Assembly (NCBI RefSeq): GCF_007830055.1
Contig: NZ_VLLE01000005.1
Coordinates: 62,001-126,000 of the forward strand
From: Lacibacter cauensis
GTDB taxonomy: Bacteria > Bacteroidota > Bacteroidia > Chitinophagales > Chitinophagaceae
Reading direction: 5' to 3'
Length of the DNA stretch: 64,000 nucleotides
Below are positions 1-64,000 of this stretch, piece by piece (within the stretch, counting starts at the first letter, position 1; every line of letters begins with the position of its first letter). The position numbers and the translations under genes were made by a program. Below the pieces are notes generated by a model. It did no database searches. It was not told where the DNA came from and saw only the letters and a list, made by a program, of their open reading frames with translations.

Positions 1-1099
<1,099 letters not shown>

Positions 1100-1148
1100 A
1101 TACTCCCTTCAGGCTAAATCAAACAATTGAATTAAACGTAAATCGACA

Positions 1149-2102
1149 ATGAAAAAGCTACTTACACTTGCAATAGCAGCAATGGCATCAATGACAGCCT
1201 ATGCACAAAATCCCATCATCAAACATATTTTCACAGCCGATCCTTCGCCGATCGTATATAAAGACACGTTGTTTTTGTATACAGGTCATGATACGGCTTC
1301 TGTAACCGCTACCAATTATAAAATGCCCGACTGGCATGTGTTCTCCACAACTGATATGAAGAACTGGAAAGATCACGGCACCTTACTTTCGCCACATACT
1401 TTTTCTTGGGCCACAGGCGATGCGTATGCAGCACAGTGTATTGAACGCAATGGAAAGTTTTACTGGTTTGTTTCTACGTTTCATAAAAAAGACAGTATAA
1501 GTAATGGTGGTGCGGCTATTGGTGTGGCGGTATCCGACCGGCCAACAGGTCCGTTTAAAGATGCCATTGGCAAAGCACTCATCATAAATGAAATGACGAC
1601 GGATAAAAAACATAGTTGGGATGATATTGATCCTACTGTAATGATTGATGATGATGGACAGGCCTACATGTACTGGGGTAATTTAAGCTGCAGGTGGGTG
1701 AAGCTTAAAAGCAATATGATTGAACTCGATGGCCCGATTAATTATATTTCGCCCAAAAATTTTATTGAAGGGCCTTGGGTTTATAAACGCAAAGGCTGGT
1801 ATTACCTCGTGTATGCAAGTGCTGGTACTAAACCCGAAATGATTGAGTACTGCATGTCGAAGAGTCCAACCGGTCCATGGGAGTACAAAGGCATTATTCA
1901 GGAAAATGTGCCGAACAGTTTTACCACGCATCCCGGCATCATTGATTACAAAGGCAAGTCGTATTTCTTTTATCACAATGGTTCGCTGCCTACGGGTGGC
2001 AGTTACCGTCGTTCAGTTTGTGTAGACTACATGTATTACAACGAAGACGGAACGATTCAAAAAATTATTCAAACGACAGAAGGTGTTCAACCTGTGAAGT
2101 GA
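1149..2102 (+). CDS. Secreted glycoside hydrolase family 43 enzyme (single domain)
   Basis: A 317-residue protein with a signal peptide ending at 'AYAQ'. It is a single five-bladed beta-propeller domain of GH43. The three acidic catalytic residues are visible: Asp in 'FTADPSP' near residue 31 (base), Asp in 'DIDPTVMID' (pKa modulator) and Glu in 'IEGPWVYKR' (acid). GH43 members cleave alpha-L-arabinofuranosyl or beta-xylosyl linkages with inversion. The gene lies 49 bp after the acetylesterase and 40 bp before another GH43 gene. It closely resembles the catalytic domain of the gene at 3761, so the two may be old paralogues. Whether it acts as xylosidase or arabinofuranosidase is not decided. 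Confidence 0.9.
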   Translation: MKKLLTLAIAAMASMTAYAQNPIIKHIFTADPSPIVYKDTLFLYTGHDTASVTATNYKMPDWHVFSTTDMKNWKDHGTLLSPHTFSWATGDAYAAQCIERNGKFYWFVSTFHKKDSISNGGAAIGVAVSDRPTGPFKDAIGKALIINEMTTDKKHSWDDIDPTVMIDDDGQAYMYWGNLSCRWVKLKSNMIELDGPINYISPKNFIEGPWVYKRKGWYYLVYASAGTKPEMIEYCMSKSPTGPWEYKGIIQENVPNSFTTHPGIIDYKGKSYFFYHNGSLPTGGSYRRSVCVDYMYYNEDGTIQKIIQTTEGVQPVK

Positions 2103-2142
2103 TAAAAAATGCAAAATAACTTGTTATAAAAATTCGATTGAA

Positions 2143-3720
2143 ATGATGAAGAACTATTTTGTCGCCCTTGGAATAATTGCTTGCCTAAACGTTCATGTAA
2201 CTGCACAAACCAAACAGGCAATCAATCCTGTTATTTATGCTGATGTACCCGATCTGTCAATGATACGGGTTGGCAACAACTATTACATGAGCAGCACTAC
2301 CATGCACATGAGTCCGGGAGTGCCGATTATGAAATCAACCGATCTCATCAACTGGAAACTTATTTGCTATGCATACGATACATTGGTGAACAATGATGAA
2401 ATGAATCTTGTAAACGGAAAATCTACTTATGGCCGTGGTTCATGGGCCAGCAGTTTGCGTTATCACAAGGGCACCTATTATGTTTCAACATTTGCTGCAA
2501 CAAGCGGCAATACACATATCTACAGTACAAAGAATATTGAGAAAGGTCCATGGAAAGAAATTACGTTCCGTCCCGATCTGCACGATCATTCCTTGTATTT
2601 TGATGATGACGGTAAAGTGTACATGATTTATGGCAACAAAAAATTAACGCTGGTTGAATTAAAAGACGATCTGTCGGGTATAAAAGAAAACGGCATCAAA
2701 CAGGTGATCATTGAAGATGCAACACAACCCAGCCAAACAGTTGGACAAAGTGGTTTGGGCGAAGGTTCGCAACTCTTCAAAGCAAATGGCATGTACTATC
2801 TGTTCAATATCACTTGGCCGAGAGGTGGTATGCGCACAGTAGTTATTCATCGTGCAAAAAATCTTACCGGTCCATGGGAGGGTAGAGTTGCATTACAGGA
2901 TCTGGGTGTTGCACAAGGCGGATTAATTGATATGCCCGATGGCAGATGGTTTTCTTACCTGTTTCGTGATAACGGAGCAGTAGGTCGCATTCCCTATCTC
3001 GTTCCCGTGAAATGGGAAGATGGCTGGCCGGTGTTAGGTGAAAATGGTAAAGTACCATTAACACTCAACTTACCTCCAAGCAAGGGATTGATTCCGGGTA
3101 TTGTGGTTTCAGATGAATTCACTCGTAAAAAAGGCGATGCTGCTTTACCACTTGCATGGCAATGGAATCACAATCCTGATAATCGTTTTTGGTCGGTGAC
3201 TGCACGCAAAGGTTTTCTTCGTCTTACAACCGGCAGGGTTGATACAAGTTTTCTCACTGCAAGAAATTCGTTGACACAACGCACCATTGGTCCTGTTTGT
3301 ACAGGCATTACAGCGTTGGATGTATCGAACATGAAAGATGGTGATGTTGCAGGCTTTGCGTTGTTGCAGAAAAATTATGGATTGGTTGCAGTGCGTGTAA
3401 CAGGTAACAGCAAAGAGCTTGTGATGATCAATGCAAGTTCCGGCAAAGCAGAAGAAGCACAACGTATTCCGCTTACGCAGTCGATGGTGTATTTCAAAGC
3501 AGAATGCAATTTTACCAACCGGAAAGATGTGGCTGATTTCTTTTACAGTGTGGATGGAACAAACTGGATAAAGTTTGGTACAACGTTAAAGATGGCCTAC
3601 ACGCTTCCGCACTTTATGGGTTACCGTTTTACATTGTTCAACTATGCAACAAAAGAACCAGGAGGATTTGTTGATTTTGATTATTTCAGAATCAGTGATA
3701 CAATTTCAACAAAAGAATAA
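2143..3720 (+). CDS. Secreted GH43 beta-xylosidase/arabinofuranosidase with C-terminal beta-sandwich
   Basis: A 525-residue protein with signal peptide (ending near 'HVTAQ'). The catalytic propeller covers about residues 27-320. It starts with 'NPVIYADVPDLSMIRVG', carries Asp in 'HDHSLYFDDDGKVYM' and Glu in 'GLGEGSQLFKANG'. The 'YADVPD...STTMHMSPGVPIMKS' start is characteristic of the xylosidase-type subfamily. About residues 325-520 form a concanavalin-like beta-sandwich (GH43_C2/DUF1349 type) that usually completes the active-site pocket. It differs clearly from the two flanking GH43 genes, so the cluster covers more than one linkage. Operon spacing is 40 bp on both sides. Confidence 0.9.
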   Translation: MMKNYFVALGIIACLNVHVTAQTKQAINPVIYADVPDLSMIRVGNNYYMSSTTMHMSPGVPIMKSTDLINWKLICYAYDTLVNNDEMNLVNGKSTYGRGSWASSLRYHKGTYYVSTFAATSGNTHIYSTKNIEKGPWKEITFRPDLHDHSLYFDDDGKVYMIYGNKKLTLVELKDDLSGIKENGIKQVIIEDATQPSQTVGQSGLGEGSQLFKANGMYYLFNITWPRGGMRTVVIHRAKNLTGPWEGRVALQDLGVAQGGLIDMPDGRWFSYLFRDNGAVGRIPYLVPVKWEDGWPVLGENGKVPLTLNLPPSKGLIPGIVVSDEFTRKKGDAALPLAWQWNHNPDNRFWSVTARKGFLRLTTGRVDTSFLTARNSLTQRTIGPVCTGITALDVSNMKDGDVAGFALLQKNYGLVAVRVTGNSKELVMINASSGKAEEAQRIPLTQSMVYFKAECNFTNRKDVADFFYSVDGTNWIKFGTTLKMAYTLPHFMGYRFTLFNYATKEPGGFVDFDYFRISDTISTKE

Positions 3721-3760
3721 TCGTAAGAAAATCATCATTGTCTACAATAATTAAACTGAA

Positions 3761-5101
3761 ATGAATAAAATAATTATTGCTTGTCTGGGTTTAGTTAGTT
3801 GTGCAACCAGCTTGTTTGCACAGAACCCTTTTATAAGAGACCAGTTTACAGCAGATCCATCTGCAAGGGTTTTTGGCAACAAAGTATATGTTTTTCCTTC
3901 GCATGATATACTTGCAACAGAAGGTAAAGGTCGTGTTGGTTGGTTTTGCATGGAAGATTATCATGTGTTCTCTTCTGAAAATTTAACCGACTGGACCGAT
4001 CACGGTGTGATTGTAACACAGAATAACGTACCGTGGGTTCGTCCGGACAGTTACAGCATGTGGGCACCCGATTGTATTGAACGCAACGGTAAATATTATT
4101 TCTATTTTCCAACAGCAGCAAAAGATACGGTTACGTATGGTCGTGGCTTTACCATTGGTGTTGCTGTAGCCGATAAACCTGAAGGCCCGTATACTCCTGA
4201 AGCAACACCCATAAAAGGAGTGCGTGGTATTGATCCCAACGTGTTTATTGATAAAGACGGGCAGGCGTATCTCTACTGGTCGGCGGGAAATATTTATGGA
4301 GCAAAGCTGAAAGCAAATATGCTGGAGCTGGATTCGGAAGTATTTACACTCGGCGAATTACCAACAAAAGGATTGAAAGAAGGTCCTTATGTGTTTGAAC
4401 GCAATGGTATTTACTACATGACTTATCCGCATGTTGAAAATAAAACCGAACGATTGGAATATGCAATCGGTACAAGCCCGCTTGGACCATTCAAAATTGT
4501 GGGTGCAATTATGGATGAATCGGCAAGTGGTTGCTGGACCAATCATCACTCCATTGTTCAGTTTAAAAATCAGTGGTATCTGTTTTATCATGATAAAGAT
4601 TATTCACCAAAGTTTGATAAAGCACGTTCGATAAGAATCGATAGTTTATCGTTTAATGCAGATGGTACCATTAAAAAAGTAATACCAACTTTAAGAGGAG
4701 TAGGTGTTACAGCTGCAACAAAGCAAATACAGATCGACCGTTATACACAGTTGAGTGAGCAAGGTGTATCGATTGCTTTTCTGGATACGCTCAATACATT
4801 CAAAGGATGGAAAACAATTTTTAATCAACAGGGTGCATGGGCGCAATACAACAGTGTAGATTTTGGAAGTAAGCAGTTAAAGACCGTCAGCATTCATGTA
4901 CGGGCTGCAGATGGTGCTGTCTTGCAGATTCGCACAGATAATGTTGATGGGCCGGTGATTGCCGAAATTACAATTCCGAAAAATGCTGAATGGAAAACGA
5001 TTGATGCAGCTGTACTGAAGGCCATAAAGGGTGTAAAAAATATTGTTGTTCTGGCAAAGGATACCAAAACATGTGAAGTTGATTGGGTAAGTTTCCGGTA
5101 A
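3761..5101 (+). CDS. Secreted GH43 enzyme with C-terminal CBM6-like module
   Basis: A 446-residue protein with signal peptide (to 'SLFAQ'). The GH43 propeller spans about residues 22-320 with Asp in 'FTADPSARV', Asp in 'GIDPNVFIDKDG' and Glu in 'LKEGPYVFERNG'. The last 130 residues look like a carbohydrate-binding module of the CBM6 type ('QLSEQGVSIAF...WAQYNSVDFG...VDWVSFR' with a typical terminal strand). It is the last gene of the hemicellulose cluster and is followed by a terminator hairpin at 5229-5256. Arabinoxylan is the likely substrate, by inference from family and neighbours. Confidence 0.9.
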   Translation: MNKIIIACLGLVSCATSLFAQNPFIRDQFTADPSARVFGNKVYVFPSHDILATEGKGRVGWFCMEDYHVFSSENLTDWTDHGVIVTQNNVPWVRPDSYSMWAPDCIERNGKYYFYFPTAAKDTVTYGRGFTIGVAVADKPEGPYTPEATPIKGVRGIDPNVFIDKDGQAYLYWSAGNIYGAKLKANMLELDSEVFTLGELPTKGLKEGPYVFERNGIYYMTYPHVENKTERLEYAIGTSPLGPFKIVGAIMDESASGCWTNHHSIVQFKNQWYLFYHDKDYSPKFDKARSIRIDSLSFNADGTIKKVIPTLRGVGVTAATKQIQIDRYTQLSEQGVSIAFLDTLNTFKGWKTIFNQQGAWAQYNSVDFGSKQLKTVSIHVRAADGAVLQIRTDNVDGPVIAEITIPKNAEWKTIDAAVLKAIKGVKNIVVLAKDTKTCEVDWVSFR

Positions 5102-5228
5102 TAGAATTGTCTTTTTAGTAATCGGGACAATGTGGGAGTTTCGCCAGGAGACGTTTGTATGAAAGCTTGCTAGTTGATTGATTTTTAGTTATTTAGCTTG
5201 TGTTCAAGTGGAGTCGTTTAATCCGCAA

Positions 5229-5256
5229 AAGTCCTCTCTTATTTTTGAGAGGACTT
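5229..5256 (+). terminator. Hairpin after the GH43 cluster
   Basis: AAGTCCTCTC (5229-5238) pairs perfectly with GAGAGGACTT (5247-5256) around an 8-nt T-rich loop, followed by a short T-rich stretch. It lies 130 bp after the last GH43 stop codon, the expected place for an operon terminator. Confidence 0.65.
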
Positions 5257-5308
5257 ATTGTTTTAGTACAGTTCTTCTTTCTTTCAGGTCAGCTCGGCTT
5301 TTGCATTG

Positions 5309-5316
5309 TATATTTG
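5309..5316 (+). promoter_or_regulatory. -7 box upstream of the DUF3467 gene
   Basis: TATATTTG matches the Bacteroidota sigma-A -7 consensus TAnnTTTG exactly and ends 16 nt before the ATG at 5333. No convincing -33 TTTG is present at the usual distance. Confidence 0.5.
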
Positions 5317-5332
5317 AAACTCAATTTTTTTT

Positions 5333-5647
5333 ATGGATCAACAACAGCAAAATCCCAATCAGCTTAATATTGAAATTACCGAAGAAGTGGCCGAAGGTGA
5401 ATATGCCAACCTGGTAATCATCACACACAGCCACGCAGAATTTGTGGTAGACTTTGTAAATGTAATGCCCGGCACTCCAAAGAGCAAAGTAAAATCGAGA
5501 ATCATCCTTACGCCGCAACATGCCAAGCGTTTTATGAACGCCCTTACCGAAAACATACAACGTTTTGAAGCTGCGAACGGCGCTATCAGAGACCTGGAAG
5601 AAATACAGATACCCATGAACTTTGGTGGCCCTACAGCACAGGCGTAA
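5333..5647 (+). CDS. DUF3467 family protein
   Basis: A 104-residue soluble protein. It matches the DUF3467 pattern: 'NIEITEEVAEGEYANLVII', then 'HSHAEFVVDFVNVMPG', then 'SRIILTPQHAKRFMNALTENIQRFE'. The family is widespread in Bacteroidota as a stand-alone small protein of unknown function. It has no signal peptide or membrane segment. A -7 box lies 16 nt upstream of the start, so it is probably transcribed separately from the GH43 genes. Nothing in the neighbourhood points to a role. Confidence 0.85.
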   Translation: MDQQQQNPNQLNIEITEEVAEGEYANLVIITHSHAEFVVDFVNVMPGTPKSKVKSRIILTPQHAKRFMNALTENIQRFEAANGAIRDLEEIQIPMNFGGPTAQA

Positions 5648-5688
5648 AAGAAGTGGTGAGCGAGTGTATTAACAATGAACCCTGAACT

Positions 5689-6783
5689 ATGAACGGTGAT
5701 CAACAGGCTGAGCAAGTGTTTTCTTATCAGCATTTATTTTCTTTTACAAAAAACGTTTTCCTGGCAATGGGTTGCAGCGATGAGCATGCAACCACAGCAA
5801 CAACAACCTTATTGTCGGCCGATGTGCGTGGCATCGACAGCCATGGTGTGGCAAGGCTCAGCGGTTATGTGCGCCTGTGGGAAGCAAAACGCATCAACGC
5901 AAAGCCCGATATCAAAATCATTCACGAATCGCCTTCAACAGCAGTTGTGGATGGCGATAGTGGACTAGGATTAGTAGTTGCGCCATTTGCTATGCAGGTG
6001 GCTATCAACAAAGCAAAACAGGCTGGCACCGGTTGGGTAAGTGTGCAAAACAGTAACCACTTTGGTATTGCAGGTTATCATGCCATGATGGCTTTGCAGC
6101 ACGATATGATTGGCATGGCGCTGACCAATGCTTCGGCACTGGTGGCACCAACTTTTTCAACCGAACGCATGCTTGGTACCAACCCCATTGCAGTTGCAGT
6201 TCCTGCTGGTTCTGAACCGCCTTTTGTAGCCGATATGGCAACTACCACGGCTGCCAATGGTAAGCTGGAAATATTACAGCGCAAAAACCTGGAAGCACCG
6301 GTTGGCTGGATACAGGATGCAGCGGGCAATTCAACTACTGATGCACATGCGTTAAAAAATAAAGGAGCCCTTCTTCCTTTGGGCAGCGATAAAGAACATG
6401 GCAGTCATAAAGGATATGCGTTAGGTTCTATCGTCGATATTTTTTCTGCTGTCTTAAGCGGAGCTAATTATGGTCCATGGGTGCCGCCATTTCCGGCTTA
6501 TGTGCCCATGCCCGAAAATCAGCCGGGTAAAGGATTGGGACATTTTCTGGGAGCTATGCGTATTGATGCCTTCCGTACTGCCGATGCCTTTAAGAAAGAT
6601 ATGGATAACTGGATCCAACGCTTTCGCAGTGCCAAAACAATCGATGGATATGAAAAGGTGTTGATACCGGGCGATCCCGAACGTTTGTTTGAAGAACAAC
6701 GTATGAAAGAGGGAATTCCGTTACTGGGAACGGTTGCGGAAGATTTGGCGAAAGTTGGGCAGAAATTCAATCTCTCTCTTTAA
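5689..6783 (+). CDS. Ldh family NAD(P)-dependent oxidoreductase (malate/L-lactate/ureidoglycolate dehydrogenase type)
   Basis: A 364-residue member of the type-2 malate/L-lactate dehydrogenase superfamily, which uses NAD(P)H to interconvert 2-hydroxy and 2-oxo acids. Conserved stretches include 'DVRGIDSHGVARL' with the catalytic His, 'NSNHFGIAGYHAM', 'LGTNPIAVAVP', 'DMATT' and 'GSHKGYALG'. The exact substrate cannot be predicted. The start is uncertain: the ATG at 5689 lies in a stretch resembling the intergenic repeats of this window (AATGAACCCTGAACTATGAAC), and the first ten residues look non-native. A GTG at 5716 directly before 'FSYQHL' is an alternative start. Confidence 0.88.
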   Translation: MNGDQQAEQVFSYQHLFSFTKNVFLAMGCSDEHATTATTTLLSADVRGIDSHGVARLSGYVRLWEAKRINAKPDIKIIHESPSTAVVDGDSGLGLVVAPFAMQVAINKAKQAGTGWVSVQNSNHFGIAGYHAMMALQHDMIGMALTNASALVAPTFSTERMLGTNPIAVAVPAGSEPPFVADMATTTAANGKLEILQRKNLEAPVGWIQDAAGNSTTDAHALKNKGALLPLGSDKEHGSHKGYALGSIVDIFSAVLSGANYGPWVPPFPAYVPMPENQPGKGLGHFLGAMRIDAFRTADAFKKDMDNWIQRFRSAKTIDGYEKVLIPGDPERLFEEQRMKEGIPLLGTVAEDLAKVGQKFNLSL

Positions 6784-6958
6784 TTTCGCATCCGCTTTAA
6801 GCACAGGTTAAGCAACTTCACTTCAGCTGTAAACGTATTGTTCAACTCTACCAACACGGAAGAAGGAAAGGATGAAGCAATTCATCTGCTGTTGCCTGCC
6901 AATGCATAATTGCAAACAGCAAACATCGATTCAAACCATACAATTCAAAACAAGAACA

Positions 6959-8281
6959 ATGAAAGTGATGAAGTTTGGCGGTACCTCTGTAGGTAAGCCG
7001 GAAAGAATGCATGACGTAGCAACGTTGATTACCCGTGATGCGGAAGAAAAAATTGTGGTATTAAGTGCGTTGAGTGGCACTACCAATTCTCTCGTGGAAA
7101 TTGGTAACGCTATGGCCAATGGCGATCGTGAAGCAGCGAAGCAGGTTATTGATAAGCTGGATGCGCATTACCAAACCTTCATCAGCAATCTGTTGGTAAC
7201 AGAAGCTGCACAGCAGAAATGCCGTGCCATCATTGCAGAACATTTCGAGTTCCTGAATATCATTTTAAAAATATCGTTCAACGATGCGTTGAATAAAGAT
7301 ATTCTTGCACAGGGTGAGTTGATGAGTACCAAAATGTTCAGCTGTTATCTCGAGGAGAAAGGCATTGATCATATGCTGTTGCCTGCACTCGATTTTATGA
7401 GCATTGATGCCTACGATGAACCGCAGGTGGGAGCTATCAAAGCAAAACTCAGCAATATTCTTGCACAAAACAGCGATAAGAAATTATTCATCACACAAGG
7501 TTATATCTGCCGCAATGCAAAAGGCGAAGTAGATAACCTGAAACGTGGTGGTAGTGATTATTCTGCTTCATTAATTGCAGCAGCTATCCAGGCAAGTGTT
7601 TGCGAAATCTGGACAGATATTGATGGTATGCACAATAACGATCCTCGTATTGTAAAGAAAACCGTTGCTATTGAGCAGTTGAGTTTCGATGAAGCAGCCG
7701 AGCTGGCTTATTTCGGTGCAAAAATTCTGCACCCGGCTTCTATCTGGCCTGCACAACATTACAATGTACCGGTGAAGTTATTGAACACCATGGAACCCGA
7801 TGCAAAAGGAACACTCATTGTTGAAAATGCAGGAAGTGTTGGTGTAAAAGCAGTGGCGGCAAAGGATGGCATTACCGCTATTAAAATCAAGAGCAGCCGC
7901 ATGTTACTGGCGTATGGTTTCTTACGCAAGGTGTTTGAAGTGTTTGAAAAGTACCGTACTTCTATTGATATGATCACCACTTCCGAAGTAGCTGTATCGC
8001 TCACTATCGATAACAATACTTATCTCGATGATATCATCCGTGAGCTGGAACCATTCGGTACAGTTGAGTTAGATAAAGACCAGGCAATTGTAAGTATTGT
8101 GGGCAACGAAATTGGTAAAACAGAACATATCCTTTCGAAACTGTTCGACAGTATTGCAGATATTCCTGTACGTATGGTAAGCTACGGTGGTAGCCCGCAC
8201 AACGTAACATTGCTGGTACCGGGTTCGTTTAAAACACAAACGCTCCAGGTGCTGAACAAAGGAATCTTTGGATTGGATTAA
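6959..8281 (+). CDS. lysC: Aspartate kinase (monofunctional)
   Basis: A 440-residue aspartokinase catalysing ATP-dependent phosphorylation of L-aspartate, the first step to lysine, threonine, methionine and diaminopimelate. The start 'MKVMKFGGTSVGKPERM' contains the nucleotide-binding KFGGTSVG motif, and 'FITQGYICRNAKGEVDNLKRGGSDYSAS' is the conserved aspartate/ATP region. Two ACT domains occupy about residues 300-440, indicating feedback control by an amino acid. The reading frame is open upstream to 6872, but the ATG at 6959 places KFGGTS at the usual position. No homoserine dehydrogenase domain is fused. The gene is followed by the strong hairpin at 8317-8350. Confidence 0.93.
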   Translation: MKVMKFGGTSVGKPERMHDVATLITRDAEEKIVVLSALSGTTNSLVEIGNAMANGDREAAKQVIDKLDAHYQTFISNLLVTEAAQQKCRAIIAEHFEFLNIILKISFNDALNKDILAQGELMSTKMFSCYLEEKGIDHMLLPALDFMSIDAYDEPQVGAIKAKLSNILAQNSDKKLFITQGYICRNAKGEVDNLKRGGSDYSASLIAAAIQASVCEIWTDIDGMHNNDPRIVKKTVAIEQLSFDEAAELAYFGAKILHPASIWPAQHYNVPVKLLNTMEPDAKGTLIVENAGSVGVKAVAAKDGITAIKIKSSRMLLAYGFLRKVFEVFEKYRTSIDMITTSEVAVSLTIDNNTYLDDIIRELEPFGTVELDKDQAIVSIVGNEIGKTEHILSKLFDSIADIPVRMVSYGGSPHNVTLLVPGSFKTQTLQVLNKGIFGLD

Positions 8282-8316
8282 CAAAATAATTTCTACTTCC
8301 ATCTTTCTTATTAAGT

Positions 8317-8350
8317 CCGTAATTGTATCTTGAGCAAGATGCAATTACGG
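8317..8350 (+). terminator. 34-nt near-perfect palindrome with T tract, overlapping the next start codon
   Basis: CCGTAATTGTATCTTG (8317-8332) pairs with CAAGATGCAATTACGG (8335-8350). All 16 positions pair, one as G-U in RNA. It is followed by ATTTTCTTTTTTT. The structure has the form of an intrinsic terminator for the aspartokinase gene, yet its right arm contains the ATG (8339) of the following secreted-protein gene, and its T tract encodes that protein's signal-peptide phenylalanines. Confidence 0.65.
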
Positions 8351-9196
8351 ATTTTCTTTTTTTACTGCTTATTGTTTTTATCTGCTGCTGCGCAGGCGCA
8401 AACTGCTCTTGGCGTTTGGGAAGGCAGTTTTAATATCAGAGGCAGTAAGAAAAATAAAATGAATGTGCGGTTAGAGTTGATGCAAACCGAAGGCCAGATA
8501 GTCGGCATCATTACTACTCGTGGTTTTGATAAGAACACTGTTTACGGTTGCGATTATTTGGTTGCAGGTACTGTACAAAATAAAAAATTACGTCTTGCCC
8601 GCATAAGTGTGCGCAGGGGTGTGGCCATGAGTAAAACCGATTGTAGTTTTTTCCGGTATTTAGATTTGCAGCTCAATAAACCTGATACTGCAAAAACAAT
8701 TAGTGCGGTATGGACCTGGGGTGATGAAGATAAAGATGCATTTACAGCAGTGAAAACAGAAACTGCTATTTCAGCAACGGCACAAGAGGAAATTAATGCA
8801 TACGTGGAAGATTTATTTAATTCGTACGAAGAGGCGAACATCTACCTTGCACCTGCCGAACGGCTTAACCAGAAAGTAACAGAACTTACTGCCGACAGTA
8901 CAGAGATATTGCTGGAGTTTTATTCGGCTGGAAAAAGCATCAACGATTCGATTTCTGTATTCCTCAACGGCCACCCGATTTCGTCGAATTGTCATCTCTT
9001 TGAAAAACCTTTGCGCATACGATTGCAGCAAATTGATACCGGTATGAACGAAATTGTAATTGTAAGCGAATCTGTCGGGAAACCCACGCTGCAACTGCGT
9101 TTCGTGATCAGACAGGGAACACAAACGAAAGAATTCAAAATAACGCCGGGCTTTATTCGAAATGCGATCGTCTTCATCAATCGAAAACAAGACTAA
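8339..9196 (+). CDS. Secreted protein of unknown function with C-terminal 'DNG'-like beta domain
   Basis: A 285-residue protein with an N-terminal signal peptide (MQLRIFFFYCLLFLSAAAQA). Residues 22-140 begin 'LGVWEGSFNIRGSKKNKMNVRLELMQTEGQIVGII', like small beta-barrel proteins that bind hydrophobic ligands; this is only a resemblance. The last 110 residues ('DSISVFLNGHPISSN...LFEKPLRIRLQQID') resemble the C-terminal extension of the M16 peptidase at 25554. The start is the ATG at 8339; a TTG nine bases upstream is also in frame. The start codon lies in the right arm of the 34-nt palindrome, so translation may be limited by RNA structure. I do not recognise a function. Confidence 0.75.
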   Translation: MQLRIFFFYCLLFLSAAAQAQTALGVWEGSFNIRGSKKNKMNVRLELMQTEGQIVGIITTRGFDKNTVYGCDYLVAGTVQNKKLRLARISVRRGVAMSKTDCSFFRYLDLQLNKPDTAKTISAVWTWGDEDKDAFTAVKTETAISATAQEEINAYVEDLFNSYEEANIYLAPAERLNQKVTELTADSTEILLEFYSAGKSINDSISVFLNGHPISSNCHLFEKPLRIRLQQIDTGMNEIVIVSESVGKPTLQLRFVIRQGTQTKEFKITPGFIRNAIVFINRKQD

Positions 9197-9214
9197 CAAC
9201 CGGTCATTTTCTGT

Positions 9215-9222
9215 TATCTTTG
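9215..9222 (+). promoter_or_regulatory. -7 box of the proline dehydrogenase gene
   Basis: TATCTTTG followed by C matches TAnnTTTG exactly, with the first ATG 21 nt after its end. No clear -33 box is seen. The TTG inside this box could be misread as a start codon. Confidence 0.55.
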
Positions 9223-9243
9223 CTGCCTCAAATAGTTGACGGC

Positions 9244-10476
9244 ATGCAGAATAATTCCAAAGTATCTTTCGAGAACACCGCAAATGCGTTTGAATACAAA
9301 AACAACGATCAGCTAAAAAAAGCACATTTCCTTTTTTCATCCATGGGTTATCAATGGCTCGTAAACATTGGTACACGCATTACTCCGTGGGCTATTAAAG
9401 CCGGTTTGCCGGTGAAAGGTCTCATCCGCTCTACTTTGTTTGAACAGTTTGTGGGTGGTGAAACACTGGAGCAAACAGCAAAAGTGGCCGATAAACTGGA
9501 AGAGTTTCATGTACAGGTGATTCTTGATTATGGTGTAGAAGGCGGCGATTATGGTGAGGAAGAGAAAGATCATTCCTGCGATCAGTTTATCAAGGTAATC
9601 AACTATGCTGCTACACAGGCCAACATACCATTTATGAGTGTGAAGGTGACGGGTATTGCCCGGTTTGCCTTGCTGGAGAAAATGGATGGTTTAATGCAGC
9701 AAGCAACCGGCACATTGGTGCGTCGTTATGAAGCAGCTCTGGAGCAGTTACGTGCTGATGAAAAAGCTGAGTGGCAACGGGTGTGTAACCGCATGGAAAA
9801 AATATGTTCTGCTGCTGCTGCAAAAAAAGTAGGTGTGTTGATTGATGCGGAAGAAACCTGGATTCAGGATCCTGTTGATGCATTAACCATGCTCATGATG
9901 GATCAATACAATAAAACTACCGCTGTATTATACAACACGGCTCAGCTTTACCGCCACGATCGTTACCAGTTTTTGTGCGATTGTTACGAAGCTGCCGAGC
10001 AACGTAACTTCATCCTCGGTATAAAAATCGTACGTGGTGCGTATATGGAAAAAGAACGCAAGCGTGCAGCCGACATGAATTATCCTTCACCTATACAACC
10101 CGATAAAGAAGCTTGCGACCGTGATTACAACCGTGCTGTTGAGTTTTGCATTGCACATGTTGACCGTATTGCTGTTATTGTAGCATCACATAACGAATAC
10201 AGCAATCAGCTTGCAGCCGAACTGCTGCACAGCAAAGGCTTGCCGCATAATCATCCGCATGTGCATTTCAGCCAGCTGTATGGCATGAGCGATCATATTA
10301 CGTTCAACCTTGCCAAAGAAGGCTATTCGGTAAGCAAGTACCTGCCGTTCGGTCCTATTGAAGATGTAGTACCTTATCTCATGCGCCGTGCACAGGAAAA
10401 CAGTTCCGTTAGCGGACAAACAGGAAGAGAACTGCTGCTGATTAAAAAGGAACTGGCCAGAAGAGGAGTAAAGTAA
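9244..10476 (+). CDS. Proline dehydrogenase
   Basis: A 410-residue monofunctional FAD-dependent proline dehydrogenase, which oxidises L-proline to pyrroline-5-carboxylate and passes electrons to the quinone pool. The beta/alpha barrel signatures are visible: 'FMSVKVTGIARF', 'VGVLIDAEETWIQ', 'ILGIKIVRGAYMEKER', 'VASHNEYS' and the C-terminal 'YLPFGPIEDVVPYLMRRAQE' that binds substrate carboxylate and FAD. No P5C dehydrogenase is fused or adjacent. The ATG at 9244 is preferred over an in-frame TTG at 9220 because that codon lies within the -7 box. Length fits the eukaryote-like branch common in Bacteroidota. Confidence 0.92.
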   Translation: MQNNSKVSFENTANAFEYKNNDQLKKAHFLFSSMGYQWLVNIGTRITPWAIKAGLPVKGLIRSTLFEQFVGGETLEQTAKVADKLEEFHVQVILDYGVEGGDYGEEEKDHSCDQFIKVINYAATQANIPFMSVKVTGIARFALLEKMDGLMQQATGTLVRRYEAALEQLRADEKAEWQRVCNRMEKICSAAAAKKVGVLIDAEETWIQDPVDALTMLMMDQYNKTTAVLYNTAQLYRHDRYQFLCDCYEAAEQRNFILGIKIVRGAYMEKERKRAADMNYPSPIQPDKEACDRDYNRAVEFCIAHVDRIAVIVASHNEYSNQLAAELLHSKGLPHNHPHVHFSQLYGMSDHITFNLAKEGYSVSKYLPFGPIEDVVPYLMRRAQENSSVSGQTGRELLLIKKELARRGVK

Positions 10477-10551
10477 TTCCCTTCGATATTGTCTGTACAC
10501 AATCAATCCACAGGGCACTTTGCCTGTGCCTTGTAACTTGTGCCTTTTAGT

Positions 10552-10559
10552 TACCTTGC
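10552..10559 (+). promoter_or_regulatory. Possible -7 box directly before thyA
   Basis: TACCTTGC is a shortened match to TAnnTTTGC and ends 4 nt before the thyA ATG. The same geometry recurs before fmt, the ABC-F gene and the DUF2905 gene. Weak on its own. Confidence 0.35.
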
Positions 10560-10563
10560 AGCC

Positions 10564-11358
10564 ATGCAACAATACCACGCTTTACTGCAGCATATATTGG
10601 ATAATGGTACAGAAAAAACCGATCGTACCGGTACGGGTACAAAAAGTGTATTCGGTTACCAGATGCGTTTCAACCTCAGCGAAGGTTTTCCGTTGGTAAC
10701 AACGAAAAAAGTACACCTGCGCAGCATCATTCACGAATTATTATGGTTTCTTAAAGGTGAAACCAACATTGCTTACCTGAAAGAAAACGGTGTAAGTATT
10801 TGGGATGAGTGGGCTGATGAAAATGGTGAGCTTGGTCCGGTGTATGGCAAACAGTGGCGCAGCTGGGAAGGAGCGAACGGTGTGGTGATTGACCAGGTGA
10901 CAGATTTAATTGAACAGATTAAAAAGAATCCCGACAGTCGCCGTCTCATCATCAGTGCATGGAATGTAGCCGATCTGCCAAAGATGGCGTTAATGCCTTG
11001 TCATACCATTTTTCAATTTTATGTGGCCGATGGCAAACTCAGTTGCCAGTTATACCAACGCAGTGCCGATGTGTTTTTGGGTGTGCCGTTCAATATTGCA
11101 TCGTATGCATTGTTAACACTAATGATTGCACAGGTATGCGATCTGCAGCCCGGCGATTTTGTGCATACGTTTGGTGATGTACATATTTACAGCAATCACA
11201 TGGAGCAGGTGAAGCTGCAGTTAAGCCGCACACCGTTTCCATTGCCAACCATGAAACTGAATCCTACAGTAAAAGATATTTTTCAATTCAAGTTCGAAGA
11301 TTTTACGCTGGAGAATTACCAGAGTCATCCGGCGATTAAAGCACCGGTAGCGGTGTAG
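10564..11358 (+). CDS. thyA: Thymidylate synthase
   Basis: A 264-residue protein, the same length as the E. coli enzyme when started at the ATG at 10564. It methylates dUMP to dTMP using methylene-tetrahydrofolate, producing dihydrofolate. Visible motifs include '[12 protein letters not shown]', '[10 protein letters not shown]', 'VYGKQWR', the catalytic Cys in '[12 protein letters not shown]', '[22 protein letters not shown]' (written here in part) and '[10 protein letters not shown]'. The folA gene that regenerates its folate product lies 510 bp downstream, separated by the four-helix-bundle gene. An in-frame TTG at 10540 is unlikely to be the start. Confidence 0.96.
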
Positions 11359-11360
11359 TA

Positions 11361-11400
11361 AATGAAGAATGAAAAATGAAGATTGAGAAATGAAGAAGTA
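11361..11400 (+). repeat. Left arm of an A/T-rich inverted repeat bracketing the four-helix-bundle gene
   Basis: This stretch begins AATGAAGAATGAAAAATG and ends ATGAAGAAGT. Its imperfect reverse complement lies at 11831-11870, just before folA. Nearly the same left arm occurs again at 12380-12411 after folA. See the matching arms and the separate finding. Confidence 0.7.
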
Positions 11401-11441
11401 AAGCGAACTGTGAATTCAATGCTCAACCAAAAACACCGCAT

Positions 11442-11822
11442 ATGGAAAATAGTAACAAATTCGATCTGGAAGATCGCCTTGTAGATTTTGCATGTATGTG
11501 TCTGGATGTTTGCGAACTTCTTCCTGCTACCAAAGCAGGACAAAATCTCGAATATCAGTTGTCGAAAAGCGGAACAGCTCCTGCTTTAATTTATGGGGAA
11601 GCACAAGCGGCAGAATCAAGAGCCGATTTTTTGCATAAGATGAAATTGTGTTTGAAGGAAATCAAGGAGTCAAGAATCAATCTTAAAATCATCAGGCGCA
11701 AACCTGTTGTTATAGATGAGAAAGTAGAAAAAGCATTTACTGAAAGTAATGAGTTGATGGCAATCTTTCTGAAGAGTATTGAAACAGCTCAAAGAAATGA
11801 CGAACGAAGAAAGAAGCAGTAA
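11442..11822 (+). CDS. Four-helix-bundle protein (23S rRNA intervening-sequence protein family)
   Basis: A 126-residue, highly helical protein: 'FDLEDRLVDFACMCLDVCELLPAT', 'LEYQLSKSGTAPALIYGEAQAAES', 'DFLHKMKLCLKEIKESRINLKII'. The spacing and the 'QL.KSGT...NY.EAQ'-type signature match the four-helix-bundle family first found in proteins encoded within intervening sequences of 23S rRNA genes, and very common as stand-alone genes in Bacteroidota. Its molecular function is unknown. It splits the thyA-folA pair and is bracketed by imperfect inverted repeats, which suggests it arrived as part of a small element. Confidence 0.85.
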   Translation: MENSNKFDLEDRLVDFACMCLDVCELLPATKAGQNLEYQLSKSGTAPALIYGEAQAAESRADFLHKMKLCLKEIKESRINLKIIRRKPVVIDEKVEKAFTESNELMAIFLKSIETAQRNDERRKKQ

Positions 11823-11824
11823 GT

Positions 11825-11870
11825 TGGGTGTTTTTTATTTCTCATTATTCATTTTTTATTTTTCATTCAT
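11825..11870 (+). repeat. Right arm of the inverted repeat, before folA
   Basis: T-rich stretch ending TTTTTATTTTTCATTC immediately before the folA ATG. Its reverse complement aligns with 11361-11400, sharing GAATGAAAAAT and a (A/T)TGAGAAAT block. An equivalent arm lies at 12424-12462. Confidence 0.7.
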
Positions 11871-12384
11871 GATCATAAGTTTAATCGTAGCTGCATCATC
11901 CAACAACGCCATTGGCAGAGATAATCAATTGTTGTGGCATCTGCCAACCGATCTGAAGTTTTTCAAAAATACCACATGGGCATTGCCCGTTATTATGGGA
12001 CGAAAAACCTTTGATTCCGTTGGCGGCAAGCCATTGCAGGGAAGAACCAATATTATTATCTCCCGTCAGCAGGGGTTACAGTCCACTTATGATAATGTGT
12101 GGTTTGCATCTTCGTTGGAAGATGCAATAGCGCAGGCGAAGAAACTGGAGACGAATGAAATTTTTATTGCAGGCGGCTCGCAGATATACGAGCAGGCATT
12201 ACCAATTGCCAACCGCATTTATCTTACTCGTGTGCATGCAAACATTGAAGCAGCTGATGCATTTTTTCCTGCGTTTGATGTAACCGATTGGAACCTGAGC
12301 AAGAACAGCGATTTTACTGCAGATGAAAAACATGCCTATTCATTTTCTATACAACAGTGGGACAGGGACGAAAGTAAAAAATGA
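11869..12384 (+). CDS. folA: Dihydrofolate reductase
   Basis: A 171-residue protein reducing dihydrofolate to tetrahydrofolate with NADPH. The start 'MIISLIVAASSNNAIGRDNQLLWHLPTDLKFFK' shows the DHFR signature, including the active-site acidic residue in 'LWHLPTDLKFFK'. 'VIMGRKTFDSVGGKPLQGR' is the cofactor-binding region, and 'IFIAGGSQIYEQAL' closes the fold. The open frame extends upstream to 11779, but that would overlap the four-helix-bundle gene and include the T-rich repeat arm, so the ATG at 11869 is chosen. It works with thyA upstream. Confidence 0.95.
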   Translation: MIISLIVAASSNNAIGRDNQLLWHLPTDLKFFKNTTWALPVIMGRKTFDSVGGKPLQGRTNIIISRQQGLQSTYDNVWFASSLEDAIAQAKKLETNEIFIAGGSQIYEQALPIANRIYLTRVHANIEAADAFFPAFDVTDWNLSKNSDFTADEKHAYSFSIQQWDRDESKK

Positions 12385-12462
12385 AGAATGAAAAATGTAT
12401 AATGAAGAAGTTAGTTGCCTTCACTTTTTAATTCCTCATTTGTAATTTTTAATTTTTCATTT
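12380..12462 (+). repeat. Empty copy of the inverted repeat that brackets the four-helix-bundle gene
   Basis: Left arm AATGAAGAATGAAAAATG...ATGAAGAAGT (12380-12411) overlaps the folA stop codon. The right arm is at 12424-12462 (ends TTTTTAATTTTTCATTT). Only about a dozen bases separate them. Both arms align with those around the four-helix-bundle gene, so this is the same element without cargo. It ends 4 nt before the next start codon. Confidence 0.7.
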
Positions 12463-12466
12463 CTAG

Positions 12467-13267
12467 ATGTATTCCGTTTTTCAACTTGGTAAAAAATATT
12501 TACGCTATTACTTTACGGCAGCCAATGGCAAAGGGCATGGCGTGCATTCGCCGTTTGTGTTTAGTCTTATTACCAAGGTGCTGAACGATGCAACAAAGTA
12601 TCCTGCTTACAAAGAAATAGAAACGCAACGCAACCTGTTGCTAGGTAATGAAACGATTATTACAGTAGAAGATTTTGGTGCAGGTTCAACCAAAGGATTA
12701 ACCAAACAGCGTGTGGTGCAACAAATCGCTGCTACATCGTTAAAGCCAAAAAAATATGCACAATTGTTATATCGGTTGGTGAATTATTTTCAACCCAAAC
12801 AAATACTGGAGTTAGGAACATCCTTAGGCATAACAACCGCATATCTGGCAAAAGCAAATCCTTCTGCAGCTGTTACAACAATGGAAGGCTCTACAGCTGT
12901 TGCAACAATAGCGCAGCAACAGTTCGATGCATTGCAGTTGAAAAACATTGCCGTTGTTACAGGGAACTTCGATGAAACCTTACAGCCGCTGATTGATAAA
13001 GCAGGACAGGCATTTGACTTTGTGTTTATCGATGGCAACCATCGCAAAGAACCGACCTTGCGTTATTTCGAACAATTGCTTGCCAAAGCAAATAATGATA
13101 CAGTGTTTGTATTTGATGATATCCACTGGAGTGCAGAAATGGAAGAAGCATGGGAGCAGCTGAAACAACATCCGCAGGTAACATTAACGGTTGATTTGTT
13201 TTTTATCGGTCTTGTGTTTTTAAGAAAAGAACAGAAGGAAAGAGAGCATTTCATTATCAGATATTAA
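12467..13267 (+). CDS. Class I SAM-dependent methyltransferase (O-methyltransferase-like)
   Basis: A 266-residue Rossmann-fold methyltransferase. About residues 90-240 contain motif I 'QILELGTSLGITTAYLA', the acidic end of strand 2 in 'VTTMEGS', 'FDFVFIDGNHRKEPT' and 'VFVFDDIHWSAEMEEAW', the pattern of caffeoyl-CoA-type O-methyltransferases. The N-terminal 90 residues ('YLRYYFTAANGKGHGVHSPFVF') are typical of a Bacteroidota-specific branch. The substrate is unknown. It is followed 11 bp later by a small gene of unknown function, so the two are likely co-transcribed. Confidence 0.82.
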   Translation: MYSVFQLGKKYLRYYFTAANGKGHGVHSPFVFSLITKVLNDATKYPAYKEIETQRNLLLGNETIITVEDFGAGSTKGLTKQRVVQQIAATSLKPKKYAQLLYRLVNYFQPKQILELGTSLGITTAYLAKANPSAAVTTMEGSTAVATIAQQQFDALQLKNIAVVTGNFDETLQPLIDKAGQAFDFVFIDGNHRKEPTLRYFEQLLAKANNDTVFVFDDIHWSAEMEEAWEQLKQHPQVTLTVDLFFIGLVFLRKEQKEREHFIIRY

Positions 13268-13278
13268 AATGGAAGTCG

Positions 13279-13716
13279 ATGAGCTATAACATATCAGGAC
13301 AATGGAAGGGTTACTTTTGGTATGGGAAAGAATACGGCGAACTGGAAGGTGAGTCTGTTGAGTTTATGATGTTTTTAGAAGAAAATGATGGAGCGGTTCG
13401 TGGAAAGTGTTTTGAAATGGGTGGGGTTGGTGTTGCCGAAGGAGCTGATTTGGCAGAGATTAATGGTTTTGTGAAGGGCACTCAAATCAGTTTTATTAAA
13501 AAATATGCAAACGCAACTTTCCTGGATGAAGATGGAAATGCATATGCCGATCCTTCTAAAGCATCGCAGGAGATACATTACGAAGGAGAGTTTGATAGAA
13601 GTAAGATGCAATTTGAAGGCAAATGGGAGATTATTGAAAAAGTTGAAGATTACGGTGATACGCTAATCGAATATATAGCTACAGGTACCTGGATGATGAA
13701 AAAAGAAAATGATTAA
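13279..13716 (+). CDS. Small protein of unknown function
   Basis: A 145-residue acidic cytosolic protein rich in Gly, Glu and aromatic residues: 'ISGQWKGYFWYGKEYGELEGESVEFMMFLEE', 'YEGEFDRSKMQFEGKWEI', 'ATGTWMMKKEN'. The repeated G-x-W strand pattern suggests an antiparallel beta-barrel of the lipocalin/FABP kind, but I recognise no family. It lies 11 bp after the methyltransferase and overlaps, or nearly abuts, the RsmF-like gene, so it belongs to the same transcript. No signal peptide is visible. Confidence 0.7.
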   Translation: MSYNISGQWKGYFWYGKEYGELEGESVEFMMFLEENDGAVRGKCFEMGGVGVAEGADLAEINGFVKGTQISFIKKYANATFLDEDGNAYADPSKASQEIHYEGEFDRSKMQFEGKWEIIEKVEDYGDTLIEYIATGTWMMKKEND

Positions 13717-13720
13717 TAAT

Positions 13721-15142
13721 ATGCATCTACCGGCTTCCTTGATGACTTCGCTCAGTAAGATCAATAGTTTTGATCGGGATGCTTTTGTGCAGGTGCATGA
13801 AAGTGGTGAACAGGTTGTGTCGGTGCGGATGAATCCATTGAAGAGGTCAATGGTGAATGGTGAATGGTCAATCGGTAACGATCAATCAGCCAAACTAAAT
13901 AATCAGGAACTCATTCACCATTCACCATTCACCTTTCACGCTCCCGTTCCCTGGTCCTCCAATGGTTATTATCTCAGCGAACGTCCTTTGTTTACACTCG
14001 ATCCGCTGTTGCATGCCGGTGCTTATTATGTGCAGGAAGCCAGCAGTATGTTTGTGGAAGAAGCCATAAAGCAAACCGTTGATTTGTCGCAACCATTGCT
14101 GGTACTTGATCTCTGTGCAGCACCGGGTGGCAAATCAACGTTACTGCAATCGGTGATCAGCAAGGAAAGTTTATTAGTGAGTAATGAAGTAATTCAATCA
14201 CGGGTAAACATTCTCAAAGAAAACATTACCAAATGGGGAGCCGATAATGTGGTTGTAACGAACAATGATCCTTCTGCATTTTCAAAACTCAGCGGACTGT
14301 TTGATGTACTGGTGATTGATGCACCCTGCAGCGGCAGTGGTTTGTTTCGTCGAGATCCGGAAGCCATCAACGAATGGAGTGAAGCAAATGTGGAACTCTG
14401 CAGTCAGCGGCAGCAACGTATACTTGCTGATGCATGGCCTTGTTTAAAAGAAGACGGTGTGTTGATCTATAGCACCTGTTCGTATTCTGCTGAAGAAGAT
14501 GAAGAGATACTTGATTGGCTTGAGGAAAGGTTTGAAGTGGAAGGTTTAAGGTTAAGGGTTAATGATGAATGGAAGATTGATGAAGTACAATCTGCTTCAG
14601 GTGCATACGGTTATCGTTTCTGGCCCAATAAGGTAAAAGGCGAAGGTTTTTTTATTGTGGCCTTTCGTAAGAAAGAAACACCGTCACCGTTGCGCATCAA
14701 AATAAAAAAGAACCAGGAGCCTGCGAAGAAAGATGCAGCGATTGCTGCGCAGTGGATGCAAATTGCCGATGCGTATAGTTTTGTAATGCAGGGACAAATC
14801 ATTGCAGCTGTACCAACTGCATGGCACGATATGATTCAATTTTTAATGCAGGAATTAAAAGTGCGGTATGCAGGTATTGAGTTGGGCAGTATTGCCAAGA
14901 ATGATCTGTTGCCCGAACATGCATTGGCGCTGAGTACAAATGTGAACAGCAAGGTTGTGCGTGTTGAATTAACCAAAGAACAGGCATTGGACTATTTGCG
15001 CAAGAACGATCTGCAGCTCGATCATCCGCACAAAGGCTGGGCATTGGCAACTTACAATGGACTGGGCTTAGGCTGGATGAAGTTATTGGGCAACCGCATG
15101 AATAATTATTATCCGAAAGAATGGCGGATATTGATGCGATGA
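13721..15142 (+). CDS. 16S rRNA m5C methyltransferase, RsmF/RsmB (NOL1/NOP2/Sun) type, with in-frame repeat insertion
   Basis: A 473-residue RNA (cytosine-5)-methyltransferase. SAM-binding motif I is 'LDLCAAPGGKSTLL' near residues 129-142. Motif IV is 'VIDAPCSGSGLFRRD', and the catalytic Cys is in 'YSTCSYSAEEDE'. A C-terminal PUA-like domain ends 'GLGLGWMKLLGNRMNNYYPKEWR'. The start at 13721 (MHLPASL) fits relatives better than the ATG at 13709 that overlaps the preceding stop. About residues 43-76 ('SMVNGEWSIGND...HHSPFTFHAP') are encoded by a palindromic repeat that also lies inside fmt. They interrupt the loop between 'VSVRMNPLK' and 'VPWSSNGYYL' without breaking the frame. Confidence 0.9.
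   Translation: MHLPASLMTSLSKINSFDRDAFVQVHESGEQVVSVRMNPLKRSMVNGEWSIGNDQSAKLNNQELIHHSPFTFHAPVPWSSNGYYLSERPLFTLDPLLHAGAYYVQEASSMFVEEAIKQTVDLSQPLLVLDLCAAPGGKSTLLQSVISKESLLVSNEVIQSRVNILKENITKWGADNVVVTNNDPSAFSKLSGLFDVLVIDAPCSGSGLFRRDPEAINEWSEANVELCSQRQQRILADAWPCLKEDGVLIYSTCSYSAEEDEEILDWLEERFEVEGLRLRVNDEWKIDEVQSASGAYGYRFWPNKVKGEGFFIVAFRKKETPSPLRIKIKKNQEPAKKDAAIAAQWMQIADAYSFVMQGQIIAAVPTAWHDMIQFLMQELKVRYAGIELGSIAKNDLLPEHALALSTNVNSKVVRVELTKEQALDYLRKNDLQLDHPHKGWALATYNGLGLGWMKLLGNRMNNYYPKEWRILMR
13847..13945 (+). repeat. Palindromic repeat inserted in frame in the RsmF-like gene
   Basis: The left arm contains ATGGTGAATGGTGAATGG and the right arm CCATTCACCATTCACC, about 45 nt apart. The sequence begins GTCAATGGTGAAT and ends CACGCTCCC, as does the copy in fmt on the opposite strand (19837-19933). 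It is fully translated. Confidence 0.85.
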
Positions 15143-15205
15143 GTAAACCTTATAGCTGCTCACTGCGGGTAAGGATTTCGTTAAGAAGAAAATAGCCGCT
15201 CAACT

Positions 15206-15285
15206 GACGTCACTTCTTGGAACGAAGCAGTCTTCTGATACGAAGTAATAAAGTAATAAGATTGCTTCGTTCCTCGCAACGACGG
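15206..15285. repeat. Palindromic intergenic repeat (GGAACGAAGCA family)
   Basis: GGAACGAAGCAGTCTT (15219-15234) pairs with AAGATTGCTTCGTTCC (15258-15273) with one mismatch, and weaker pairing continues outwards on both sides. It lies between two convergent genes, so it could also act as a transcription stop. Similar GAGGAACGAAGCAATC palindromes are widespread in bacterial genomes (general knowledge). Confidence 0.7.
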
Positions 15286-15290
15286 TTCAA

Positions 15291-16934
15291 TTATTTAAAC
15301 TTTGTATTAAACAGCAACTTGAAGCCTGTCCAAACAAGTATAGCGGCACACGAATAGAATAAAATTTTGATACCCTCACTGTTGGGTTGATAGATCATGA
15401 GCAAGGTTGCACAAATCATCAACAAGCCAAGAATAAACACATATGCAAGGCGATTGAAATTTTGCCGTAGCGCTTTATTGGTAAAACTATCTTCCCGGAA
15501 ATTAATTTCGTGTTTTAATACACCTGTACGCAGATTGTTTACGATCTCTTTAATATCGGTTGGCAAGCGATCGACGATGTACAGATAATCTTCTGCAGAG
15601 TTGATGACCTTGTTGATAATGGCATCGAAGCTGAATTTTTCTTTGATCTTTTCTTTTGCATACGGCTCAATCATATTGATGATAGAAATGTCAGCTTCCA
15701 GTGCCTCTGCAAATTTTTGAATCGTACCTAACGCTTTCAACAACATGTACAAATTGGTGGGCACTTTTAAACCGTGACGGAGGATGACTTTAAACGTATC
15801 AGCCATCAGGCTCGAAATATCTACTTTATCGTATGGAATATAACTGTACTTCTGGATAAGTTCGCCAATTTCAAATTCAAGATCGGCCTGTTCTTTATAA
15901 AAATTTACATTCAGTAATGCAAGCAAAGCTTTGGTAATTCGGTGTGTATCCTGTCGTGCAAAGCCCAGCATAAAGTTGATGAGCGCCTGTATCTGTGCAG
16001 GTTTTAAACTGGCTGTCATGCCATGATCGAGCAATACCACCTGGTTGTTTTCACGAATAAGTAAATTACCTGCATGCGGGTCAGCATGGAAAAAGCCATG
16101 CTGCAGAATCATTTTTAAAATAATGTTGGTGCCGTTTACAGCTATTTGTTTTACATCGTATCCATTCGCTATCAATTCATTTTTTGCATCCGGTTCGATA
16201 CCCGTAACAAATTCCATCACCAGTATTTTCTGCGTGGTGTAGTTGCTGTACACTTTTGGTATGTAACAGTAATCATCGTGTTTAAAAATTTCAGCAAAGC
16301 GCATCATGTTCGAAGCTTCATTGGTGAAATCAAGTTCTTTCTTCATGATCACACCAAAGTCTTCTACAAATTCTATCACGTTAAAGCTGGCAAGCTCAGG
16401 ATAAGATTTTACCACCTGCTCTGCCAATATTTTTATCAAAACAAGATCGATGGAGATTTTTTGTTTGATATGCGGACGCTGCACTTTTACAGCAACAGTT
16501 TCGCCGTTGCGTAAAACAGCTTTGTATACCTGAGCAATGGATGCTGATGCAATGGGTGTATGATCGAGTTGTTCAAATACCTCATGTAGAGGATCGCCCA
16601 GCTCTTCTTCTATGATGCGGTAAGCGATGGCATTATCGAAAGGACGTGCAGAAGATTGCAGCTTCTTCAATTCGTTGCGCAATTGTTCCGACACCAGATC
16701 CGGACGGTCGGCAATGATCTGCCCGAACTTAATAAAGGTTGGTCCCAAGTCTTCGATCATAAAACGGATACGCTCCGATCGGGAAGTAAGATTTTTTCTT
16801 TTCGGATCGATGATGCGTCGCAGAAAACGATTACTGTAAACGCTGTTCTTCAGCAAATGCTTGGTAATGATAAACAGAATGCTGATTAAACGAAAACTGT
16901 TACGGAACAGGCGGTTTACCCGGAATATCCACAT
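15291..16934 (-). CDS. ABC1/AarF/UbiB family atypical protein kinase
   Basis: A 547-residue member of the UbiB family. 'EDLGPTFIKFGQIIADRPDLV' holds the KxGQ motif that replaces the usual P-loop. 'PIASASIAQVYKAVL' is the Ala-rich loop, 'VAVKVQRP' has the lysine, 'GFFHADPHAGNLLI' is the catalytic loop and 'VVLLDHGM' the metal-binding DxG-like site. Two hydrophobic segments at the C-terminus (about 490-540) anchor it to the membrane. UbiB proteins support quinone biosynthesis or lipid handling; in a menaquinone-using bacterium the role is not established. It stands alone apart from the YtxH gene upstream. Confidence 0.88.
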   Translation of the reverse strand: MWIFRVNRLFRNSFRLISILFIITKHLLKNSVYSNRFLRRIIDPKRKNLTSRSERIRFMIEDLGPTFIKFGQIIADRPDLVSEQLRNELKKLQSSARPFDNAIAYRIIEEELGDPLHEVFEQLDHTPIASASIAQVYKAVLRNGETVAVKVQRPHIKQKISIDLVLIKILAEQVVKSYPELASFNVIEFVEDFGVIMKKELDFTNEASNMMRFAEIFKHDDYCYIPKVYSNYTTQKILVMEFVTGIEPDAKNELIANGYDVKQIAVNGTNIILKMILQHGFFHADPHAGNLLIRENNQVVLLDHGMTASLKPAQIQALINFMLGFARQDTHRITKALLALLNVNFYKEQADLEFEIGELIQKYSYIPYDKVDISSLMADTFKVILRHGLKVPTNLYMLLKALGTIQKFAEALEADISIINMIEPYAKEKIKEKFSFDAIINKVINSAEDYLYIVDRLPTDIKEIVNNLRTGVLKHEINFREDSFTNKALRQNFNRLAYVFILGLLMICATLLMIYQPNSEGIKILFYSCAAILVWTGFKLLFNTKFK

Positions 16935-17119
16935 ACGATAGCTGTTTACAGTGATGAATTGATTGGGCGTTTAGTTACAAACAAAAGGCTGCTCCATTGT
17001 TGTACACACAAAGTAATCATTCTGCGTTATCAACAAAAGGGTTGATTGCAAACAGTTCACTGCTCCTTTTTACTTTGTACAAACAAGACAGGAGGCAGCC
17101 TTTGTTTAGTGCGATTACA

Positions 17120-17407
17120 TCAGGAAAGTACCTGTGCTTTCAGGTTGTTACCTGTTATTCTTGTAGATTCAAGAATTTCCAGTACACGTTTGCGGGTATC
17201 TTCTTTTAAACCGGCGATTTCCGATTTAAATACTTCTTTCAACTCTTCAATTTCCGAACTGCTGTTCTTCACTTTATACCAGCGTTCCTTAACATCTTCC
17301 AGTTTTTCACTGATTTTATTACGCATCGATGCACCTGCTTCAGGTGCTAACAGCAAACCTGCAACAGCGCCTGCTGCGGCACATGCCAACATTAATCGTA
17401 AACTCAT
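17120..17407 (-). CDS. YtxH domain-containing protein
   Basis: A 95-residue protein with an N-terminal hydrophobic, glycine/alanine-rich segment followed by 'LLLAPEAGASMRNKISEKLEDVKERW', the YtxH/gas-vesicle-like signature. A charged helical stretch predicted to form a coiled coil covers residues 35-90. YtxH proteins are membrane-anchored, often stress-associated small proteins without a defined biochemical role. The gene lies 185 bp upstream of the AarF/UbiB gene on the same strand. Confidence 0.75.
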   Translation of the reverse strand: MSLRLMLACAAAGAVAGLLLAPEAGASMRNKISEKLEDVKERWYKVKNSSSEIEELKEVFKSEIAGLKEDTRKRVLEILESTRITGNNLKAQVLS

Positions 17408-17460
17408 ACTGCTGTGTTTTTAAAAGGTGAATAATGTTGAAATTTTCAAGAACCTTGCCA

Positions 17461-17660
17461 AAAAAAAGTACGAAGCAGGAAGTACGAGGTAAGAAGTAAG
17501 AAAATCAAACGCAAATACGAAGTAGAAAAGTAGGAGATATGAACTGAAAAAGACACAAGCGGTACAAGAAAGAAGAAAATCCAAAAACCAAACGAAAGGC
17601 ACAAGGAAAACAATCACATGTAACTTGTTACTGGTAACCTGCAACCAGTAACATCAAACC
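17461..17660. repeat. Intergenic stretch of degenerate repeats between ytxH-like and RNase H genes
   Basis: It contains a GAAGTACGAGGTA(A)GAAGTA motif that recurs at 55163-55193. Next come purine-rich repeats, then a hairpin GTTACTGGT...ACCAGTAAC, and an AAACCATAAACTATAAAC tail. There is no coding potential on either strand beyond chance frames. Its A/G-rich make-up differs from the flanking genes. Confidence 0.5.
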
Positions 17661-17679
17661 ATAAACTATAAACTTGAAC

Positions 17680-18315
17680 CTATTTCCTTCCAAAGTCAGC
17701 AGGATTTTCGCCCCATGCTTCGGTTTCCCATTTCAATACTTTGTTACGATAGCTGTTTTCCTGCAACCATTTTTCTGCACGATAAATAAGATCAAAGATG
17801 TGTTTTGTTTTAGCGGATTGTTCCAGATTTGTTTTACACTTTTTTGCTTTTACCCAGCCAATAGCATTGCGACTGTCGCTGTAAATGGGCATGGTAGGCA
17901 GATTGTGTTTTTTACAATAACCCAATGCATGTACAATGGCTAAAAATTCACCAATATTGTTGGTGCCGTTTGCCAATGGTCCCATATGAAAAATGCGAGT
18001 GTTGGTTTTGTAGAGAATGCCCTGGTATTCCATATCTTTTCCTACACTGTTCCAGGCTGCATCAACAATAATACTGTCGTGAATAGGTGTGCCTACTGCA
18101 GAAAGATCTTTCGGCGTACTGTCTTTCTCTTTTTTGTAAATGTGTTTGGCAAAGTTTTCTTTGTACGCCTGTTCTGCTTCCGTTTTTGAGGTAAACGATT
18201 TGTAGGCAGCACCGGTAAAACCCTCTACCTGTGCTTTACAATCGTTCCAGTTGGTATAAATGCCGGGTTCTTTTCCTTTCCAGACAACGTAGTATTTCTG
18301 CGTTACTTTGCTCAT
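17680..18315 (-). CDS. Ribonuclease H1 with N-terminal viroplasmin (hybrid-binding) domain
   Basis: A 211-residue protein. Residues 5-50 ('KYYVVWKGKEPGIYTNWNDCKAQVEGFTG', cited here in part) form the small hybrid-binding domain shared by eukaryotic RNase H1 and caulimovirus P6. The catalytic domain follows with its acidic residues in 'IIVDAAWNS', 'NNIGEFLAIVHAL', 'PIYSDSRNAIGW' and 'GENPADFGRK'. It cleaves RNA in RNA:DNA hybrids, removing primers and R-loops. Upstream on its strand is a near match to the -7 box (TAACATTG, 18323-18330), 7 nt before the ATG. Confidence 0.88.
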   Translation of the reverse strand: MSKVTQKYYVVWKGKEPGIYTNWNDCKAQVEGFTGAAYKSFTSKTEAEQAYKENFAKHIYKKEKDSTPKDLSAVGTPIHDSIIVDAAWNSVGKDMEYQGILYKTNTRIFHMGPLANGTNNIGEFLAIVHALGYCKKHNLPTMPIYSDSRNAIGWVKAKKCKTNLEQSAKTKHIFDLIYRAEKWLQENSYRNKVLKWETEAWGENPADFGRK

Positions 18316-18411
18316 GAGGCTGCAATGTTAGCAAAAGAAACGTTAAGCTTTTCTTTGGCACAATACTTTCACGGAATTCTGCATCTTTGCAAGGAAAATA
18401 ATGATCATCCC

Positions 18412-19410
18412 ATGAAGAGAGCCTTCTCGTTTATTATGTTGCTGTTTGCTGTGGTTACTGTAATGGCCCAAACAACACCGTTACAGGTACAGTTGGATAA
18501 CCAGGGTAAACCTTACCTCGTGCATAACATTGGTCCCAAGGAAAACTTTTACAGTATTGGCCGTATTTACAATATCAGTCCACGTGTGTTTGCACCATAC
18601 AACGGACTGGAGTTAACTTCTCCGTTAAGTATCGGACAGCAGATACGTATTCCGTTGAACGAAGTCAACTTTTGGCAAACCGGTACACGAAAAGAAAATG
18701 AAACGGTTGTTCCTGTTTACCATACGGCGAAAGCAGGTGAAAACGTAACTAAACTCAGTCAGTTGTTTGGTACCGATAATGCTTCTATTCAATCGTGGAA
18801 TAATCTTTCGGGCAATAACGTCAGCGCAGGCAGCAAAGTCATTGTTGGATTTTTGAAGATTGATAAAACCTTGTCGCCTTTGGCGTCACAAGGCATGAAT
18901 GTACGCAGTGAGCCAACAGTGGTAAAGCAACAGCCCAAGCCCGAGGTAAAACAGGAAGAACCGAAGAAACAGGAAGTGGTGGTGAAGAAAGAGGAACCAA
19001 AACCAGAGCCGAAAGTAGAAACACCCAAACCTGAACCAAAGAAAGAAGAGCCGAAAGTAGCAGCCGATCCGGTAAGCTATGCCGGTAATGGATTTTTTAA
19101 AGATGAATTTAACCGCCAAACCAATAATGGTCGTCGTACCGATAGTAACAGCGGTGCCGGTTCTGTATTCAAAAGCACCAGTGGCTGGAGCGATGGGAAA
19201 TATTATGTGCTGATGGATAATATTGAAAAAGGCACGATTGTGATGGTGAAAAATCCATCGAACGGAAAAGCGGTGTATGCAAAAGTGCTGGGCAGTGTGG
19301 AAGAAACAAGCCCCGGCAGTGGTTTGATGTTCCGTTTAAGCAATGCAGCAGCCGCACAACTGGGCATCAGTGCAGAAAAGTTTAATGCTGAGTTGGTGTG
19401 GGGGAAGTAA
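18412..19410 (+). CDS. Secreted LysM-domain protein with RlpA-like C-terminal domain
   Basis: A 332-residue protein with a signal peptide (MKRAFSFIMLLFAVVTVMAQ). Two LysM peptidoglycan-binding modules are seen: residues 30-80 ('HNIGPKENFYSIGRIYNIS...GQQIRIPL') and 103-155 ('YHTAKAGENVTKLSQLFG...GSKVIVGFL'). A Lys/Glu/Pro-rich flexible linker follows (about 170-225), then a double-psi beta-barrel-like domain resembling RlpA ('DEFNRQTNNGRRTDSNSG...MVKNPSNGKAVYAKVLG'). It probably acts at the cell wall. The start at 18412 is preferred over the upstream extension because it yields the signal peptide. A near-consensus CATCTTTG lies 22 nt upstream. Confidence 0.82.
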   Translation: MKRAFSFIMLLFAVVTVMAQTTPLQVQLDNQGKPYLVHNIGPKENFYSIGRIYNISPRVFAPYNGLELTSPLSIGQQIRIPLNEVNFWQTGTRKENETVVPVYHTAKAGENVTKLSQLFGTDNASIQSWNNLSGNNVSAGSKVIVGFLKIDKTLSPLASQGMNVRSEPTVVKQQPKPEVKQEEPKKQEVVVKKEEPKPEPKVETPKPEPKKEEPKVAADPVSYAGNGFFKDEFNRQTNNGRRTDSNSGAGSVFKSTSGWSDGKYYVLMDNIEKGTIVMVKNPSNGKAVYAKVLGSVEETSPGSGLMFRLSNAAAAQLGISAEKFNAELVWGK

Positions 19411-19442
19411 GCTAAGAGTAAAGAAGAAAAAGAGATAACAAA

Positions 19443-19482
19443 AGAGCGGCAACATGTAATAATGTTGCCGCTCTCTTTTTTA
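19443..19482. terminator. Bidirectional terminator between the LysM gene and fmt
   Basis: AGAGCGGCAACAT (19443-19455) pairs perfectly with ATGTTGCCGCTCT (19462-19474) around a 6-nt loop. A T run follows on the + strand, and an A-rich stretch precedes it, so it can serve both convergent genes. Confidence 0.85.
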
Positions 19483-19518
19483 TATTTCTTTTTTTACTCT
19501 TTTCCCTCTTTCAAACTC

Positions 19519-20529
19519 TTAGCTTCTGTATCCCCTTAAAAAATCTTCAATCAACATTCTTTTCTTTCCTTCCAGTTGTAATTCCAGCACATGAACAAAA
19601 CCATTGCTGCAGGCAAATTTGAAATAGGTTTTGCCATCGGTAACAGGTTCTCCAATGGTCTGGTTGCTTGGAGCGGCCTGCCCTGTAACGATCTCTTTCT
19701 TTGATCGATAAATCTTCATCAGCTTTCCGTTAAACGTTGTAAACGCACCGGGGAACGGAGAGAGCCCACGAATTAAATTATGTACTTCGTCGACTGTTTT
19801 TGTAAAATCGATCTTGCAGGTTTCGGTGAAAATTTTGGGAGCGTGTTTTAATGGTGAATGGTGAGTGGTGAGTGGTGAATGAGCTGTTGATACTTCAGCG
19901 TCTCCTATTGACAATTCACTATTCACCATTGACGACTGCGGTTTCTCCTCCAGCGTTCCGTTCACCAATCCTTCCACCGTTTTTACCAGCAGTTGTGCAC
20001 CAATCTCTTTCATGCGGTCGTGTACTTCGCCTGCGGTTTCATCTTCACCAACCGGAAACGATTCCTGCAACAGTATATCGCCGGTATCAATTTCATGTTT
20101 CAGTTTAAACGTGGTAACACCGGTTTCTTTTTCACCATTAATCACAGCCCAGTTAATCGGTGCAGCACCACGGTATTGCGGTAACAAACTGCCATGCACA
20201 TTCACCGTACCCAGCTTCGGCATATTCCATACCACTTCAGGCAACATGCGAAACGCCACCACGATCTGCAGATCGGCACGCAGTGCAATTAACTCATTCA
20301 GAAAATCAGGATTCTTCAGTTTCTCCGGTTGCAATACATGCAAACCATTTTGCACAGCGTATTTTTTTACCGCACTTTCGGTGAGCTTCATACCTCGTCC
20401 TGCAGGCTTATCCGGCGCAGTAATGACGCCTACCACATTATAACCTGCCTGCACCAATGCATCGAGCGATGCTACTGCAAACTCAGGTGTACCCATAAAC
20501 ACAATGCGGGGAAATTCTCTTGTAACCAT
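19519..20529 (-). CDS. fmt: Methionyl-tRNA formyltransferase with in-frame repeat insertion
   Basis: A 336-residue enzyme that formylates initiator Met-tRNA using 10-formyl-tetrahydrofolate. The catalytic triad is visible: Asn110 and His112 in 'TVNVHGSLLPQYRGAAP', Asp148 in 'EIDTGDILL'. The C-terminal OB-like tRNA-binding domain begins at 'HAPKIFTETCKID'. Residues about 200-229 ('SMVNSELSIGDAEVST...HHSPLKHAP') are encoded by a copy of the palindromic repeat also found in the RsmF-like gene. They lie in the linker between the catalytic and C-terminal domains, where an insertion is likely tolerated. A perfect -7 box ends 4 nt before the start codon. Confidence 0.95.
   Translation of the reverse strand: MVTREFPRIVFMGTPEFAVASLDALVQAGYNVVGVITAPDKPAGRGMKLTESAVKKYAVQNGLHVLQPEKLKNPDFLNELIALRADLQIVVAFRMLPEVVWNMPKLGTVNVHGSLLPQYRGAAPINWAVINGEKETGVTTFKLKHEIDTGDILLQESFPVGEDETAGEVHDRMKEIGAQLLVKTVEGLVNGTLEEKPQSSMVNSELSIGDAEVSTAHSPLTTHHSPLKHAPKIFTETCKIDFTKTVDEVHNLIRGLSPFPGAFTTFNGKLMKIYRSKKEIVTGQAAPSNQTIGEPVTDGKTYFKFACSNGFVHVLELQLEGKKRMLIEDFLRGYRS
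19837..19933 (-). repeat. Palindromic repeat inserted in frame in fmt
   Basis: Read on the fmt strand it begins GTCAATGGTGAATAGTGAAT and ends with a row of CACCA(C/T)TCACC units and CACGCTCCC. Order, orientation relative to the gene and end sequences match the copy at 13847-13945 in the RsmF-like gene. Confidence 0.85.
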
Positions 20530-20533
20530 GCGG

Positions 20534-20541
20534 CAAATGTA
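20534..20541 (-). promoter_or_regulatory. -7 box directly upstream of fmt
   Basis: On the minus strand TACATTTG followed by C is a perfect TAnnTTTG, and only 4 nt separate it from the fmt ATG (20529). Transcription starting at the usual distance would begin at or within the start codon. Confidence 0.55.
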
Positions 20542-20554
20542 AAGAGAAAGCAGA

Positions 20555-20679
20555 TTTGTGCCACGAAGGCGCTAAGACAGAAAGATGCACGAAGAAAAAA
20601 TAAAGCATCACAAAGCAATACGCTTAGCAGAAAGGTGATACTTTGTGAAGCTTTGCCTATTAGTGTCTTTATGGCAAAG
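20555..20679. repeat. Palindromic intergenic repeat between fmt and parA
   Basis: Nested inverted repeats: outer arms TTTGTGCCACGAAGGCGCTAA and TTAGTGTCTTTATGGCAAA, inner arms AAAGCATCACAAAG and CTTTGTGAAGCTTT, each with one or a few mismatches. It fills the gap after the parA stop codon and upstream of the fmt -7 box. Confidence 0.65.
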
Positions 20680-20680
20680 A

Positions 20681-21508
20681 TTAAGATGGTAACTCTTCCT
20701 CTTCATCCACCTCAATAATCTTGTCTTCCTGTTTAATTTTTGTGAGGTTGTTGCGTTGCAGAATTTCTTTGGCGAGGTTGAGATAGTTTACGGCGCCTTT
20801 ACTTTCGCTGTCGTATAAAATAACCGGCTTACCAAAGCTCGGCGCTTCACTTAAACGAGTGTTACGGTGAATGATGCTGTCGAAGACGATGCCTTCAAAA
20901 TGTCTTCTTACTTCACTCACCACCTGGTTACACAAACGCAAGCGGCCATCGTACATCGTCATCAAAATACCTTCAATCACCAATTGCGGATTTAAACGGC
21001 TCTGTACAATTTTAATGGTGTTGAGTAATTTACCCAAACCTTCCAATGCAAAGAATTCGGTTTGTACAGGAACAACTACAGCATCGGCAGCGGTTAATGC
21101 GTTCACCGTAATTAAACCAAGCGATGGAGAGCAATCAATAATGATGAAGTCGTATTCGTTTTTGAGCGGCTCCAGTAACTGCTTCAGCACCGATTCACGG
21201 TTGGGCTGATTGATCATTTCAATTTCAGCACCTACTAAATCGATATGTGAAGGAATCAAATCGAGGTTCGGAATTTCACTCTTCAACACCACATCTTTGG
21301 CATTGGCACCGTTTACAAAACAATCGTATAAACTCTGCTGAATATTGTGCAGGTCGAAACCTACACCTGTTGTACTGTTTGCCTGCGGATCGGCATCGAT
21401 CAGCAATGTTTTGTATTCGAGCACGGCAAAACTTGCAGCCAGGTTAATGGCTGTTGTGGTTTTACCAACACCACCTTTTTGATTCGCTATTCCTATAATT
21501 CGACCCAT
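20681..21508 (-). CDS. ParA/Soj family ATPase
   Basis: A 275-residue ParA-type ATPase. The deviant Walker A motif is '[20 protein letters not shown]' with the signature lysine. '[14 protein letters not shown]' is the A' motif and '[19 protein letters not shown]' the Walker B region. Such proteins drive chromosome or cargo segregation with a ParB partner. The downstream gene on this strand is fmt and no ParB lies within the window, so it is either separated from its partner or an orphan ParA. It is preceded by the UPF0173 hydrolase gene 25 bp upstream and may be co-transcribed with it. Confidence 0.9.
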
Positions 21509-21533
21509 AATATTCAGCTATGATAGTTTATGT

Positions 21534-22211
21534 TCAAAGGGTAATTGTTTCGCCAATGGCAGGTAGTTGCAGATCGAGTCCGTTGCGTTCGAAATGAGCT
21601 TTTACCTGCGCTTCGTCAATTACAATGTACGGAAAGGTATTGTAATGCACGCCGATTACTGTATGGCAGTTCATCATGTGTGCTGCTCTCGCTGCATCTT
21701 CGTAACCCATGGTAAAGTTGTCGCCAATGGGTAAAATGGAAAACGACAGCGGAGCACCTTGCGGTACCAGTTGCATCTCCAGCGTAAGCGCTGTATCGCC
21801 ACTGTAATAAAAATTCTTATCGGCACAAATCACAAAACCCATCGGGTTGCCGCCGTAAGTACCGTCAGGCAACGAAGAGGAGTGTTGTGCTGTAACACAT
21901 TTTACTGTTCCAAACTCAAAGGCTTTTTTACCACCCGTATTCATGGGATGAATATTTTCCACGCCCTGTTTTTGCAGCCATACATAAATTTCCCAGTTGC
22001 AGATCACCAAGGCACCGGAACGTTTGGCAATGGAAACCAGGTCGGCCACATGATCTTCATGCCCATGACTTACCAGGATATAATCGGCTTCAACCGTATC
22101 GGCACTGATATCTTTCGCCAGTTCATTCGGCGAAATAAACGGATCGAAAAGTAATTTCTTTCCTTTTACGTCTATGCTGAAACAGGAATGGCCGTAGTAA
22201 GTAAATTTCAT
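21534..22211 (-). CDS. Metal-dependent hydrolase of the UPF0173 (beta-lactamase-like) family
   Basis: A 225-residue metallo-beta-lactamase-fold protein. It begins 'MKFTYYGHSCFSIDVKGKKLLFDPF' and contains the metal-binding 'VSHGHEDHVAD', a His in 'TAQHSSSLPDGTYGG', Asp in 'FYYSGDTAL' and a C-terminal His in 'GVHYNTFPY'. All ligands for a two-metal site are present. The family's physiological substrate is not known. The length fits the family (about 225-230). It is probably transcribed with parA, 25 bp downstream. Confidence 0.88.
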   Translation of the reverse strand: MKFTYYGHSCFSIDVKGKKLLFDPFISPNELAKDISADTVEADYILVSHGHEDHVADLVSIAKRSGALVICNWEIYVWLQKQGVENIHPMNTGGKKAFEFGTVKCVTAQHSSSLPDGTYGGNPMGFVICADKNFYYSGDTALTLEMQLVPQGAPLSFSILPIGDNFTMGYEDAARAAHMMNCHTVIGVHYNTFPYIVIDEAQVKAHFERNGLDLQLPAIGETITL

Positions 22212-22396
22212 CTTCGATTGGAACTTTGATCAAACTGATAAACAGAAGCTTGTGAGCTGTAACTCTGCCAATGCCATCCTGACAAAAATAAGGTTTCGGC
22301 CTAATATTCGGGAACAATACTTATCCCCGTGTGTTATACCCAAACAGGAAATTTTAACAACGGAATAGTGCAGTTATTCCTCAATTTTGACAACTT

Positions 22397-23659
22397 ATGC
22401 GACGTTTAGCCGGTTCATGGATTTTTTTGATCGTTCTTCTGGTAATTGATATTTATGTATTCCAGGCATTAAAGGCCGTGGCCGATACCTGGGCTCCCCG
22501 AACCAGGTTGATTGTGTTTGCAGTTTACTGGGGTGTTAGTGTGCTTTCGTTTGCGTTGATGCTGAGCATTACGTTTACCAACTACGAAAGCTGGCACCGG
22601 CTGTTACGCACCTATGCCTTTGCAATTGTAATTGGTTTGTTCCTGGCAAAACTGCTGGCCAGTATGTTCTTTTTGGTGGATGATGTGCGCCGTGTGTTTC
22701 AATGGGCAGGCAGTTTTATTTTCCCGAGCTGGAATCCCAAAAACACAGCCGAAGCAACAGGTACAGGCATTAGCCGTTCCATGTTTTTAAGCTGGGCCGG
22801 TTTGGCTGTAGGTGGTGGTTTGTTTACTTCGCTGCTGTATGGGTTTGGCAATAAGTACAAATACAATCTGCAACGAATAGCACTCAGCTTTGCGCATTTA
22901 CCCGAAGCGTTCAAAGGGTTTAAAATTATTCATGTAAGCGATATCCACAGTGGCAGCTTTACCGATAAAGAAGCGGTGATGAAGGGTATTGAAAAGATCA
23001 ATGCACAAAATGCAGATGTGGTGTTGTTTACCGGCGATCTGGTAAACTATCATGCCGATGAAATGAAAGAGTACATGGATGTGTTTTCGCAGCTGAAAGC
23101 AAAACATGGCGTGTATGCAACACTGGGTAATCACGATTACGGATTTCCTACCGGTGCAACCAAAGAAGAAGTACGGGCAAAACAACTGGCCAATGCAGCA
23201 GGTGTGGTTGAAGTGCATCGCAAGCTCGGTTGGAAAACGCTGAGCAACGAACACGTGGAAATAGAACGCAACGGTGAAAAGATTGCTATCCTGGGTGTAG
23301 ATAATACCAGTGGTAAAATGAATTTTCCTTCATTTGGCCGCCTGCCCGATGCACATGCAGCAGCAGCACATATTCCCTTTAAAATTTTAATGAGTCATGA
23401 TCCTTCGCATTGGAATCATGAAATCACTTCGCAGTTTAAGGATATTGCTTTAACGCTGTCGGGCCATACACACGGTATGCAGTTTGGCGTAGAACTTCCG
23501 GGTTTCCGCTGGAGTCCTGTAAAGTATGTGTACAAGCAATGGGCCGGTTTGTACGAAGAAGCACAGCAGAAATTGTATGTGAATCGTGGCTTTGGTTTCA
23601 TTGGTTACCCTGGCAGGGTAGGCATATTACCAGAGATTACATTGATTGAGCTCACATAA
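22397..23659 (+). CDS. Membrane-anchored metallophosphoesterase (YkuE/YaeI-like)
   Basis: A 420-residue protein. The first 150 residues contain about four hydrophobic segments. The calcineurin-like phosphoesterase domain follows with its five motifs in order: 'HVSDIHSGSF', 'VLFTGDLVNY', 'ATLGNHDYG', 'ILMSHDPSHW' and 'LSGHTHGMQFG'. Related proteins hydrolyse phosphodiesters such as UDP-diacylglucosamine, or lipid pyrophosphates, at the membrane; the substrate here is unknown. The gene points away from the UPF0173 gene and nearly touches the barrel-protein gene downstream. Confidence 0.88.
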   Translation: MRRLAGSWIFLIVLLVIDIYVFQALKAVADTWAPRTRLIVFAVYWGVSVLSFALMLSITFTNYESWHRLLRTYAFAIVIGLFLAKLLASMFFLVDDVRRVFQWAGSFIFPSWNPKNTAEATGTGISRSMFLSWAGLAVGGGLFTSLLYGFGNKYKYNLQRIALSFAHLPEAFKGFKIIHVSDIHSGSFTDKEAVMKGIEKINAQNADVVLFTGDLVNYHADEMKEYMDVFSQLKAKHGVYATLGNHDYGFPTGATKEEVRAKQLANAAGVVEVHRKLGWKTLSNEHVEIERNGEKIAILGVDNTSGKMNFPSFGRLPDAHAAAAHIPFKILMSHDPSHWNHEITSQFKDIALTLSGHTHGMQFGVELPGFRWSPVKYVYKQWAGLYEEAQQKLYVNRGFGFIGYPGRVGILPEITLIELT

Positions 23660-23723
23660 TTTTTTTCGGCGCATTAAACTATCTTGTGGTGGCAATGTCT
23701 TATCCGATAACCTTCTGCCACGT

Positions 23724-24746
23724 ATGTTGAAACCGCTTATTCTGTTTGCTCTTGTTATTTGTGTACACTTGTGCGCTTCTGCACAGGAAACAACGAAAGA
23801 TTCTATTCCCGTTGCCGATACCATTCCTGTTAATACCGATTCTATTGAAAAAGAAATTAACCAGTTCCTCGCCTATTACGATTCGTTGAAAGCTCCCCGC
23901 AGCTACTGGCTTATTTCAATTGGTGGTGGTAACACACAGTTTAGTGTAAAGAACCTGGCGTTAAATGCGCAGCAGTCAACGGCCAACTTAAGTCTTACAC
24001 CAACCATTGGTTATTATGCCAAGTCGGGTTTTGGTATTACGTACAATAACTTTCTGTTAACCGAGCAAGGCAAAACACAATTACTCCAACATGCACTTAC
24101 ACTGTCGTACGATCAGTTGCAGTTAGAAAAAATCAGCTACGGATTTTCGTACACACGCTTTTTTGGAAAGAAGGAATTTGTTAACCAGGTATCGCCTTAT
24201 GATAACGATTTTCTGGCGTATATACAGTTTGGTAAAAAGAAGTTTACACCTGGTGTTATGCTTGGTTTTTCGAGTGGACGTTACCGTGAAACCATTGCTT
24301 ATCTCGATTCGGCACAAACACGCATACCGTTAACCAATCAGCTTGTAACCTATTATTATTTTGTAAACGATACTTCTGATATTCGTCTGCGGGATGTTTC
24401 ACTTATTCCTTACCTGCGTTACCAATGGCAGTTCGATGGTTTTGGTAAGAAGGATTATTTTACCCTGCAGCCTTCATTCCTCGCATTGGGTTCGGCCAGC
24501 AGTGTAAAGATTGATTCGAAAGGCGCATACAAACAAACAGGCCGTTTAAGCCGCAGCCGTTCTTACGAAGAAACTTATTCGCAAAAAACAAACTTCCAGT
24601 TTCAATCGCTGGGCTTTCAGTTGGATGCCAGCTGGTACATTGGAAAATTCTTCTTTAATCCGCAAGTGTACATCGATTACTATTTGCTCAGCAGTAAGTA
24701 TAAATGGTCTTCTTTATTCAGCGTGCAAACAGGGTTTATGTTTTAA
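23724..24746 (+). CDS. Outer-membrane beta-barrel protein of unknown function
   Basis: A 340-residue protein with a signal peptide (MLKPLILFALVICVHLCASA). An Asp/Thr/Pro-rich segment is followed by alternating hydrophobic strands ('YWLISIGGGNTQFSV', 'PTIGYYAKSGFGITYNNF', 'ISYGFSYTRFFGKK', 'VYIDYYLLSSKYKW'), ending in aromatic 'VQTGFMF', the usual signature of an outer-membrane barrel. The upstream in-frame extension to 23646 would overlap the phosphoesterase gene. It is not a TonB-dependent receptor, and no specific family is recognised. Confidence 0.75.
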   Translation: MLKPLILFALVICVHLCASAQETTKDSIPVADTIPVNTDSIEKEINQFLAYYDSLKAPRSYWLISIGGGNTQFSVKNLALNAQQSTANLSLTPTIGYYAKSGFGITYNNFLLTEQGKTQLLQHALTLSYDQLQLEKISYGFSYTRFFGKKEFVNQVSPYDNDFLAYIQFGKKKFTPGVMLGFSSGRYRETIAYLDSAQTRIPLTNQLVTYYYFVNDTSDIRLRDVSLIPYLRYQWQFDGFGKKDYFTLQPSFLALGSASSVKIDSKGAYKQTGRLSRSRSYEETYSQKTNFQFQSLGFQLDASWYIGKFFFNPQVYIDYYLLSSKYKWSSLFSVQTGFMF

Positions 24747-24843
24747 ATCGTTGCAATACATTTCTTCTTAACATATTTTTACAGCGTAAAAAAAATGATT
24801 GGCACTTAATTAGCCGTTAAACATCTAACTAAAATCAAATCGA

Positions 24844-25425
24844 ATGAAAAAGTTTCTTGTTATCCTCCTTGTTGCTGTTACAGCCTCATCAACTTCATTT
24901 GCACAGTTTCGTATCGGACCTAAATTAGGAGCCAACATCGGCAAGATCGATGGCAAAGGTTTCGACGAACAATACAAACTCGGTTACCATTTAGGTGTGT
25001 TTGCCGAAATTCCGTTAGGAAAGAAATTCGGTTTGCAACCGGAGATATTATGGAACCAGATTAATTCTGATACAGCTACTGGGTTTAGAGCAATCTATGA
25101 TAACTTAGATGAGAATGTAAAAGACCCACAATTGAATTATCTGAGTATCCCGCTTTTGCTTTCTTACAAGCCATCAAAATTTTTATCGCTTCAGGCTGGT
25201 CCACAATACGGTATACTCCTCAATAAGAATAAAACATTCATCGATAACGGAAAAGAAGCATTCAAAAACGGAGACTTCTCTTTGCTCTTAGGTGCACAAC
25301 TCAATATTTTAAGTGTGCGGGTGTATGGTCGTTATGCAATTGGCTTAAACAATATCAATGATTTGCCAAATCAAGACCAATGGAAAACAACCGGCTTCCA
25401 GTTGGGTGTTGGTATAGGACTATAA
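24844..25425 (+). CDS. PorT-like outer-membrane beta-barrel protein
   Basis: A 193-residue protein with a signal peptide (to 'STSFAQ'). It starts the mature part with 'FRIGPKLGANIGKIDG' and has repeated amphipathic strands ('KLGYHLGVFAEIPLGKKFGLQPEILW', cited in part; 'LNYLSIPLLLSYKP'; 'FLSLQAGPQYGILLN'). This matches the 'outer membrane protein beta-barrel/PorT' family, abundant in Bacteroidota. The name does not imply a role in type IX secretion. It ends with a terminator at 25448-25473. Confidence 0.85.
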   Translation: MKKFLVILLVAVTASSTSFAQFRIGPKLGANIGKIDGKGFDEQYKLGYHLGVFAEIPLGKKFGLQPEILWNQINSDTATGFRAIYDNLDENVKDPQLNYLSIPLLLSYKPSKFLSLQAGPQYGILLNKNKTFIDNGKEAFKNGDFSLLLGAQLNILSVRVYGRYAIGLNNINDLPNQDQWKTTGFQLGVGIGL

Positions 25426-25447
25426 AAATTTACTTCATAATACACAG

Positions 25448-25473
25448 AGCCTTCCGGTACGGAGGGCTTTTTT
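25448..25473 (+). terminator. Intrinsic terminator after the PorT-like gene
   Basis: AGCCTTCCG (25448-25456), loop GTA, CGGAGGGCT (25460-25468), then a T run. One G-U pair, otherwise perfect. Confidence 0.85.
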
Positions 25474-25553
25474 ATGCCTTTTATCAACTTTAGAATCGCT
25501 TTGAGAGAGGAGTTGCAGTTCCCTCACTATATTTAGGCTCTAAACATGCATCT

Positions 25554-28500
25554 ATGAACCGAATACGTTTAAACCTTTCATTCATTGTTTTTTTCCTTGT
25601 TACAGTTGTTACCACATTTGCACAACAGCTGTCGGACAAGATTCCCTTCGACCCCAAAGTGAAAACGGGCAAACTCGAAAATGGTCTTACCTATTTCATC
25701 CGCCCCAATCAAAAGCCGGAGAAAAGAGTAGAGCTGCGGTTGGTGGTTAACGCAGGAGCCATTAATGAAGACGATGATCAGTTAGGGCTAGCACACATGA
25801 CCGAGCACATGGCCTTTAACGGTACCAAGAATTTCAAGAAGAACGATATCGTATCGTACCTGCAGGAAATTGGTGTAGGCTTTGGTAACGATTTAAATGC
25901 TTATACCAGTTTCGATGAAACGGTATACATCTTGCCCATACCAACCGACAAAGCCGGTAATCTTGAAAAAGGTTTTCAGATAATCGAAGACTGGGCGCAC
26001 AACATTTCGAATCTCGATGAAGATATCGATGGCGAACGTGCCGTTATTTTAGAAGAAAGCCGTTTGGGCAAAGGAGCCGATGAACGCATGTTCCGTAAAA
26101 TATTACCGGGCTTGTTTGCGGGTTCGTTGTATGCCGATCGCTTGCCGATTGGTAAAGACAGTATCATCAAGAATTTCAAATACGATGCGATCCGTCGTTT
26201 TTATAAAGACTGGTACCGTCCCGATCTGATGGCGGTAATTGTAGTGGGCGATATTACGGTTGAACAGGCCGAAACATTGATCCGTAAACATTTTGCAGGT
26301 ATTAAAAATCCCGCTGCTCCACGTGAGCGGAAATATGCAACAGTAGCACCGTATGCTGCAAACGAAGTAATGGTGCTTACCGATAAAGAAGCTTCATCTG
26401 CAGAAGTATCCATCAACTATCCTGCATTTAAAAGCGAAGCAACCACAACGGTTGCTGAGTATCGCAACAGTATCATTCGCTCATTATTTGTGCGTATGCT
26501 GAACCAGCGTTTGCAGGAGTTAACACAAAAAGAAAATCCACCGTTCAATTTTGCATCGGGTGGTTTTGGTTCGTATGCAAGAGGATACGATGCATTTTCG
26601 ATTTATGCCGGTGCAGGTACAAGCGATGTAAAGAAAACATTACAGGCATTGCTGGAAGAAATTGAACGGGTAAAACGTTTTGGCTTTACTGCATCCGAAC
26701 TGGAACGCAGTAAAAAAACAACCGAGAGTTATTACGAGCGAGCTTATAATAACCGTGATAAAAATGAGAGTGCCAATTTTGTGGATGAATACGTGAACTA
26801 CTTCTTAAAGAACGAACCATCGCCGGGTATTGAATACGAATTTGCAAAAGTAAAAGAGCTGTTGCCCGGTATTACTATTGAAGAAGTAAACGCATTGGTG
26901 AACAAATACGTAAAAGCTGTTGACAACCGCTTCACCTACATAACACAGCCCGAACCAAAAGCAGGAGAGAAGTTGCCGGAAGTAAAAGAATTGCTTACTT
27001 ATTTTACAGTTGTGGAAAAAGCAGATATTAAAGCTTACGAAGACAAAGCTGTTGCATCTGCATTAATTGAAACAAAACCAACTGCAGGTAAAGTAACAGC
27101 AACAAAAAAAGATGCAAAGCTGGGTACTACTGAATTAACGTTGAGCAATGGCATTAAAGTAACATTGAAGCCGACAGATTTTAAAGCCGATCAGATCTTG
27201 ATGTCGTCTGTTCGTCCTGGTGGTAAAAATCATTACGGCGCTGCAGATAAATACAATGCGGAATATGCGGTGCAGGTGGTACAATCGATGGGTGTGGGTG
27301 CCTTTTCTCCAACCGATTTGCGGAAGGTACTTGCAGGAAAAACAGTTCAGGTAAATCCCTTTATCAACACTGTAAGCGAAGGTGTGCGGGGTAACTCTAC
27401 TGTAAAAGATATGGAGACCATGTTCCAGTTAACCTGGTTGTATTTTACCAATCCACGTATTGATACCAGTTTGTTTAAATCGTTTGTACAACGGAACCGT
27501 TCGCAATACGCTATGATGAGTGCAAACCCGCAGTTTGCATTTATTGATACCTTGTACAGTGTATTGTACAATAACGATCCGCTGGCACCTGTTGCGTTGC
27601 CCAAAGCAGAAAACTTTAACAAGATCGATCTGAAGCGTGCTATTGAAATTTACAAAGAGCGTTTCAGCGATGCAGGTAGTATGCAGTTTGTGTTTGTGGG
27701 CAGTTTTAAAGAAGCAGAGATTATTCCGTTGATTGAACAATACATCGGCAGCTTGCCAACAACTGCTAAGAAATTTACGGCCGTTGATAATAAGGTGCGC
27801 ACCATTAAAGGCAAAAAAGAAATGATGGTAAAGAAAGGAACCGATGAACGTAGTTTAATTGTTCAGTTCCATTCGGGTGAAGTGCCGTACAGCCAGGATC
27901 TTGAAATGAAAGCACAGGCTGCAACCGAAGTGCTCAACATCCGCATTATTGAAGAACTGCGGGAAAAGATCGGCGGTATTTATGGTGGCGGCATTTATGG
28001 TGCATTGGAACGTGAACCGTACAACAATTACTCGTTCGCAGTGCAGTTGCCTTGCGGTCCGGAGAAAGCAGATACCTTGTTGAAAGCGGTGAACAGGGAG
28101 ATCAAAGACATTGCAACAAAAGGCCCCTCACAAAAAAACCTGGATAAAGTAAAACAGCAATGGCGTGAACAACACAAAATTGATCTGAAAGAAAACGAAG
28201 ACTGGTTAACAGCTCTCACCGAAAGTAAATACCCCGGCAACAACATCGACTACTTCATCAACTACGAAAAGTATGTGGATAAGCTGACGGTAAAAGATGT
28301 GCAGCTGGCAGCAGCGAAACTGTTGAACGGTCCGAATGTGTTTACTGCCATTCAGATGCCGGAGAATTATGTGCCCGGCGAAGAAAAGAAAACAGGCGAG
28401 CGTAGCAACAATATTCTGCAGACGATTGAAATTGATAAGCCGGAAATTAAAATTGAATTGTTCGATAACGGTGAAATTGATGGCGACAGTGTAACCGTGT

Positions 28501-28736
28501 ATTTCAACAGTTATCCTGTACTCAGCAAAAAACAATTAACGACAAAGCCGCTTGTGTTGAATGTAAAAGCGTTGAAAGGGCGCAAGAATACTTTGGTCAT
28601 GTTTGCCGACAATCTCGGTAAAACACCGCCGAATACAGCCTTGATGCGTGTTACAGCAGGCGATAAAGTGTACAACATTACCGTAGAAAGTGATACAAAG
28701 AAAAATGGTACGATTGTGTTTAAGTGGAAGGAGTGA
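25554..28736 (+). CDS. Secreted M16 family zinc peptidase with extra C-terminal domain
   Basis: A 1060-residue pitrilysin-family peptidase with a signal peptide (to 'TTFAQ'). The inverted zinc motif HxxEH is 'HMTEH' at residues 81-85, with the further ligand Glu in the 'ERAVILEE' region. The second half repeats the M16 fold without the zinc motif ('TTELTLSNGIKVTLKPTDF...GGIYGGGIYGALEREP'), as in other two-repeat bacterial M16 proteins. The last 95 residues form an additional beta domain ('KIELFDNGEIDGDSVTVYFN...PPNTALMRV') that resembles the C-terminus of the protein at 8339. It probably degrades peptides in the periplasm. A near -7 box (TATATTTA) lies about 20 nt upstream. Confidence 0.9.
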   Translation: MNRIRLNLSFIVFFLVTVVTTFAQQLSDKIPFDPKVKTGKLENGLTYFIRPNQKPEKRVELRLVVNAGAINEDDDQLGLAHMTEHMAFNGTKNFKKNDIVSYLQEIGVGFGNDLNAYTSFDETVYILPIPTDKAGNLEKGFQIIEDWAHNISNLDEDIDGERAVILEESRLGKGADERMFRKILPGLFAGSLYADRLPIGKDSIIKNFKYDAIRRFYKDWYRPDLMAVIVVGDITVEQAETLIRKHFAGIKNPAAPRERKYATVAPYAANEVMVLTDKEASSAEVSINYPAFKSEATTTVAEYRNSIIRSLFVRMLNQRLQELTQKENPPFNFASGGFGSYARGYDAFSIYAGAGTSDVKKTLQALLEEIERVKRFGFTASELERSKKTTESYYERAYNNRDKNESANFVDEYVNYFLKNEPSPGIEYEFAKVKELLPGITIEEVNALVNKYVKAVDNRFTYITQPEPKAGEKLPEVKELLTYFTVVEKADIKAYEDKAVASALIETKPTAGKVTATKKDAKLGTTELTLSNGIKVTLKPTDFKADQILMSSVRPGGKNHYGAADKYNAEYAVQVVQSMGVGAFSPTDLRKVLAGKTVQVNPFINTVSEGVRGNSTVKDMETMFQLTWLYFTNPRIDTSLFKSFVQRNRSQYAMMSANPQFAFIDTLYSVLYNNDPLAPVALPKAENFNKIDLKRAIEIYKERFSDAGSMQFVFVGSFKEAEIIPLIEQYIGSLPTTAKKFTAVDNKVRTIKGKKEMMVKKGTDERSLIVQFHSGEVPYSQDLEMKAQAATEVLNIRIIEELREKIGGIYGGGIYGALEREPYNNYSFAVQLPCGPEKADTLLKAVNREIKDIATKGPSQKNLDKVKQQWREQHKIDLKENEDWLTALTESKYPGNNIDYFINYEKYVDKLTVKDVQLAAAKLLNGPNVFTAIQMPENYVPGEEKKTGERSNNILQTIEIDKPEIKIELFDNGEIDGDSVTVYFNSYPVLSKKQLTTKPLVLNVKALKGRKNTLVMFADNLGKTPPNTALMRVTAGDKVYNITVESDTKKNGTIVFKWKE

Positions 28737-28748
28737 TGAGCGATGAGT

Positions 28749-28860
28749 GATGCCTGCTCTCCGAAGCTTTAGCGAAGGAGAGAGTGATGAGTAATCAGAA
28801 CATATATCCCCTCCCCGGAGGGGTGGCAACATCTAAAACTTTCTACATAACAGAAAGGGG
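28749..28860. repeat. Intergenic repeat debris after the M16 gene
   Basis: It contains the hairpin CTCTCCGAAGCTTTAGCGAAGGAGAG-type inverted repeat (28757-28783; arms CTCTCC and GGAGAG), and (G)TGATGAG direct repeats. A C-rich/G-rich pair follows (CCCTCCCCGGAGGGG). Nothing coding is visible. Confidence 0.5.
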
Positions 28861-28871
28861 GGGGTTAAATA

Positions 28872-28904
28872 AAAGAGGGCCGATGCGTAGCATCGGCCCT
28901 CTTT
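28872..28904. terminator. Bidirectional terminator between the M16 gene and htpG
   Basis: A perfect 15-bp stem, AAAGAGGGCCGATGC (28872-28886) with GCATCGGCCCTCTTT (28890-28904) and loop GTA, with A and T runs on the outer sides. It lies between convergent genes. Confidence 0.92.
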
Positions 28905-28921
28905 GTTATATGTACGTTTTA

Positions 28922-28975
28922 TCGAATCTCGACTACGCTCGATTCTTCCAAACGCCCTTCGACTGCGCTCAGGGC
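28922..28975. repeat. Double-hairpin repeat (CTTCGACTnCGCTCAG family), intergenic copy
   Basis: Two adjacent short palindromic units, GAATCTCGACTACGCTCGATTC-like at 28924-28945 (arms GAATC/GATTC) and a 22-nt unit at 28954-28975 (arms GCCCT/AGGGC, core TCGACTGCGCTC). The same pair of units, in the same order, is translated inside the ABC-F gene (53458-53514). Confidence 0.75.
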
Positions 28976-28987
28976 TTCATCATTTTC

Positions 28988-30877
28988 TTAAATCACCTCC
29001 ACATTCCGTTCAACAAACGCAGTAAGATCAGCACCTTTCAACATGCCTTGCGCCAGCAATGCTAAATCAAAAGCTTGCTTTGCAATGGCTGTTTGCTGTG
29101 CTTCATCGGCTGCAAGTAATTTGCTGATGATTTTATGGTTGGCATTCACCGCCACTTTGTAGTTGTCGGGCATGCTGCCATAAAAGCCCATCATACCGCC
29201 GCCGCCCATCTTGCTCATTTCTTTCATGCGGCGCATCCATTCTTCCATGGTAATGGTTACAGGCATTGCTTCTGCAGGTAAACTTTCAATCTCTACTTTC
29301 ATTGCAGGATTGTTGATGGCTTTTTCAAACACTGCTTTCAGTTTTGTTTGCTCATCTTCTGTTAACTGATGTTTTTCTGTATCTGCCTTTTCAATCAGCT
29401 TATCCAGTACATCGGCATCCACACGCTTCATGCGTGTTTTGTTGAGTTTCATTTCGAGGTGCTGAATAAAGTGTGTATCGATAGGCGAGTTCATCAGCAA
29501 CACATCGTAATTCTTTTTAGTAGCTGCCTGTACAAAGCTGTGATGATGCTCTGCATCTGCTGTATAGAGGTATACAAGATTGCCGTCTTTGTCTGTTTGA
29601 AAATCTTTCACCTTGGCATTGTATTCCTCAATGGTATAATGTTCGTTGTTGGTATTGGTGAGTAATAAAAAGTCTTTTGCTTTATCGTAAAACTTTTCAT
29701 CAGAAATGGCACCATACTTTACAAACAAACCAATGTCGCTCCATTTCTCTTCGTAACCTTTGCGGTCTTTCTTAAACAGTTCACTGAGTTTGTCAGCAAC
29801 CTTGCGGCTGATGTAACTGTTGATCTTCTTCACATTGCTGTCTGCCTGTAAAAACGAACGGCTAACGTTCAACGGAATATCCGGTGAATCGATTACACCA
29901 TGCAGCAACAATAAAAATTCAGGAACAATATCTTTTACTTCATCGGTAATAAATACCTGGCGACTGAACAGTTTGATTTTGTTTTTCTGAACTTCAAAAT
30001 CATTTTTCAGTTTCGGAAAGTAGAGAACACCGGTAAGGTTGAACGGATAATCCACATTCAGGTGAATCCAGAACAAAGGCTCTTCGCTGAAGGGATACAG
30101 CTCACGATAGAAGTCAAGATAATCTTCATCTTTCAGATCGCCGGGCGCTTTGGTCCAGATAGGATTGGTATTATTGATGATGTTATCAACCGTAACGGTT
30201 TTATACTTGGTTTTACCTTCTTCATCCACACCATCTTCCACACTTTCTTCTTTCGTACCAAACTGCACAGATACCGGTAAGAATTTTGCATACTTATCGA
30301 GGATGCTGCTGATGCGGCTCTCTTCTAAAAACTCTTCCGATTCGCTGTTGATGTACAGGATCACATCCGTACCACGTTCAGTGCGGCTGCCTTCGCTTAT
30401 TTCAAATTCGGTACTGCCGTCGCAGGTCCATTTTGCAGGTGCAGCTCCGTCCTGGTAAGAGAGTGTTTGAATTTCTACTTTCTCTGCCACCATAAATGCC
30501 GAATAGAAACCCAAACCAAAGCGACCAATGATTTCATTGGCATCTTTCGCTTCTTTAAATTTCTCCATGAACTCGGTAGCACCGGAGAAAGCCACCTGGT
30601 TGATGTACTTTTTAATTTCATCTGCCGTCATACCTATACCATTATCCGAAATGGTAAGTGTTTTGGCAGCAGCATCAACCGATACTTTTACTTTCAGATC
30701 GCCGGTTTCTTTCGCATAATGGCCAAGACTTGCCAAACGTTTTAATTTTTGCGAAGCATCCACTGCGTTGCTCACTAATTCACGCAGAAAAATTTCATGG
30801 TCGGAGTATAAAAACTTTTTAATAATCGGGAAGATATTCTCCGTGTTAATCGAGATGGTTCCTTTTTCCTGTATCAT
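28988..30877 (-). CDS. htpG: Molecular chaperone HtpG (Hsp90)
   Basis: A 629-residue bacterial Hsp90, a dimeric ATP-dependent chaperone. The N-terminal GHKL ATPase shows 'FLRELVSNAVDASQKLK' (N box), 'LTISDNGIGMT' (G1), 'FGLGFYSAFMVA' and 'ERGTDVILYI'. The middle domain has 'NVDYPFNLTGVLYFPK' and 'LPLNVSRSFLQ'-type sequence ('IPLNVSRSFLQAD'). The C-terminal dimerisation region is recognisable. Length matches the family (about 620-630). It is convergent with the M16 gene and shares its terminator. Confidence 0.97.
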   Translation of the reverse strand: MIQEKGTISINTENIFPIIKKFLYSDHEIFLRELVSNAVDASQKLKRLASLGHYAKETGDLKVKVSVDAAAKTLTISDNGIGMTADEIKKYINQVAFSGATEFMEKFKEAKDANEIIGRFGLGFYSAFMVAEKVEIQTLSYQDGAAPAKWTCDGSTEFEISEGSRTERGTDVILYINSESEEFLEESRISSILDKYAKFLPVSVQFGTKEESVEDGVDEEGKTKYKTVTVDNIINNTNPIWTKAPGDLKDEDYLDFYRELYPFSEEPLFWIHLNVDYPFNLTGVLYFPKLKNDFEVQKNKIKLFSRQVFITDEVKDIVPEFLLLLHGVIDSPDIPLNVSRSFLQADSNVKKINSYISRKVADKLSELFKKDRKGYEEKWSDIGLFVKYGAISDEKFYDKAKDFLLLTNTNNEHYTIEEYNAKVKDFQTDKDGNLVYLYTADAEHHHSFVQAATKKNYDVLLMNSPIDTHFIQHLEMKLNKTRMKRVDADVLDKLIEKADTEKHQLTEDEQTKLKAVFEKAINNPAMKVEIESLPAEAMPVTITMEEWMRRMKEMSKMGGGGMMGFYGSMPDNYKVAVNANHKIISKLLAADEAQQTAIAKQAFDLALLAQGMLKGADLTAFVERNVEVI

Positions 30878-31027
30878 ATACGTTGTAGTAAGGTTTTTTT
30901 ACTGGCAATCTCTTCTCAATTGCTGTTCCAAATAAGGTCTGTTTGCCAGATTGACAGCGCCCTGCAGCCAGATCGTTGGTATCGAAAATCATTTTTGGCA
31001 CTGACTTTGAAAACACAAAGCTTTAAA

Positions 31028-31513
31028 ATGGTTTTTATGCGAAAACTGATCATGGCTGTTCTGTTCTTATGCGGAACAGTTACAGCAGAAAAAACAACAG
31101 CACAGGTGAATATCAACATCGGTCTGCAGCCCGCCTGGGGACCGGCAGGGTATGATTATGTAGAATACTACTATCTGCCCGATATTGAAACCTATTACTA
31201 TGTGCCAAGGCGCCAGTTCATTTATTTGAATAACGGGCGCTGGATCTATTCGGCAGGCTTGCCAAGCCGTTACCGTACATACAACCTGTACAATGGCTAT
31301 AAAGTGGTTGTAAATGCGCCTAAACCGTATCTGCGCCACGCCAGCTACAAAGTGAAGTATGCAAAATATAAAGGCAATAACGGTAAGCAATTAGCCTTAG
31401 GTAAAAGCAAAGTGAAAACAATGGCCTATGCCCCCGGTGCAGGAAAAGTAAAAGCGGGTAAAGCTGGCGGCGGAGTTGCCGTTAAAGGAAAAGGTAAAAA
31501 CAAACATTTATAG
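31028..31513 (+). CDS. Small secreted basic protein of unknown function
   Basis: A 161-residue protein. The N-terminus (MVFMRKLIMAVLFLCGTVTAE) is a signal peptide; an ATG three codons later (31037) is an alternative start. The mature part is Tyr-rich ('YDYVEYYYLPDIETYYYVPRRQFIYLNNGRW') and ends in a very basic Gly/Lys/Ala tail ('GKVKAGKAGGGVAVKGKGKN'). This layout recurs in Bacteroidota secreted proteins of unknown function. An open frame continues upstream to 30920 but contains no signal sequence. A near-consensus TGACTTTG sits about 15 nt upstream. Confidence 0.7.
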   Translation: MVFMRKLIMAVLFLCGTVTAEKTTAQVNINIGLQPAWGPAGYDYVEYYYLPDIETYYYVPRRQFIYLNNGRWIYSAGLPSRYRTYNLYNGYKVVVNAPKPYLRHASYKVKYAKYKGNNGKQLALGKSKVKTMAYAPGAGKVKAGKAGGGVAVKGKGKNKHL

Positions 31514-31549
31514 GTTTACAGATGGTTCAACAGTTGGTGGTTTAAAAAC

Positions 31550-31577
31550 AAAGCCTTCCCTTTCGGGAGGGCTTTTT
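31550..31577 (+). terminator. Intrinsic terminator before the DUF2905 gene
   Basis: AAAGCCTTCCC (31550-31560), loop TTTC, GGGAGGGCTTT (31565-31575), T run. It ends transcription of the small secreted protein gene just ahead of the next promoter. Confidence 0.85.
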
Positions 31578-31592
31578 GTTTGTAAGGTTTTG

Positions 31593-31600
31593 TAGGTTTG
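31593..31600 (+). promoter_or_regulatory. -7 box directly before the DUF2905 gene
   Basis: TAGGTTTG is a perfect TAnnTTTG and ends 4 nt before the ATG at 31605. It lies just after a terminator, so it should be the promoter of the two-gene unit that follows, giving an mRNA with almost no leader. Confidence 0.55.
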
Positions 31601-31604
31601 ATGT

Positions 31605-31832
31605 ATGAATGCCGAAACAGGAAAATGGATCATTGTTGCAGGAGTATTGTTGCTGTTGATTGGCGTTGTGGTTTTTTTCTTTCACGATAAACTGCATTGG
31701 CTCGGTCGCCTGCCCGGCGATATACGGATTGAAAAAGAAAACTTTCGTTTTTACTTTCCGCTTACAACCATGCTCCTTGCAAGCGTGCTGCTCAATGTGA
31801 TCATCCGTATTGTAAAACGCTTTCTTGAATGA
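31605..31832 (+). CDS. DUF2905 family membrane protein
   Basis: A 75-residue protein with two transmembrane helices: 'WIIVAGVLLLLIGVVVFFF' and 'LTTMLLASVLLNVIIRIV'. The connecting loop 'LGRLPGDIRIEKENFRFYFPL' is the defining DUF2905 signature. The function is unknown. Its stop codon overlaps the start of the fructosamine-kinase-like gene (ATGA overlap), indicating translational coupling. Confidence 0.85.
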   Translation: MNAETGKWIIVAGVLLLLIGVVVFFFHDKLHWLGRLPGDIRIEKENFRFYFPLTTMLLASVLLNVIIRIVKRFLE

Positions 31833-32689
31833 TGCAGATTGTACAAGAGATTGTTGCTGCCTGTAAGCTGCCTGCTATGCATGCGCAACGGGTTGCAGGT
31901 GGCGATATCAACGAGGCATACTTGCTGTATAATTCTACACAACGTTATTTCTTAAAAATAAATGATGCGCAGTTATACCCCGGAATGTTTGCTGCAGAAG
32001 CAGATGGATTGAATGCCTTGCGCAGCAACAGTCATTTTTGTGTGCCGCAGGTCATACAAACCGGTATTGTACAAACAACACAATACCTGTTGCTGGAATG
32101 GATTGAACGTACAACACCCGACGAACACTATTGGGAAAACATGGGCAAACAATTAGCGGCAATGCATGCACAGCCGCAACCAACTGCTGGCTGGAAAACC
32201 AATAACTACATTGGCAGTATACCGCAAAGCAACAAGGAAACCCAAAGCTGGACTGGGTTCTATGCTGAACAACGTTTACTGCCTTTAATAAATCGGTTAT
32301 TGCAGGCGGGTAAGTTTACCAATAGAGAAATGCAATATGCCGAAGCTGTATGCTTGAGGATGTCTTCTCTTTTTCCCAATGAACCGCATGCATTGCTGCA
32401 CGGCGATCTATGGAGCGGTAATCATTTCCCCAATGAAAGAGGGCTTCCGGCGCTCATTGATCCTGCTGTTTACTGCGGTCATAGGGAAATGGATATTGGT
32501 ATGACCTGTTTGTTTGGAGGTTTTTATCAACGTTTTTACGAAGCATATCAGTACCATTATCCGCTTGAAACCCTTTGGCAGCAAAGGTTACAGCTTACGC
32601 AGCTGTATCCGTTACTGGTGCATGCCGTATTGTTTGGCGGCAATTATGTACAGCAATCGGCAGCCATTTTAGCCCGTTTTGGAGGATAA
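31829..32689 (+). CDS. Fructosamine kinase family protein
   Basis: A 286-residue protein of the fructosamine/ketosamine-3-kinase family, aminoglycoside-phosphotransferase fold. The catalytic loop is 'LLHGDLWSGNHF', followed by the metal-binding 'LIDPAVYCGHREMDIGM'. The N-lobe has 'VAGGDINEAYLL' and 'YFLKIND' with the lysine. Members phosphorylate ketoamines on glycated proteins or small molecules, allowing deglycation. The start overlaps the previous stop; two adjacent ATGs (31829, 31832) are possible. Confidence 0.88.
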   Translation: MMQIVQEIVAACKLPAMHAQRVAGGDINEAYLLYNSTQRYFLKINDAQLYPGMFAAEADGLNALRSNSHFCVPQVIQTGIVQTTQYLLLEWIERTTPDEHYWENMGKQLAAMHAQPQPTAGWKTNNYIGSIPQSNKETQSWTGFYAEQRLLPLINRLLQAGKFTNREMQYAEAVCLRMSSLFPNEPHALLHGDLWSGNHFPNERGLPALIDPAVYCGHREMDIGMTCLFGGFYQRFYEAYQYHYPLETLWQQRLQLTQLYPLLVHAVLFGGNYVQQSAAILARFGG

Positions 32690-32848
32690 AACAGACGATG
32701 AAAAAACAACGATTTCCCCAATGAAAACACAGCTTATGCACATTCTGAAAAACCTTTTTTTGAGAATGATTGCGGAATATAAAATTTGTCCTAAATTCAT
32801 TCTGTTAACAATTACTATTACCCATTTTTATTCTAAAATCTAAAACAA

Positions 32849-33262
32849 ATGGCAACAAAAAAAGCAAAGAAAGCCGCACCTAAAAAGGCTGCAAAAAAAG
32901 CTGCTCCTAAGAAAGCTGCTCCTAAAAAAGCTGCAAAGAAAGCCGCTCCTAAGAAAGCTGCTGCTCCTAAAAAAGCTGCGAAGAAAGCTGCTCCTAAAAA
33001 GAAAGCAGCCCGTAAGCCAAATGCTGCATTTATGAAAGCGCTTACACCAAGTGCTGATCTCGCTGCAGTAATCGGTAACAAGCCTGTACCACGTACAGAA
33101 GCTGTAAAGAAAATCTGGGCTTACATCAAAGCAAACAAACTGCAGGATGCGAAGAACAAACGTATGATCAATGCTGATGCAAAACTGAAACCTGTTTTCG
33201 GTGGCAAAGCACAGGCATCTATGTTTGATATGGCGAAATTCCTGAACAAGCATTTAAGCTAA
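32849..33262 (+). CDS. SWIB/MDM2 domain protein with histone H1-like N-terminal tail
   Basis: A 137-residue protein. Residues 1-57 are an almost pure Lys/Ala/Pro tail built from repeated 'KKAAPKKAA' units, like the C-terminal tail of eukaryotic H1 or bacterial Hc1-type proteins. Residues 62-137 form a SWIB domain ('LTPSADLAAVIGNKPVPRTE', 'KIWAYIKANKLQDAKNKRMI', 'FDMAKFLNKHLS'). The tail should bind DNA non-specifically. The SWIB fold is otherwise typical of chromatin remodelling complexes, and of Chlamydia and some Bacteroidota. It has its own terminator and a 150-bp A/T-rich upstream region. Confidence 0.9.
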   Translation: MATKKAKKAAPKKAAKKAAPKKAAPKKAAKKAAPKKAAAPKKAAKKAAPKKKAARKPNAAFMKALTPSADLAAVIGNKPVPRTEAVKKIWAYIKANKLQDAKNKRMINADAKLKPVFGGKAQASMFDMAKFLNKHLS

Positions 33263-33281
33263 TTACAACCGTACAAATAAT

Positions 33282-33310
33282 AAAAAGGGCATCCATTGGA
33301 TGCCCTTTTT
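33282..33310 (+). terminator. Intrinsic terminator after the SWIB gene
   Basis: AAAAAGGGCATCC (33282-33294), loop ATT, GGATGCCCTTTTT (33298-33310): a perfect 13-bp stem ending in a T run. Confidence 0.9.
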
Positions 33311-33330
33311 TTACGCCCTTATTTCTTCTT

Positions 33331-33338
33331 TATTTTGC
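33331..33338 (+). promoter_or_regulatory. Possible -7 box before the TSUP permease gene
   Basis: TATTTTGC, a shortened TAnnTTTGC, ends 3 nt before the ATG at 33342 and follows a terminator. Weak alone, but it fits the short-spacing pattern seen elsewhere. Confidence 0.35.
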
Positions 33339-33341
33339 GGC

Positions 33342-34109
33342 ATGAATGAATGGCTGCTTTATGTTCTTGTATGTACCGGTGCGCTGTTTGCAGGTTTTAT
33401 TGATGCAGTGGTAGGAGGTGGCGGATTGATACAGGTACCCTTGTTGCTGATTTTGTTTCCCGAACTTTCGCATGTACAGGTAATTGCCAGCAACCGTTTT
33501 GCATCGGTGGCCGGCACTTCTGTAGCAGCTTATCAATACATCACAAAAATAGGTGTGGATACAACGGTGGTGTTGGTAACAGGATCAATGGCTGCTGTTG
33601 CATCCTTCAGCGGAACATTTGTAATGGAGCTGATTAAACCCGAAGTGTTTAAGCCCTTGCTGCTAGCTGTTATTGTTGTATTGGCGGTGTACACATTTGT
33701 AAAGAAAGATCTGGGAACGGTACACGCTGTGAAATACAGCGGCAAACGGTTTTTGTTGGTATGTGCAGGTATTGGTGCTGTTATTGGTTTTTACAATGGC
33801 TTTATTGGTCCGGGTACAGGTAGTTTGCTGGTGTTTGCTTTTGTAAGTGTTGCCGGGTTGAATTTCCTGCATGCGTCTGCTTCATCCAAAATAGTAAATG
33901 CAATTGCCGATATAGCATCGCTGGTTGGCTTTTTAATGAATGGCGCAGTTGTGTTTAAAATTGCATTACCCATGATGGGCTGTAATATGCTGGGTGCTTA
34001 CGTTGGAAGTAAAGCAGCAATCCTCAAAGGAAATGTATTTATCCGTTATGTGTTTCTGTTGGTGATTGGTATTCTCATCATCAGGTTAAGTAAAGATGTT
34101 TTCTTTTAA
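33342..34109 (+). CDS. TSUP (TauE/SafE) family membrane permease
   Basis: A 255-residue protein with about seven to eight transmembrane helices. The family signatures are present twice: 'FAGFIDAVVGGGGLIQVPLLL' in part near the N-terminus and 'GFYNGFIGPGTGSLLVFAFV' in the second half. TSUP proteins move sulfur-containing organic anions, such as sulfite, sulfoacetate or taurine-derived compounds, across the inner membrane. The substrate is not predictable and no sulfur genes are adjacent. The 33342 ATG is preferred over the upstream frame that would run through the terminator. Confidence 0.85.
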   Translation: MNEWLLYVLVCTGALFAGFIDAVVGGGGLIQVPLLLILFPELSHVQVIASNRFASVAGTSVAAYQYITKIGVDTTVVLVTGSMAAVASFSGTFVMELIKPEVFKPLLLAVIVVLAVYTFVKKDLGTVHAVKYSGKRFLLVCAGIGAVIGFYNGFIGPGTGSLLVFAFVSVAGLNFLHASASSKIVNAIADIASLVGFLMNGAVVFKIALPMMGCNMLGAYVGSKAAILKGNVFIRYVFLLVIGILIIRLSKDVFF

Positions 34110-34141
34110 AGAACAAAGCAGTCTCATCCAGCGAAGCAATA

Positions 34142-34176
34142 AAAAAAGTTCCTGCTATCTAACAACAGGAACTTTT
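34142..34176. terminator. Bidirectional terminator between TSUP and SDR genes
   Basis: AAAAAGTTCCTG (34142-34153) pairs with CAGGAACTTTTT (34165-34176) around an 11-nt loop, between convergent genes. Confidence 0.8.
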
Positions 34177-34196
34177 TCGTTTTAATCAAGCTTGTA

Positions 34197-35033
34197 TTAT
34201 GCTTTGGGAAAATCGGCACCTTCACTCGTATCTGCCCATGTTTCAATATCGTGTTTTAATTCTTCCACTTTTGCACGTGCGCCTTTCAACGCAGCAGCAC
34301 CCAACAGTAAACGCAGCGGCGGATGTGCTGTTTCTGTAATCATCACCATCGCTTTGGCAGCACGTACCGGATCGCCGGGCTGGTTACCACTGTAACCACG
34401 GATATCGCCTTTGTTTTTACCGGCAGTGGTTGCATAGTCTGCAATAACCGTTGCACTGTCTTTCGCACTGCGGCCCGCCCAATCGGTACGGAAACCACTG
34501 GGTGCAATGATGGTTACCTTAATGCCCAACGGAGCCACTTCTTTGCTTAATGCTTCGCTGAAACCATCAACGGCGTACTTGGTGGCATTGTAAAAGCCAA
34601 CGCCGGGAAACGAACGTAAACCGCCAATAGAAGAGATGTTGAGAATATGTCCGCTCTTACGGGCACGCATATGCGGCAATACTTCCTGCGTCATCTTTGC
34701 CAAACCAAATACGTTGATCTCGAACATGCGGCGCACTTCTGCCTCTTCGCTTTCTTCAATGGCGCCGAAATAACCAATGCCGGCGTTGTTCACCAACACA
34801 TCTATTTGTCCGAACTTTTCAATAGCAGCTGCAACAGCCGTTTTTATTTGTGCTGCATCCGTTACATCCAACGCAAGTGCAATGGATGTATCCGGATAAG
34901 CTGCAACAATATCCTGCACATCGGCAGGTTTGCGTGCTGTTACCACAACCTTATAGCCCTGCTCCAATGCTTCTTTTGCCAGGTAACGGCCAAAGCCGGT
35001 AGAGCATCCTGTAATAAACCAAACTTTATTCAT
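34197..35033 (-). CDS. Short-chain dehydrogenase/reductase
   Basis: A 278-residue classical SDR. It has the nucleotide-binding 'ITGCSTGFGRYLA', 'LDVTD', 'LVNNAGIGYFGAIEE', catalytic Ser in 'ILNISSIGG' and the YxxxK pair in 'YNATKYAVDGFSEAL'. After the Rossmann domain, the 'PSGFRTDWAGRS' loop and a C-terminal helical region are typical of the retinol-dehydrogenase-like branch. The substrate is unknown. The start at 35033 (MNKVWFITG) is preferred over upstream ATGs that add a Lys-rich extension. The next gene upstream is the broken FrnE-like gene, 38 bp away, so they may share a transcript. Confidence 0.9.
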   Translation of the reverse strand: MNKVWFITGCSTGFGRYLAKEALEQGYKVVVTARKPADVQDIVAAYPDTSIALALDVTDAAQIKTAVAAAIEKFGQIDVLVNNAGIGYFGAIEESEEAEVRRMFEINVFGLAKMTQEVLPHMRARKSGHILNISSIGGLRSFPGVGFYNATKYAVDGFSEALSKEVAPLGIKVTIIAPSGFRTDWAGRSAKDSATVIADYATTAGKNKGDIRGYSGNQPGDPVRAAKAMVMITETAHPPLRLLLGAAALKGARAKVEELKHDIETWADTSEGADFPKA

Positions 35034-35071
35034 CTTGTTTTTTTTAGTAATCATCTGTTGTCGAAATCTTA

Positions 35072-35767
35072 TCAGCAATTGCTGCCATCAACGGCACAGG
35101 CAGCAGTGTCTGTTGCGAGCACGGTAACCGGTTGCTCTTCTTCCCACACTTTTTGCAACACCTCAGTAAACACAGTTGTTGCCTGCGCACCCGATACAGC
35201 GTATTTGTTATTGAACACAAAGAAAGGTACACCCCGCACGCCAATTTGTTGTGCCCGCTGCTGATCGGCATACACATCTGTTGCATAATCGTTGCTGTTG
35301 AGTAATGCATTTGCTTGAGCGGCATCAATGCCGGCAGCTGTTGCAACAGCAAGCAATACGTTTGTATCGTTGATGTTTTTTCCTTCGGTGAAATACGCTT
35401 TCAGCAACAATTCCTTTACTGCATTTTGTACCCCTTGTTCTTTTGCCAAATGAAGCAGGCGGTGTGCGTTGAATGTATTGCCGATGATGGCTTTCTCTAA
35501 TTGAAAATCGAGACCAGCAGCGGCGGCAGTGTTAGTAACATAGTCATTCATTTGTTTTGCTTCTTCAAGGCTCACGCCTTTTCGTTCGGCTAAATATTGG
35601 TTAAGGCCAGTACCCTGTGCCGGTTGTCCATCAGGATCAAGTTAAAAACTGCGCCATACAATTTCCACGTTTTCTTTTTGCTGAAAGTCCTTCAATGCTT
35701 CTTCAAAACGTCGTTTGCCGATATAACAAAACGGACAAACCACATCACTCCAGATTTCTACGGTCAT
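35072..35767 (-). pseudogene. FrnE/DsbA-like oxidoreductase gene interrupted by a single stop codon
   Basis: Reading from 35767 gives 'MTVEIWSDVVCPFCYIGKRR' with the redox CPFC site, continuing to 'VEIVWRSF' and then a TAA at 35642-35644 (codon 42). Directly after it, in the same frame, comes 'LDPDGQPAQGTGLNQYLAERKG' and an intact 188-residue remainder with the cis-Pro loop 'GVRGVPFFVFNN'. Relatives read F-E-L-D-P here, so a single GAA to TAA change explains the break. The full protein would be about 231 residues, the usual length for DsbA-family FrnE-like proteins. A downstream ATG (35575) could at most make a protein lacking CPFC. Recent inactivation or a base error are both possible. Confidence 0.85.
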
Positions 35768-35786
35768 ACGCTTTTTAAAATTTGGT

Positions 35787-35794
35787 GCAAGTTA
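35787..35794 (-). promoter_or_regulatory. Possible -7 box of the FrnE-like gene
   Basis: TAACTTGC on the minus strand, a shortened match to TAnnTTTGC, ends 19 nt before the original ATG at 35767. Confidence 0.3.
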
Positions 35795-36100
35795 CGGGCA
35801 GTTGCCGGATGCAAATGAAAAGCAGGCAGGGAAATAACAAAGTGGTGACAAAAGCCAGCAGCTTGCGAAGCAGTTTTGCAAATAGCATTTACTTATCATT
35901 CGTTACAATTATGAAATACTCCAAAGTAGGTATAGGTCGTACTAGTTTATATTGTTTATTTTAAAATTCAGATTCTGATGCTGTGGCTCAAGGGCTTTAA
36001 TACATTGCAACTCAGGGTCGATTACACCAGACCCCGAGTCAGGGGATAATGGCTTTGCGTAGTAGTTCTTCTTTATCTTCACCATCACAAAACCAATTGT
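35795..36100. other. Intergenic region between divergent FrnE-like and BTRD1 genes
   Basis: About 300 bp without a credible gene. The left part is A/T-rich. At 36010-36039 an inverted repeat is seen: ACTCAGGGTC pairs with GACCCCGAGT with one mismatch around a 10-nt loop, without a T tract. I see no tRNA and no perfect -7 box facing the BTRD1 gene. Confidence 0.5.
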
Positions 36101-36931
36101 ATGCGTTTTTTATTTGCTGTATCCCTGTTGTTAGTGTTTGCATCTGCCTCTGCACAAACCTTTATTGCCAAACAGAATTTGTCGATGGCGAATTACCAGG
36201 AATTGTTCAATGAACTTACGCCGAAAGGCTACAAACCCGTCTCCATCAATTTTATTGCAGTAGATGGTGTGCAGCAGTTTAATCCCGTGTGGCATCTGCA
36301 GCCGGGAACGGTATGGGAAACACGCAGCAACCTTACAGCTGCGCAGTACCAGGATTATTTTAATAAACTCACGCCGATGGGTTATATGCCAACCGATGTA
36401 TCGGTGTACAATGTAAGCGGCAAACTGGTGTTTTCTGCTATTTGGGAAAAACGGCCAACAGCAGTATGGGAAGCAAGACATAATTTAACCGCCAGTCAAT
36501 ACCAAACCTATTTTAATAAACTCACGCCGCAAGGATATATGCCCATGCATGTATCTGCTTATACCGGTGAAAACGGCGAAACGCTTTTTGCAGCAGTGTG
36601 GGAAAAACGACCTGCAGTTGCATGGGAAGCAAGACACAATTTAACGGCAACAGAATTTCAGAGTTATTTTGATAAGCTAACACCACAAGGCTATGTCCCT
36701 AAAGAGTTGTTTGCGTATTACGATGCAGGCGTATTAAAGTATGGCTGCATCTGGCAAAAAATTCCGGGTATTATGTGGGAAGCACGGTACGGACTTACCT
36801 ATGTAGCTCTACAATCAAAATCAAAAGAATTGGAAGCAAAGGGATATGAACCTTACCTGGTTTCTGCCTATGTAGCCAACGGGCAGGTGTATTATATTGG
36901 TGCCTGGCAAAAGATTACTGCAGGCAAATAA
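36101..36931 (+). CDS. Secreted protein made of five bacterial tandem repeat (BTRD1) units
   Basis: A 276-residue protein with a signal peptide (MRFLFAVSLLLVFASASA). The whole mature part consists of five repeats of about 50 residues with the pattern W-E-x-R-x-N-L-T-x-x-Q-Y-Q-x-Y-F-N-K-L-T-P-x-G-Y-x-P, then V-S-x-Y, then F-x-A-x-W-E-K-R-P. This agrees with the Bacterial Tandem Repeat Domain 1 found in front of serine hydrolases such as polyglycine hydrolases. Here there is no hydrolase domain. The repeats probably form a beta-propeller-like or solenoid surface for binding. It stands alone. Confidence 0.8.
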   Translation: MRFLFAVSLLLVFASASAQTFIAKQNLSMANYQELFNELTPKGYKPVSINFIAVDGVQQFNPVWHLQPGTVWETRSNLTAAQYQDYFNKLTPMGYMPTDVSVYNVSGKLVFSAIWEKRPTAVWEARHNLTASQYQTYFNKLTPQGYMPMHVSAYTGENGETLFAAVWEKRPAVAWEARHNLTATEFQSYFDKLTPQGYVPKELFAYYDAGVLKYGCIWQKIPGIMWEARYGLTYVALQSKSKELEAKGYEPYLVSAYVANGQVYYIGAWQKITAGK

Positions 36932-37179
36932 GTAACAAACAGGCATGGTTGTAAAAATGTAGTAACAGGAAAACGTTAGCTTTTTTTTCTCTTCGTGCCA
37001 TTCGTACAATGACTTTCATCGTTTGAACGAACTAGGCTAATTCGTGGTTTTGTAGCTGTTTGAGATATCGTTGTGCAGTCGCCTTATAGTTGAGCAGATA
37101 GCAACAGATACCTAAATGTCTGACGGCTATCGCTGTCCTGATGAATACTTCGTCCCAACGATCTTTCCTTCAACCTTCG

Positions 37180-37187
37180 TACTTTGC
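37180..37187 (+). promoter_or_regulatory. Possible -7 box of the Crp/Fnr gene
   Basis: TACTTTGC, a shortened TAnnTTTGC, ends 7 nt before the ATG at 37195. It supports the shorter protein start over the ATG at 37141. Confidence 0.35.
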
Positions 37188-37194
37188 AGTGCAC

Positions 37195-37758
37195 ATGCAG
37201 CAACTCTTTCAATACTTTAAACAATTCAGTCCGTTAACAGCGGAAGCAATGGATGCCATTGCCGACATCTGCAAACTGCTGCATGTAGCAAAGCATACCG
37301 ATCTGCAACCCATTGGGCATACCTGCAAAACCATTTACTTTTTAAACAAGGGCATAGCCCGTATTTATTACTACAAAGATGGTATTGATATAACCGAAAG
37401 CTTTGCGTTTGAAAATGATATCCTGGTGCGTGTAGAAAGTTTGTTTACAGGTAGGCCCAGCCGCAAAGCCATACAGGTGCTGGAAGATGCTGAGCTTGTT
37501 GCCATTGATGCCAATCAACTCTTTCAGCTGTACGATCGCTATCCCGAAATTGAACGCCTCTTCCGCAAAATATTTGAAGCTGCACATGTAGAAACCGTCA
37601 ACCGTATTGAAGCCTTGCAGTTTCATACTGCCGAAGAGCGGTACAAAGCGTTGCTCAACGAAGAACCCAACATCATTCAACGGGTACCGTTGAAATACAT
37701 TGCATCGTACCTCGGTATTACACAGGTAAGTCTCAGCCGCATCCGCTCACAACGCTGA
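37195..37758 (+). CDS. Crp/Fnr family transcriptional regulator
   Basis: A 187-residue regulator. The cyclic-nucleotide-binding-like beta-roll covers about residues 15-115 ('GHTCKTIYFLNKGIARIYYYKDG', cited in part; 'ENDILVRVESLFTGRPS'). A C-terminal helix-turn-helix ends 'LKYIASYLGITQVSLSRIRSQ'. There is no Fe-S cysteine cluster and no canonical cAMP-binding RxS pair, so the ligand is unknown. This type is very common in Bacteroidota next to transporters or redox genes. It lies 64 bp upstream of an MFS permease gene in the same direction and may control it. The start at 37195 is chosen because of the preceding -7-like box. Confidence 0.88.
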   Translation: MQQLFQYFKQFSPLTAEAMDAIADICKLLHVAKHTDLQPIGHTCKTIYFLNKGIARIYYYKDGIDITESFAFENDILVRVESLFTGRPSRKAIQVLEDAELVAIDANQLFQLYDRYPEIERLFRKIFEAAHVETVNRIEALQFHTAEERYKALLNEEPNIIQRVPLKYIASYLGITQVSLSRIRSQR

Positions 37759-37822
37759 TTATTTATCATATGTTAAAGGAATAGCCGTTGCATCGTTTCA
37801 ACTTTGTTGTGTAAACAAACAC

Positions 37823-39127
37823 ATGCAACAGATTCAACTCGGCTTAAAAGAAAACTGGAAACAGTTTACACTGCTCGTGATCATCAATGGTTTTGTAGGT
37901 GGTATGGTGGGGCTCGAACGTTCTATTTTACCACAAATAGCCGAACAGGAATTTGCTATTGCTGCTAAAACAGCCATTCTTTCGTTCATTATTGTGTTTG
38001 GTATTGTAAAGGCCATTACCAACTATTATACGGGAACATTGGCCAATAAATTCGGCAGAAAAAATTTATTGATTGCAGGATGGGTTATTGGGTTGCCCGT
38101 TCCCTTCATGCTCATGTTTGCACCAACCTGGGGTTGGGTTATTGCAGCCAATGTATTGCTGGGCATCAATCAAGGTCTTGCATGGAGCAGCACGGTGGTG
38201 ATGAAGATTGATCTTGTTGGCGAAAAGCAACGTGGCTTTGCTATGGGGTTGAACGAATTTGCAGGTTATATTGCTGTTGCACTGGTTGCTTTTCTTACAG
38301 GATGGATTGCGGGTGAATATGGCATACGTCCTTATCCGTTTTATACGGGTATTGTGTTGGCTGTGCTGGGTTTATTGAGTAGTATATTTTTAATCAGGGA
38401 CACCCGTCATCATGTTACCCAAGAAGCAGCAACAAATAACATCCCCCGTTTAAAAAATATATTTTGGGATACAACATGGAAAAATAAAAATCTTGGTTCA
38501 GTAACACAGGCAGGGCTTATCAATAACCTCAACGATGGTATGGCTTGGGGCATTTTTCCAATTGTGCTTGCAGGTAAAGGATTTAGTATAGCAGAGATTG
38601 GTATTGTTACAGCCGTATATCCTGCTGTGTGGGGATTGGGGCAATTGGTAACCGGTGCCATGGCCGATAAATTTTGTAAGAAGGATATGTTGTACACCGG
38701 TATGTTGCTGCAGGCCATTGCATTGGTCTTGCTTATTTGGGCATCTACGATGTTGCAGTATGTGTTACTCTCTGCAATACTGGGCTGGGGTACAGCCATG
38801 GTGTACCCAACATTCCTGGCTACGGTTGCAGAAAATACACATCCGCAAGACAGGGCAAAGAGCATCGGCATCTTTCGCTTGTGGCGTGATTTAGGTTATG
38901 CCGTTGGTGCAATACTTACCGGTATTATTGCCGATCTGTTGAATGTGGAAACAGCAATTGGTTTTATTGGTATACTCACATTTATTTCTGCAATAATTAT
39001 TCGCTACCGCATGCATTGTGTGAATGGTGGTGGATTGAAGATAAGAACATGGTTGAAGAAGAGTGTTACTAATCGCAATGTAATTGTTGGTAAGGTGAAT
39101 AGTTGTACAAGTTTTGTATTGAAGTAA
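37823..39127 (+). CDS. Major facilitator superfamily transporter
   Basis: A 434-residue permease with twelve predicted transmembrane helices. The MFS loop 2-3 motif is seen as 'GTLANKFGRKNLLIAGWVIG', and its degenerate repeat as 'GAMADKFCKKDMLYTGMLLQ'. 'GINQGLAWSSTVVMKIDLVG' and 'IFRLWRDLGYAVGAILTG' are conserved in a branch of drug/sugar-type permeases. The substrate is unknown. It follows the Crp/Fnr gene by 64 bp, with a near -7 box (CAACTTTG, 37799-37806) between them, so it may be expressed independently under that regulator. Confidence 0.88.
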   Translation: MQQIQLGLKENWKQFTLLVIINGFVGGMVGLERSILPQIAEQEFAIAAKTAILSFIIVFGIVKAITNYYTGTLANKFGRKNLLIAGWVIGLPVPFMLMFAPTWGWVIAANVLLGINQGLAWSSTVVMKIDLVGEKQRGFAMGLNEFAGYIAVALVAFLTGWIAGEYGIRPYPFYTGIVLAVLGLLSSIFLIRDTRHHVTQEAATNNIPRLKNIFWDTTWKNKNLGSVTQAGLINNLNDGMAWGIFPIVLAGKGFSIAEIGIVTAVYPAVWGLGQLVTGAMADKFCKKDMLYTGMLLQAIALVLLIWASTMLQYVLLSAILGWGTAMVYPTFLATVAENTHPQDRAKSIGIFRLWRDLGYAVGAILTGIIADLLNVETAIGFIGILTFISAIIIRYRMHCVNGGGLKIRTWLKKSVTNRNVIVGKVNSCTSFVLK

Positions 39128-39220
39128 TTGCGCTCACAGTTTCACATATTCATGTGGTGAATTCATTGCACGAAAGCCTGCAACTTTGCAGCTGATTTTC
39201 ATCATTAAAACCTTATCATC

Positions 39221-39922
39221 ATGAGCCTGAAAAACATCGGCGCAGCGATTGCGTTATTGTTCGTTTTATTCTTAACAGCATGCCGCAAAGAAGGCATGCA
39301 GATTACCACCCGTACCCTTACCGTACAGGATTTTAATAAAGTAGAGTTTGGTGGCGAATTTGAAGTATTGGTAAAATACTCGCCCAATTACAGTGTAACC
39401 TTAACAGGACAGGAGAGAGACCTGGCCGACATCCACACACGTTTGATCGACGGAAAGTTGATTATTGATTTTACCCGTTACCGATCGTTTCGTAAAAAAG
39501 TACAGGTAACTGTTACGTTGCCTTCGCTCAAAGAAGTACTGCTCACCGGTGTAACCACTGGTCGTGTAGAAGGCTTTAACGAACCCGATGCGTTCCGTGC
39601 CGAAGTAAGTGGAGAAAGTACCATGCAGCTGGATGTAAATGCCCCTTTTCTGCAACTCTTTGCTTCTGGTATTTCTTTCATTACGGCACAAGGTACCAGC
39701 GACAGAATAGAAGCAGAAGCATCCGGACGTTCAGGAATTGATGCTTACGCTGTACCGGTTACAAAAGCTACTGTGGAAGCAAGTGGTGAGTCGGTTGCAA
39801 AAGTGCAGGTTGTGCATTGGATTATTGCAGATGCAAGCGGTAAAAGTATCATCTATTACAAAGGGAATCCACCACAGGAAAATTTGTTTGTAAGCGGCGA
39901 CAGCAGAATTATTAAACAATAA
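39221..39922 (+). CDS. Head-GIN domain (DUF2807) lipoprotein
   Basis: A 233-residue protein. The lipobox is 'LFLTACRKEG' with the acylated Cys near residue 21. The rest is a right-handed beta-helix-like repeat region typical of DUF2807/head-GIN: 'DFNKVEFGGEFEVLVKY', 'LPSLKEVLLTGVTTGRVEG', 'AEVSGESTMQLDV', 'AEASGRSGIDAYAV', 'VEASGESVAKVQV', 'ADASGKSIIYYKG'. These proteins sit in the outer or inner membrane of Bacteroidota; the function is unknown. CAACTTTG (39181-39188), one base from the -7 consensus, precedes it by 32 nt. Confidence 0.88.
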   Translation: MSLKNIGAAIALLFVLFLTACRKEGMQITTRTLTVQDFNKVEFGGEFEVLVKYSPNYSVTLTGQERDLADIHTRLIDGKLIIDFTRYRSFRKKVQVTVTLPSLKEVLLTGVTTGRVEGFNEPDAFRAEVSGESTMQLDVNAPFLQLFASGISFITAQGTSDRIEAEASGRSGIDAYAVPVTKATVEASGESVAKVQVVHWIIADASGKSIIYYKGNPPQENLFVSGDSRIIKQ

Positions 39923-39996
39923 ATGCAGTACCAGAAAGAAAAGGTTCTTTGTCAGCCGGGTATTAACCGGCTGAAAGGCATCAACAGGTAGCAATA

Positions 39997-40040
39997 AAAA
40001 AGCATCGAACGATTTAGTGCTAAACCGTTCGATGCTTTTT
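39997..40040. terminator. Bidirectional terminator between DUF2807 and DUF1080 genes
   Basis: A perfect 15-bp stem, AAAAAGCATCGAACG (39997-40011) with CGTTCGATGCTTTTT (40026-40040), lies between convergent genes. A second small hairpin, CAGCCGG...CCGGCTG, lies just upstream (around 39953-39973). Confidence 0.9.
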
Positions 40041-40050
40041 CGTTTGTTGC

Positions 40051-40848
40051 TTACAAACGTCTGATCCAGATATTACGGAACTGCGTTTTACAACTGTGAT
40101 CCTGCAGCGAAATCACATCTTCACCATGTGCAGCAGGGTAGTTGTGCAGACCGATATACAGCGTTAATCCGGCAATGGTTGCATTGTTTTGCACCACTAC
40201 ACCATTGTGCAATACAGTAATTCTTGCCGGTGCATCCAGGTCGCCGTTTGCTTTAAAACGGGGAGCAGTATAAATCACATCGTAGGTATTCCATTCAAGC
40301 GGTGTACGCATCGCATTGACCAATGGAGCCTGGTCTTTGTACACACTGCCTGCCTGTCCGTTACGGTAGGTTCTGTTGTTATAGGAATCGAGCACCTGGA
40401 GTTCATAGCGGTTTTGAAAAAAGATACCACTGTTGCCACGGTTTTGTCCGCCTGCTTCTACCGTATCGGGTGCACTCCATTCAATATGCAACTGGCAATC
40501 GCCAAACGATAGTTTGGTTTCAATACCACCGCTGCCGGGTACAACTTCCATGTATTCGTTGTTCACTATTTTCCACGGTGCCGGTTTGTTTTTGTCTCTC
40601 TGGCTTACCCATTGATCAAGGTTTTTACCATCAAACAAAACGATTGCATCCGATGGTGCTTCGCTGTCTTTTTTACCCGGGGTAATGGTTTTAACTTCTG
40701 GGTTCCAGATCTCGGTCATTTCGGGTTTCATCGCCATCGGCGATGTTGCGGGAGGAGTACTTACGTAAGGTTTTTGTTGCGCCATTACTGCCGATGCAGT
40801 AAATAAAAGTGCTGTTAATACATTCAGTTTGATTGTTGCTGGTTTCAT
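40051..40848 (-). CDS. Secreted DUF1080 (3-keto-disaccharide hydrolase) family protein
   Basis: A 265-residue protein with a signal peptide (to 'SAVMAQ'). The DUF1080 concanavalin-like domain begins at 'AIVLFDGKNLDQWVSQRD' and includes 'GIETKLSFGDCQLHIEWSAP', 'QNRGNSGIFFQNRYELQVLDSY' in part, and 'WNTYDVIYTAPRF'. Members of the domain hydrolyse 3-keto-O-glycosides or bind sugars. This one has no oxidoreductase partner nearby, so the substrate is open. An ATG two codons upstream (40854) is possible. Confidence 0.85.
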   Translation of the reverse strand: MKPATIKLNVLTALLFTASAVMAQQKPYVSTPPATSPMAMKPEMTEIWNPEVKTITPGKKDSEAPSDAIVLFDGKNLDQWVSQRDKNKPAPWKIVNNEYMEVVPGSGGIETKLSFGDCQLHIEWSAPDTVEAGGQNRGNSGIFFQNRYELQVLDSYNNRTYRNGQAGSVYKDQAPLVNAMRTPLEWNTYDVIYTAPRFKANGDLDAPARITVLHNGVVVQNNATIAGLTLYIGLHNYPAAHGEDVISLQDHSCKTQFRNIWIRRL

Positions 40849-41071
40849 GTACAATAGTTGAACTGTTTAAAACAAAAAAATGCAGACCGTTAATTGCTGC
40901 ATTTAAAAGTATTGAAATCCTCACGAATTGACATGATTGTTTACGGTTCTTTTTAAAACATCGTCATGGTATCTTCCTGCCTGCGTAGTACGATTAGCGG
41001 TAGCTATCAGTATAAACATCTATTCCTTCGAGAAATAGTTGGGGAGACGGCAGAGCCGTTTGCAGATGCCG

Positions 41072-41079
41072 TATTTTTG
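41072..41079 (+). promoter_or_regulatory. -7 box upstream of the histidine-kinase-like gene
   Basis: TATTTTTG matches TAnnTTTG exactly, 42 nt before the chosen ATG at 41122. It argues against the longer open frame that starts at 40966. Confidence 0.45.
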
Positions 41080-41121
41080 TTGTTAGTTAAATCCAGTATC
41101 CAAACTTCAATTTCTCTGATT

Positions 41122-42324
41122 ATGAAAGGTGCTTCATCTTACAACGATGTTGCCAAGCACAGCGTTCTAACGGGCTTTAACCGTTTTGTTTATTTGGCAT
41201 TGATTGCCATTGGTATAAATATTGTCGATAGCGTCCTTTCCGGCTACGGTGAATACTATGATGTGTATGTGCTGAGTGTTGCATCTCTTTTGCTGATCGG
41301 CTCCCTGATTCTGCATAGCAGGGGTTTTACTTTGCTGGCAAAGGCTATTTCGTTAATGACGTTCAATAGTGCGTTTCTTCTTATTTCGCTTAAACTGGGA
41401 ATCAGGAGTGCAACCTATCTGTATTATTTTCCACTGATACTCGTTTATATCTACCTGTTCAGGAGCGAAGGAAGTAAAAAGTATGTATTGCTGTTTTCCG
41501 GCGTTACCATCCTATTTCTGCTGTTATCACTGATTTTGGCAGATGATCATTTTCAGTATCCTGCTGATCAATTGATCGAAGCGAAACGAACGTTTTACCT
41601 CTCGTTCTTCCTTTCCTTTTCTTTAACCGTTTATTATTTCATTCTTATTTACAACTACCAGGAAAAACTGTACAGCCGTATTCTTGTGCTGGAAAACAGG
41701 CGACGTAAAAAGGAGTTGCGGTCGGTAATTGAAAAGCAGGAAACCGATAACCAGAATATTGTGTACGCATTGCGTGATAATATCAACCAAACGCTCGCTG
41801 CAGTAAAAATGTACCAGGGCGAAGCGATGCAGCAACAGCACAACAAAACATTACTGGAAAAAAGTTACATGCTTACCGATGAGGCAATGCGTGATGTGTC
41901 GAAACTGTGTATGCAGCTTCACCCGGCAGTTATTGCCGATATTGGTTTAATAGAGGGCATGAAGGATTACGTGGCTTCTCTACAAAGTTTGTACAAAGTG
42001 AAGATCGACTTCATATGCAAGGAATCTCTGATTGAACAGTACCCTTTGCAGGATAAGCTTTCTGTGTTCAGGATTGTACAGGATTACCTCGATATTACGC
42101 TGCATCACTCTGCAGCTTCAACCATAAAGGTTGAGCTGTTGTATAAACCGGAAAAAATTGCCATTCGTTTAAGCCAGAACGATCTGCAGTTTCGTTTTCT
42201 GCAGCAGCTGAAGGCAACTGCACAAAACAGCATCAACAACCGCATCACCTATTACAATGGCAATATTGAACAATTGGTAAAAGGTGATATGGAAACAATC
42301 ATCATTCACCTGCGGCTTTCCTGA
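41122..42324 (+). CDS. Membrane histidine-kinase-like protein with degenerate catalytic core
   Basis: A 400-residue protein. About six transmembrane helices cover residues 20-200, followed by a coiled linker and a HisKA_3/NarX-type dimerisation region 'NIVYALRDNINQTLAAVKMY'. Active relatives read ELHDN(I/V)NQ, so the phosphorylated His is replaced by Arg. The X-region 'SKLCMQLHPAVIADIGLIEG' is well kept. The ATPase part is eroded: 'LSVFRIVQDYLDITLHHSAAS' lacks the N-box Asn pattern, and no DxG box follows ('IRLSQNDLQFRF'). It is thus probably a pseudokinase that senses or scaffolds without phosphorylating. No response regulator is adjacent. Confidence 0.75.
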   Translation: MKGASSYNDVAKHSVLTGFNRFVYLALIAIGINIVDSVLSGYGEYYDVYVLSVASLLLIGSLILHSRGFTLLAKAISLMTFNSAFLLISLKLGIRSATYLYYFPLILVYIYLFRSEGSKKYVLLFSGVTILFLLLSLILADDHFQYPADQLIEAKRTFYLSFFLSFSLTVYYFILIYNYQEKLYSRILVLENRRRKKELRSVIEKQETDNQNIVYALRDNINQTLAAVKMYQGEAMQQQHNKTLLEKSYMLTDEAMRDVSKLCMQLHPAVIADIGLIEGMKDYVASLQSLYKVKIDFICKESLIEQYPLQDKLSVFRIVQDYLDITLHHSAASTIKVELLYKPEKIAIRLSQNDLQFRFLQQLKATAQNSINNRITYYNGNIEQLVKGDMETIIIHLRLS

Positions 42325-42351
42325 ACAGGTTCAAGAGTTGCGTGTTCGCTA

Positions 42352-42525
42352 TTACTTCGCTTCGTCTTTAAAAAAGGTTTCGCCCTTTATCAGCCAGGAG
42401 TAACCAAATGCAAGCAGTGCAACTGTTTCAAGGCTGTAGATTGGTTTCAAATGTTTCAATGCTTTGTACCATGCAGGTACAACAGCTATTACTGCAATGC
42501 CGGTAATGCTTACAATAATGATGAT
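42352..42525 (-). pseudogene. Duplicated 3' fragment of the membrane-protein gene at 45518
   Basis: The last 57 or so codons ('IIIIVSITGIAVIAVVPAWY...WLIKGETFFKDEAK') are almost identical to the C-terminus of the gene at 45518-46198, with scattered silent and a few amino-acid differences (for example IAVIAV versus IAVIGV). Homology breaks off abruptly near 42525, and the ATG at 42537 is not native. It has the same orientation as the intact gene 3 kb away. A short membrane peptide could still be made, but a remnant is more likely. Confidence 0.85.
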
Positions 42526-42720
42526 GAAGTCAAACAATTTGTTTTGATAAGTGAAATGGATAAAACAAGGAAATAACTTTGTACGGTTAAAGGGTTTACC
42601 GCCATCGATTTACATATTGGGGAAGAATGTAAACGGGGTATTTGTCTGCTGTAACTCATACGTGGTAAGGAACGCTGCAGCATTAAACAGGTGAAGCATT
42701 CAAGCAGATTCATTTCATAA

Positions 42721-42756
42721 AACAAAGGGCTGTCTCTTTATAGACAGCCCTTTGTT
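42721..42756 (-). terminator. Terminator of the T9SS surface-protein gene
   Basis: A perfect 15-bp stem (42721-42735 with 42742-42756; core CAAAGGGCTGTCT) with loop CTTTAT. On the minus strand it ends in TTTGTT just after the stop codon of the gene at 42775. Confidence 0.88.
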
Positions 42757-42774
42757 GTTTATTCGTTGTATAGC

Positions 42775-45156
42775 TTATTGCACAATAATTTTAGTTTGGT
42801 ATTGCATATCTTTTCCAGTGAGTTGTAAGAGATAGAACCCTTTTTGCAAATTTGCAGGAACAGGTAATGTAATACTTCCCGTGCCGGAAATATTAACTGA
42901 ATATACCTGCATCTCAATACCTGTTGCAGAAAGCAGGCGCAGTTTATACACACCTTTATTTACAGCACTGTATTGCAAAGTAGCAGATTGTCCTCCGTTT
43001 AAAAGTGTTGGAAAAACGTGTAGTGCTGCAGCTAATGAACGATAAACAACTACCACATTGGTTTGACTTGTAGCGCCGTTAAAATCTACTGCTTTAATTC
43101 TGTAGAAACTTTTACCTGTAAATGGTTGTACATCTATCCATTGATACTCTTGGGTTCCTGTTGCGGTTACAATTCCTGCAACGGAAAACATGACACCGTC
43201 AGCTGAACGTTGTACTTCATATTGTTTTACCTGGTATTCGTTTGCAGTTTTCCAGTTTACCTTGTTTTTTGTATCAATTGCAGAAGCATTAACAGATGTA
43301 ATTGATACCGGCAGAGTTGCTGATGGTGTCTCTAATGCAATTCCATACAGAGAACTTTCTGAAACGAAATTGGTGGTAAGTGCTCCACCCGATGTAGAAA
43401 TACTCCTAATAAAACCATATCGGTTTGAAGAAACCGGCGCATCTGTTATGTACAGTTTGGCATTAGGTTCATCCAAATAAAGATCATTCCAATATCTGTT
43501 ACTCATCGTTGCTATAGTAGTTGCAGAGCCTCCGGTTAATGGAATTGATTTAAGATAACTTACGGATGATGCATCAATTTCGGTAAAATAAACTGCGGTG
43601 CTTCCAACAGCCAATCCGTAGATTCTGTTTAAAGTGCTATACAGATCGGTTGTAGCTGTGCCATCTGTGTTAGTCGATCGAATATAGAATGCAGTTCCAT
43701 ATGCACCGGGCTGATTAACATAGTAGAGTTTGTTATTAAAAAACTCTATATCACCCGTTTCGTTTAAATCGTTTACCTGCCCTGCGCCGCCTGTAATGTT
43801 TACGCTACCGGTTCCATCGAGATTTGTGCTGAAAATACCGGTTCCATAATCAAGAATGTAAAGTTTGTTATTGCCAAGTGCCAAACCGGTAGGATATGCA
43901 AAGTTGGTAAGGTTTGTAACAGCAGTGCCGTCTAAATTGCTGCTCATTAAAGACAAATAGGAATCGCCGGCAATCCAAAAAAGTTTATTGCTTGTTGCAT
44001 CAACAACAATATCATATCCTGCTCCGGCAAGGTTGTCTGTAGTAATTTCTTTAACATTCGTAAAAACGGCCGAGGATCTGTTGAGTTTGCCTTTTATCAG
44101 ATTGAAGCGATTGAATTCATTACCATAACTTGGTGCGTAAAAATTAATATCTGTGCCGATTGAACTTGCAGAAACCACATCCATAGTAGCGGTTACTGTT
44201 CCCGTGCTGAAAGCAGTAGAACCTCCGGTAGCAGTAATGTTATGGTATGATCCGTTTGTACTTACTGATCGATCCCAGGTTCTGAATGTAAGGCTGGGTG
44301 TTCCTGCACCCGTAGGAACAAACCGAATTCGGGTTTCTGTATCATTTTTTGAAAATAATAGTAAAGCATTCGATTCGCTTACTGCGCCGATAGAAGTCCA
44401 GCTGCCGGATGGTATTTTGTATTCCCAAATGCCGTTTGTAGCACTTGTTCCTGTAATAGCAATACCTAAATACTGATCGCAGGCATCTGCATCACTAACA
44501 ATAGCGGTTGTGGGTTCTAAAGAATAAATAACCTGTCCGATTAACATGCCTTCCGATGCTGTTTCTGTTTCAGAAATGCGGTTAAGTATAGGGGTGGCTA
44601 AGTTGTTAATGGTAGGAGCTGTATTGGCTGGTATTGTAAGAGTATAATCTTCTACTTCTCCTGTAAACGTTCCGCAGGCAGTTGCGTAGGAGCCCGCTTT
44701 CACGGTAATACGAACACGCAAACTACTTAAATCAAGCACTGGCGGCATGTTGATTGATAATCCGGTTCCCAGACTGCTGCCGGTAGCTAAGTTGTTATAA
44801 ACACTGGACCCTGCTTCTTCTCCGGGATCCGCAAAGTCCAGGTCTCCGTTAAAGTCGCAAAAAACTTTTATATAAACATTTTGAGTGCTCCCGGTTTGGT
44901 TTTGAACACCAAACCAAAGAGATCCCGTACAATTTCTTTTGATCGTGCCTGCAGACCCTCCTGTAACAGTGTATCCATTAGAAGCAGTTAAGTATACCTG
45001 GCCACCTGTAATGCCTTGCGCACTCGGTGCATAGTCGAAACTGACATAGCTAAAATAAAGACCACCAGTGCTTACTGATGGAGTACAATATTGAGCCTCT
45101 GTACTAAAATTTATAAAGATTGTAAGGGAAAGAATAAGCGTGTAAAATTTATACAT
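42775..45156 (-). CDS. Large secreted surface protein with GEVED domain and T9SS sorting signal
   Basis: A 793-residue protein with a signal peptide (to 'NFSTEAQ'). Residues about 20-175 form a GEVED domain ('VYIKVFCDFNGDLDFADPGE', 'CGTFTGEVEDYTLTIPA'). Residues 180-340 are Ig/cadherin-like. About 350-610 hold YWTD/LDLR-like propeller repeats ('NKLFWIAGDSYLSLMSSNLDG' in part, 'NKLYILDYGTGIFSTNLDG', 'AKLYITDAPVSSNRYGFI'). The C-terminus ('NLQKGFYLLQLTGKDMQYQT') is a type A Por secretion signal for export and surface anchoring by the type IX system. It lies between the two copies of the duplicated membrane-protein gene. The role, probably adhesion, is inferred. Confidence 0.85.
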   Translation of the reverse strand: MYKFYTLILSLTIFINFSTEAQYCTPSVSTGGLYFSYVSFDYAPSAQGITGGQVYLTASNGYTVTGGSAGTIKRNCTGSLWFGVQNQTGSTQNVYIKVFCDFNGDLDFADPGEEAGSSVYNNLATGSSLGTGLSINMPPVLDLSSLRVRITVKAGSYATACGTFTGEVEDYTLTIPANTAPTINNLATPILNRISETETASEGMLIGQVIYSLEPTTAIVSDADACDQYLGIAITGTSATNGIWEYKIPSGSWTSIGAVSESNALLLFSKNDTETRIRFVPTGAGTPSLTFRTWDRSVSTNGSYHNITATGGSTAFSTGTVTATMDVVSASSIGTDINFYAPSYGNEFNRFNLIKGKLNRSSAVFTNVKEITTDNLAGAGYDIVVDATSNKLFWIAGDSYLSLMSSNLDGTAVTNLTNFAYPTGLALGNNKLYILDYGTGIFSTNLDGTGSVNITGGAGQVNDLNETGDIEFFNNKLYYVNQPGAYGTAFYIRSTNTDGTATTDLYSTLNRIYGLAVGSTAVYFTEIDASSVSYLKSIPLTGGSATTIATMSNRYWNDLYLDEPNAKLYITDAPVSSNRYGFIRSISTSGGALTTNFVSESSLYGIALETPSATLPVSITSVNASAIDTKNKVNWKTANEYQVKQYEVQRSADGVMFSVAGIVTATGTQEYQWIDVQPFTGKSFYRIKAVDFNGATSQTNVVVVYRSLAAALHVFPTLLNGGQSATLQYSAVNKGVYKLRLLSATGIEMQVYSVNISGTGSITLPVPANLQKGFYLLQLTGKDMQYQTKIIVQ

Positions 45157-45517
45157 AAACCTTTTTGCGCAAAATTATCTCAATAACAAGGCGCATGCTA
45201 GCATTATAACTCATATATATTAGAAATAATTATAAAACAAGTGTATGAGTTTATTGCCACTAAGGATTTACCGCTCCATCATACAAATGGTACTCTCTAT
45301 TTCATTTTACTATTGAAGAGTGAAGGTTGCTGTAATTAATTCCACACAAATACTTTCATGCAACATCAATCAGCTCATAACATCTTTTTTGCGGGTTAGT
45401 TTGTATGCGAAATGATTTTGGTGAAAGGAGTTGTGTTAATGATTATTTGTTATTAAGCACTGCAAAAAGCAATTTCTTATTCACAAGAAGGAGTTGCAAA
45501 TAATCTGTGTGATCAGC
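45157..45517. other. Intergenic region upstream of the T9SS gene
   Basis: About 360 bp, A/T-rich, without a convincing gene on either strand. It holds the -7 box at 45170-45177 and a perfect 10-bp palindrome ATGCTAGCAT (45194-45203). I see no terminator for the divergent side and no further structure. Confidence 0.5.
45170..45177 (-). promoter_or_regulatory. -7 box of the T9SS surface-protein gene
   Basis: TAATTTTG followed by C on the minus strand is a perfect TAnnTTTG, ending 13 nt before the ATG at 45156. Confidence 0.5.
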
Positions 45518-46198
45518 TTATTTGGCCTCGTCTTTAAAAAAGGTTTCGCCTTTTATCAGCCATGAATAACCAAATGCAATTAAGGCCACCGTTTCTAACG
45601 AGTAGATGGGTTTCAAATGTTTCAATGCTTTGTACCATGCAGGTACAACACCTATTACTGCAATGCCTGCAATACTTACAATGATAATGATGCCGCAGGT
45701 AATGTAAATTCTGTTACGGATGAGTTTATTGCCTTTTACTTCACCCGACTGACTTGTTTTGGTAAACAGAAAAAAACAGAAATAAGCAAAGGTTAAAAAC
45801 AGCAATACCGATGCTCCGTAGTGCATGGCATTGGCAAAAGCATTTTCCACTTTTGCCATGCGGGAACAATCAACCGGTGCATAGCTGTTATAATTGGTTG
45901 GAAACATGGCTACGCAGGTAGCAAAAAGACCAGCAAGCTTTGCAGCCCATTTGTCTTTGTTATCGTAACCGTTGTATGCAAACAGGAACAACGCAACAGC
46001 ACACAATACACCTACAAACACATTCCCCATTTTGGTATAAAAGAAGTGACTGATGCTTGGCGGAAATTTGCAGTTACCATCAATCACAAAAAAGCCCAGC
46101 ATTAATACAAAGGGCAAAGCCATGCCCATAATGCCAACGGCTTTTCGTAAGGTTAAAAAGGAAATGAGATAGCGATCGTTGGGGTTGGTGGTGCTCAT
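45518..46198 (-). CDS. Six-helix membrane protein of unknown function (DUF998-like)
   Basis: A 226-residue protein with about six transmembrane segments: 'AVGIMGMALPFVLMLGFFVI', 'VFVGVLCAVALFLFAY', 'LAGLFATCVAMFPTN', 'ASVLLFLTFAYFCFFLF', 'GIIIIVSIAGIAVIGVVPAWY' in part, and 'ETVALIAFGYSWLI'. The layout resembles DUF998-type proteins common in Bacteroidota; this is tentative. The 3' end of the gene is duplicated at 42352-42525. It is monocistronic. Confidence 0.7.
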   Translation of the reverse strand: MSTTNPNDRYLISFLTLRKAVGIMGMALPFVLMLGFFVIDGNCKFPPSISHFFYTKMGNVFVGVLCAVALFLFAYNGYDNKDKWAAKLAGLFATCVAMFPTNYNSYAPVDCSRMAKVENAFANAMHYGASVLLFLTFAYFCFFLFTKTSQSGEVKGNKLIRNRIYITCGIIIIVSIAGIAVIGVVPAWYKALKHLKPIYSLETVALIAFGYSWLIKGETFFKDEAK

Positions 46199-46250
46199 AT
46201 AATGCAGTATTTATATATCAAGATAGGGTATTCCTGCAAAACAGTTATGA

Positions 46251-46379
46251 GTTATGGGTTAAATGTTACGGGTAGGGGAAACTCAAACATCAAGACACAA
46301 ACAAAAAATATAAATTCCTGTAAGGTAGTAGTTCGTTACGGGAGTTTATACACGTAACCCATAACCTTTAACCCATAAC
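46251..46379. repeat. Inverted repeat between the membrane-protein gene and mntH
   Basis: GTTATGGGTTAAATGTTACG (46251-46270) and its near-complement CATAACCTTTAACCCATAAC (46360-46379) pair over about 22 nt with two mismatches around an 80-nt A-rich centre. Its form resembles the GTGAATGG and AATGAAAAATG families in this window. Confidence 0.65.
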
Positions 46380-46387
46380 AGCGAAAA

Positions 46388-48268
46388 CTACACATTCACA
46401 ATCAATACAGGTATATCTAATTCGTGCCGCACCGTTTCAATGGTTTCGCCAAAAACATAATCTTTTAAACCTTTGTGCCGGTGTGCACCCATAATGAGCA
46501 TATCGGCTTGCGTATCTTTTACAAGGCGTACAATTTCCCGTGTGCGGTTGTTATAACCTAATGCAGCTGTAACAGTATAACCTTGTTGTTGTAGGGTGGC
46601 TGCATATAGTTCCAGTCGTTGCCTGTCGTTACGGGTTTCTTCATCGTCGGTTGCTTCGCCGAGTAAACGGGAGGGTGCTGTTTCAACCACATGCACCAAA
46701 ATATAATCAGTATCTTTTTTGCCCTGGTGCAAGGCATAGGCAATTAATTTTTCATCGTTCACCGAAAAATCGAGTGCAACAGCAATGCGTTTAATATCGG
46801 GCACATGCAGGTTGTTCAGTTCGGGTACAGGACTGTGCATTTTCGATGTTTCTTTCCGCATTTGCTTTTTGATAAGCGGCAGGAATGTCATCATGATAAA
46901 CAACCAAACAAACAGCAAAGCCACAACGGGAATCAGGAATTTCCAGAAGAGATGACCGGGTTCATCATACACCGCTAATATTTCCTGCAAAACCAAACGC
47001 ACATTCAGGAACACCAGGATACCTGCAATGCACCAGGCTGCAATTTTCATCCACAAGCCAATGGCAAATTCACCCATGGTTTGTTTATCGCTTACAAAAT
47101 GAATCAACGGAATAACAGCAAATCCTAACTGCAGACTCAACACCACCTGGCTGAACACCAGCAGTGCATCTACTTTTTCTTCGCCATAAACAAGTATCAC
47201 CACAATAGCCGGTATAATGGCAATTAAACGTGTAAGCAAACGACGCAATAATGGATTGATGCGCAGATGCAGGTAACCTTCCATTACAATTTGCCCGGCA
47301 AGTGTACCTGTGATGGTACTGCTTTGTCCCGCTGCAATTAAGGCTACTGCAAAAAGTATCGGCGCAAGTTTAGTACCCAGCAAAGGCGAAAGCAACTGGT
47401 GTGCATCTTCAATTTTTGCAACCTGTGTGTTCCCTGTTTTAAAAAATACCGTTGCAGCTAATACAAGGATTGCTGCATTAACAAAGAAAGCTGCATTCAA
47501 TGCAATGGTACTATCAATGAAATTAAACTTCAATGCACGCCGTATACTTGCTTTATCGGTGCCGATTTTTCTTGTTTGTACCAATGCGGAGTGCAGGTAT
47601 AAGTTATGCGGCATTACCGTAGCACCAATAATACCAACAGCAATGTACAAGGCCTCGTTGCTTAATGCAGTGGGTATAAAGCCCTGTGCCATTTCCGGTA
47701 TAGAAGGTTTGGCTAAAATAATCTCTACTAAAAAAGAAGCACCAATGACAGCAACTAATGAAATAATGAACGCTTCCAGTTTGCGGATGCCGTAGTTCTG
47801 CAACCACAACAACAACAGTGTATCAAGCACAGTAATACCTACACCATAGATCAACGGTAAACCTGTTAAGAGATAAATACCCAATGCCATACCCAGCACT
47901 TCTGCAAGATCGCAGGCTGCAATGGCAATTTCGGCCAACACATACAAACAGAAATTGACCAATGGGGGATAGGTTTCCCTGTTGGCCTGTGCAAGATCTC
48001 TGCGGCGTACAATGCCTAAACGGGCACTTAAACTTTGCAGCAGCAATGCCATCAGGTTACTCATCAGCAACACCCATATCAGCTGGTAGCCGAATTTTGC
48101 ACCACCTTGTAAATCGGTGGCCCAGTTACCCGGATCCATATAACCAACACTTACGAGGTAAGCAGGTCCTGCATACGCTAAAATCCTGCGCCATCCTTTT
48201 ACGGGAACAGTCGTGTCTACCGATGCATGTACTTCGCTCAACGATGTTTCTGTATGCTGCACTTTCAT
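46388..48268 (-). CDS. mntH: Nramp-type manganese/iron transporter fused to a universal-stress-protein domain
   Basis: A 626-residue fusion. Residues 25-440 form the Nramp transporter: 'GYMDPGNWATD' in TM1 and 'MPHNLYLHSALVQTRK' in TM6 supply the metal-binding Asp, Asn and Met. It imports Mn2+ or Fe2+ with protons. Residues about 485-626 are a UspA domain ('IKRIAVALDFSVNDEKLIAY', 'ADMLIMGAHRHKGLKDYVFG', 'LDIPVLIVNV') facing the cytoplasm, possibly binding a nucleotide to adjust transport. The gene follows the MntR-type regulator by 13 bp, so both are one operon repressed by metal. Confidence 0.92.
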   Translation of the reverse strand: MKVQHTETSLSEVHASVDTTVPVKGWRRILAYAGPAYLVSVGYMDPGNWATDLQGGAKFGYQLIWVLLMSNLMALLLQSLSARLGIVRRRDLAQANRETYPPLVNFCLYVLAEIAIAACDLAEVLGMALGIYLLTGLPLIYGVGITVLDTLLLLWLQNYGIRKLEAFIISLVAVIGASFLVEIILAKPSIPEMAQGFIPTALSNEALYIAVGIIGATVMPHNLYLHSALVQTRKIGTDKASIRRALKFNFIDSTIALNAAFFVNAAILVLAATVFFKTGNTQVAKIEDAHQLLSPLLGTKLAPILFAVALIAAGQSSTITGTLAGQIVMEGYLHLRINPLLRRLLTRLIAIIPAIVVILVYGEEKVDALLVFSQVVLSLQLGFAVIPLIHFVSDKQTMGEFAIGLWMKIAAWCIAGILVFLNVRLVLQEILAVYDEPGHLFWKFLIPVVALLFVWLFIMMTFLPLIKKQMRKETSKMHSPVPELNNLHVPDIKRIAVALDFSVNDEKLIAYALHQGKKDTDYILVHVVETAPSRLLGEATDDEETRNDRQRLELYAATLQQQGYTVTAALGYNNRTREIVRLVKDTQADMLIMGAHRHKGLKDYVFGETIETVRHELDIPVLIVNV

Positions 48269-48281
48269 AATTCTGATCTGT

Positions 48282-48941
48282 TTAAACCGTCTTTACCAAA
48301 ATGGTTTTTGCCAGTTGTTCGCTTAATGTAATAATGGGTTGATTGCGGAGTTTGATTTCAACCGAACCATCAAATGCATGGCGCTGTTTCAGTTCGAGCT
48401 TAGTGCCGATGCCGATATTTTTCTGACTGAGCAATTCCAGCAAACTGCTGCTTTGATCGCCAACGCCGGTAACCACTGCTGTTGCACCAACTTCCAGTTG
48501 CTGTAAGCTGAGGTTACTGGTAATGGTCATTCGGCCCTTACTGTCGGGTATCGGATCGCCATGCGGATCGGCTTTCGGATAACCGAGAAATGCATCGAGC
48601 CGTTCAATTAATTCGGGACTGCTTACATGTTCCAGCTCTTCTGCAATGTCGTGCACTGCATCCCAGTTAAACTGTAATTTTTCTACCAAAAAATATTCCC
48701 ACAACCTGTGCTTACGGATAATGTTTAAGGCCAGCTTCTTTCCATCGGCTGTAAGTTTTACACCATAGTAGGGCGCATAGTGAAGCATTTTCTTTTCGCT
48801 CAGGCGTTTGAGCATATCCGTTACCGATGCCGGTTTGGTTTGCAGTTCGGCCGATAGCTCATTGGTGGTTACATTGGCATCGCTCTGCTGCAACCGCCAG
48901 ATGGCTTTGATGTAGTTTTCTTCTGCTGTCGAAAAATTCAT
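48282..48941 (-). CDS. mntR: Metal-dependent DtxR/MntR family repressor
   Basis: A 219-residue regulator. The N-terminal winged helix-turn-helix is 'NYIKAIWRLQQ...NELSAELQTKPASVTDMLKRL'. The dimerisation and metal-binding domain includes 'RKHRLWEYFLVEKL', 'HDIAEELEHVSSPELIERL' and 'PHGDPIP', and the C-terminal 75 residues form an FeoA/SH3-like domain. When loaded with Mn2+ or Fe2+ it should repress the downstream transporter. A DtxR-type palindrome covers its own -7 box (48959-48974), indicating autoregulation of the mntR-mntH operon. Confidence 0.93.
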   Translation of the reverse strand: MNFSTAEENYIKAIWRLQQSDANVTTNELSAELQTKPASVTDMLKRLSEKKMLHYAPYYGVKLTADGKKLALNIIRKHRLWEYFLVEKLQFNWDAVHDIAEELEHVSSPELIERLDAFLGYPKADPHGDPIPDSKGRMTITSNLSLQQLEVGATAVVTGVGDQSSSLLELLSQKNIGIGTKLELKQRHAFDGSVEIKLRNQPIITLSEQLAKTILVKTV

Positions 48942-48958
48942 TCCGTATGAAATTAAAA

Positions 48959-48974
48959 TTTAGACAAATCTAAA
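48959..48974. promoter_or_regulatory. MntR/DtxR-type operator
   Basis: The palindrome TTTAGACAAATCTAAA has perfect 6-bp arms and a 4-bp centre, the size and edges (TTTAG/CTAAA) of DtxR/MntR operators. It lies 18 bp upstream of the mntR start and overlaps the -7 box. Confidence 0.75.
48965..48972 (-). promoter_or_regulatory. -7 box of the mntR-mntH operon
   Basis: TAGATTTG on the minus strand is a perfect TAnnTTTG, 23 nt before the ATG at 48941, and lies entirely within the operator palindrome. Confidence 0.65.
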
Positions 48975-49132
48975 AAATAAATACCGAATCTGTCGGAAAA
49001 ATATTTATGAACGGTTCTGTGTACCGAAATACCTGTTGTACTGCAATCAGCAGAAAGCCTTACTGCTGTGCTGCTCTTTTTCAATTCCAAAACAAATCCA
49101 CTATCTTCAACTTTCATATTTCGCATAACTAC

Positions 49133-50086
49133 ATGAACCGTTATTTTTCACTTGTGCTGCTGTTGCTGCTTGCGGTGGTTTCCTGTAAAGACAAGAAGCC
49201 CAAAGAAATTACCGATGCCGACTTAACAGCAGCTGATTTTATTACGCTTGCAGCTGAGCTTTCTTACCCCGTACTTGTAAACGATAGTGTAATTAACCGA
49301 AAGGAAAAAGATTCGCTGCTCATTAACCAGGAAACGTATAAAACATTTTTGCCCGATTCTGTATATCAGCAATTCTATCCAAAAACAAAAGGATTGAAAT
49401 TGTACCTGCTGGGAAAAATAAAAGATGGCGACAAGGGGAATTATGTGCTGGTAAAATCGGTACTGGGAAAAACAAAAGCTGTTCAGTTATTGTACTTCGA
49501 TAAAAAAGCTGCTTATCTCGGTTCGATGAATGTAACGGGTTTGTTGCCCAAGGGGACCGGTGTTCGTTATTGCCGTATTGATAATAAAAATAACATCAGT
49601 TTCATACAGGAACGCAAAACACCAACCGGAGAAATCTGGACGAATGAAACCATTTACTTCATGGATGAGAAGGGCAGGTTTATTGTGGCTATGACGAATA
49701 GTACTGAAGATCTCAGTGATCTCATCATGGGCAACCCGATTGACAGTATGCCCCGTACACAAAAATATTCGGCTGATTATTCCATCGATAAAAAGAACCT
49801 TGTTTCCATCCGTGATGGTAAAACGGAAAAAGAGTTTGAATTCTTCATTCACTTCAGCAAACAAAACGGGGAGTGTGTAGGAGAAGTAAAAGGTACAGGC
49901 GAATGGATTGCAAAGAACAAAGGCATTTTCCGTGATGCATCGAGCGATTGTATTTTAACGTTCGATTTCGGCACTTCCTCTGTTCGCATATCCGAACAGA
50001 ATTGCGGTTTGTACAGAGGCATCACCTGTTTCTTCGAAGGCAGCTATCCAAGGAAGGCAGAGCCGAAGAAGAAAAAGAAGAAGTGA
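49133..50086 (+). CDS. Lipoprotein of unknown function
   Basis: A 317-residue protein with a signal peptide and lipobox ('LLLLLAVVSCKDKKP', acylated Cys near residue 18). The mature part has no family I recognise: 'DLTAADFITLAAELSYPVLVN', 'LYLLGKIKDGDKGNYVLVKS', a possible propeller-like middle, and a C-terminal 'GECVGEVKGTGEWIAKNKGI' small beta unit ending in a Lys-rich tail. The open frame extends upstream to 49007, but only the ATG at 49133 yields a lipobox. It points away from mntR and is followed by a RidA gene. Confidence 0.75.
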   Translation: MNRYFSLVLLLLLAVVSCKDKKPKEITDADLTAADFITLAAELSYPVLVNDSVINRKEKDSLLINQETYKTFLPDSVYQQFYPKTKGLKLYLLGKIKDGDKGNYVLVKSVLGKTKAVQLLYFDKKAAYLGSMNVTGLLPKGTGVRYCRIDNKNNISFIQERKTPTGEIWTNETIYFMDEKGRFIVAMTNSTEDLSDLIMGNPIDSMPRTQKYSADYSIDKKNLVSIRDGKTEKEFEFFIHFSKQNGECVGEVKGTGEWIAKNKGIFRDASSDCILTFDFGTSSVRISEQNCGLYRGITCFFEGSYPRKAEPKKKKKK

Positions 50087-50139
50087 GTGGTGGTCTGTTG
50101 TCCATTGTCTGTCGTCTAAAAAAAACATTATCATCAACT

Positions 50140-50532
50140 ATGCATCATCGAAAAAATATCAGCTCCGGTTCGCCATGGGAAGATGTGGTGGGCTATTCAA
50201 GAGCTGTTCGTATCGGCAACGTTATTGAAGTAGCAGGCACTACAGCCATGGATGGCGATGTGCTTATTGGCGAAGGCGACGTTTACGCCCAAACAAAATT
50301 TATTCTGCAGAAAATAGAGCGTGCATTAACCGAAGCAGGTAGTAGTTTGTCTGATGTAGTACGCACACGCATGTTCATCACCGATATTTCGCTTTGGGAG
50401 GAGGCGGGCAGGGCACATGGCGAGTTTTTTAAAGCCATTAAACCGGCCTCCACGATGGTAGAGGTATCGGCGCTTATTGATAACCGTTTACTGATTGAAA
50501 TTGAGGCTACAGCTGTATTGCCTAACGTTTGA
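50140..50532 (+). CDS. RidA family protein
   Basis: A 130-residue protein of the YjgF/YER057c/UK114 family. Signature elements are 'VVGYSRAVRIGNVIEVAGTT', the 'QTKFILQKIERALTEAGSSLSDVVRT' helix in part, catalytic Arg in 'VRTRMFITDI', and the end 'STMVEVSALIDNRLLIEIEA'. RidA proteins deaminate reactive enamine/imine intermediates, protecting PLP enzymes; this sequence is closer to the Rid2-7 side subfamilies, whose substrates are less clear. The ATG at 50140 is chosen over an upstream frame overlapping the lipoprotein gene. Confidence 0.85.
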   Translation: MHHRKNISSGSPWEDVVGYSRAVRIGNVIEVAGTTAMDGDVLIGEGDVYAQTKFILQKIERALTEAGSSLSDVVRTRMFITDISLWEEAGRAHGEFFKAIKPASTMVEVSALIDNRLLIEIEATAVLPNV

Positions 50533-50580
50533 TGTTGATAAGACAGTACCCTAAAAAGGGGCTGTTTGCGTTTTTCAGGT

Positions 50581-50588
50581 TATATTGC
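50581..50588 (+). promoter_or_regulatory. Possible -7 box of the glucan phosphorylase gene
   Basis: TATATTGC is a shortened TAnnTTTGC, 27 nt before the ATG at 50616. Confidence 0.3.
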
Positions 50589-50615
50589 GGCCCCTAAGCA
50601 AAGAACTATCCTTTT

Positions 50616-52274
50616 ATGACCTTTACTCACTACAATGTTCCTTATGCGACTGATAATGCATACGCAAAAAGAGTCGCTTATTTTTCAATGGAATTTGCCG
50701 TACACCAACCGCTTAAAATTTACAGCGGAGGTTTGGGCTTTTTGGCAGGTTCGCACATGCGCAGCGCTTACGAGTTAAAGCAAAACCTTATTGGTATTGG
50801 TATTTTGTGGAAGTTTGGTTACTACGACCAGGCACGCAACCAGGACCAGACACTGCAGGTGCAGTGGAACGAAAAAATCTACAACTTTTTAGAAGATACA
50901 GGTATCAAATTCCAGATCAATATTCACGATCACCCGGTATGGGTAAAAGCGTGGTATCTGAATCCGGAAACATTCAAGAGTGCTCCCATGTTTTTATTGA
51001 GCACCGATTTGCCGGAGAACGATTATGTATCACAAACCATTTGTCATCGCTTATACGATGCCAATGTTGCAACAAAAGTTGCCCAGTTTATTTTGCTGGG
51101 TGTTGGTGGTGCAAAGTTGATTGATGAATTAGGATTTAAACCCGATGTGTATCATTTGAATGAAGCACATGGTATTTCGTCTGCATTTTATCTCTACAAT
51201 AAATTCGGCAATATCGATGAGGTGAAAAAGCGGTTGGTATTTACCACGCATACACCCGAAGAAGCAGGTAACGAAAAGCACGATATGTATCTGTGCGAAA
51301 AGATGAGTTACTTCTGCGGACTTCCGTTGGATGAAGTGCGCAAGCTCACCGGTATTTATGATGATCAGTTCAATCACTCACTGGCAGCATTGCGTTTTGC
51401 ACGAAATGCAAACGGTGTAAGTGCCTTGCATGGTGAAGTGAGCAGGAAGATGTGGAGCCACTACGAAGGTATTGCTCCCATTACGCATGTTACCAATGCA
51501 CAGAACTGGCGCTACTGGGCCGATAAGCAATTGTATTTCTCGATGGATGAGAGCAACGAAGAGCGTTTTGATGATCGTAAGAATTACCTGAAGCGTCGTG
51601 CGTTTGATCTTGTTGCTGACCAGACAGGAAAATTATTCGATCCCAATGTATTGACGATTGTTTGGGCTCGTCGATTTGCTGGTTACAAACGTGCAGAACT
51701 GATTACCCGTGATCTTGAACGTTTCAATGCATTACTCAGCAATAAAAAATATCCTGTACAGATTATCTGGGCAGGTAAACCTTACCCGGTTGATTATCCT
51801 GCTATCAGCGATTTCAATAACCTTGTTCACCTGAGCAAGAACTATAAAAACGTTGCTGTGTGTACCGGTTACGAACTGGCTTTAAGTAAGCGGTTGAAAC
51901 AGGCTGCTGATGTTTGGCTAAACAACCCACGTGTACCACGTGAAGCCAGCGGCACCAGCGGTATGACGGCAGCTATGAATGGCGCTGTTAACTTCAGTAC
52001 ATTCGACGGATGGATCTGCGAATTTGCCAACCATGGTAACAACAGCTTTATTGTTCCGCCGGTTGATTACAGTGCTATGCATGTACAGGAGCAGGATCAA
52101 TACGATCTGGATCAGATGTATGAAATTCTCGAACGCCAGATTTTACCATTGTACTACGACAACTTTGGGGTGTGGCGCCAGATTGTACAGAACGGTATGC
52201 GTGATGTACGCTTCCAGTTCGACAGTAACCGTATGGCACATGAGTACTACGAGTTAATGTACAACAAGCAATAA
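50616..52274 (+). CDS. Alpha-glucan phosphorylase (GT35, short form)
   Basis: A 552-residue enzyme of the GlgP type that releases glucose-1-phosphate from alpha-1,4-glucans using phosphate and pyridoxal phosphate. 'RVAYFSMEFAVHQPLKIYSGGLGFLAG' (quoted in part) is the N-terminal signature; then come 'VYHLNEAHGISSAF', 'FTTHTPEEAGNE', 'WARRFAGYKRAELI', and the PLP/active-site region 'REASGTSGMTAAMNGAVNFS' with 'FDGWICEF'. It is shorter than the approx. 800-residue E. coli enzymes and fits the compact archaeal/Bacteroidota branch. It points to glycogen or maltodextrin turnover; no other glycogen gene lies nearby. Confidence 0.9.
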   Translation: MTFTHYNVPYATDNAYAKRVAYFSMEFAVHQPLKIYSGGLGFLAGSHMRSAYELKQNLIGIGILWKFGYYDQARNQDQTLQVQWNEKIYNFLEDTGIKFQINIHDHPVWVKAWYLNPETFKSAPMFLLSTDLPENDYVSQTICHRLYDANVATKVAQFILLGVGGAKLIDELGFKPDVYHLNEAHGISSAFYLYNKFGNIDEVKKRLVFTTHTPEEAGNEKHDMYLCEKMSYFCGLPLDEVRKLTGIYDDQFNHSLAALRFARNANGVSALHGEVSRKMWSHYEGIAPITHVTNAQNWRYWADKQLYFSMDESNEERFDDRKNYLKRRAFDLVADQTGKLFDPNVLTIVWARRFAGYKRAELITRDLERFNALLSNKKYPVQIIWAGKPYPVDYPAISDFNNLVHLSKNYKNVAVCTGYELALSKRLKQAADVWLNNPRVPREASGTSGMTAAMNGAVNFSTFDGWICEFANHGNNSFIVPPVDYSAMHVQEQDQYDLDQMYEILERQILPLYYDNFGVWRQIVQNGMRDVRFQFDSNRMAHEYYELMYNKQ

Positions 52275-52295
52275 GCTTTTTAAATGAAGTATACG

Positions 52296-52323
52296 ATCCC
52301 CCTGCATTGCAGGGGGATTTTTT
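52296..52323. terminator. Bidirectional terminator after the phosphorylase gene
   Basis: ATCCCCCTGC (52296-52305), loop ATT, GCAGGGGGAT (52309-52318), then a T run. It lies between convergent genes. Confidence 0.9.
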
Positions 52324-52336
52324 ATTACTGTTGTTT

Positions 52337-53095
52337 TTACTGCACATCCAGGTTGTTGATCTGTTCTTTATAATCGGAAGGAAGTAAAATGCTTTTCAGC
52401 AGCCAGTCCATTTTCATTAACCTGCTGATTTTATACAAAGGTACAACCGGCGTAAGCAAAGAAAAATCGCTGAAATGCAGCAGTTGTTTTACACGCTCAG
52501 GTACAACTAATTTCTGCCCTTCGATCAATACTTTAAAACGCATGCTGCCAAGATGCTTTTTATACTGTTGAAAAAGATCCTGTGTGTAATTGCTCGTCTG
52601 CAGATCGTTGTGTAAATGTGTTTCCCTAACAGGAAGCCATTCGTTATACGTGGATGGCAGCTCTTGTAAACCCATGCGCATACCAACACGGTAAAACACA
52701 TTGTATACTTCTTCTTTTTCTTCATTACTTAAATTCCGTTCAAGTAATTCGTACGAAGCAATGGAGTAGTAGATGAGCATGAACAACACATCACGGTAAG
52801 CCCAATCGGGAATATTATAGCCTCTCTTATTTTCTACTGCAGCATGAATGTGTCGCATAGTGTCGATGGCTTTGTTGGCATCTTCGGTTGATGTGAACAC
52901 GATCCTGCGTGCATAATCTACCGTAGAAAATAATCGGCCCAACGGATCGGAAGGAAGTTTACCCGTGAAGTATAGCCAGTCAACAGCTTTGTTGAGTGCA
53001 AATTCGGCAGAAGCGCCGGCAAAAATAAACAGCACTGTATCGCTCTTGCCCCAGATTTGCCGAACAATGGAATCTTCTTGTACAAACAATGACAT
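52337..53095 (-). CDS. MpaB-like oxygenase family protein (DUF2236)
   Basis: A 252-residue helical protein. 'SIVRQIWGKSDTVLFIFAGASAEFALNKAV' (in part) and 'LFSTVDYARRIVFTSTEDANKAIDTMRHIH' (in part) match the start of DUF2236, the family of mycophenolate and latex-clearing haem oxygenases. 'AYRDVLFMLIYYSIASYELLE' follows in the usual position. Bacteroidota members are uncharacterised; the reaction is unknown. It is monocistronic. Confidence 0.8.
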   Translation of the reverse strand: MSLFVQEDSIVRQIWGKSDTVLFIFAGASAEFALNKAVDWLYFTGKLPSDPLGRLFSTVDYARRIVFTSTEDANKAIDTMRHIHAAVENKRGYNIPDWAYRDVLFMLIYYSIASYELLERNLSNEEKEEVYNVFYRVGMRMGLQELPSTYNEWLPVRETHLHNDLQTSNYTQDLFQQYKKHLGSMRFKVLIEGQKLVVPERVKQLLHFSDFSLLTPVVPLYKISRLMKMDWLLKSILLPSDYKEQINNLDVQ

Positions 53096-53230
53096 AAGGG
53101 TGGTTTTTTGTTCAGGTTATTTATTATGAAAGATGAACTACGAGTTACGAAGTGTAAGATGTTGCCACTATACTCACTCATGTTTTACGATAATCCGAAT
53201 TCCAAATCCCCAATTCCCAATTCCAATATT

Positions 53231-55144
53231 CTATTCACTGTATTCACTCAACTCCAGCCAACGCATTTCTTTTTCATCGAGCAGGGTGGTTACTTCGCCA
53301 ATGCGGTTGCTCAGTTGCTGCAACTCATCGAACGGAAGATTACCACTGTTGAGTTTGGCTGTGATGTTTTCTTTTTCTGCACTCAGTTCTTCAATTTCTT
53401 TTTGCAGTAATTCGAACTCCCGTTTTTCTTTAAAGCTGAAACGTTTTTTCTCTGTTGTCGAACCCTCGACTCCGCTCGGTTTCTCCGGCACCGCACTTCG
53501 ACTTCGCTCAGTGCTGGCTACCGACTCTTTACTATCGGCTTCAGACTTTTCTTTTTCCTTCTGATAAATGCGCAGCTGTGTATAGTTGCCCGGGAAATCG
53601 GTGATGACGCCATCGCCTTCAAATACAAACAAATGATCAACGAGGCGATCCATGAAATAACGGTCGTGGCTAACGATGAGCAGACAACCCGGATATTCGG
53701 TTAAGAAATTTTCCAGTACAGCCAATGTCGGCAGATCAAGATCGTTGGTGGGTTCATCGAGAATTAAAAAGTTGGGATTACGGAAAAGGATCGACAGTAA
53801 ATGCAATCTTCTTTTTTCGCCACCACTCAACTTTGAAATATAGGTGTACTGTTTATCCGGATCAAACAAAAACAATTGCAGAAACTGAGCCGCACTTAAC
53901 GAACCGCCACTTGCCAATGGAAAATTCTCTGCAATATTTTTTACGTATTCAATTACACGCAGGTCTTCTTTTATTTCTAATCCTTTTTGTGAATAGTTGC
54001 CGAATACAATGGTGTCTCCCACATTAATCTTGCCACTGTCGGGTTGTTGTATGCCCTGTATAATATCGATGAAAGTTGATTTCCCTGCACCATTTTGTCC
54101 TACCACACCAACACGCTCGCCTTTTTTAAACGTGTAATCAAAGCCTTTCAATATTTGTTTTTCGCCAAAGCTCTTGTACACTTTTTTCATCTCCACCACT
54201 TTACCCCCAAGCCTGCTCATCTTCATACTTAGTTGTACCTGCTGATCTTCGATGCGTTGTTTGGCTTTTGCCTCTACTTCGTAAAAATTATCCTGGCGGC
54301 TTTTGCTTTTTGTGGTGCGGGCTTTTGGTTGCTTGCGCATCCATTCCAGTTCTTTACGGTAAGTGTTCTTTGCTTTATCAATACTCGCCAGCTCGCTTTC
54401 AACACGTGCTGCTTTCTTTTCTAAATAATTCTGGTAATCGCCTTTGTATTCGGTCAAGGTGCTGCCGTCGAGCTCCCATACTTCATCGCACACGGCATCT
54501 AAAAAATAGCGGTCGTGTGTTACAAGCAGCAGGGTAATATTTTCTTTGTTGAGATAATGTTCCAGCCATTCCACCATTTCCACATCGAGGTGGTTGGTGG
54601 GTTCATCCATAATCAGCAAAACATGTTTGTGATCGAAACCAATGTCGATGAGTGTTCGTGCGAGTGCCACACGTTTACGCTGACCGCCGGATAATGTACC
54701 AACCGGTTGCTGCAGGTGATGAATGTTGAGTTTGCCCAGAATCTGTTTCACCTTTGCATCAAAATCCCATGCACCCAGCTCATCCATTTTTACAATGGCT
54801 TCGTTGAGTTTTTCTGCATCCTGTTCTTCGCTGATGGCTTCGTATTCCTTAATAGCGTTGATAACAGGGTGGTTGTGCTGAAAAATATTATCGAGAATGG
54901 TTTTGTTTTCATCAAATCCGGGCTCCTGTTCAAACAAAGCAATGTCTACATCTTTGTTTACCCAGTACTTTCCTTCGTCGGCTGTTTCTTTGCCCGCCAG
55001 TATTTTTAATAAAGTGGATTTGCCCGAGCCATTACGGGCTACCAGTGCAATTTTGTCGCCCTCTTCAATATGAAATGAAATATTTGAAAACAGCGGAATA
55101 ATACCGTAACTCTTCGTTAATCCTTCAACAGAAACATAATGCAT
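53231..55144 (-). CDS. ABC-F family ATPase (Uup/translation-factor type) with in-frame repeat insertion
   Basis: A 637-residue protein with two ABC ATPase domains: Walker A 'ARNGSGKSTLL' and 'GQNGAGKSTFI', signatures 'LSGGQRKRVALARTL' and 'LSGGEKRRLHLLSIL', Walker B 'LLIMDEPTNHLD' and 'FLILDEPTNDLD', and an interdomain linker. A C-terminal coiled coil (about 565-637) is typical of Uup. No membrane segment is present, so it acts on ribosomes or DNA structures rather than in transport. Residues about 542-562 ('ASTERSRSAVPEKPSGVEGS') are encoded by a double-hairpin repeat also found between genes at 28922-28975. The upstream frame to 55315 is not coding: a perfect -7 box ends 4 nt before the ATG at 55144. 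Confidence 0.92.
   Translation of the reverse strand: MHYVSVEGLTKSYGIIPLFSNISFHIEEGDKIALVARNGSGKSTLLKILAGKETADEGKYWVNKDVDIALFEQEPGFDENKTILDNIFQHNHPVINAIKEYEAISEEQDAEKLNEAIVKMDELGAWDFDAKVKQILGKLNIHHLQQPVGTLSGGQRKRVALARTLIDIGFDHKHVLLIMDEPTNHLDVEMVEWLEHYLNKENITLLLVTHDRYFLDAVCDEVWELDGSTLTEYKGDYQNYLEKKAARVESELASIDKAKNTYRKELEWMRKQPKARTTKSKSRQDNFYEVEAKAKQRIEDQQVQLSMKMSRLGGKVVEMKKVYKSFGEKQILKGFDYTFKKGERVGVVGQNGAGKSTFIDIIQGIQQPDSGKINVGDTIVFGNYSQKGLEIKEDLRVIEYVKNIAENFPLASGGSLSAAQFLQLFLFDPDKQYTYISKLSGGEKRRLHLLSILFRNPNFLILDEPTNDLDLPTLAVLENFLTEYPGCLLIVSHDRYFMDRLVDHLFVFEGDGVITDFPGNYTQLRIYQKEKEKSEADSKESVASTERSRSAVPEKPSGVEGSTTEKKRFSFKEKREFELLQKEIEELSAEKENITAKLNSGNLPFDELQQLSNRIGEVTTLLDEKEMRWLELSEYSE
53458..53520 (-). 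repeat. Double-hairpin repeat inserted in frame in the ABC-F gene
   Basis: The 22-nt unit at 53493-53514 (arms GCACT/AGTGC, core TCGACTTCGCTC) and a second unit at 53460-53484 (core CTCGACTCCGCTC) match the intergenic copy at 28922-28975. Arm differences occur in base pairs (C-G there, A-T here). It is translated within the linker before the C-terminal coiled coil. Confidence 0.85.
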
Positions 55145-55148
55145 GGCG

Positions 55149-55156
55149 CAAAGATA
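55149..55156 (-). promoter_or_regulatory. -7 box directly upstream of the ABC-F gene
   Basis: TATCTTTG followed by C on the minus strand is a perfect TAnnTTTG. Only 4 nt separate it from the ATG at 55144, predicting an mRNA without a leader. Confidence 0.55.
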
Positions 55157-55159
55157 AGC

Positions 55160-55255
55160 TTGAAGTACGAGGTACGATGTAAGAAGTATGCCCCGTCTGA
55201 CGCCCTCGTCTGACGGCGGCACGTAAAAGATACAAGGTACAAGGAACAGGGCTCG
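55160..55255. repeat. Intergenic repeat debris upstream of the ABC-F gene
   Basis: GAAGTACGAGGTACGATGTAAGAAGTA-like sequence also seen near 17480, a CGTCTGACG direct repeat (two copies five bases apart), and ACAAGGTACAAGGAACA. No coding potential. Confidence 0.5.
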
Positions 55256-55291
55256 GGCAGCAAAATGCAGCAACGTAACTCCATAAAACAA

Positions 55292-55318
55292 AATTGCTTC
55301 CCTTGCGGGAAGCAATTG
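55292..55318 (-). terminator. Terminator of the fasciclin gene
   Basis: AATTGCTTCCC (55292-55302) pairs perfectly with GGGAAGCAATT (55307-55317), loop TTGC. On the minus strand it is followed by TTGTTTT, 26 bp after the fasciclin stop codon. Confidence 0.85.
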
Positions 55319-55343
55319 TATATCGAATGAAAAAAGCGGGCGC

Positions 55344-55901
55344 TTATTTCTTAGGCAGTACTACTGCATCCAGTACATGTACTACGCCATTGCCGGCTGT
55401 AAGATCTGCTGCAGTTACATTGGCGCCATCAATCATTACTTTGCCATCTTTTATTGTTACAGTTAACTCTGCACCATTTACAGTTTTGAGTTTCTGACCA
55501 TCTTTTAAATCAGCTGCTTTTAATGCGCCTGCCACAACATGGTACGTTAAAATGCCCGTGAGATCTGCTTTGCTTTCGGGCTTTAATAAATTATCCAACG
55601 TACCTGCAGGCAATGCACTGAAAGCTGCGTTGGTTGGTGCAAATACGGTAAACGGACCAGCGCCGCTTAATGTTTCAACAAGTTCGGCAGCTTTTACAGC
55701 AGCAACCAATGTGCTGTGATCGGCAGAGCCAACAGCAATATCAACAACAGTTGCCGGCGCTGCTGCAGGTGTATCAACTGCGGCAGAAGTTTCTGTTGCA
55801 GCAGTATCAGTTGTTGTTTCGGTTTTTTCGCCACCACCGCAGGCAGTCAGCATTACTGCAAATGATGCAGTCATCATCATTGAGATAAATGTTTTTTTCA
55901 T
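55344..55901 (-). CDS. Fasciclin (FAS1) domain lipoprotein
   Basis: A 185-residue protein. The lipobox is 'AVMLTACGGGE' (acylated Cys near residue 21), then an Ala/Thr/Glu-rich spacer (25-50). One FAS1 domain covers 53-185 with 'DHSTLVAAVKAAELVETLSG', 'GPFTVFAPTNAAFSALPAG', 'LTYHVVAGAL' and 'GNGVVHVLDAVVLP'. FAS1 domains mediate adhesion or small-ligand binding; this is an envelope-anchored protein of unknown partner. It stands alone with its own terminator. Confidence 0.92.
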   Translation of the reverse strand: MKKTFISMMMTASFAVMLTACGGGEKTETTTDTAATETSAAVDTPAAAPATVVDIAVGSADHSTLVAAVKAAELVETLSGAGPFTVFAPTNAAFSALPAGTLDNLLKPESKADLTGILTYHVVAGALKAADLKDGQKLKTVNGAELTVTIKDGKVMIDGANVTAADLTAGNGVVHVLDAVVLPKK

Positions 55902-56019
55902 TGTTTGTTTTGTTTGCTAATACAACAGCACATTCAAACAATCGTTTTGCCACTCATCACAAACAAAAGCTTGTGTTTAGCAATCATTGTTGTTTCTGAA
56001 AAAATATTCAACAAGTCAA

Positions 56020-56664
56020 TTATTTACCCATGAAATAAATAAGCAGACAAATACCAAGTGTGAGCAGTATGATGAACAGCGGCGTTAGTCTGTTCCATTT
56101 TTCCATTTGTTGTTTTTGCTGCATCTGCTGTTGAATATGTGTGTGCCAGTGTGGAAGATGCACTGCTAATTTTAAAAGCTGCAATGCTACAGGTTTGGCT
56201 GCAGCAGATGGAAACGATTCGATACTTTTTGACATACTTGCAACAATCGAGGCTATTACATCTGTTTCATTCTGATTGAGGAGGATGTCGATTGTGCCAT
56301 CGTTGAGTACATTGGTTATACGTTCAGCAACACCTGTATAATTCATGCGGTGTACATCCATTCCGGCTATTTGTTTATTCAGCTCCAGGCATTTTTTGAG
56401 GATGGCCGGTGCGGTGATCAGTTCTTCACCTATTTTTTGTCCACTGGCTTTATGCAGCCATCGTTCCTGCAGGTACACTTCTTTTTTCTGCGGATTGCTG
56501 AGCACTTCGTACGCTTCTTTTATTTCGGAAAAACGTGCAAGCGCATACGGATCGTCGTTGTTTTTATCGGGGTGATACAGCATCACCAACTTACGGTAAG
56601 CCTGTTTAATTTCCGGTAAGCTTGCCGATGGCGCAATTTCAAGTATGGTGTAATAATCTTTCAG
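56020..56664 (-). CDS. J-domain protein with C-terminal membrane anchor, apparent CTG start
   Basis: A 214-residue protein. The N-terminal J domain reads '(M)KDYYTILEIAPSASLPEIK', 'AYRKLVMLYHPDKNN' with the HPD motif, 'FSEIKEAYEVLSNPQKKEVY'. A helical middle and a single C-terminal transmembrane helix ('LFIILLTLGICLLIYFMG') follow. It should stimulate an Hsp70 at the membrane. Helix I of the J domain begins exactly at a CTG at 56662-56664. No ATG, GTG or TTG lies upstream in this frame before a stop, and a perfect -7 box ends 5 nt before the CTG. A start at the internal GTG (56589) would delete helix I. Confidence 0.8.
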   Translation of the reverse strand: MKDYYTILEIAPSASLPEIKQAYRKLVMLYHPDKNNDDPYALARFSEIKEAYEVLSNPQKKEVYLQERWLHKASGQKIGEELITAPAILKKCLELNKQIAGMDVHRMNYTGVAERITNVLNDGTIDILLNQNETDVIASIVASMSKSIESFPSAAAKPVALQLLKLAVHLPHWHTHIQQQMQQKQQMEKWNRLTPLFIILLTLGICLLIYFMGK

Positions 56665-56669
56665 AGCCG

Positions 56670-56677
56670 CAAAGCTA
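56670..56677 (-). promoter_or_regulatory. -7 box directly upstream of the J-domain gene
   Basis: TAGCTTTG followed by C on the minus strand is a perfect TAnnTTTG, ending 5 nt before the presumed CTG start. The spacing is the same as in fmt and the ABC-F gene. Confidence 0.55.
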
Positions 56678-56732
56678 CGCAGCGGGTATAAAAGAATTGC
56701 TATGTACGTAAAATTGTTATTTTTAAATTTCT

Positions 56733-57290
56733 ATGGGGCGTATCTGGTTGTTTTTTTTATTGCTGTTACCTGTTGCTGTGTTTGCCGTTGATTCTGCGGC
56801 TGTTCGTACAGGTGAGGAGCTAAGGTTAAAAGGCTACCGCAAGCTGTTTTATAAAATTGTTGCCCTGCATCCCAAATTAAATTCGCCATTAGAAAAGGAA
56901 TTGTTGCAACATTATCTCGCAGGCAGCGGCGAAACCTTTATTCTTTCAACGGCAGATTTTAAACGTTTACAACAAACAGTTCCCTTGTTTGTAAAGCAAG
57001 ACAGCTGCCACGCAGTTATAGCAGCACAGCACAACTATTGTTACAAACAGGTTGACCTGAACAATGATGCGTACTTCGGCTGGGCATTGGGCACCATCAC
57101 TGTTGTATACAATGCGGCTGATAACGAAGTTGTTTCGTTTGTTGATACGTACGATTTCAATAAAAAGAAAAAAGGATTACGCAGCCGCAAGAATGAATTT
57201 GTTACCGGCGTATTTCGTTTGCTTGCACCGGCTCGTGCCCGTTCATTCCTTGTAACATTTGCAAGCGATGCTTATTTAATTAAGCAGTAG
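56733..57290 (+). CDS. Secreted protein of unknown function
   Basis: A 185-residue protein with a signal peptide (MGRIWLFFLLLLPVAVFAVD). The mature part contains 'KGYRKLFYKIVALHPKLNSP', 'LQHYLAGSGETFILSTADFK' and a basic C-terminal part ('KKKKGLRSRKNEFVTGVFRL'), possibly a small alpha/beta domain. I recognise no family. Its last 11 bp overlap the end of the convergent gene at 57280. A near -7 box (TATTTTTA) ends 7 nt before the ATG. Confidence 0.7.
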   Translation: MGRIWLFFLLLLPVAVFAVDSAAVRTGEELRLKGYRKLFYKIVALHPKLNSPLEKELLQHYLAGSGETFILSTADFKRLQQTVPLFVKQDSCHAVIAAQHNYCYKQVDLNNDAYFGWALGTITVVYNAADNEVVSFVDTYDFNKKKKGLRSRKNEFVTGVFRLLAPARARSFLVTFASDAYLIKQ

Positions 57291-58341
57291 TAAGCGCCTT
57301 ACTTTTCGGAATTTCAAAAATCAACTCTTTGCCATAAGCCGACGCCGGTGTTTGGTAACCGGGTTTCCAGTTGCCTTGTACAATTTTCTGTGCAATTAAA
57401 AGGTTACCCCATGCGGTTACACTGTACCCATCGGCACATTGCAGCACACTTGTTCTTTCTTCGCCTTTGGCATTCCATACTTTGCCCCAAACAATGGTGC
57501 TGCCGTTTGCCCGTTGTTCATCGGTTGGACCTGCAGGCCGTTCATTGATTTTTTGCTGAATGATGTTGCGGATAAATGTTGTACGCAGTAACCAGTTGAA
57601 CAAAAACTGGAATTTCAACAGGCGATATGTTTTCGGCTGCATACCGGTAAATACTTCAATGTTCGGAATGCCTGTTGTGTGATGTGCTGTTGAAATATCG
57701 CCCCACTGCAAACTCATTACAAAGCGTTTTTTGCCTGCAGCATTTAACCAGAAACCTTTATAACCCAACGGGCGTTTTACTAATACGCCGTTTGCACGGA
57801 TTACTGCTTTTTCGCCGATGCGTTGTGCCATGGTGGTAGCTGTACCATGACTCAAGCCGCCACCATTACTGATAAATGCCAGTTGTAAATGTGTAGCATC
57901 GGGTAATTGTTCTTTCAATTGTAAAGCAGTACAATCGGTAGGAATAACGTCGAAGCCTGCACCGGGTAATAACATGATGTTCGCTTGCTTTGCAGCCGCA
58001 TCGTATGTTTTAATGAATTCGAAAACAGAGATGTCGCCATTGATGTCGATGTAATGCGTATGTGTTGCAATACAGGCTTCCACCATTTGTTTGGCCGTGT
58101 GCGAAAACGGCCCGGCTGCATGAATCACCAATTGCACATCCTGTAACTGTTGTTGCAGCTCAGTTGCATCATTCAAACCAAAAATGCGATAAGGCAATTG
58201 TAAACGTTCCGCTAATGAACGGAGCGTTTCTTCTTTTCTTCCTGCAAGAATTGGTTGCAGCTTGTATTCGATAGCGTAACGTGCAATCAGTTCGCCGGTG
58301 TAGCCGTTTGCTCCGTAGAGCAGCACTTTATCTTTTTGCAT
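57280..58341 (-). CDS. Saccharopine dehydrogenase-like NAD(P)-binding protein (trans-acting enoyl reductase type)
   Basis: A 353-residue protein. The N-terminal Rossmann domain starts 'VLLYGANGYTGELIARYAIE' with the GxxGxxG pattern, followed by 'VIHAAGPFSHTAKQMVEACI' and 'HYIDINGDISVFEF'. The C-terminal part resembles membrane-associated reductases of the saccharopine-dehydrogenase-like family, used in lipid reduction; the substrate is unknown. It lies 12 bp after the fRMsr gene and is probably co-transcribed. The end overlaps the convergent gene by 11 bp. Confidence 0.82.
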   Translation of the reverse strand: MQKDKVLLYGANGYTGELIARYAIEYKLQPILAGRKEETLRSLAERLQLPYRIFGLNDATELQQQLQDVQLVIHAAGPFSHTAKQMVEACIATHTHYIDINGDISVFEFIKTYDAAAKQANIMLLPGAGFDVIPTDCTALQLKEQLPDATHLQLAFISNGGGLSHGTATTMAQRIGEKAVIRANGVLVKRPLGYKGFWLNAAGKKRFVMSLQWGDISTAHHTTGIPNIEVFTGMQPKTYRLLKFQFLFNWLLRTTFIRNIIQQKINERPAGPTDEQRANGSTIVWGKVWNAKGEERTSVLQCADGYSVTAWGNLLIAQKIVQGNWKPGYQTPASAYGKELIFEIPKSKALTTA

Positions 58342-58353
58342 ACATAACGTTGC

Positions 58354-58848
58354 TTAATGCCATTCAATGAGGCTGATGATTTCTTCGAGGTATTGCTGGT
58401 CAGTTGCATCAAATGTATTCAGTTCCACACTGTCAACATCCAGCACGGCTACCACTTCGTTGTTGCGGATAACAGGTACAACGATTTCTGATTTGCTTAA
58501 GCTGCTGCAGGCAATATGACCGGGAAATTGTTCTACATCGGGAACAATCAATGTTCTTGCTTCGGCCCATGTGGTGCCGCAAACACCTTTGCCTTTACGG
58601 ATGCGGGTGCAGGCAACAGGTCCCTGGAATGTACCAAGCACCAATTCCGGTTCTGCCGATTTAATGGCTGGCTTCACAATATAAAAGCCCACCCATAACC
58701 ATCCGAACTGCTCTTTCAATGCTGCGCAAATATTGCCGAGGTTGGCAATAAGATCGGGTTCACCTTCCAGCAGACCTTTTATCTGTGGGATGAGTTGTTG
58801 GTACTTCTCTTCTTTTGTTCCCTGTATAATATGTAAATCTTCAGCCAT
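58354..58848 (-). CDS. msrC: Free methionine-(R)-sulfoxide reductase (GAF domain)
   Basis: A 164-residue GAF-domain enzyme that reduces free L-methionine-(R)-sulfoxide. The three conserved cysteines of fRMsr are in place: 'GPVACTRIRKGKGVCGTTWA' and 'PGHIACSSLSKSEIVVPV'. 'GVLDVDS'-like 'VAVLDVDSVELNTF' closes the fold. It protects the methionine pool against oxidation with thioredoxin as electron donor. It is the first gene of a two-gene unit with the saccharopine-dehydrogenase-like gene, driven by a perfect -7 box at 58863-58870. Confidence 0.93.
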   Translation of the reverse strand: MAEDLHIIQGTKEEKYQQLIPQIKGLLEGEPDLIANLGNICAALKEQFGWLWVGFYIVKPAIKSAEPELVLGTFQGPVACTRIRKGKGVCGTTWAEARTLIVPDVEQFPGHIACSSLSKSEIVVPVIRNNEVVAVLDVDSVELNTFDATDQQYLEEIISLIEWH

Positions 58849-58862
58849 CGGAAAAATTTATG

Positions 58863-58870
58863 CAAAGGTA
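58863..58870 (-). promoter_or_regulatory. -7 box of the fRMsr operon
   Basis: TACCTTTG followed by C on the minus strand is a perfect TAnnTTTG, 14 nt before the ATG at 58848. Confidence 0.55.
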
Positions 58871-58947
58871 GGAGAGGACGTAGAAAAACAGGTTTTTTGA
58901 AAAGTGAATTGTTCAGAGTATGTTTAATCGTTCATCGGTCCTATTTC

Positions 58948-59586
58948 ATGTTTAATTTATTACACAAATACAAACTGCTGCGTTACCTGTTGCTTCCGGT
59001 GTATGCTTATTTCTGTTGGTTGATGTTGCGTATTACTATGCAGTACATTCCGTTTAACAGGATGGCGGCCTTTTTACAAATAAAGCAGACGGAAGTGCAG
59101 GAGCTGCCGTATTACATACCCGTTTTTTATACACATGTTTACAGCAGTATATTTTGCCTGCTGGCCGGGTTTACACAATTCAGCAATACGTTGCGTCAAC
59201 AATATGTAAGGCTGCATCGTGTAGTTGGGTTGCTGTATGTAGCTGTGGTACTTGTGTCTTCTGCACCGAGCGGTTTTGTCATGGCATTACATGCAAACGG
59301 AGGGGTATTGGCCGTTGTTTTTTTTGTTATGCTCTCTTTATTGTGGTGGTGGTTTACATTCAGAGCTGTTGTTGCAATAAAGCAAAAGAACATTGCCCGC
59401 CATGAAGCATTTATGATACGCAGCTTTGCATTAGCCTTGTCGGCCATTACACTTCGCTTATGGAAAGTTATACTAGTGTATTTGTTTGCACCTGCACCAA
59501 TGGATGTGTATGTAATCGTTGCCGGTCTTGGATGGATTCCGAATTTATTAATTGCAGAATATATTATTAAACGAAAGTTGATATGA
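58948..59586 (+). CDS. DUF2306 family membrane protein
   Basis: A 212-residue protein with about six transmembrane helices. The DUF2306 pattern of conserved histidines is visible: 'VFYTHVYSSIFCLLAGFTQF', 'LRQQYVRLHRVVGLLYVAVV', 'KNIARHEAFMIRSFALAL'. These spaced His residues resemble haem-binding membrane proteins, but the function is unknown. The ATG at 58948 starts directly at the first conserved region. Its stop codon overlaps the start of the YARHG lipoprotein gene (ATGA), so they are coupled. Confidence 0.83.
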   Translation: MFNLLHKYKLLRYLLLPVYAYFCWLMLRITMQYIPFNRMAAFLQIKQTEVQELPYYIPVFYTHVYSSIFCLLAGFTQFSNTLRQQYVRLHRVVGLLYVAVVLVSSAPSGFVMALHANGGVLAVVFFVMLSLLWWWFTFRAVVAIKQKNIARHEAFMIRSFALALSAITLRLWKVILVYLFAPAPMDVYVIVAGLGWIPNLLIAEYIIKRKLI

Positions 59587-60476
59587 AAAAAAGTATTGTA
59601 GTAATTGCGTTGTTGAGTTTGCTTGCGTGCAATGAACAGCAACAGCCTGCTGAAAAAGACAATGTTGAAAAAGAAGTGGTAAAAGAAGACACTTCGTTTC
59701 TGCAGTACAATTCATACTTCGGCAGCTGGGTGGGCGATTTTATTGCTGAAGAATATTCGGATGGCAACGGAGACGGATCGCACAGTAATAAAATTAACCT
59801 GGTGCTGAAACGGATTGAGGGCGATAGTGTGTTTGGTCAATCCATTGTAGCGGGTAACAGCAGGGCGTTTAAAGGGGTGCTGCGAAAAAAAGATTCTTTG
59901 TATGAGTTTCAGGTGCAGGAGCCCGGCGATGAGAAATACGATGGGTTGTTTACATTTTCGATAAAGGACGATACGTTGAAAGGGAACTGGACTTCGTTCA
60001 GAAAAGATTTACCTGTTGTGAAACGAAGGTTCGCATTGGTAAAATCGGCATTTGTATACAATTCTGCGTTGATGTTGCCGGATGATATGGATTATGTTGA
60101 TTATGTTTCAGGAAAAACGGAAGAAGTGATTGAAGAAAATGAAGAGGGCGTAAAAGACACGTTTATGGTTGATGTATTCAGGGCTGCATCAGAAAAAATA
60201 TTTGAGTTGAATGCTTCTGAAAAAGAACTGAAAGAAGCTGATGTGAAAAATCTGAAGAAAATTGATCTTGAAATTATCCGCAACACGATTTATGCAAGAC
60301 ATGGATACACGTTTAAGAAGCGTACATATCGACAGTTTTTTGATTATGTAGATTGGTACATTCCCATTAGTACAGATGTTACAGCGTCATTAACCGAAGT
60401 TGAGAAAAAGAATATTGCATTACTCAACAGGTTTGAAAAATATGCCGAAGATCATTACGATGGTTTTGGCAGATAA
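59583..60476 (+). CDS. YARHG domain lipoprotein
   Basis: A 297-residue protein. The lipobox is 'LLSLLACNEQQ' (Cys near residue 16), followed by an acidic spacer. The middle ('SWVGDFIAEEYSDGNGDGSH...GDSVFGQSIVAG') is a beta domain. The C-terminal 80 residues form a YARHG domain with its signature 'LEIIRNTIYARHGYTFKKR' and 'YVDWYIP'. YARHG domains are extracytoplasmic and probably bind peptidoglycan or proteins. It is translationally coupled to the DUF2306 gene. Confidence 0.9.
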   Translation: MKKSIVVIALLSLLACNEQQQPAEKDNVEKEVVKEDTSFLQYNSYFGSWVGDFIAEEYSDGNGDGSHSNKINLVLKRIEGDSVFGQSIVAGNSRAFKGVLRKKDSLYEFQVQEPGDEKYDGLFTFSIKDDTLKGNWTSFRKDLPVVKRRFALVKSAFVYNSALMLPDDMDYVDYVSGKTEEVIEENEEGVKDTFMVDVFRAASEKIFELNASEKELKEADVKNLKKIDLEIIRNTIYARHGYTFKKRTYRQFFDYVDWYIPISTDVTASLTEVEKKNIALLNRFEKYAEDHYDGFGR

Positions 60477-60480
60477 AAAT

Positions 60481-60507
60481 AAAAACGCCCTGTTACAGGG
60501 CGTTTTT
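60481..60507. terminator. Bidirectional terminator between YARHG and GHL10 genes
   Basis: AAAAACGCCCTG (60481-60492), loop TTA, CAGGGCGTTTTT (60496-60507): a perfect 12-bp stem directly between convergent genes. Confidence 0.92.
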
Positions 60508-60511
60508 ATTT

Positions 60512-62419
60512 TTACTTATTTACTACCACCTTCAGCGTCTTTTCAATATTATCAATCTGGATTTTTACATTATACGTTCCTGGAAGTAAGTTGTTTGTAT
60601 TGAAACGTACAAATTGTTTTCCGACTGATTGATAACCATCTACCAGCTTCATGATTTCTCTTCCTTCACTATCAAGTACAAAAAGTAAAACGCCGCTCCG
60701 TTTTGTGAGCGTATAATTGATGATGGTAAACGTTGCTGTTGGATTTGGGTTGGCAGTTATTGCAAAATCCACTTCAGTAGTTGTTGCTTCAGGCTGCGGT
60801 TTTTCAACTGCAGGTTTGGGTTTATCGTTTACAGGTTTTGGTTTTTCAACAACCGGCTCAGGCTTACCGGCAATGGTTACCGGCAACAGCGATACTTCTT
60901 TTACATTGCTTGCGATACTTTCATTATGAAAACGATCGAGGCTTGTTACTACGTAATAGTAAACCGTTGATGTAAGATTGCTATCTGTAAATGTTGTTGT
61001 TTGATCGTTGGCCGTAACATATTGAATGGCTTCCACATCATTTAAATTAACGGCAGCGTTATTGAAACGATACACCACAAACTGTCTTGCTTTATCCAAT
61101 TCGTTTGTTGTAGTTGGCGGCTTTGTCCAGCTGAGTTGCACATTATTGCCGTTGACCTGTGCCGTAACATTGCTTACGGGTTGAGGAGGAGTGTTATCAC
61201 GCCAGGGCATGGTCGGTAATAAAGCAGGAGTGCTGTATAAATATTCTTGCAACGAATCTCTGAACTTTAGCGGGTTGATTGCAAAATAACGGGTACGAAA
61301 AAAGCTGGTACCTAATACATTGCTGTATTGCCTGTTCAGTCGTACCTGGTTATTGATTTGTGATGGATTGTTCCATCTTGCATCATTGTCTAATTCTGCA
61401 TTTATTTTATACACTGCCTGTCCGCTATAAATATGCCGGCCATTTGCAACACTGTTCCACCAGGGAATAAGTGCAGCATAATCAGCATTCGTAAAACCAA
61501 TGCTCCAATATAATTGTGGTGTAACATAATCAACCCAACCTTGCTCCAGCCATTTTTTTGTATCAGCATATATTTCACTGTAACTCTGGAGTCCAGTTGT
61601 TGCAGATCCTGCAGCATCACTTTTTTTGTTTCGCCAGATACCAAAAGGCGATACGCCAAATTTCACCCAAGGCTTTACAGTTTTAATACTATCGTAGCTG
61701 CGCTGGATCAAAAGGTTAATGTTATCTCTTCGCCAATCGTTTTGATCAGTGAAACCTCTGGGGTAAGCAGCAAATGTTGCGTTATCATTAAAACGTGCGT
61801 TTGTTCCTCCTGCACCCGGGTAGGGATAGAAGTAATCATCGTAATGAATACCATCTACATCGTAACGGCGCAGTACATCCATTACAATAGAAATAACATA
61901 ATCCCGTACAGCAGGAATACCGGGGTTGAGAATGCGCAACGAGCCTTGTGCAAGTAACCACTCAGGATGTGTTCTGGCAACATGGTTTGCAGCATAACTG
62001 CCAATGTTGTTGTAATTATTGACAGCCCGGTAGGGATTAAACCATGCATGTATTTCAATGCCACGCTTGCGGCACTCTGCAATCATAAATTGTAAAGGAT
62101 CGAAACCGTCAGCCGGGGCAACACCCTGCGTACCTGTAATTGAACTGCTCCAGGGTTCTGCAGAACCGGCATACATGGCGTCGCACTCACTGCGTACCTG
62201 GAAGTAGATAGCGTTGATGCCAGTTTGCTGCTGCATATCGATCAGTTTTGTAACAGAATCTTTTACCTGTTGTACAGTTCGTACAGCAGCACTTGGCCAA
62301 TCGAGATTAAGAAAAGTTGAGAGCCATGCAGCACGCAGCTCACGTTTAGGAGGCGTTTGTGCAGTAGCAACTGAAATACAGATTAGCAGGCTGAAGAAGC
62401 AAAGGATCAGTCGATTCAT
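60512..62419 (-). CDS. Secreted family 10-like glycosyl hydrolase (GHL10/DUF187) with T9SS sorting domain
   Basis: A 635-residue protein with a signal peptide (MNRLILCFFSLLICISVATAQ in part). The GHL10 barrel starts 'PKRELRAAWLSTFLNLDWPS' and includes 'FQVRSECDAMYAGSAEPWSS', 'HAWFNPYRAVN', 'DVDGIHYDDYFYPYPG' with the acidic pair, and 'WVDYVTPQLYWSIG'. An FN3-like domain spans about 400-500. A Lys/Pro/Glu linker with repeated 'KPKPV(N/E)' units is followed by a Por/T9SS sorting domain ('ITANPNPTATFTIINYTL...LPGTYNVKIQIDN'). It likely cleaves peptidoglycan-derived or other glycans outside the cell. A weak -7 box (TATTTTGC, 62436-62443) precedes it. Confidence 0.88.
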   Translation of the reverse strand: MNRLILCFFSLLICISVATAQTPPKRELRAAWLSTFLNLDWPSAAVRTVQQVKDSVTKLIDMQQQTGINAIYFQVRSECDAMYAGSAEPWSSSITGTQGVAPADGFDPLQFMIAECRKRGIEIHAWFNPYRAVNNYNNIGSYAANHVARTHPEWLLAQGSLRILNPGIPAVRDYVISIVMDVLRRYDVDGIHYDDYFYPYPGAGGTNARFNDNATFAAYPRGFTDQNDWRRDNINLLIQRSYDSIKTVKPWVKFGVSPFGIWRNKKSDAAGSATTGLQSYSEIYADTKKWLEQGWVDYVTPQLYWSIGFTNADYAALIPWWNSVANGRHIYSGQAVYKINAELDNDARWNNPSQINNQVRLNRQYSNVLGTSFFRTRYFAINPLKFRDSLQEYLYSTPALLPTMPWRDNTPPQPVSNVTAQVNGNNVQLSWTKPPTTTNELDKARQFVVYRFNNAAVNLNDVEAIQYVTANDQTTTFTDSNLTSTVYYYVVTSLDRFHNESIASNVKEVSLLPVTIAGKPEPVVEKPKPVNDKPKPAVEKPQPEATTTEVDFAITANPNPTATFTIINYTLTKRSGVLLFVLDSEGREIMKLVDGYQSVGKQFVRFNTNNLLPGTYNVKIQIDNIEKTLKVVVNK

Positions 62420-62512
62420 AAGATGTTGATAGGTGTGCAAAATAAGTTTTTTTGAAAGTAGTTGCTGCCACTGCAAAACTATTAAGAAGAAATTAGTTAT
62501 TAGCAGTTGTGT

Positions 62513-62551
62513 ATAATCAAAAAGGAAGCCAACGGCTTCCTTTTTGATTAT
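62513..62551 (-). terminator. Terminator of the dienelactone hydrolase gene
   Basis: An 18-bp perfect stem: 62513-62530 pairs with 62534-62551 (core AAAAAGGAAGCC/GGCTTCCTTTTT), loop AAC. It lies immediately after the stop codon of the gene at 62565 on the minus strand. Confidence 0.92.
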
Positions 62552-62564
62552 CTTTTAAGAGCTG

Positions 62565-63416
62565 CTATGCCAAATGCTTTTTGAAAAAATCAATGGTTCG
62601 TTGCCATGCAAGTTTTGCAGCTGCTTCGTTATAGCGTGTAGGCGCTGTATCGTTATGGAATGCGTGGTTCACTTCGGGATACATGTACAACTCGTACGTG
62701 ATCTTGTTATCTTTTAATGCCTGTTCGTATGCAGGAATGCCTGCGTTGATGCGTTCGTCGAGTGCTGCATAATGTAACTGCACCGCCGCTTTTATTTTAG
62801 GCACATCTGCTGCAGTAGCCTGTCGTCCGTAAAAAGCAACTGCGGCTTTTAATTCAGGAACGTTTACTGCTAATGTATTGCTCATGCCACCGCCCCAGCA
62901 AAAACCAACACAACCAAATTTACCATTGCTGTCTTTTCTTGTTTTGAGATAGTTGAAAAGATTGATGAAGTTCTGTTCTGTTTCTTTTGCATTTAGTTTG
63001 GTGAATAGCGTTCTTGCTTCATCTTCATTGGCAGGTGTTCCGCCAAGCGGTGCTAATGCATTCGGTGCAATTGCTAAAAAGCCTGCAGTTGCTGCACGGC
63101 GTGCCACATCTTCAATATGTGCATTCAAACCACGGTTTTCGTGTATCACTACAACAGTTCCGTACTTCGCTTCTTTTTTCGGACGAGCCACATACGCTTT
63201 CATTTCGCCTGTTACTGCAGGATAAGTGATGTATTCGGTAAATAAATCATCACTGGGTGTAACAGCCGCTTTTGCATAATTACCTTCCAGAAAGGGCAGA
63301 ATAGCAACTGCTGCTGCAGTACTGCCGGTTAAAACAGCAAGGCGTTTCATAAACTCACTGCGGGGGAGTGGCTTATGCGTGTACTCATCGTATAGATTAA
63401 TAATTTGCTGATCCAT
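62565..63416 (-). CDS. Dienelactone hydrolase family protein
   Basis: A 283-residue alpha/beta hydrolase. The catalytic triad is visible: Cys in 'VGFCWGGGMSN', Asp in 'YAALDERINAG' and His in 'EVNHAFHND'. Around residues 20-50 a basic residue pair and a hydrophobic stretch ('FMKRLAVLTGSTAAAVAILP') suggest export, possibly by a Tat-like route, although the RR motif is only KR. It hydrolyses lactones or esters; no aromatic-degradation genes are nearby, so the substrate is unknown. Confidence 0.88.
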   Translation of the reverse strand: MDQQIINLYDEYTHKPLPRSEFMKRLAVLTGSTAAAVAILPFLEGNYAKAAVTPSDDLFTEYITYPAVTGEMKAYVARPKKEAKYGTVVVIHENRGLNAHIEDVARRAATAGFLAIAPNALAPLGGTPANEDEARTLFTKLNAKETEQNFINLFNYLKTRKDSNGKFGCVGFCWGGGMSNTLAVNVPELKAAVAFYGRQATAADVPKIKAAVQLHYAALDERINAGIPAYEQALKDNKITYELYMYPEVNHAFHNDTAPTRYNEAAAKLAWQRTIDFFKKHLA

Positions 63417-63566
63417 TTGTATGTTGATTTAGGCTGATAAGTTACAACGATTTTAATGGTTTGTTTGAACCGTTCATCGAAATGAATTATTCTATTTAAC
63501 TTAAACTGTCGCAAACGGCCTTGGGTATTGTCGTAACAGTACAGGCGATAATTGCAAAGACAAGCT

Positions 63567-63574
63567 TAGTTTTG
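63567..63574 (+). promoter_or_regulatory. -7 box of the DoxX-like gene
   Basis: TAGTTTTG matches TAnnTTTG exactly and ends 36 nt before the ATG at 63611. Confidence 0.5.
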
Positions 63575-63610
63575 TAACAGCAGCAATCAATCAAACCTAA
63601 AACAATCATC

Positions 63611-63985
63611 ATGCAACCAAAAACAAGCAACATTCTTTATTGGGTATTCACGGTACTTTTTGCCGGGCTCATGATTTTTTCATCCGTTGGAGGTATTGGA
63701 CCGAACGAGCAAACCATTGATATCTTTCATAAATTTTTAGGGTATCCTATTTATTTCATTCAGTTTTTAAGCTGGATGAAAATTGCAGGCTCCATAGCTA
63801 TACTGCTGCCATTGCCACGTACATTGAAAGAGTGGGCTTATGCAGGTTTGTTTTTCGATTTAACAGGCGCAGTTTATTCCGGTATTGCAGCATCCGGCAA
63901 ATTTGATCCGCAAATGCTGGGTATGCTGATGTGGATTATACCCGGCGTGCTTTCTTATTATTTCTGGAAGAAAAAACCGGCTTAG
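63611..63985 (+). CDS. DoxX-like membrane protein
   Basis: A 124-residue protein with four transmembrane helices: 'ILYWVFTVLFAGLMIFSSVG', 'IYFIQFLSWMKIAGSIAILL', 'EWAYAGLFFDLTGAVYSGIA' and 'MLGMLMWIIPGVLSYYFW'. Size, helix number and the 'GYP.YF...LG.WKI.G..ALL'-like second helix fit the DoxX-like family of Bacteroidota. The function is unknown. The stop codon at 63983-63985 is inside the window, so the gene is complete. Confidence 0.83.
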   Translation: MQPKTSNILYWVFTVLFAGLMIFSSVGGIGPNEQTIDIFHKFLGYPIYFIQFLSWMKIAGSIAILLPLPRTLKEWAYAGLFFDLTGAVYSGIAASGKFDPQMLGMLMWIIPGVLSYYFWKKKPA

Positions 63986-64000
63986 TAATACCAGTGCAGG

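Follow-up and report, generated by a model that had tools for sequence, protein, structure and literature searches.

S23 Genes Lie between Inverted Heptad Repeats and May Be Partners of Dispersed Hairpin Families

Introduction

Genes of the S23 family, whose predicted product is a small four-helix-bundle protein, generally carry inverted ends made of 7-nt repeats (heptads). In both clades put to the test, clade membership is a predictor of which heptad type a genome contains. We propose that S23 genes are the partners of heptad-hairpin families and work in the manner of REPIN-RAYT without a recognisable transposase, a reading whose probability we place at roughly two in three. In a REPIN-RAYT system, the gene is flanked by its own repeats. 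S23 proteins are known from rRNA intervening sequences, and their origin and function are called unclear in the accessible portion of PMC4990558. Intergenic heptamer arrays have been described in Beggiatoaceae (TAACTGA) and in Xanthomonas (GGGAATC), with the Xanthomonas heptamers often paired as inverted repeats (PMC4692102 and PMC4679880, accessible portions); a term search of the same portions found neither a mention of S23 nor an S23 partner gene. Our literature search, which left subscription journals mostly uncovered, found no earlier report of heptad ends on S23 genes that lie outside rRNA.

Results and Discussion

An S23 Unit between thyA and folA

The window is the whole stretch of DNA analysed, 64,000 nucleotides from Lacibacter cauensis (family Chitinophagaceae), and the genome that contains it is labelled G000. 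Its features are collected in Table 1. The S23 ORF scores 51 bits against TIGR02436 (cut-off 24) and matches PF05635 (23S_rRNA_IVP) at E 1.8e-5 with 25.3 bits, which is under the gathering cut-off of 33.8. The predicted model is a four-helix bundle (mean pLDDT 89.6) whose best matches among solved structures, as ranked by Foldseek, are the S23 proteins 2rld and 2gsc, followed by Avd 4dwl; the match to 2rld holds for sequence as well as fold. A Pfam search found no catalytic domain in the protein, 23S_rRNA_IVP being the sole match, and neither the Pfam result nor the four-helix-bundle fold points to an HUH/Y1 transposase in the unit. By Pfam, the four neighbouring genes that were tested encode a proline dehydrogenase, ThyA, FolA, and a methyltransferase.

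A first-pass annotation of this DNA had described A/T-rich inverted arms that flank only the four-helix-bundle gene. The arms, 37 nt each and 433 nt apart, do enclose this ORF alone; they are A/T-rich, but that description is incomplete, as they consist of degenerate 7-nt repeats (AATGAAG AATGAAA AATGAAG ...). Their inverted-arm score is 44, where 31 marks the 99th percentile of mismatched-locus pairs, and a score of at least 44 is reached by only one of 345 non-S23 genes of G000, a transposase-like gene. In the predicted fold of the 520-nt thyA-folA stretch, the two arms form the outermost stem (z -3.5), which 0 of 100 shuffles equal.

The gene-free copy of the arms that had been noted after folA was recovered by sequence comparison as direct copies at 12372-12411 and at 12425-12461; folding of the strand here gives a single hairpin (z -2.2). 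The window holds two more gene-free hairpins. One, of GGTGAAT type, matches the arms of another S23 gene of G000 (hemB-S23-hemL), and the other, of GTTATGG/GTTAAAT type, has no matching S23 among those read in G000. The window arm motif has 37 matches in G000 versus 9 for the reversed control. The GGTGAAT-type hairpin sits in frame in the linker of an ORF that we take to be RNA methyltransferase-like; relatives have at this point either different repeats or no repeat, which makes the linker a landing site for short repeats.

Table 1. Features of the S23 unit, its host genes, and gene-free heptad hairpins (window coordinates)
Feature	Position	Strand	Evidence
thyA, thymidylate synthase, host gene upstream	10564..11358	+	PF00303, E 3.5e-131
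Left heptad arm, AATGAAG-type period-7 repeat	11361..11397	+	84% complementary to right arm; in outer stem
S23/IVP four-helix-bundle gene, 126 aa	11442..11822	+	TIGR02436, PF05635, predicted model
Right heptad arm, inverted	11831..11867	-	Arm alignment; predicted fold
folA, dihydrofolate reductase, host gene downstream	11869..12384	+	PF00186, E 1.5e-55
Gene-free heptad hairpin, same type as S23 arms, between folA and next gene	12379..12462	.	Arm copies and fold
Gene-free heptad hairpin, GGTGAAT type, in frame within ORF 13709-15142	13844..13939	.	
Gene-free heptad hairpin, GTTATGG/GTTAAAT type	46244..46379	.	

Heptad Ends around S23 Genes in the Family

S23 genes were collected from the genus and 40 family genomes, most of them sampled in part, by protein similarity, with the flanks disregarded; the set was drawn among the matches listed, and 80 further loci were added mostly in list order. 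Five of the 144 distinct S23 ORFs lacked full flanks and were dropped, which left 139 from 39 genomes; the remnant in G001 (L041) failed the S23 profile and was left out. Among these matches listed, the inverted-arm score of 123 of 139 genes reaches or exceeds the 95th percentile of mismatched-locus pairs, and that of 94 the 99th percentile; 16 fall under the 95% control, and direct repeats reach the 99th-percentile score around only 12. With equal flank lengths, a score of at least 25 is found for 117 S23 genes (84%) versus 33 of 926 other genes (3.6%) from sequence samples of three of these genomes, and a score of at least 31 for 92 versus 10. The search of other four-helix-bundle genes for the same ends, suggested in the first-pass annotation, thus gave bracketed genes in most cases. 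The result holds when loci are grouped by homologous flanks: half or more of the members score at least 25 in 64 of 69 independent locus groups. The mismatched-locus and other-gene controls rule out chance A/T-rich repeats as the source of the arms.

A period of 7 is evident in the arms, with a lag-7 match of.61 versus.31 after shuffling and lag 7 the best in 75 of 90 arms. The median arm is 33 nt, the median period-7 tract 35.5 nt, and the median unit 487 bp (96 units). The arms are also polar, with 890 G versus 299 C in left arms, and no common head sequence is evident among the S23 arms inspected for one.

Other genes with inverted repeats were encountered along the way. Three GxxExxY genes (TIGR04256) of one genome are bracketed in this manner (L234:7217-7615, L231:2969-3358, and L247:15924-16301); their arms differ in look, e.g., CACAGATTACACTGATTTACACC, and the repeat unit is perhaps longer. 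These genes and their repeats are possibly a parallel gene-repeat system. The top-scoring non-S23 gene, L247:12770-13369, is RAYT-like (NF047646, 42 bits, below the cut-off of 80) and has a 41-nt near-perfect inverted repeat.

S23 Clade, Arm Type, and Gene-Free Copies

Related S23 genes at unrelated loci share a 7-mer, and the 7-mer differs between clades. Across 6256 non-homologous-locus pairs from 114 S23 genes with arms, arm similarity climbs with S23 relatedness from.023 to.163 (Spearman.090, versus a maximum of.072 in 500 within-genome permutations). We then counted motif A, GTSAATN x3, which derives from the hemB-type S23 clade (hemB-S23-hemL in G000), in 147 family genomes, calling presence of a hemB-type S23 at E 1e-30. 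The motif is present in 29 of 31 genomes with a hemB-type S23 versus 26 of 116 without (p 2.5e-13), with median copies of 27 and 0, respectively, and most genomes lack the reversed control motif. Two of the 26 motif-bearing genomes without a hemB-type S23 have more than 300 copies each. The highest count, 1307 matches in a 4.7-Mb genome, was seen in G016.

A genome rich in repeats may contain more S23 genes of all kinds, and both clades were therefore fitted jointly. Motif A follows its cognate clade (t 9.3) and not the other (t 0.9); for motif B, from the window-type subfamily, the values are t 4.4 and 2.5, so the cross-effect is not nil, and this motif was picked after viewing arms of the same subfamily and is partly post hoc. 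Genomes with only one of the clades give a weak contrast (p.03 for motif A and.26 for motif B). In 8-10% samples of genomes, an arm type recurs in its own genome in 12 of 25 cases versus about 42 of 243 for foreign arm types, a modest excess that led to the motif counts over whole genomes given above; the values in G063 are 3 of 11 and 11 of 85. The folA-methyltransferase gap of G000, G002, and G017 contains a gene-free hairpin typed like that genome's own S23 arms, and the type differs between G000 and G017. Since arm type and S23 clade go together, the gene and its ends look like partners and not like interchangeable cargo, and a role of the gene as arbitrary cargo is rejected.

The existence of GxxExxY gene-repeat partners means that heptads might be spread by something else, be it slippage, template switching, or a different protein (a RAYT, for instance). 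S23 genes might then merely settle, or survive best, in the resulting hairpins. Gene-free heptad hairpins are indeed common, even in genomes without the tested S23 clade, the GxxExxY and RAYT-like genes have repeats of their own, and the published heptad arrays come without S23 links in the accessible text of PMC4692102 and PMC4679880. We nonetheless consider such an origin unlikely: it does not account for the bracketing of 84% of S23 genes against 3.6% of other genes, or for an arm type that is predicted by the S23 clade, and the sole bracketed RAYT-like gene seen has non-heptad arms.

Orientation and Complementarity of the Arms

In 54 of 68 locus groups, the S23 gene runs sense to each of its neighbours, and in 4 it is antisense to both; this placement in host operons suggests that the unit probably lives on read-through transcription. 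The same orientation would suit an mRNA insulator, in which an RNA stem cut by RNase III frees the S23 message from the operon, so that pairing is selected and mobility is incidental. The strong predicted RNA stem of the thyA-folA unit (z -3.5) fits this idea, as do the arms of orthologous thyA-folA units in different genera, which differ in sequence yet stay complementary, and the excision of the Coxiella unit by RNase III in vitro (PMC4990558, accessible portion). However, selection at the RNA level for a complementary stem should leave more G.U than A.C mismatches, yet 175 arm pairs contain 193 and 192, respectively. This equality lends no support to that form of selection and is more in line with an origin of the complementarity at the DNA level or in recent copying. 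An insulator also leaves unexplained both the dispersed gene-free copies and a 7-mer that tracks the S23 clade at unrelated loci, and we regard it as improbable.

Presence, Loss, and Relocation

Comparison of the thyA-folA junction among relatives, as proposed in the first-pass annotation, turned up intact, decayed, and empty sites; gene and flanks are not conserved throughout the family. Across 14 same-genus genomes, S23 is intact in 4 (G000, G002, G003, and G008), left as a 3' remnant in 1 (G001), and absent in 9. Over all 28 junctions examined, 5 are intact, 1 is a remnant, and 22 are without S23. In the wider family, the gene is also found at thyA-folA in G104; in G116, G154, and G065, it is interrupted there by in-frame stops or reduced to a fragment.

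A tree of 97 window-type S23s places 18 thyA-folA copies and 3 others in one group (support 100/98), which rules out a recent insertion at thyA-folA. The three others (L289, L351, and L352) are nested in the thyA-folA clade and lie between unrelated genes, with inverted heptad arms. Those of L289 score 50 and 49 versus two sister thyA-folA copies and at most 30 versus the other 18 compared. The simplest reading of these sequences is an old insertion at thyA-folA with repeated loss and three outward moves. That S23 is an ordinary, vertically inherited resident with spacers that are repeat-like by chance fits the single group with 18 of its 21 rows at this junction, but is very improbable given arm scores far above the mismatched-locus and other-gene controls, three nested copies at other loci, and absence in 9 of 14 same-genus genomes. 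The idea of an element put forward in the first-pass annotation is largely borne out: occupied, empty, and decayed forms, gene-free copies, ends of like kind on other four-helix-bundle genes, and three nested copies at other loci support it. The notion of interchangeable cargo is not supported.

The search for target duplications that had also been proposed came up empty, with none visible at thyA-folA or hemB-hemL; the relocated copies offer no clean orthologous empty site for this comparison. At hemB-hemL in G011, S23 is absent and a different inverted repeat is present, part of whose left half persists next to the S23 arm of G000. It looks as if the S23 unit there had landed in an older hairpin.

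Other repeats occupy the thyA-folA gap as well. In G008 (L019), the right S23 arm is split by an insert of ~300 bp with inverted ends of its own (CGTGTTGTGC... / ...GCACACCACG). In G004, G009, and G010 (L009, L026, and L015), a G/C-rich inverted repeat of CCCCTAAAGGGG type stands in place of S23; it is another short-repeat family at this junction.

Other Phyla, Plasmids, and rRNA Genes

Eighty named loci came out of a scan for window-type S23. They belong to Bacteroidota and, beyond it, to Chlorobiota, Ignavibacteria, Balneolota, Verrucomicrobiota, Kiritimatiellota, Cloacimonadota, Planctomycetota, Armatimonadota, KSB1, and Desulfobacterota. Two loci were dropped for short flanks. Scores of at least 25 were obtained for 61 of the remaining 78 and of at least 31 for 54, including 15 of the 21 loci outside Bacteroidota (2 of the 21 are without an assigned phylum). 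Lag 7 is the best in 46 of 50 arms, and 34 of 78 loci exceed the 95th percentile of a mismatched control that is itself high because the arms share one motif. The core GAACARGGAA occurs in the arms of 16 of these 78 loci, from several phyla, and in 0 of 139 flanks in the family-wide set; its polarity is uniform in 24 of 27 flank matches.

From 48 plasmid records with a match, we took 18 loci picked for varied genera, 16 cyanobacterial plus Azospirillum and Gemmatirosa. The score is at least 25 for 17 and at least 31 for 16; Oscillatoria is the exception, with G-rich tandem repeats on either side in a single orientation. Three of the cyanobacterial plasmid genes (L426, L427, and L435) lie within CRISPR operons, flanked either by cas6 and cas4 or by cas10 and a cmr3-family gene.

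The Azospirillum lipoferum unit, 469 nt in total and with period-7 arms, lies inside a 23S rRNA gene (RF02541). Its insertion point is presumably the helix-45 site. In Coxiella, the terminal stem of the rRNA unit is 28 bp long, and GACAGAT heptamers stand in tandem ahead of the ORF (PMC4990558, accessible portion). With heptads in both rRNA units, the thyA-folA insert has the anatomy of an rRNA intervening sequence, which bears out the parallel with 23S rRNA intervening sequences drawn in the first-pass annotation.

Comparison with Known Systems

Like the 23S rRNA intervening sequences, for instance, that of Coxiella burnetii, the units described here have an S23-family ORF, stem-forming terminal inverted repeats, a length of about 430-490 bp, 7-nt repeats, and sporadic presence. 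Unlike them, the thyA-folA unit lies between protein-coding genes and outside rRNA, and its clade-linked arm type recurs as dispersed gene-free hairpins, a departure from the rRNA units as described in the accessible portion of PMC4990558.

The resemblance to REPIN-RAYT (REPtron) lies in a long-resident gene with a repeat family dispersed as gene-free hairpins and, as shown for the hemB-type S23 with GTSAATN, in a gene flanked by its own dispersed repeats. RAYT genes and their repeats co-diversify (PMC8266576 and PMC8049555, in part). The S23 unit is nevertheless not a member of this class, as the partner is a four-helix bundle with no HUH transposase, and the arms that enclose the entire gene are long arrays of period 7, in contrast to short REP palindromes. 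REP palindromes have a conserved GTAG/CGTC head (PMC3733652, accessible portion); the S23 arms, with 7-nt units over a median of 33 nt, are not palindromes of that kind.

As with a MITE and its parent insertion sequence, gene-bearing and gene-free forms have the same inverted ends, but S23 units are without a transposase, without an end sequence conserved across families, and without a target duplication that we could see. The protein shares its fold with Avd of diversity-generating retroelements (4dwl, TM about 0.70, and also DGR ribonucleoprotein chains in Foldseek), and the relation of PF05635 to Avd has been pointed out (PMC10053308, accessible portion). Unlike DGR Avd, the window S23 has no reverse transcriptase among the four neighbouring genes tested. 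The heptad hairpins resemble the Beggiatoaceae and Xanthomonas arrays in being intergenic 7-nt arrays.

A Proposed Mode of Action

The partnership that we favour would work as follows. The S23 unit is a small gene between inverted ends of about five 7-nt repeats each. Co-diversification of gene and repeat suggests that heptad arms would be recognised by their own S23 protein, most likely at the DNA level. The protein may act on the arms in trans together with an enzyme of the host or of other origin, so that the non-enzymatic four-helix bundle would take the place of the RAYT transposase. The outcome would be rare copies of the whole unit and more frequent gene-free hairpins. The unit would do little harm between genes or in an rRNA loop, and a 23S rRNA intervening sequence would be such a unit after insertion into rRNA.

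A broader version is more tentative, and we would put it somewhat short of even odds. S23 proteins across Bacteria might be sequence-specific partners of heptad-hairpin families, with a clade-specific 7-nt code and with a population of gene-free hairpins that they keep up in the genome, and protein and hairpins together might form their own class of selfish DNA without a self-encoded nuclease or transposase. The code might possibly be read at one heptad per subunit: 2GSC, the Xanthomonas S23 structure, has five subunits, according to a reference title in PMC10053308 (accessible portion), against the median period-7 tract of 35.5 nt. Intervening sequences of rRNA and at least part of the published heptamer arrays would be products of this system.

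Conclusions

The gene family and the repeat type tend to change and to travel together, which suggests that S23 units with heptad hairpins are a form of mobile DNA that has attracted little notice. For the intergenic heptamer arrays described earlier, no mechanism of transmission was evident (PMC4679880, accessible portion). Our results tie S23 proteins and such arrays together, in that heptad ends are general and the clade predicts the heptad type (for two clades). What S23 does, where rRNA intervening sequences come from, and how heptamer arrays spread become directly testable. REPINs are, according to their authors, the only stably maintained intragenomic sequence population known in prokaryotes (PMC8049555, accessible portion). 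Heptad hairpins would be a second such population, with a partner protein of a different kind.

Follow-up and report, generated by a model that had tools for sequence, protein, structure and literature searches.

Inserts made of paired heptamer arrays interrupt housekeeping genes of Lacibacter in frame. We conclude that, rather than copies of a single conserved mobile element, they are a polarised class of dispersed repeats, which is probably made by template-switch or foldback synthesis. The window, that is, the whole 64-kb stretch of DNA that was analysed, corresponds to positions 62001-126000 of contig C4 in a 4.95-Mb genome. As the initial annotation had claimed, a palindromic pair lies in frame inside both the RsmF-like rRNA methyltransferase gene and fmt, with the layout (GGTSAAT)n – unique spacer – (ATTSACC)n in each (Table 1), and the two genes encode the related peptides it had described, SMVNGEWSIGND...HHSPFTFHAP and SMVNSELSIGDA...HHSPLKHAP. 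Allowing at most one mismatch, ATTCACCATTCAC has 10 matches in the window where 0.12 would be expected, every one of them inside these two genes. The RsmF-like arms are 89% complementary across 27 nt, and the RNA fold of this copy (-37.7 kcal/mol, z = -5.9 versus shuffles) is a hairpin far stabler than the shuffles, the fold of the fmt copy being weaker (z = -2.3). The copies had been described as sisters; the arms are indeed alike, but the relationship is confined to them, because the two spacers are unrelated and each is unique in the sequence searched. Their identical end, CACGCTCCC, does not belong to the element in Fmt, and we rejected it as an element boundary: there it encodes the HAP of a native KHAPKIFT motif, which nearly all congeners have regardless of the insert.

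Table 1 Host genes, parts of their palindromic inserts and one further heptamer pair, in window positions
Feature	Position	Strand	Remarks
RsmF-like rRNA methyltransferase (host gene)	13709-15142	+	PF01189, PF13636, PF17125
RsmF-like 5' arm, G-rich heptamer array, GGTCAATGGTGAATGGTGAATGGTCAAT	13845-13872	+	predicted translation SMVNGEWSI
RsmF-like spacer, 40 nt	13873-13912	+	single-copy in 1.66 Mb searched
RsmF-like 3' arm, C-rich heptamer array, ATTCACCATTCACCATTCACCTTTCAC	13913-13939	+	predicted translation IHHSPFTFH
fmt (host gene)	19519-20529	-	
fmt 5' arm (sense of fmt), GTCAATGGTGAATAGTGAATTGTCAAT	19907-19933	-	predicted translation SMVNSELSI
fmt spacer	19881-19906	-	single-copy in 1.66 Mb searched
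fmt 3' arm (sense of fmt), C-rich heptamer array	19850-19880	-	predicted translation HSPLTTHHSPL
Other purine/pyrimidine heptamer pair, AATGAAG... / ...ATTTTTC	12380-12462 (period-7 arrays from 12374)	+	outside RsmF-like gene and fmt

Searching the whole genome revealed abundant further copies: TTCACCATTCACCATTCAC (at most one mismatch) gave 32 matches, versus none for the reversed control. In a census of approximate tandem arrays that covered 1.66 Mb, one third of the genome, period 7 was represented by 59 arrays and the other periods between 5 and 17 by 0 to 12 each, except period 14 (26 arrays), which is a multiple of 7. Twenty of the 59 period-7 arrays, about a third, lie well inside open reading frames, genes being defined here by simple ORF calls with a coding fraction of ~0.91. 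The genes that carry arrays in frame encode RsmF, Fmt, HemC, PyrD, urocanase, IspG (GcpE) and a P-type ATPase; a small methyltransferase gene and an ABC ATPase gene bear arrays as well, and overlapping search matches disclosed an internal array in a second RsmB/F-like gene at contig C6. At a looser threshold, 57 canonical heptamers were distinguished among 108 arrays, GGTGAAT forming the largest group. The arrays are strongly skewed (mean |GC skew| 0.75 versus 0.26), and in most pairs both arms have the same unit type, some pairs such as AAGTACG...ACTCACC in pyrD having unlike arms. Within arrays of G000, G001 and congener sequence, C<->G exchanges account for 49 of 214 unit mismatches, about twice each other transversion type, and typically affect the centre of TSA. 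Only the heptamer arms are common to the copies: no conserved core or spacer was found among them, the spacers being unique in the 1.66 Mb searched, and the 64-kb window contained no Rfam match.

Other repeats were also observed. Within the window, a period-7 array of AATTCCC (53194-53224) is found in L. luteus too, with altered units, and another inverted pair with heptamer-like arms, GTTATGGGTTAAATG... and ...ACCCATAACCTTTAACCCATAAC, occupies 46251-46379. At two places on contig C1 of G000 (~929430-929490 and 934150-934216), the palindrome CGTCAGACGAGGGCGTCAGACG directly adjoins heptamer arrays and recalls CGTC-tagged REPs. A dihydrofolate-reductase-like ORF (11779-12384) has a TTG-started upstream extension of repeat-like FYFSLFIFYFS sequence, its true start probably being the internal MIISLIVAASS, and 15-nt tandem repeats rich in lysine, alanine and proline, like a histone-H1 tail, lie at 32846-33004.

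The two arms of a pair follow a fixed order. When neighbouring arrays 3-120 nt apart were paired by GC skew only, whatever their unit, the G-rich arm preceded the C-rich arm in 28 pairs and followed it in none (threshold 8), orthologous pairs in these counts not being independent; at threshold 9 the numbers were 19 versus 0, and at a third threshold 16 versus 0. Control pairs 0.6-3 kb apart gave 6 G...C versus 20 C...G, and because the order is not fixed in this way at that distance, polarity is a property of the element. The RRTSART arrays form 19 close pairs, of which 17 are convergent, with the G-strand 5' and the C-strand 3', and none is divergent; the 17 represent ~12 distinct loci (p ~2e-4). 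Among 18 loci of other genera, G-first order prevailed over C-first by 12 to 4; the exceptions come from three array-crowded loci, and a reversed pair there may combine arms of neighbouring elements. One exception was met within Lacibacter, the CCACAGT-type fmt pair of genomes G005 and G011, whose 5' arm is C-rich; G005 lies outside the scanned set and the G011 fmt pair is absent from the scanned arrays.

Comparison of 14 Lacibacter genomes showed that relatives without an insert exist. Urocanase site 1 is cleanly empty in six species (G002, G003, G004, G010, G011 and G012), reading HFGGTLKG or HFGGSLKG, and empty variants read QFGGTLKG in one species and HFGGTLRG in one. The site is filled in five species, with heptamer arrays in G000 (63 nt), G005, G007 and G008 and with a different repeat, CCCCCCAAAGGGGGG, in G009. 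No target-site duplication was visible in this single clean comparison of empty and filled sites. Where an insert site is occupied, relatives have different residues and different DNA. At urocanase site 2, at least five kinds of heptamer pair occur, depending on the species. In fmt the unit types of congeners are GGTGAAT, CCACAGT, AGTGGAA or CGTCAGT; in PyrD the left arms are of the AAGTACG, GGCACAA or GCCGTTAG type, the right arms are mostly ACTCATC or ACTCACC, and four genomes (G003, G004, G006 and G012) have a short linker. The RsmF insert differs by 21 nt between close species, which equals three heptamers or seven codons, and in G007 and G008 a dispersed repeat resembling TCGACTTCGCTCAGG or CCCTTCGACTTCGCTCAGGG and read as HPSTSLRA replaces the heptamers. 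Thus, at a fixed site, the unit sequence changes across species, but period 7 and the reading frame persist, and often so does the inverted layout. Since the filling DNA varies by species at the RsmF, Fmt, PyrD and urocanase sites, the protein site is permissive. Aligning ~300 kb of orthologous sequence from G000 and G001 showed that the stretches between genes mostly hold different repeats in place of one another, the two genomes being too diverged for clean junctions. Repeats of the CCCCTCCCAAGAGGGG / CCCCCCAAAGGGGGG type also occur beside heptamer arrays or in their place on contig C11 of G001 (near 472300 and 532000), and one such repeat was seen in frame, in the urocanase of G009.

A pure GGTGAAT array brings a TGA once per 21 nt in every frame. 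All 24 in-frame TSA triplets in sense G-arms are TCA and none is TGA, compared with ~25% TCA in intergenic units. This bias shows that the frame is kept open, but the choice of intact genes with open frames makes it inevitable in part. The Fmt insert (~residues 199-227) falls in the linker that connects two domains, Formyl_trans_N (8-185) and Formyl_trans_C (232-335), and the alignment to solved homologues breaks there. It is modelled as an unstructured, disordered linker, with pLDDT < 50 for residues 201-225; this structural reading is that of the Fmt model, the RsmF model being too poor. In the RsmF-like protein, the insert covers ~residues 45-78, within the N-terminal region. The peptides encoded by inserts, for example HHSPFTIHHSP, VNGEWSMVNGEWS and SMVNGEWSIGNDQSAK, most likely have no function of their own. 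That they are functional protein segments under selection, such as RNA-binding tails, is extremely improbable: the occupation of the same sites in several species speaks for it, but the residues differ wholly between species, genes with empty sites are intact, the same peptide recurs in unrelated enzymes and the Fmt insert is predicted to be disordered. The in-frame position of the inserts and the differently spelled units in sister species suggest that genes tolerate fast-changing repetitive DNA.

The initial annotation had proposed a mobile palindrome able to insert in frame. This is partly borne out, and neither of the two outcomes that it named as refuting was seen: further copies abound in the genome, and relatives differ in residues and DNA at the site. 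The inserts are acquired, since copies occur in frame in unrelated genes and relatives have empty sites. A single mobile palindrome family is unsupported, because the copies have no conserved core or spacer and no duplication is visible at the one clean site, because at least four or five units alternate at one site across species and because the candidate enzymes tested (Y1_Tnp/RAYT, Ku and RVT_1) are inconsistently present. More broadly, the inserts could be a miniature REPIN- or MITE-like element that has the arrays as its ends and is mobilised in trans by a tyrosine transposase, unit diversity reflecting several families. This would account for an inverted polarity that is fixed and for arms that are coupled, features shared with REPINs (PMC3116915), and for the many dispersed loci and empty sites. 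Y1_Tnp was found in 13 of the 14 genomes, and one copy lies 3.3 kb from a palindromic copy: the P-type ATPase array of G000 (C2:837512-837622) neighbours that genome's strongest Y1 transposase match (C2:840950-841294). We nevertheless judge this explanation unlikely. Y1_Tnp is absent from G010, which has 17 array matches, while G007 has the highest Y1_Tnp count (12) and 2 array matches; the 57 distinct heptamers counted in a third of the genome fit sequence-specific recognition poorly; and the spacers are unique. By this distribution RAYT is dispensable and is not supported as the mover, although G010 may have lost it recently. None of the three enzyme families tracked the arrays in a family search of the 14 genomes, which a diverged enzyme could escape, each family being missing from array-bearing genomes.

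The template-switch or foldback explanation is the one that fits most observations, provided that synthesis is seeded by existing arrays. During stalled replication or break repair, a nascent G-skewed strand would gain 7-nt units, either through slippage or through a switch of template to arrays at other places. The G-array strand would then fold back or switch to the opposite strand and copy itself, giving G-array - loop - C-array. Such a hairpin would be unstable, and the site would be rebuilt again and again with new units. A gene could tolerate an array that falls within a loop or linker, preserves the frame and introduces no stops, so that the in-frame state would be what survives selection. 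We infer the insertion event itself, and favour template-switch or foldback repair synthesis as its route. The unlike arms in pyrD and the C-rich 5' arm of fmt in G005 and G011 count against this explanation, as does the recurrence of a single unit at dozens of loci, which needs spread between loci and for which slippage alone is insufficient. Local slippage on its own, acting on pre-existing 7-nt words with inverted pairs arising by chance, is highly improbable. It would explain the many different units and draws on period 7 being the favoured long-repeat unit in many bacteria, for which PMC4679880 and PMC4692102 cite a slippage hypothesis, but it predicts neither the 28-to-0 polarity, nor the matching unit type of the two arms, nor identical units at many distant loci. 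Alternatively, at a break, a telomerase- or terminal-transferase-like enzyme might add one and the same G-rich heptamer to each 3' end, with or without an RNA template, before the two ends are joined head to head. Such break-end addition predicts an inward G-strand on both sides, fitting polarity as well as foldback does, together with unique spacers, no duplication, re-breakage of sites and unit turnover, and a bacterial reverse transcriptase that makes tandem repeats exists (DRT10, PMC12632851). However, RVT_1 was detected in 6 of the 14 genomes and not in the other 8, among them the array-bearing G004 and G010, Ku was detected in one, and no template RNA is known; both reverse transcriptase and Ku-dependent joining were rejected as candidates for their inconsistent presence, and we hold this explanation improbable. 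A bolder proposal, which we also regard as distinctly unlikely, is that Lacibacter and its relatives have an unrecognised process by which each end of a break or stalled fork receives G-skewed heptamers. The same sites would thus be rebuilt in different species with new 7-nt words, and housekeeping proteins would continually gain loops of 15-40 residues as a by-product of DNA repair.

Whatever the mechanism, it is constrained by the strict strand polarity. Lacibacter bears on the question of why 7-nt units prevail among the long simple repeats of many bacteria, and this genus offers a tractable set, with many loci, empty sites and site-by-site replacement of units in about a dozen species. Heptamer inserts are also a route to new disordered loops in ordinary enzymes, and database segments such as HHSPFTIHHSP or VNGEWSMVNGEWS are to be taken as DNA repeats read as protein, not as domains.

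Our search of the open-access literature turned up no description of polarised heptamer pairs with unit turnover in housekeeping genes, and a search for heptamer arrays in Chitinophagaceae was without result in that literature, most subscription papers lying outside it. The initial statement that no example had been described is nonetheless too strong as to kind. RPEs and REPs that lie in frame within ORFs are known palindromes that, like the Lacibacter inserts, sit in unrelated, presumably functional genes (PMC3733652); their sequence is defined and conserved, and many of them end in GTAG or CGTC, whereas the Lacibacter inserts have no conserved core and consist, in their arms, of heptamer arrays whose units change. 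REPINs likewise combine an inverted pair and a spacer into a unit and occur as single arms too, but the sequence of their ends is fixed and linked to a RAYT gene (PMC3116915). PARCELs are coding repeats with dyad symmetry and sporadic distribution, built on a 25-residue tandem protein motif, as opposed to 7-nt arrays in housekeeping enzymes (PMC2996958). Synthesis of the DRT10 type needs a reverse transcriptase gene with a template RNA, and several array-bearing genomes have no RVT_1 match. TAACTGA direct repeats, known from Beggiatoaceae, Cyanobacteria and five Bacteroidetes, are 7-nt tandem units with no known mechanism, but they are all of a single unit, usually sited immediately before start codons, with only one indirect repeat in the main genome (PMC4679880). 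The convergent G-rich heptamer pairs of Xanthomonas are a further precedent. According to the accessible portion of that report (PMC4692102), Xanthomonas and Nostoc have dispersed, degenerate G-rich heptamer repeats, GGGAATC / GGGGA(C/T)T, with 70-75 pairs per Xanthomonas genome that converge on opposite strands. The likeness lies in dispersed, degenerate 7-nt tandem units and in close pairs with convergent G-rich strands. The same portion describes one unit family per lineage, ~90% intergenic in Xanthomonas and G-quadruplex-forming, and neither site-specific unit turnover nor in-frame inserts in housekeeping genes; the Lacibacter units, by contrast, are GGTSAAT and many others rather than of the GGGNATC type, with 20 of 59 arrays inside genes.
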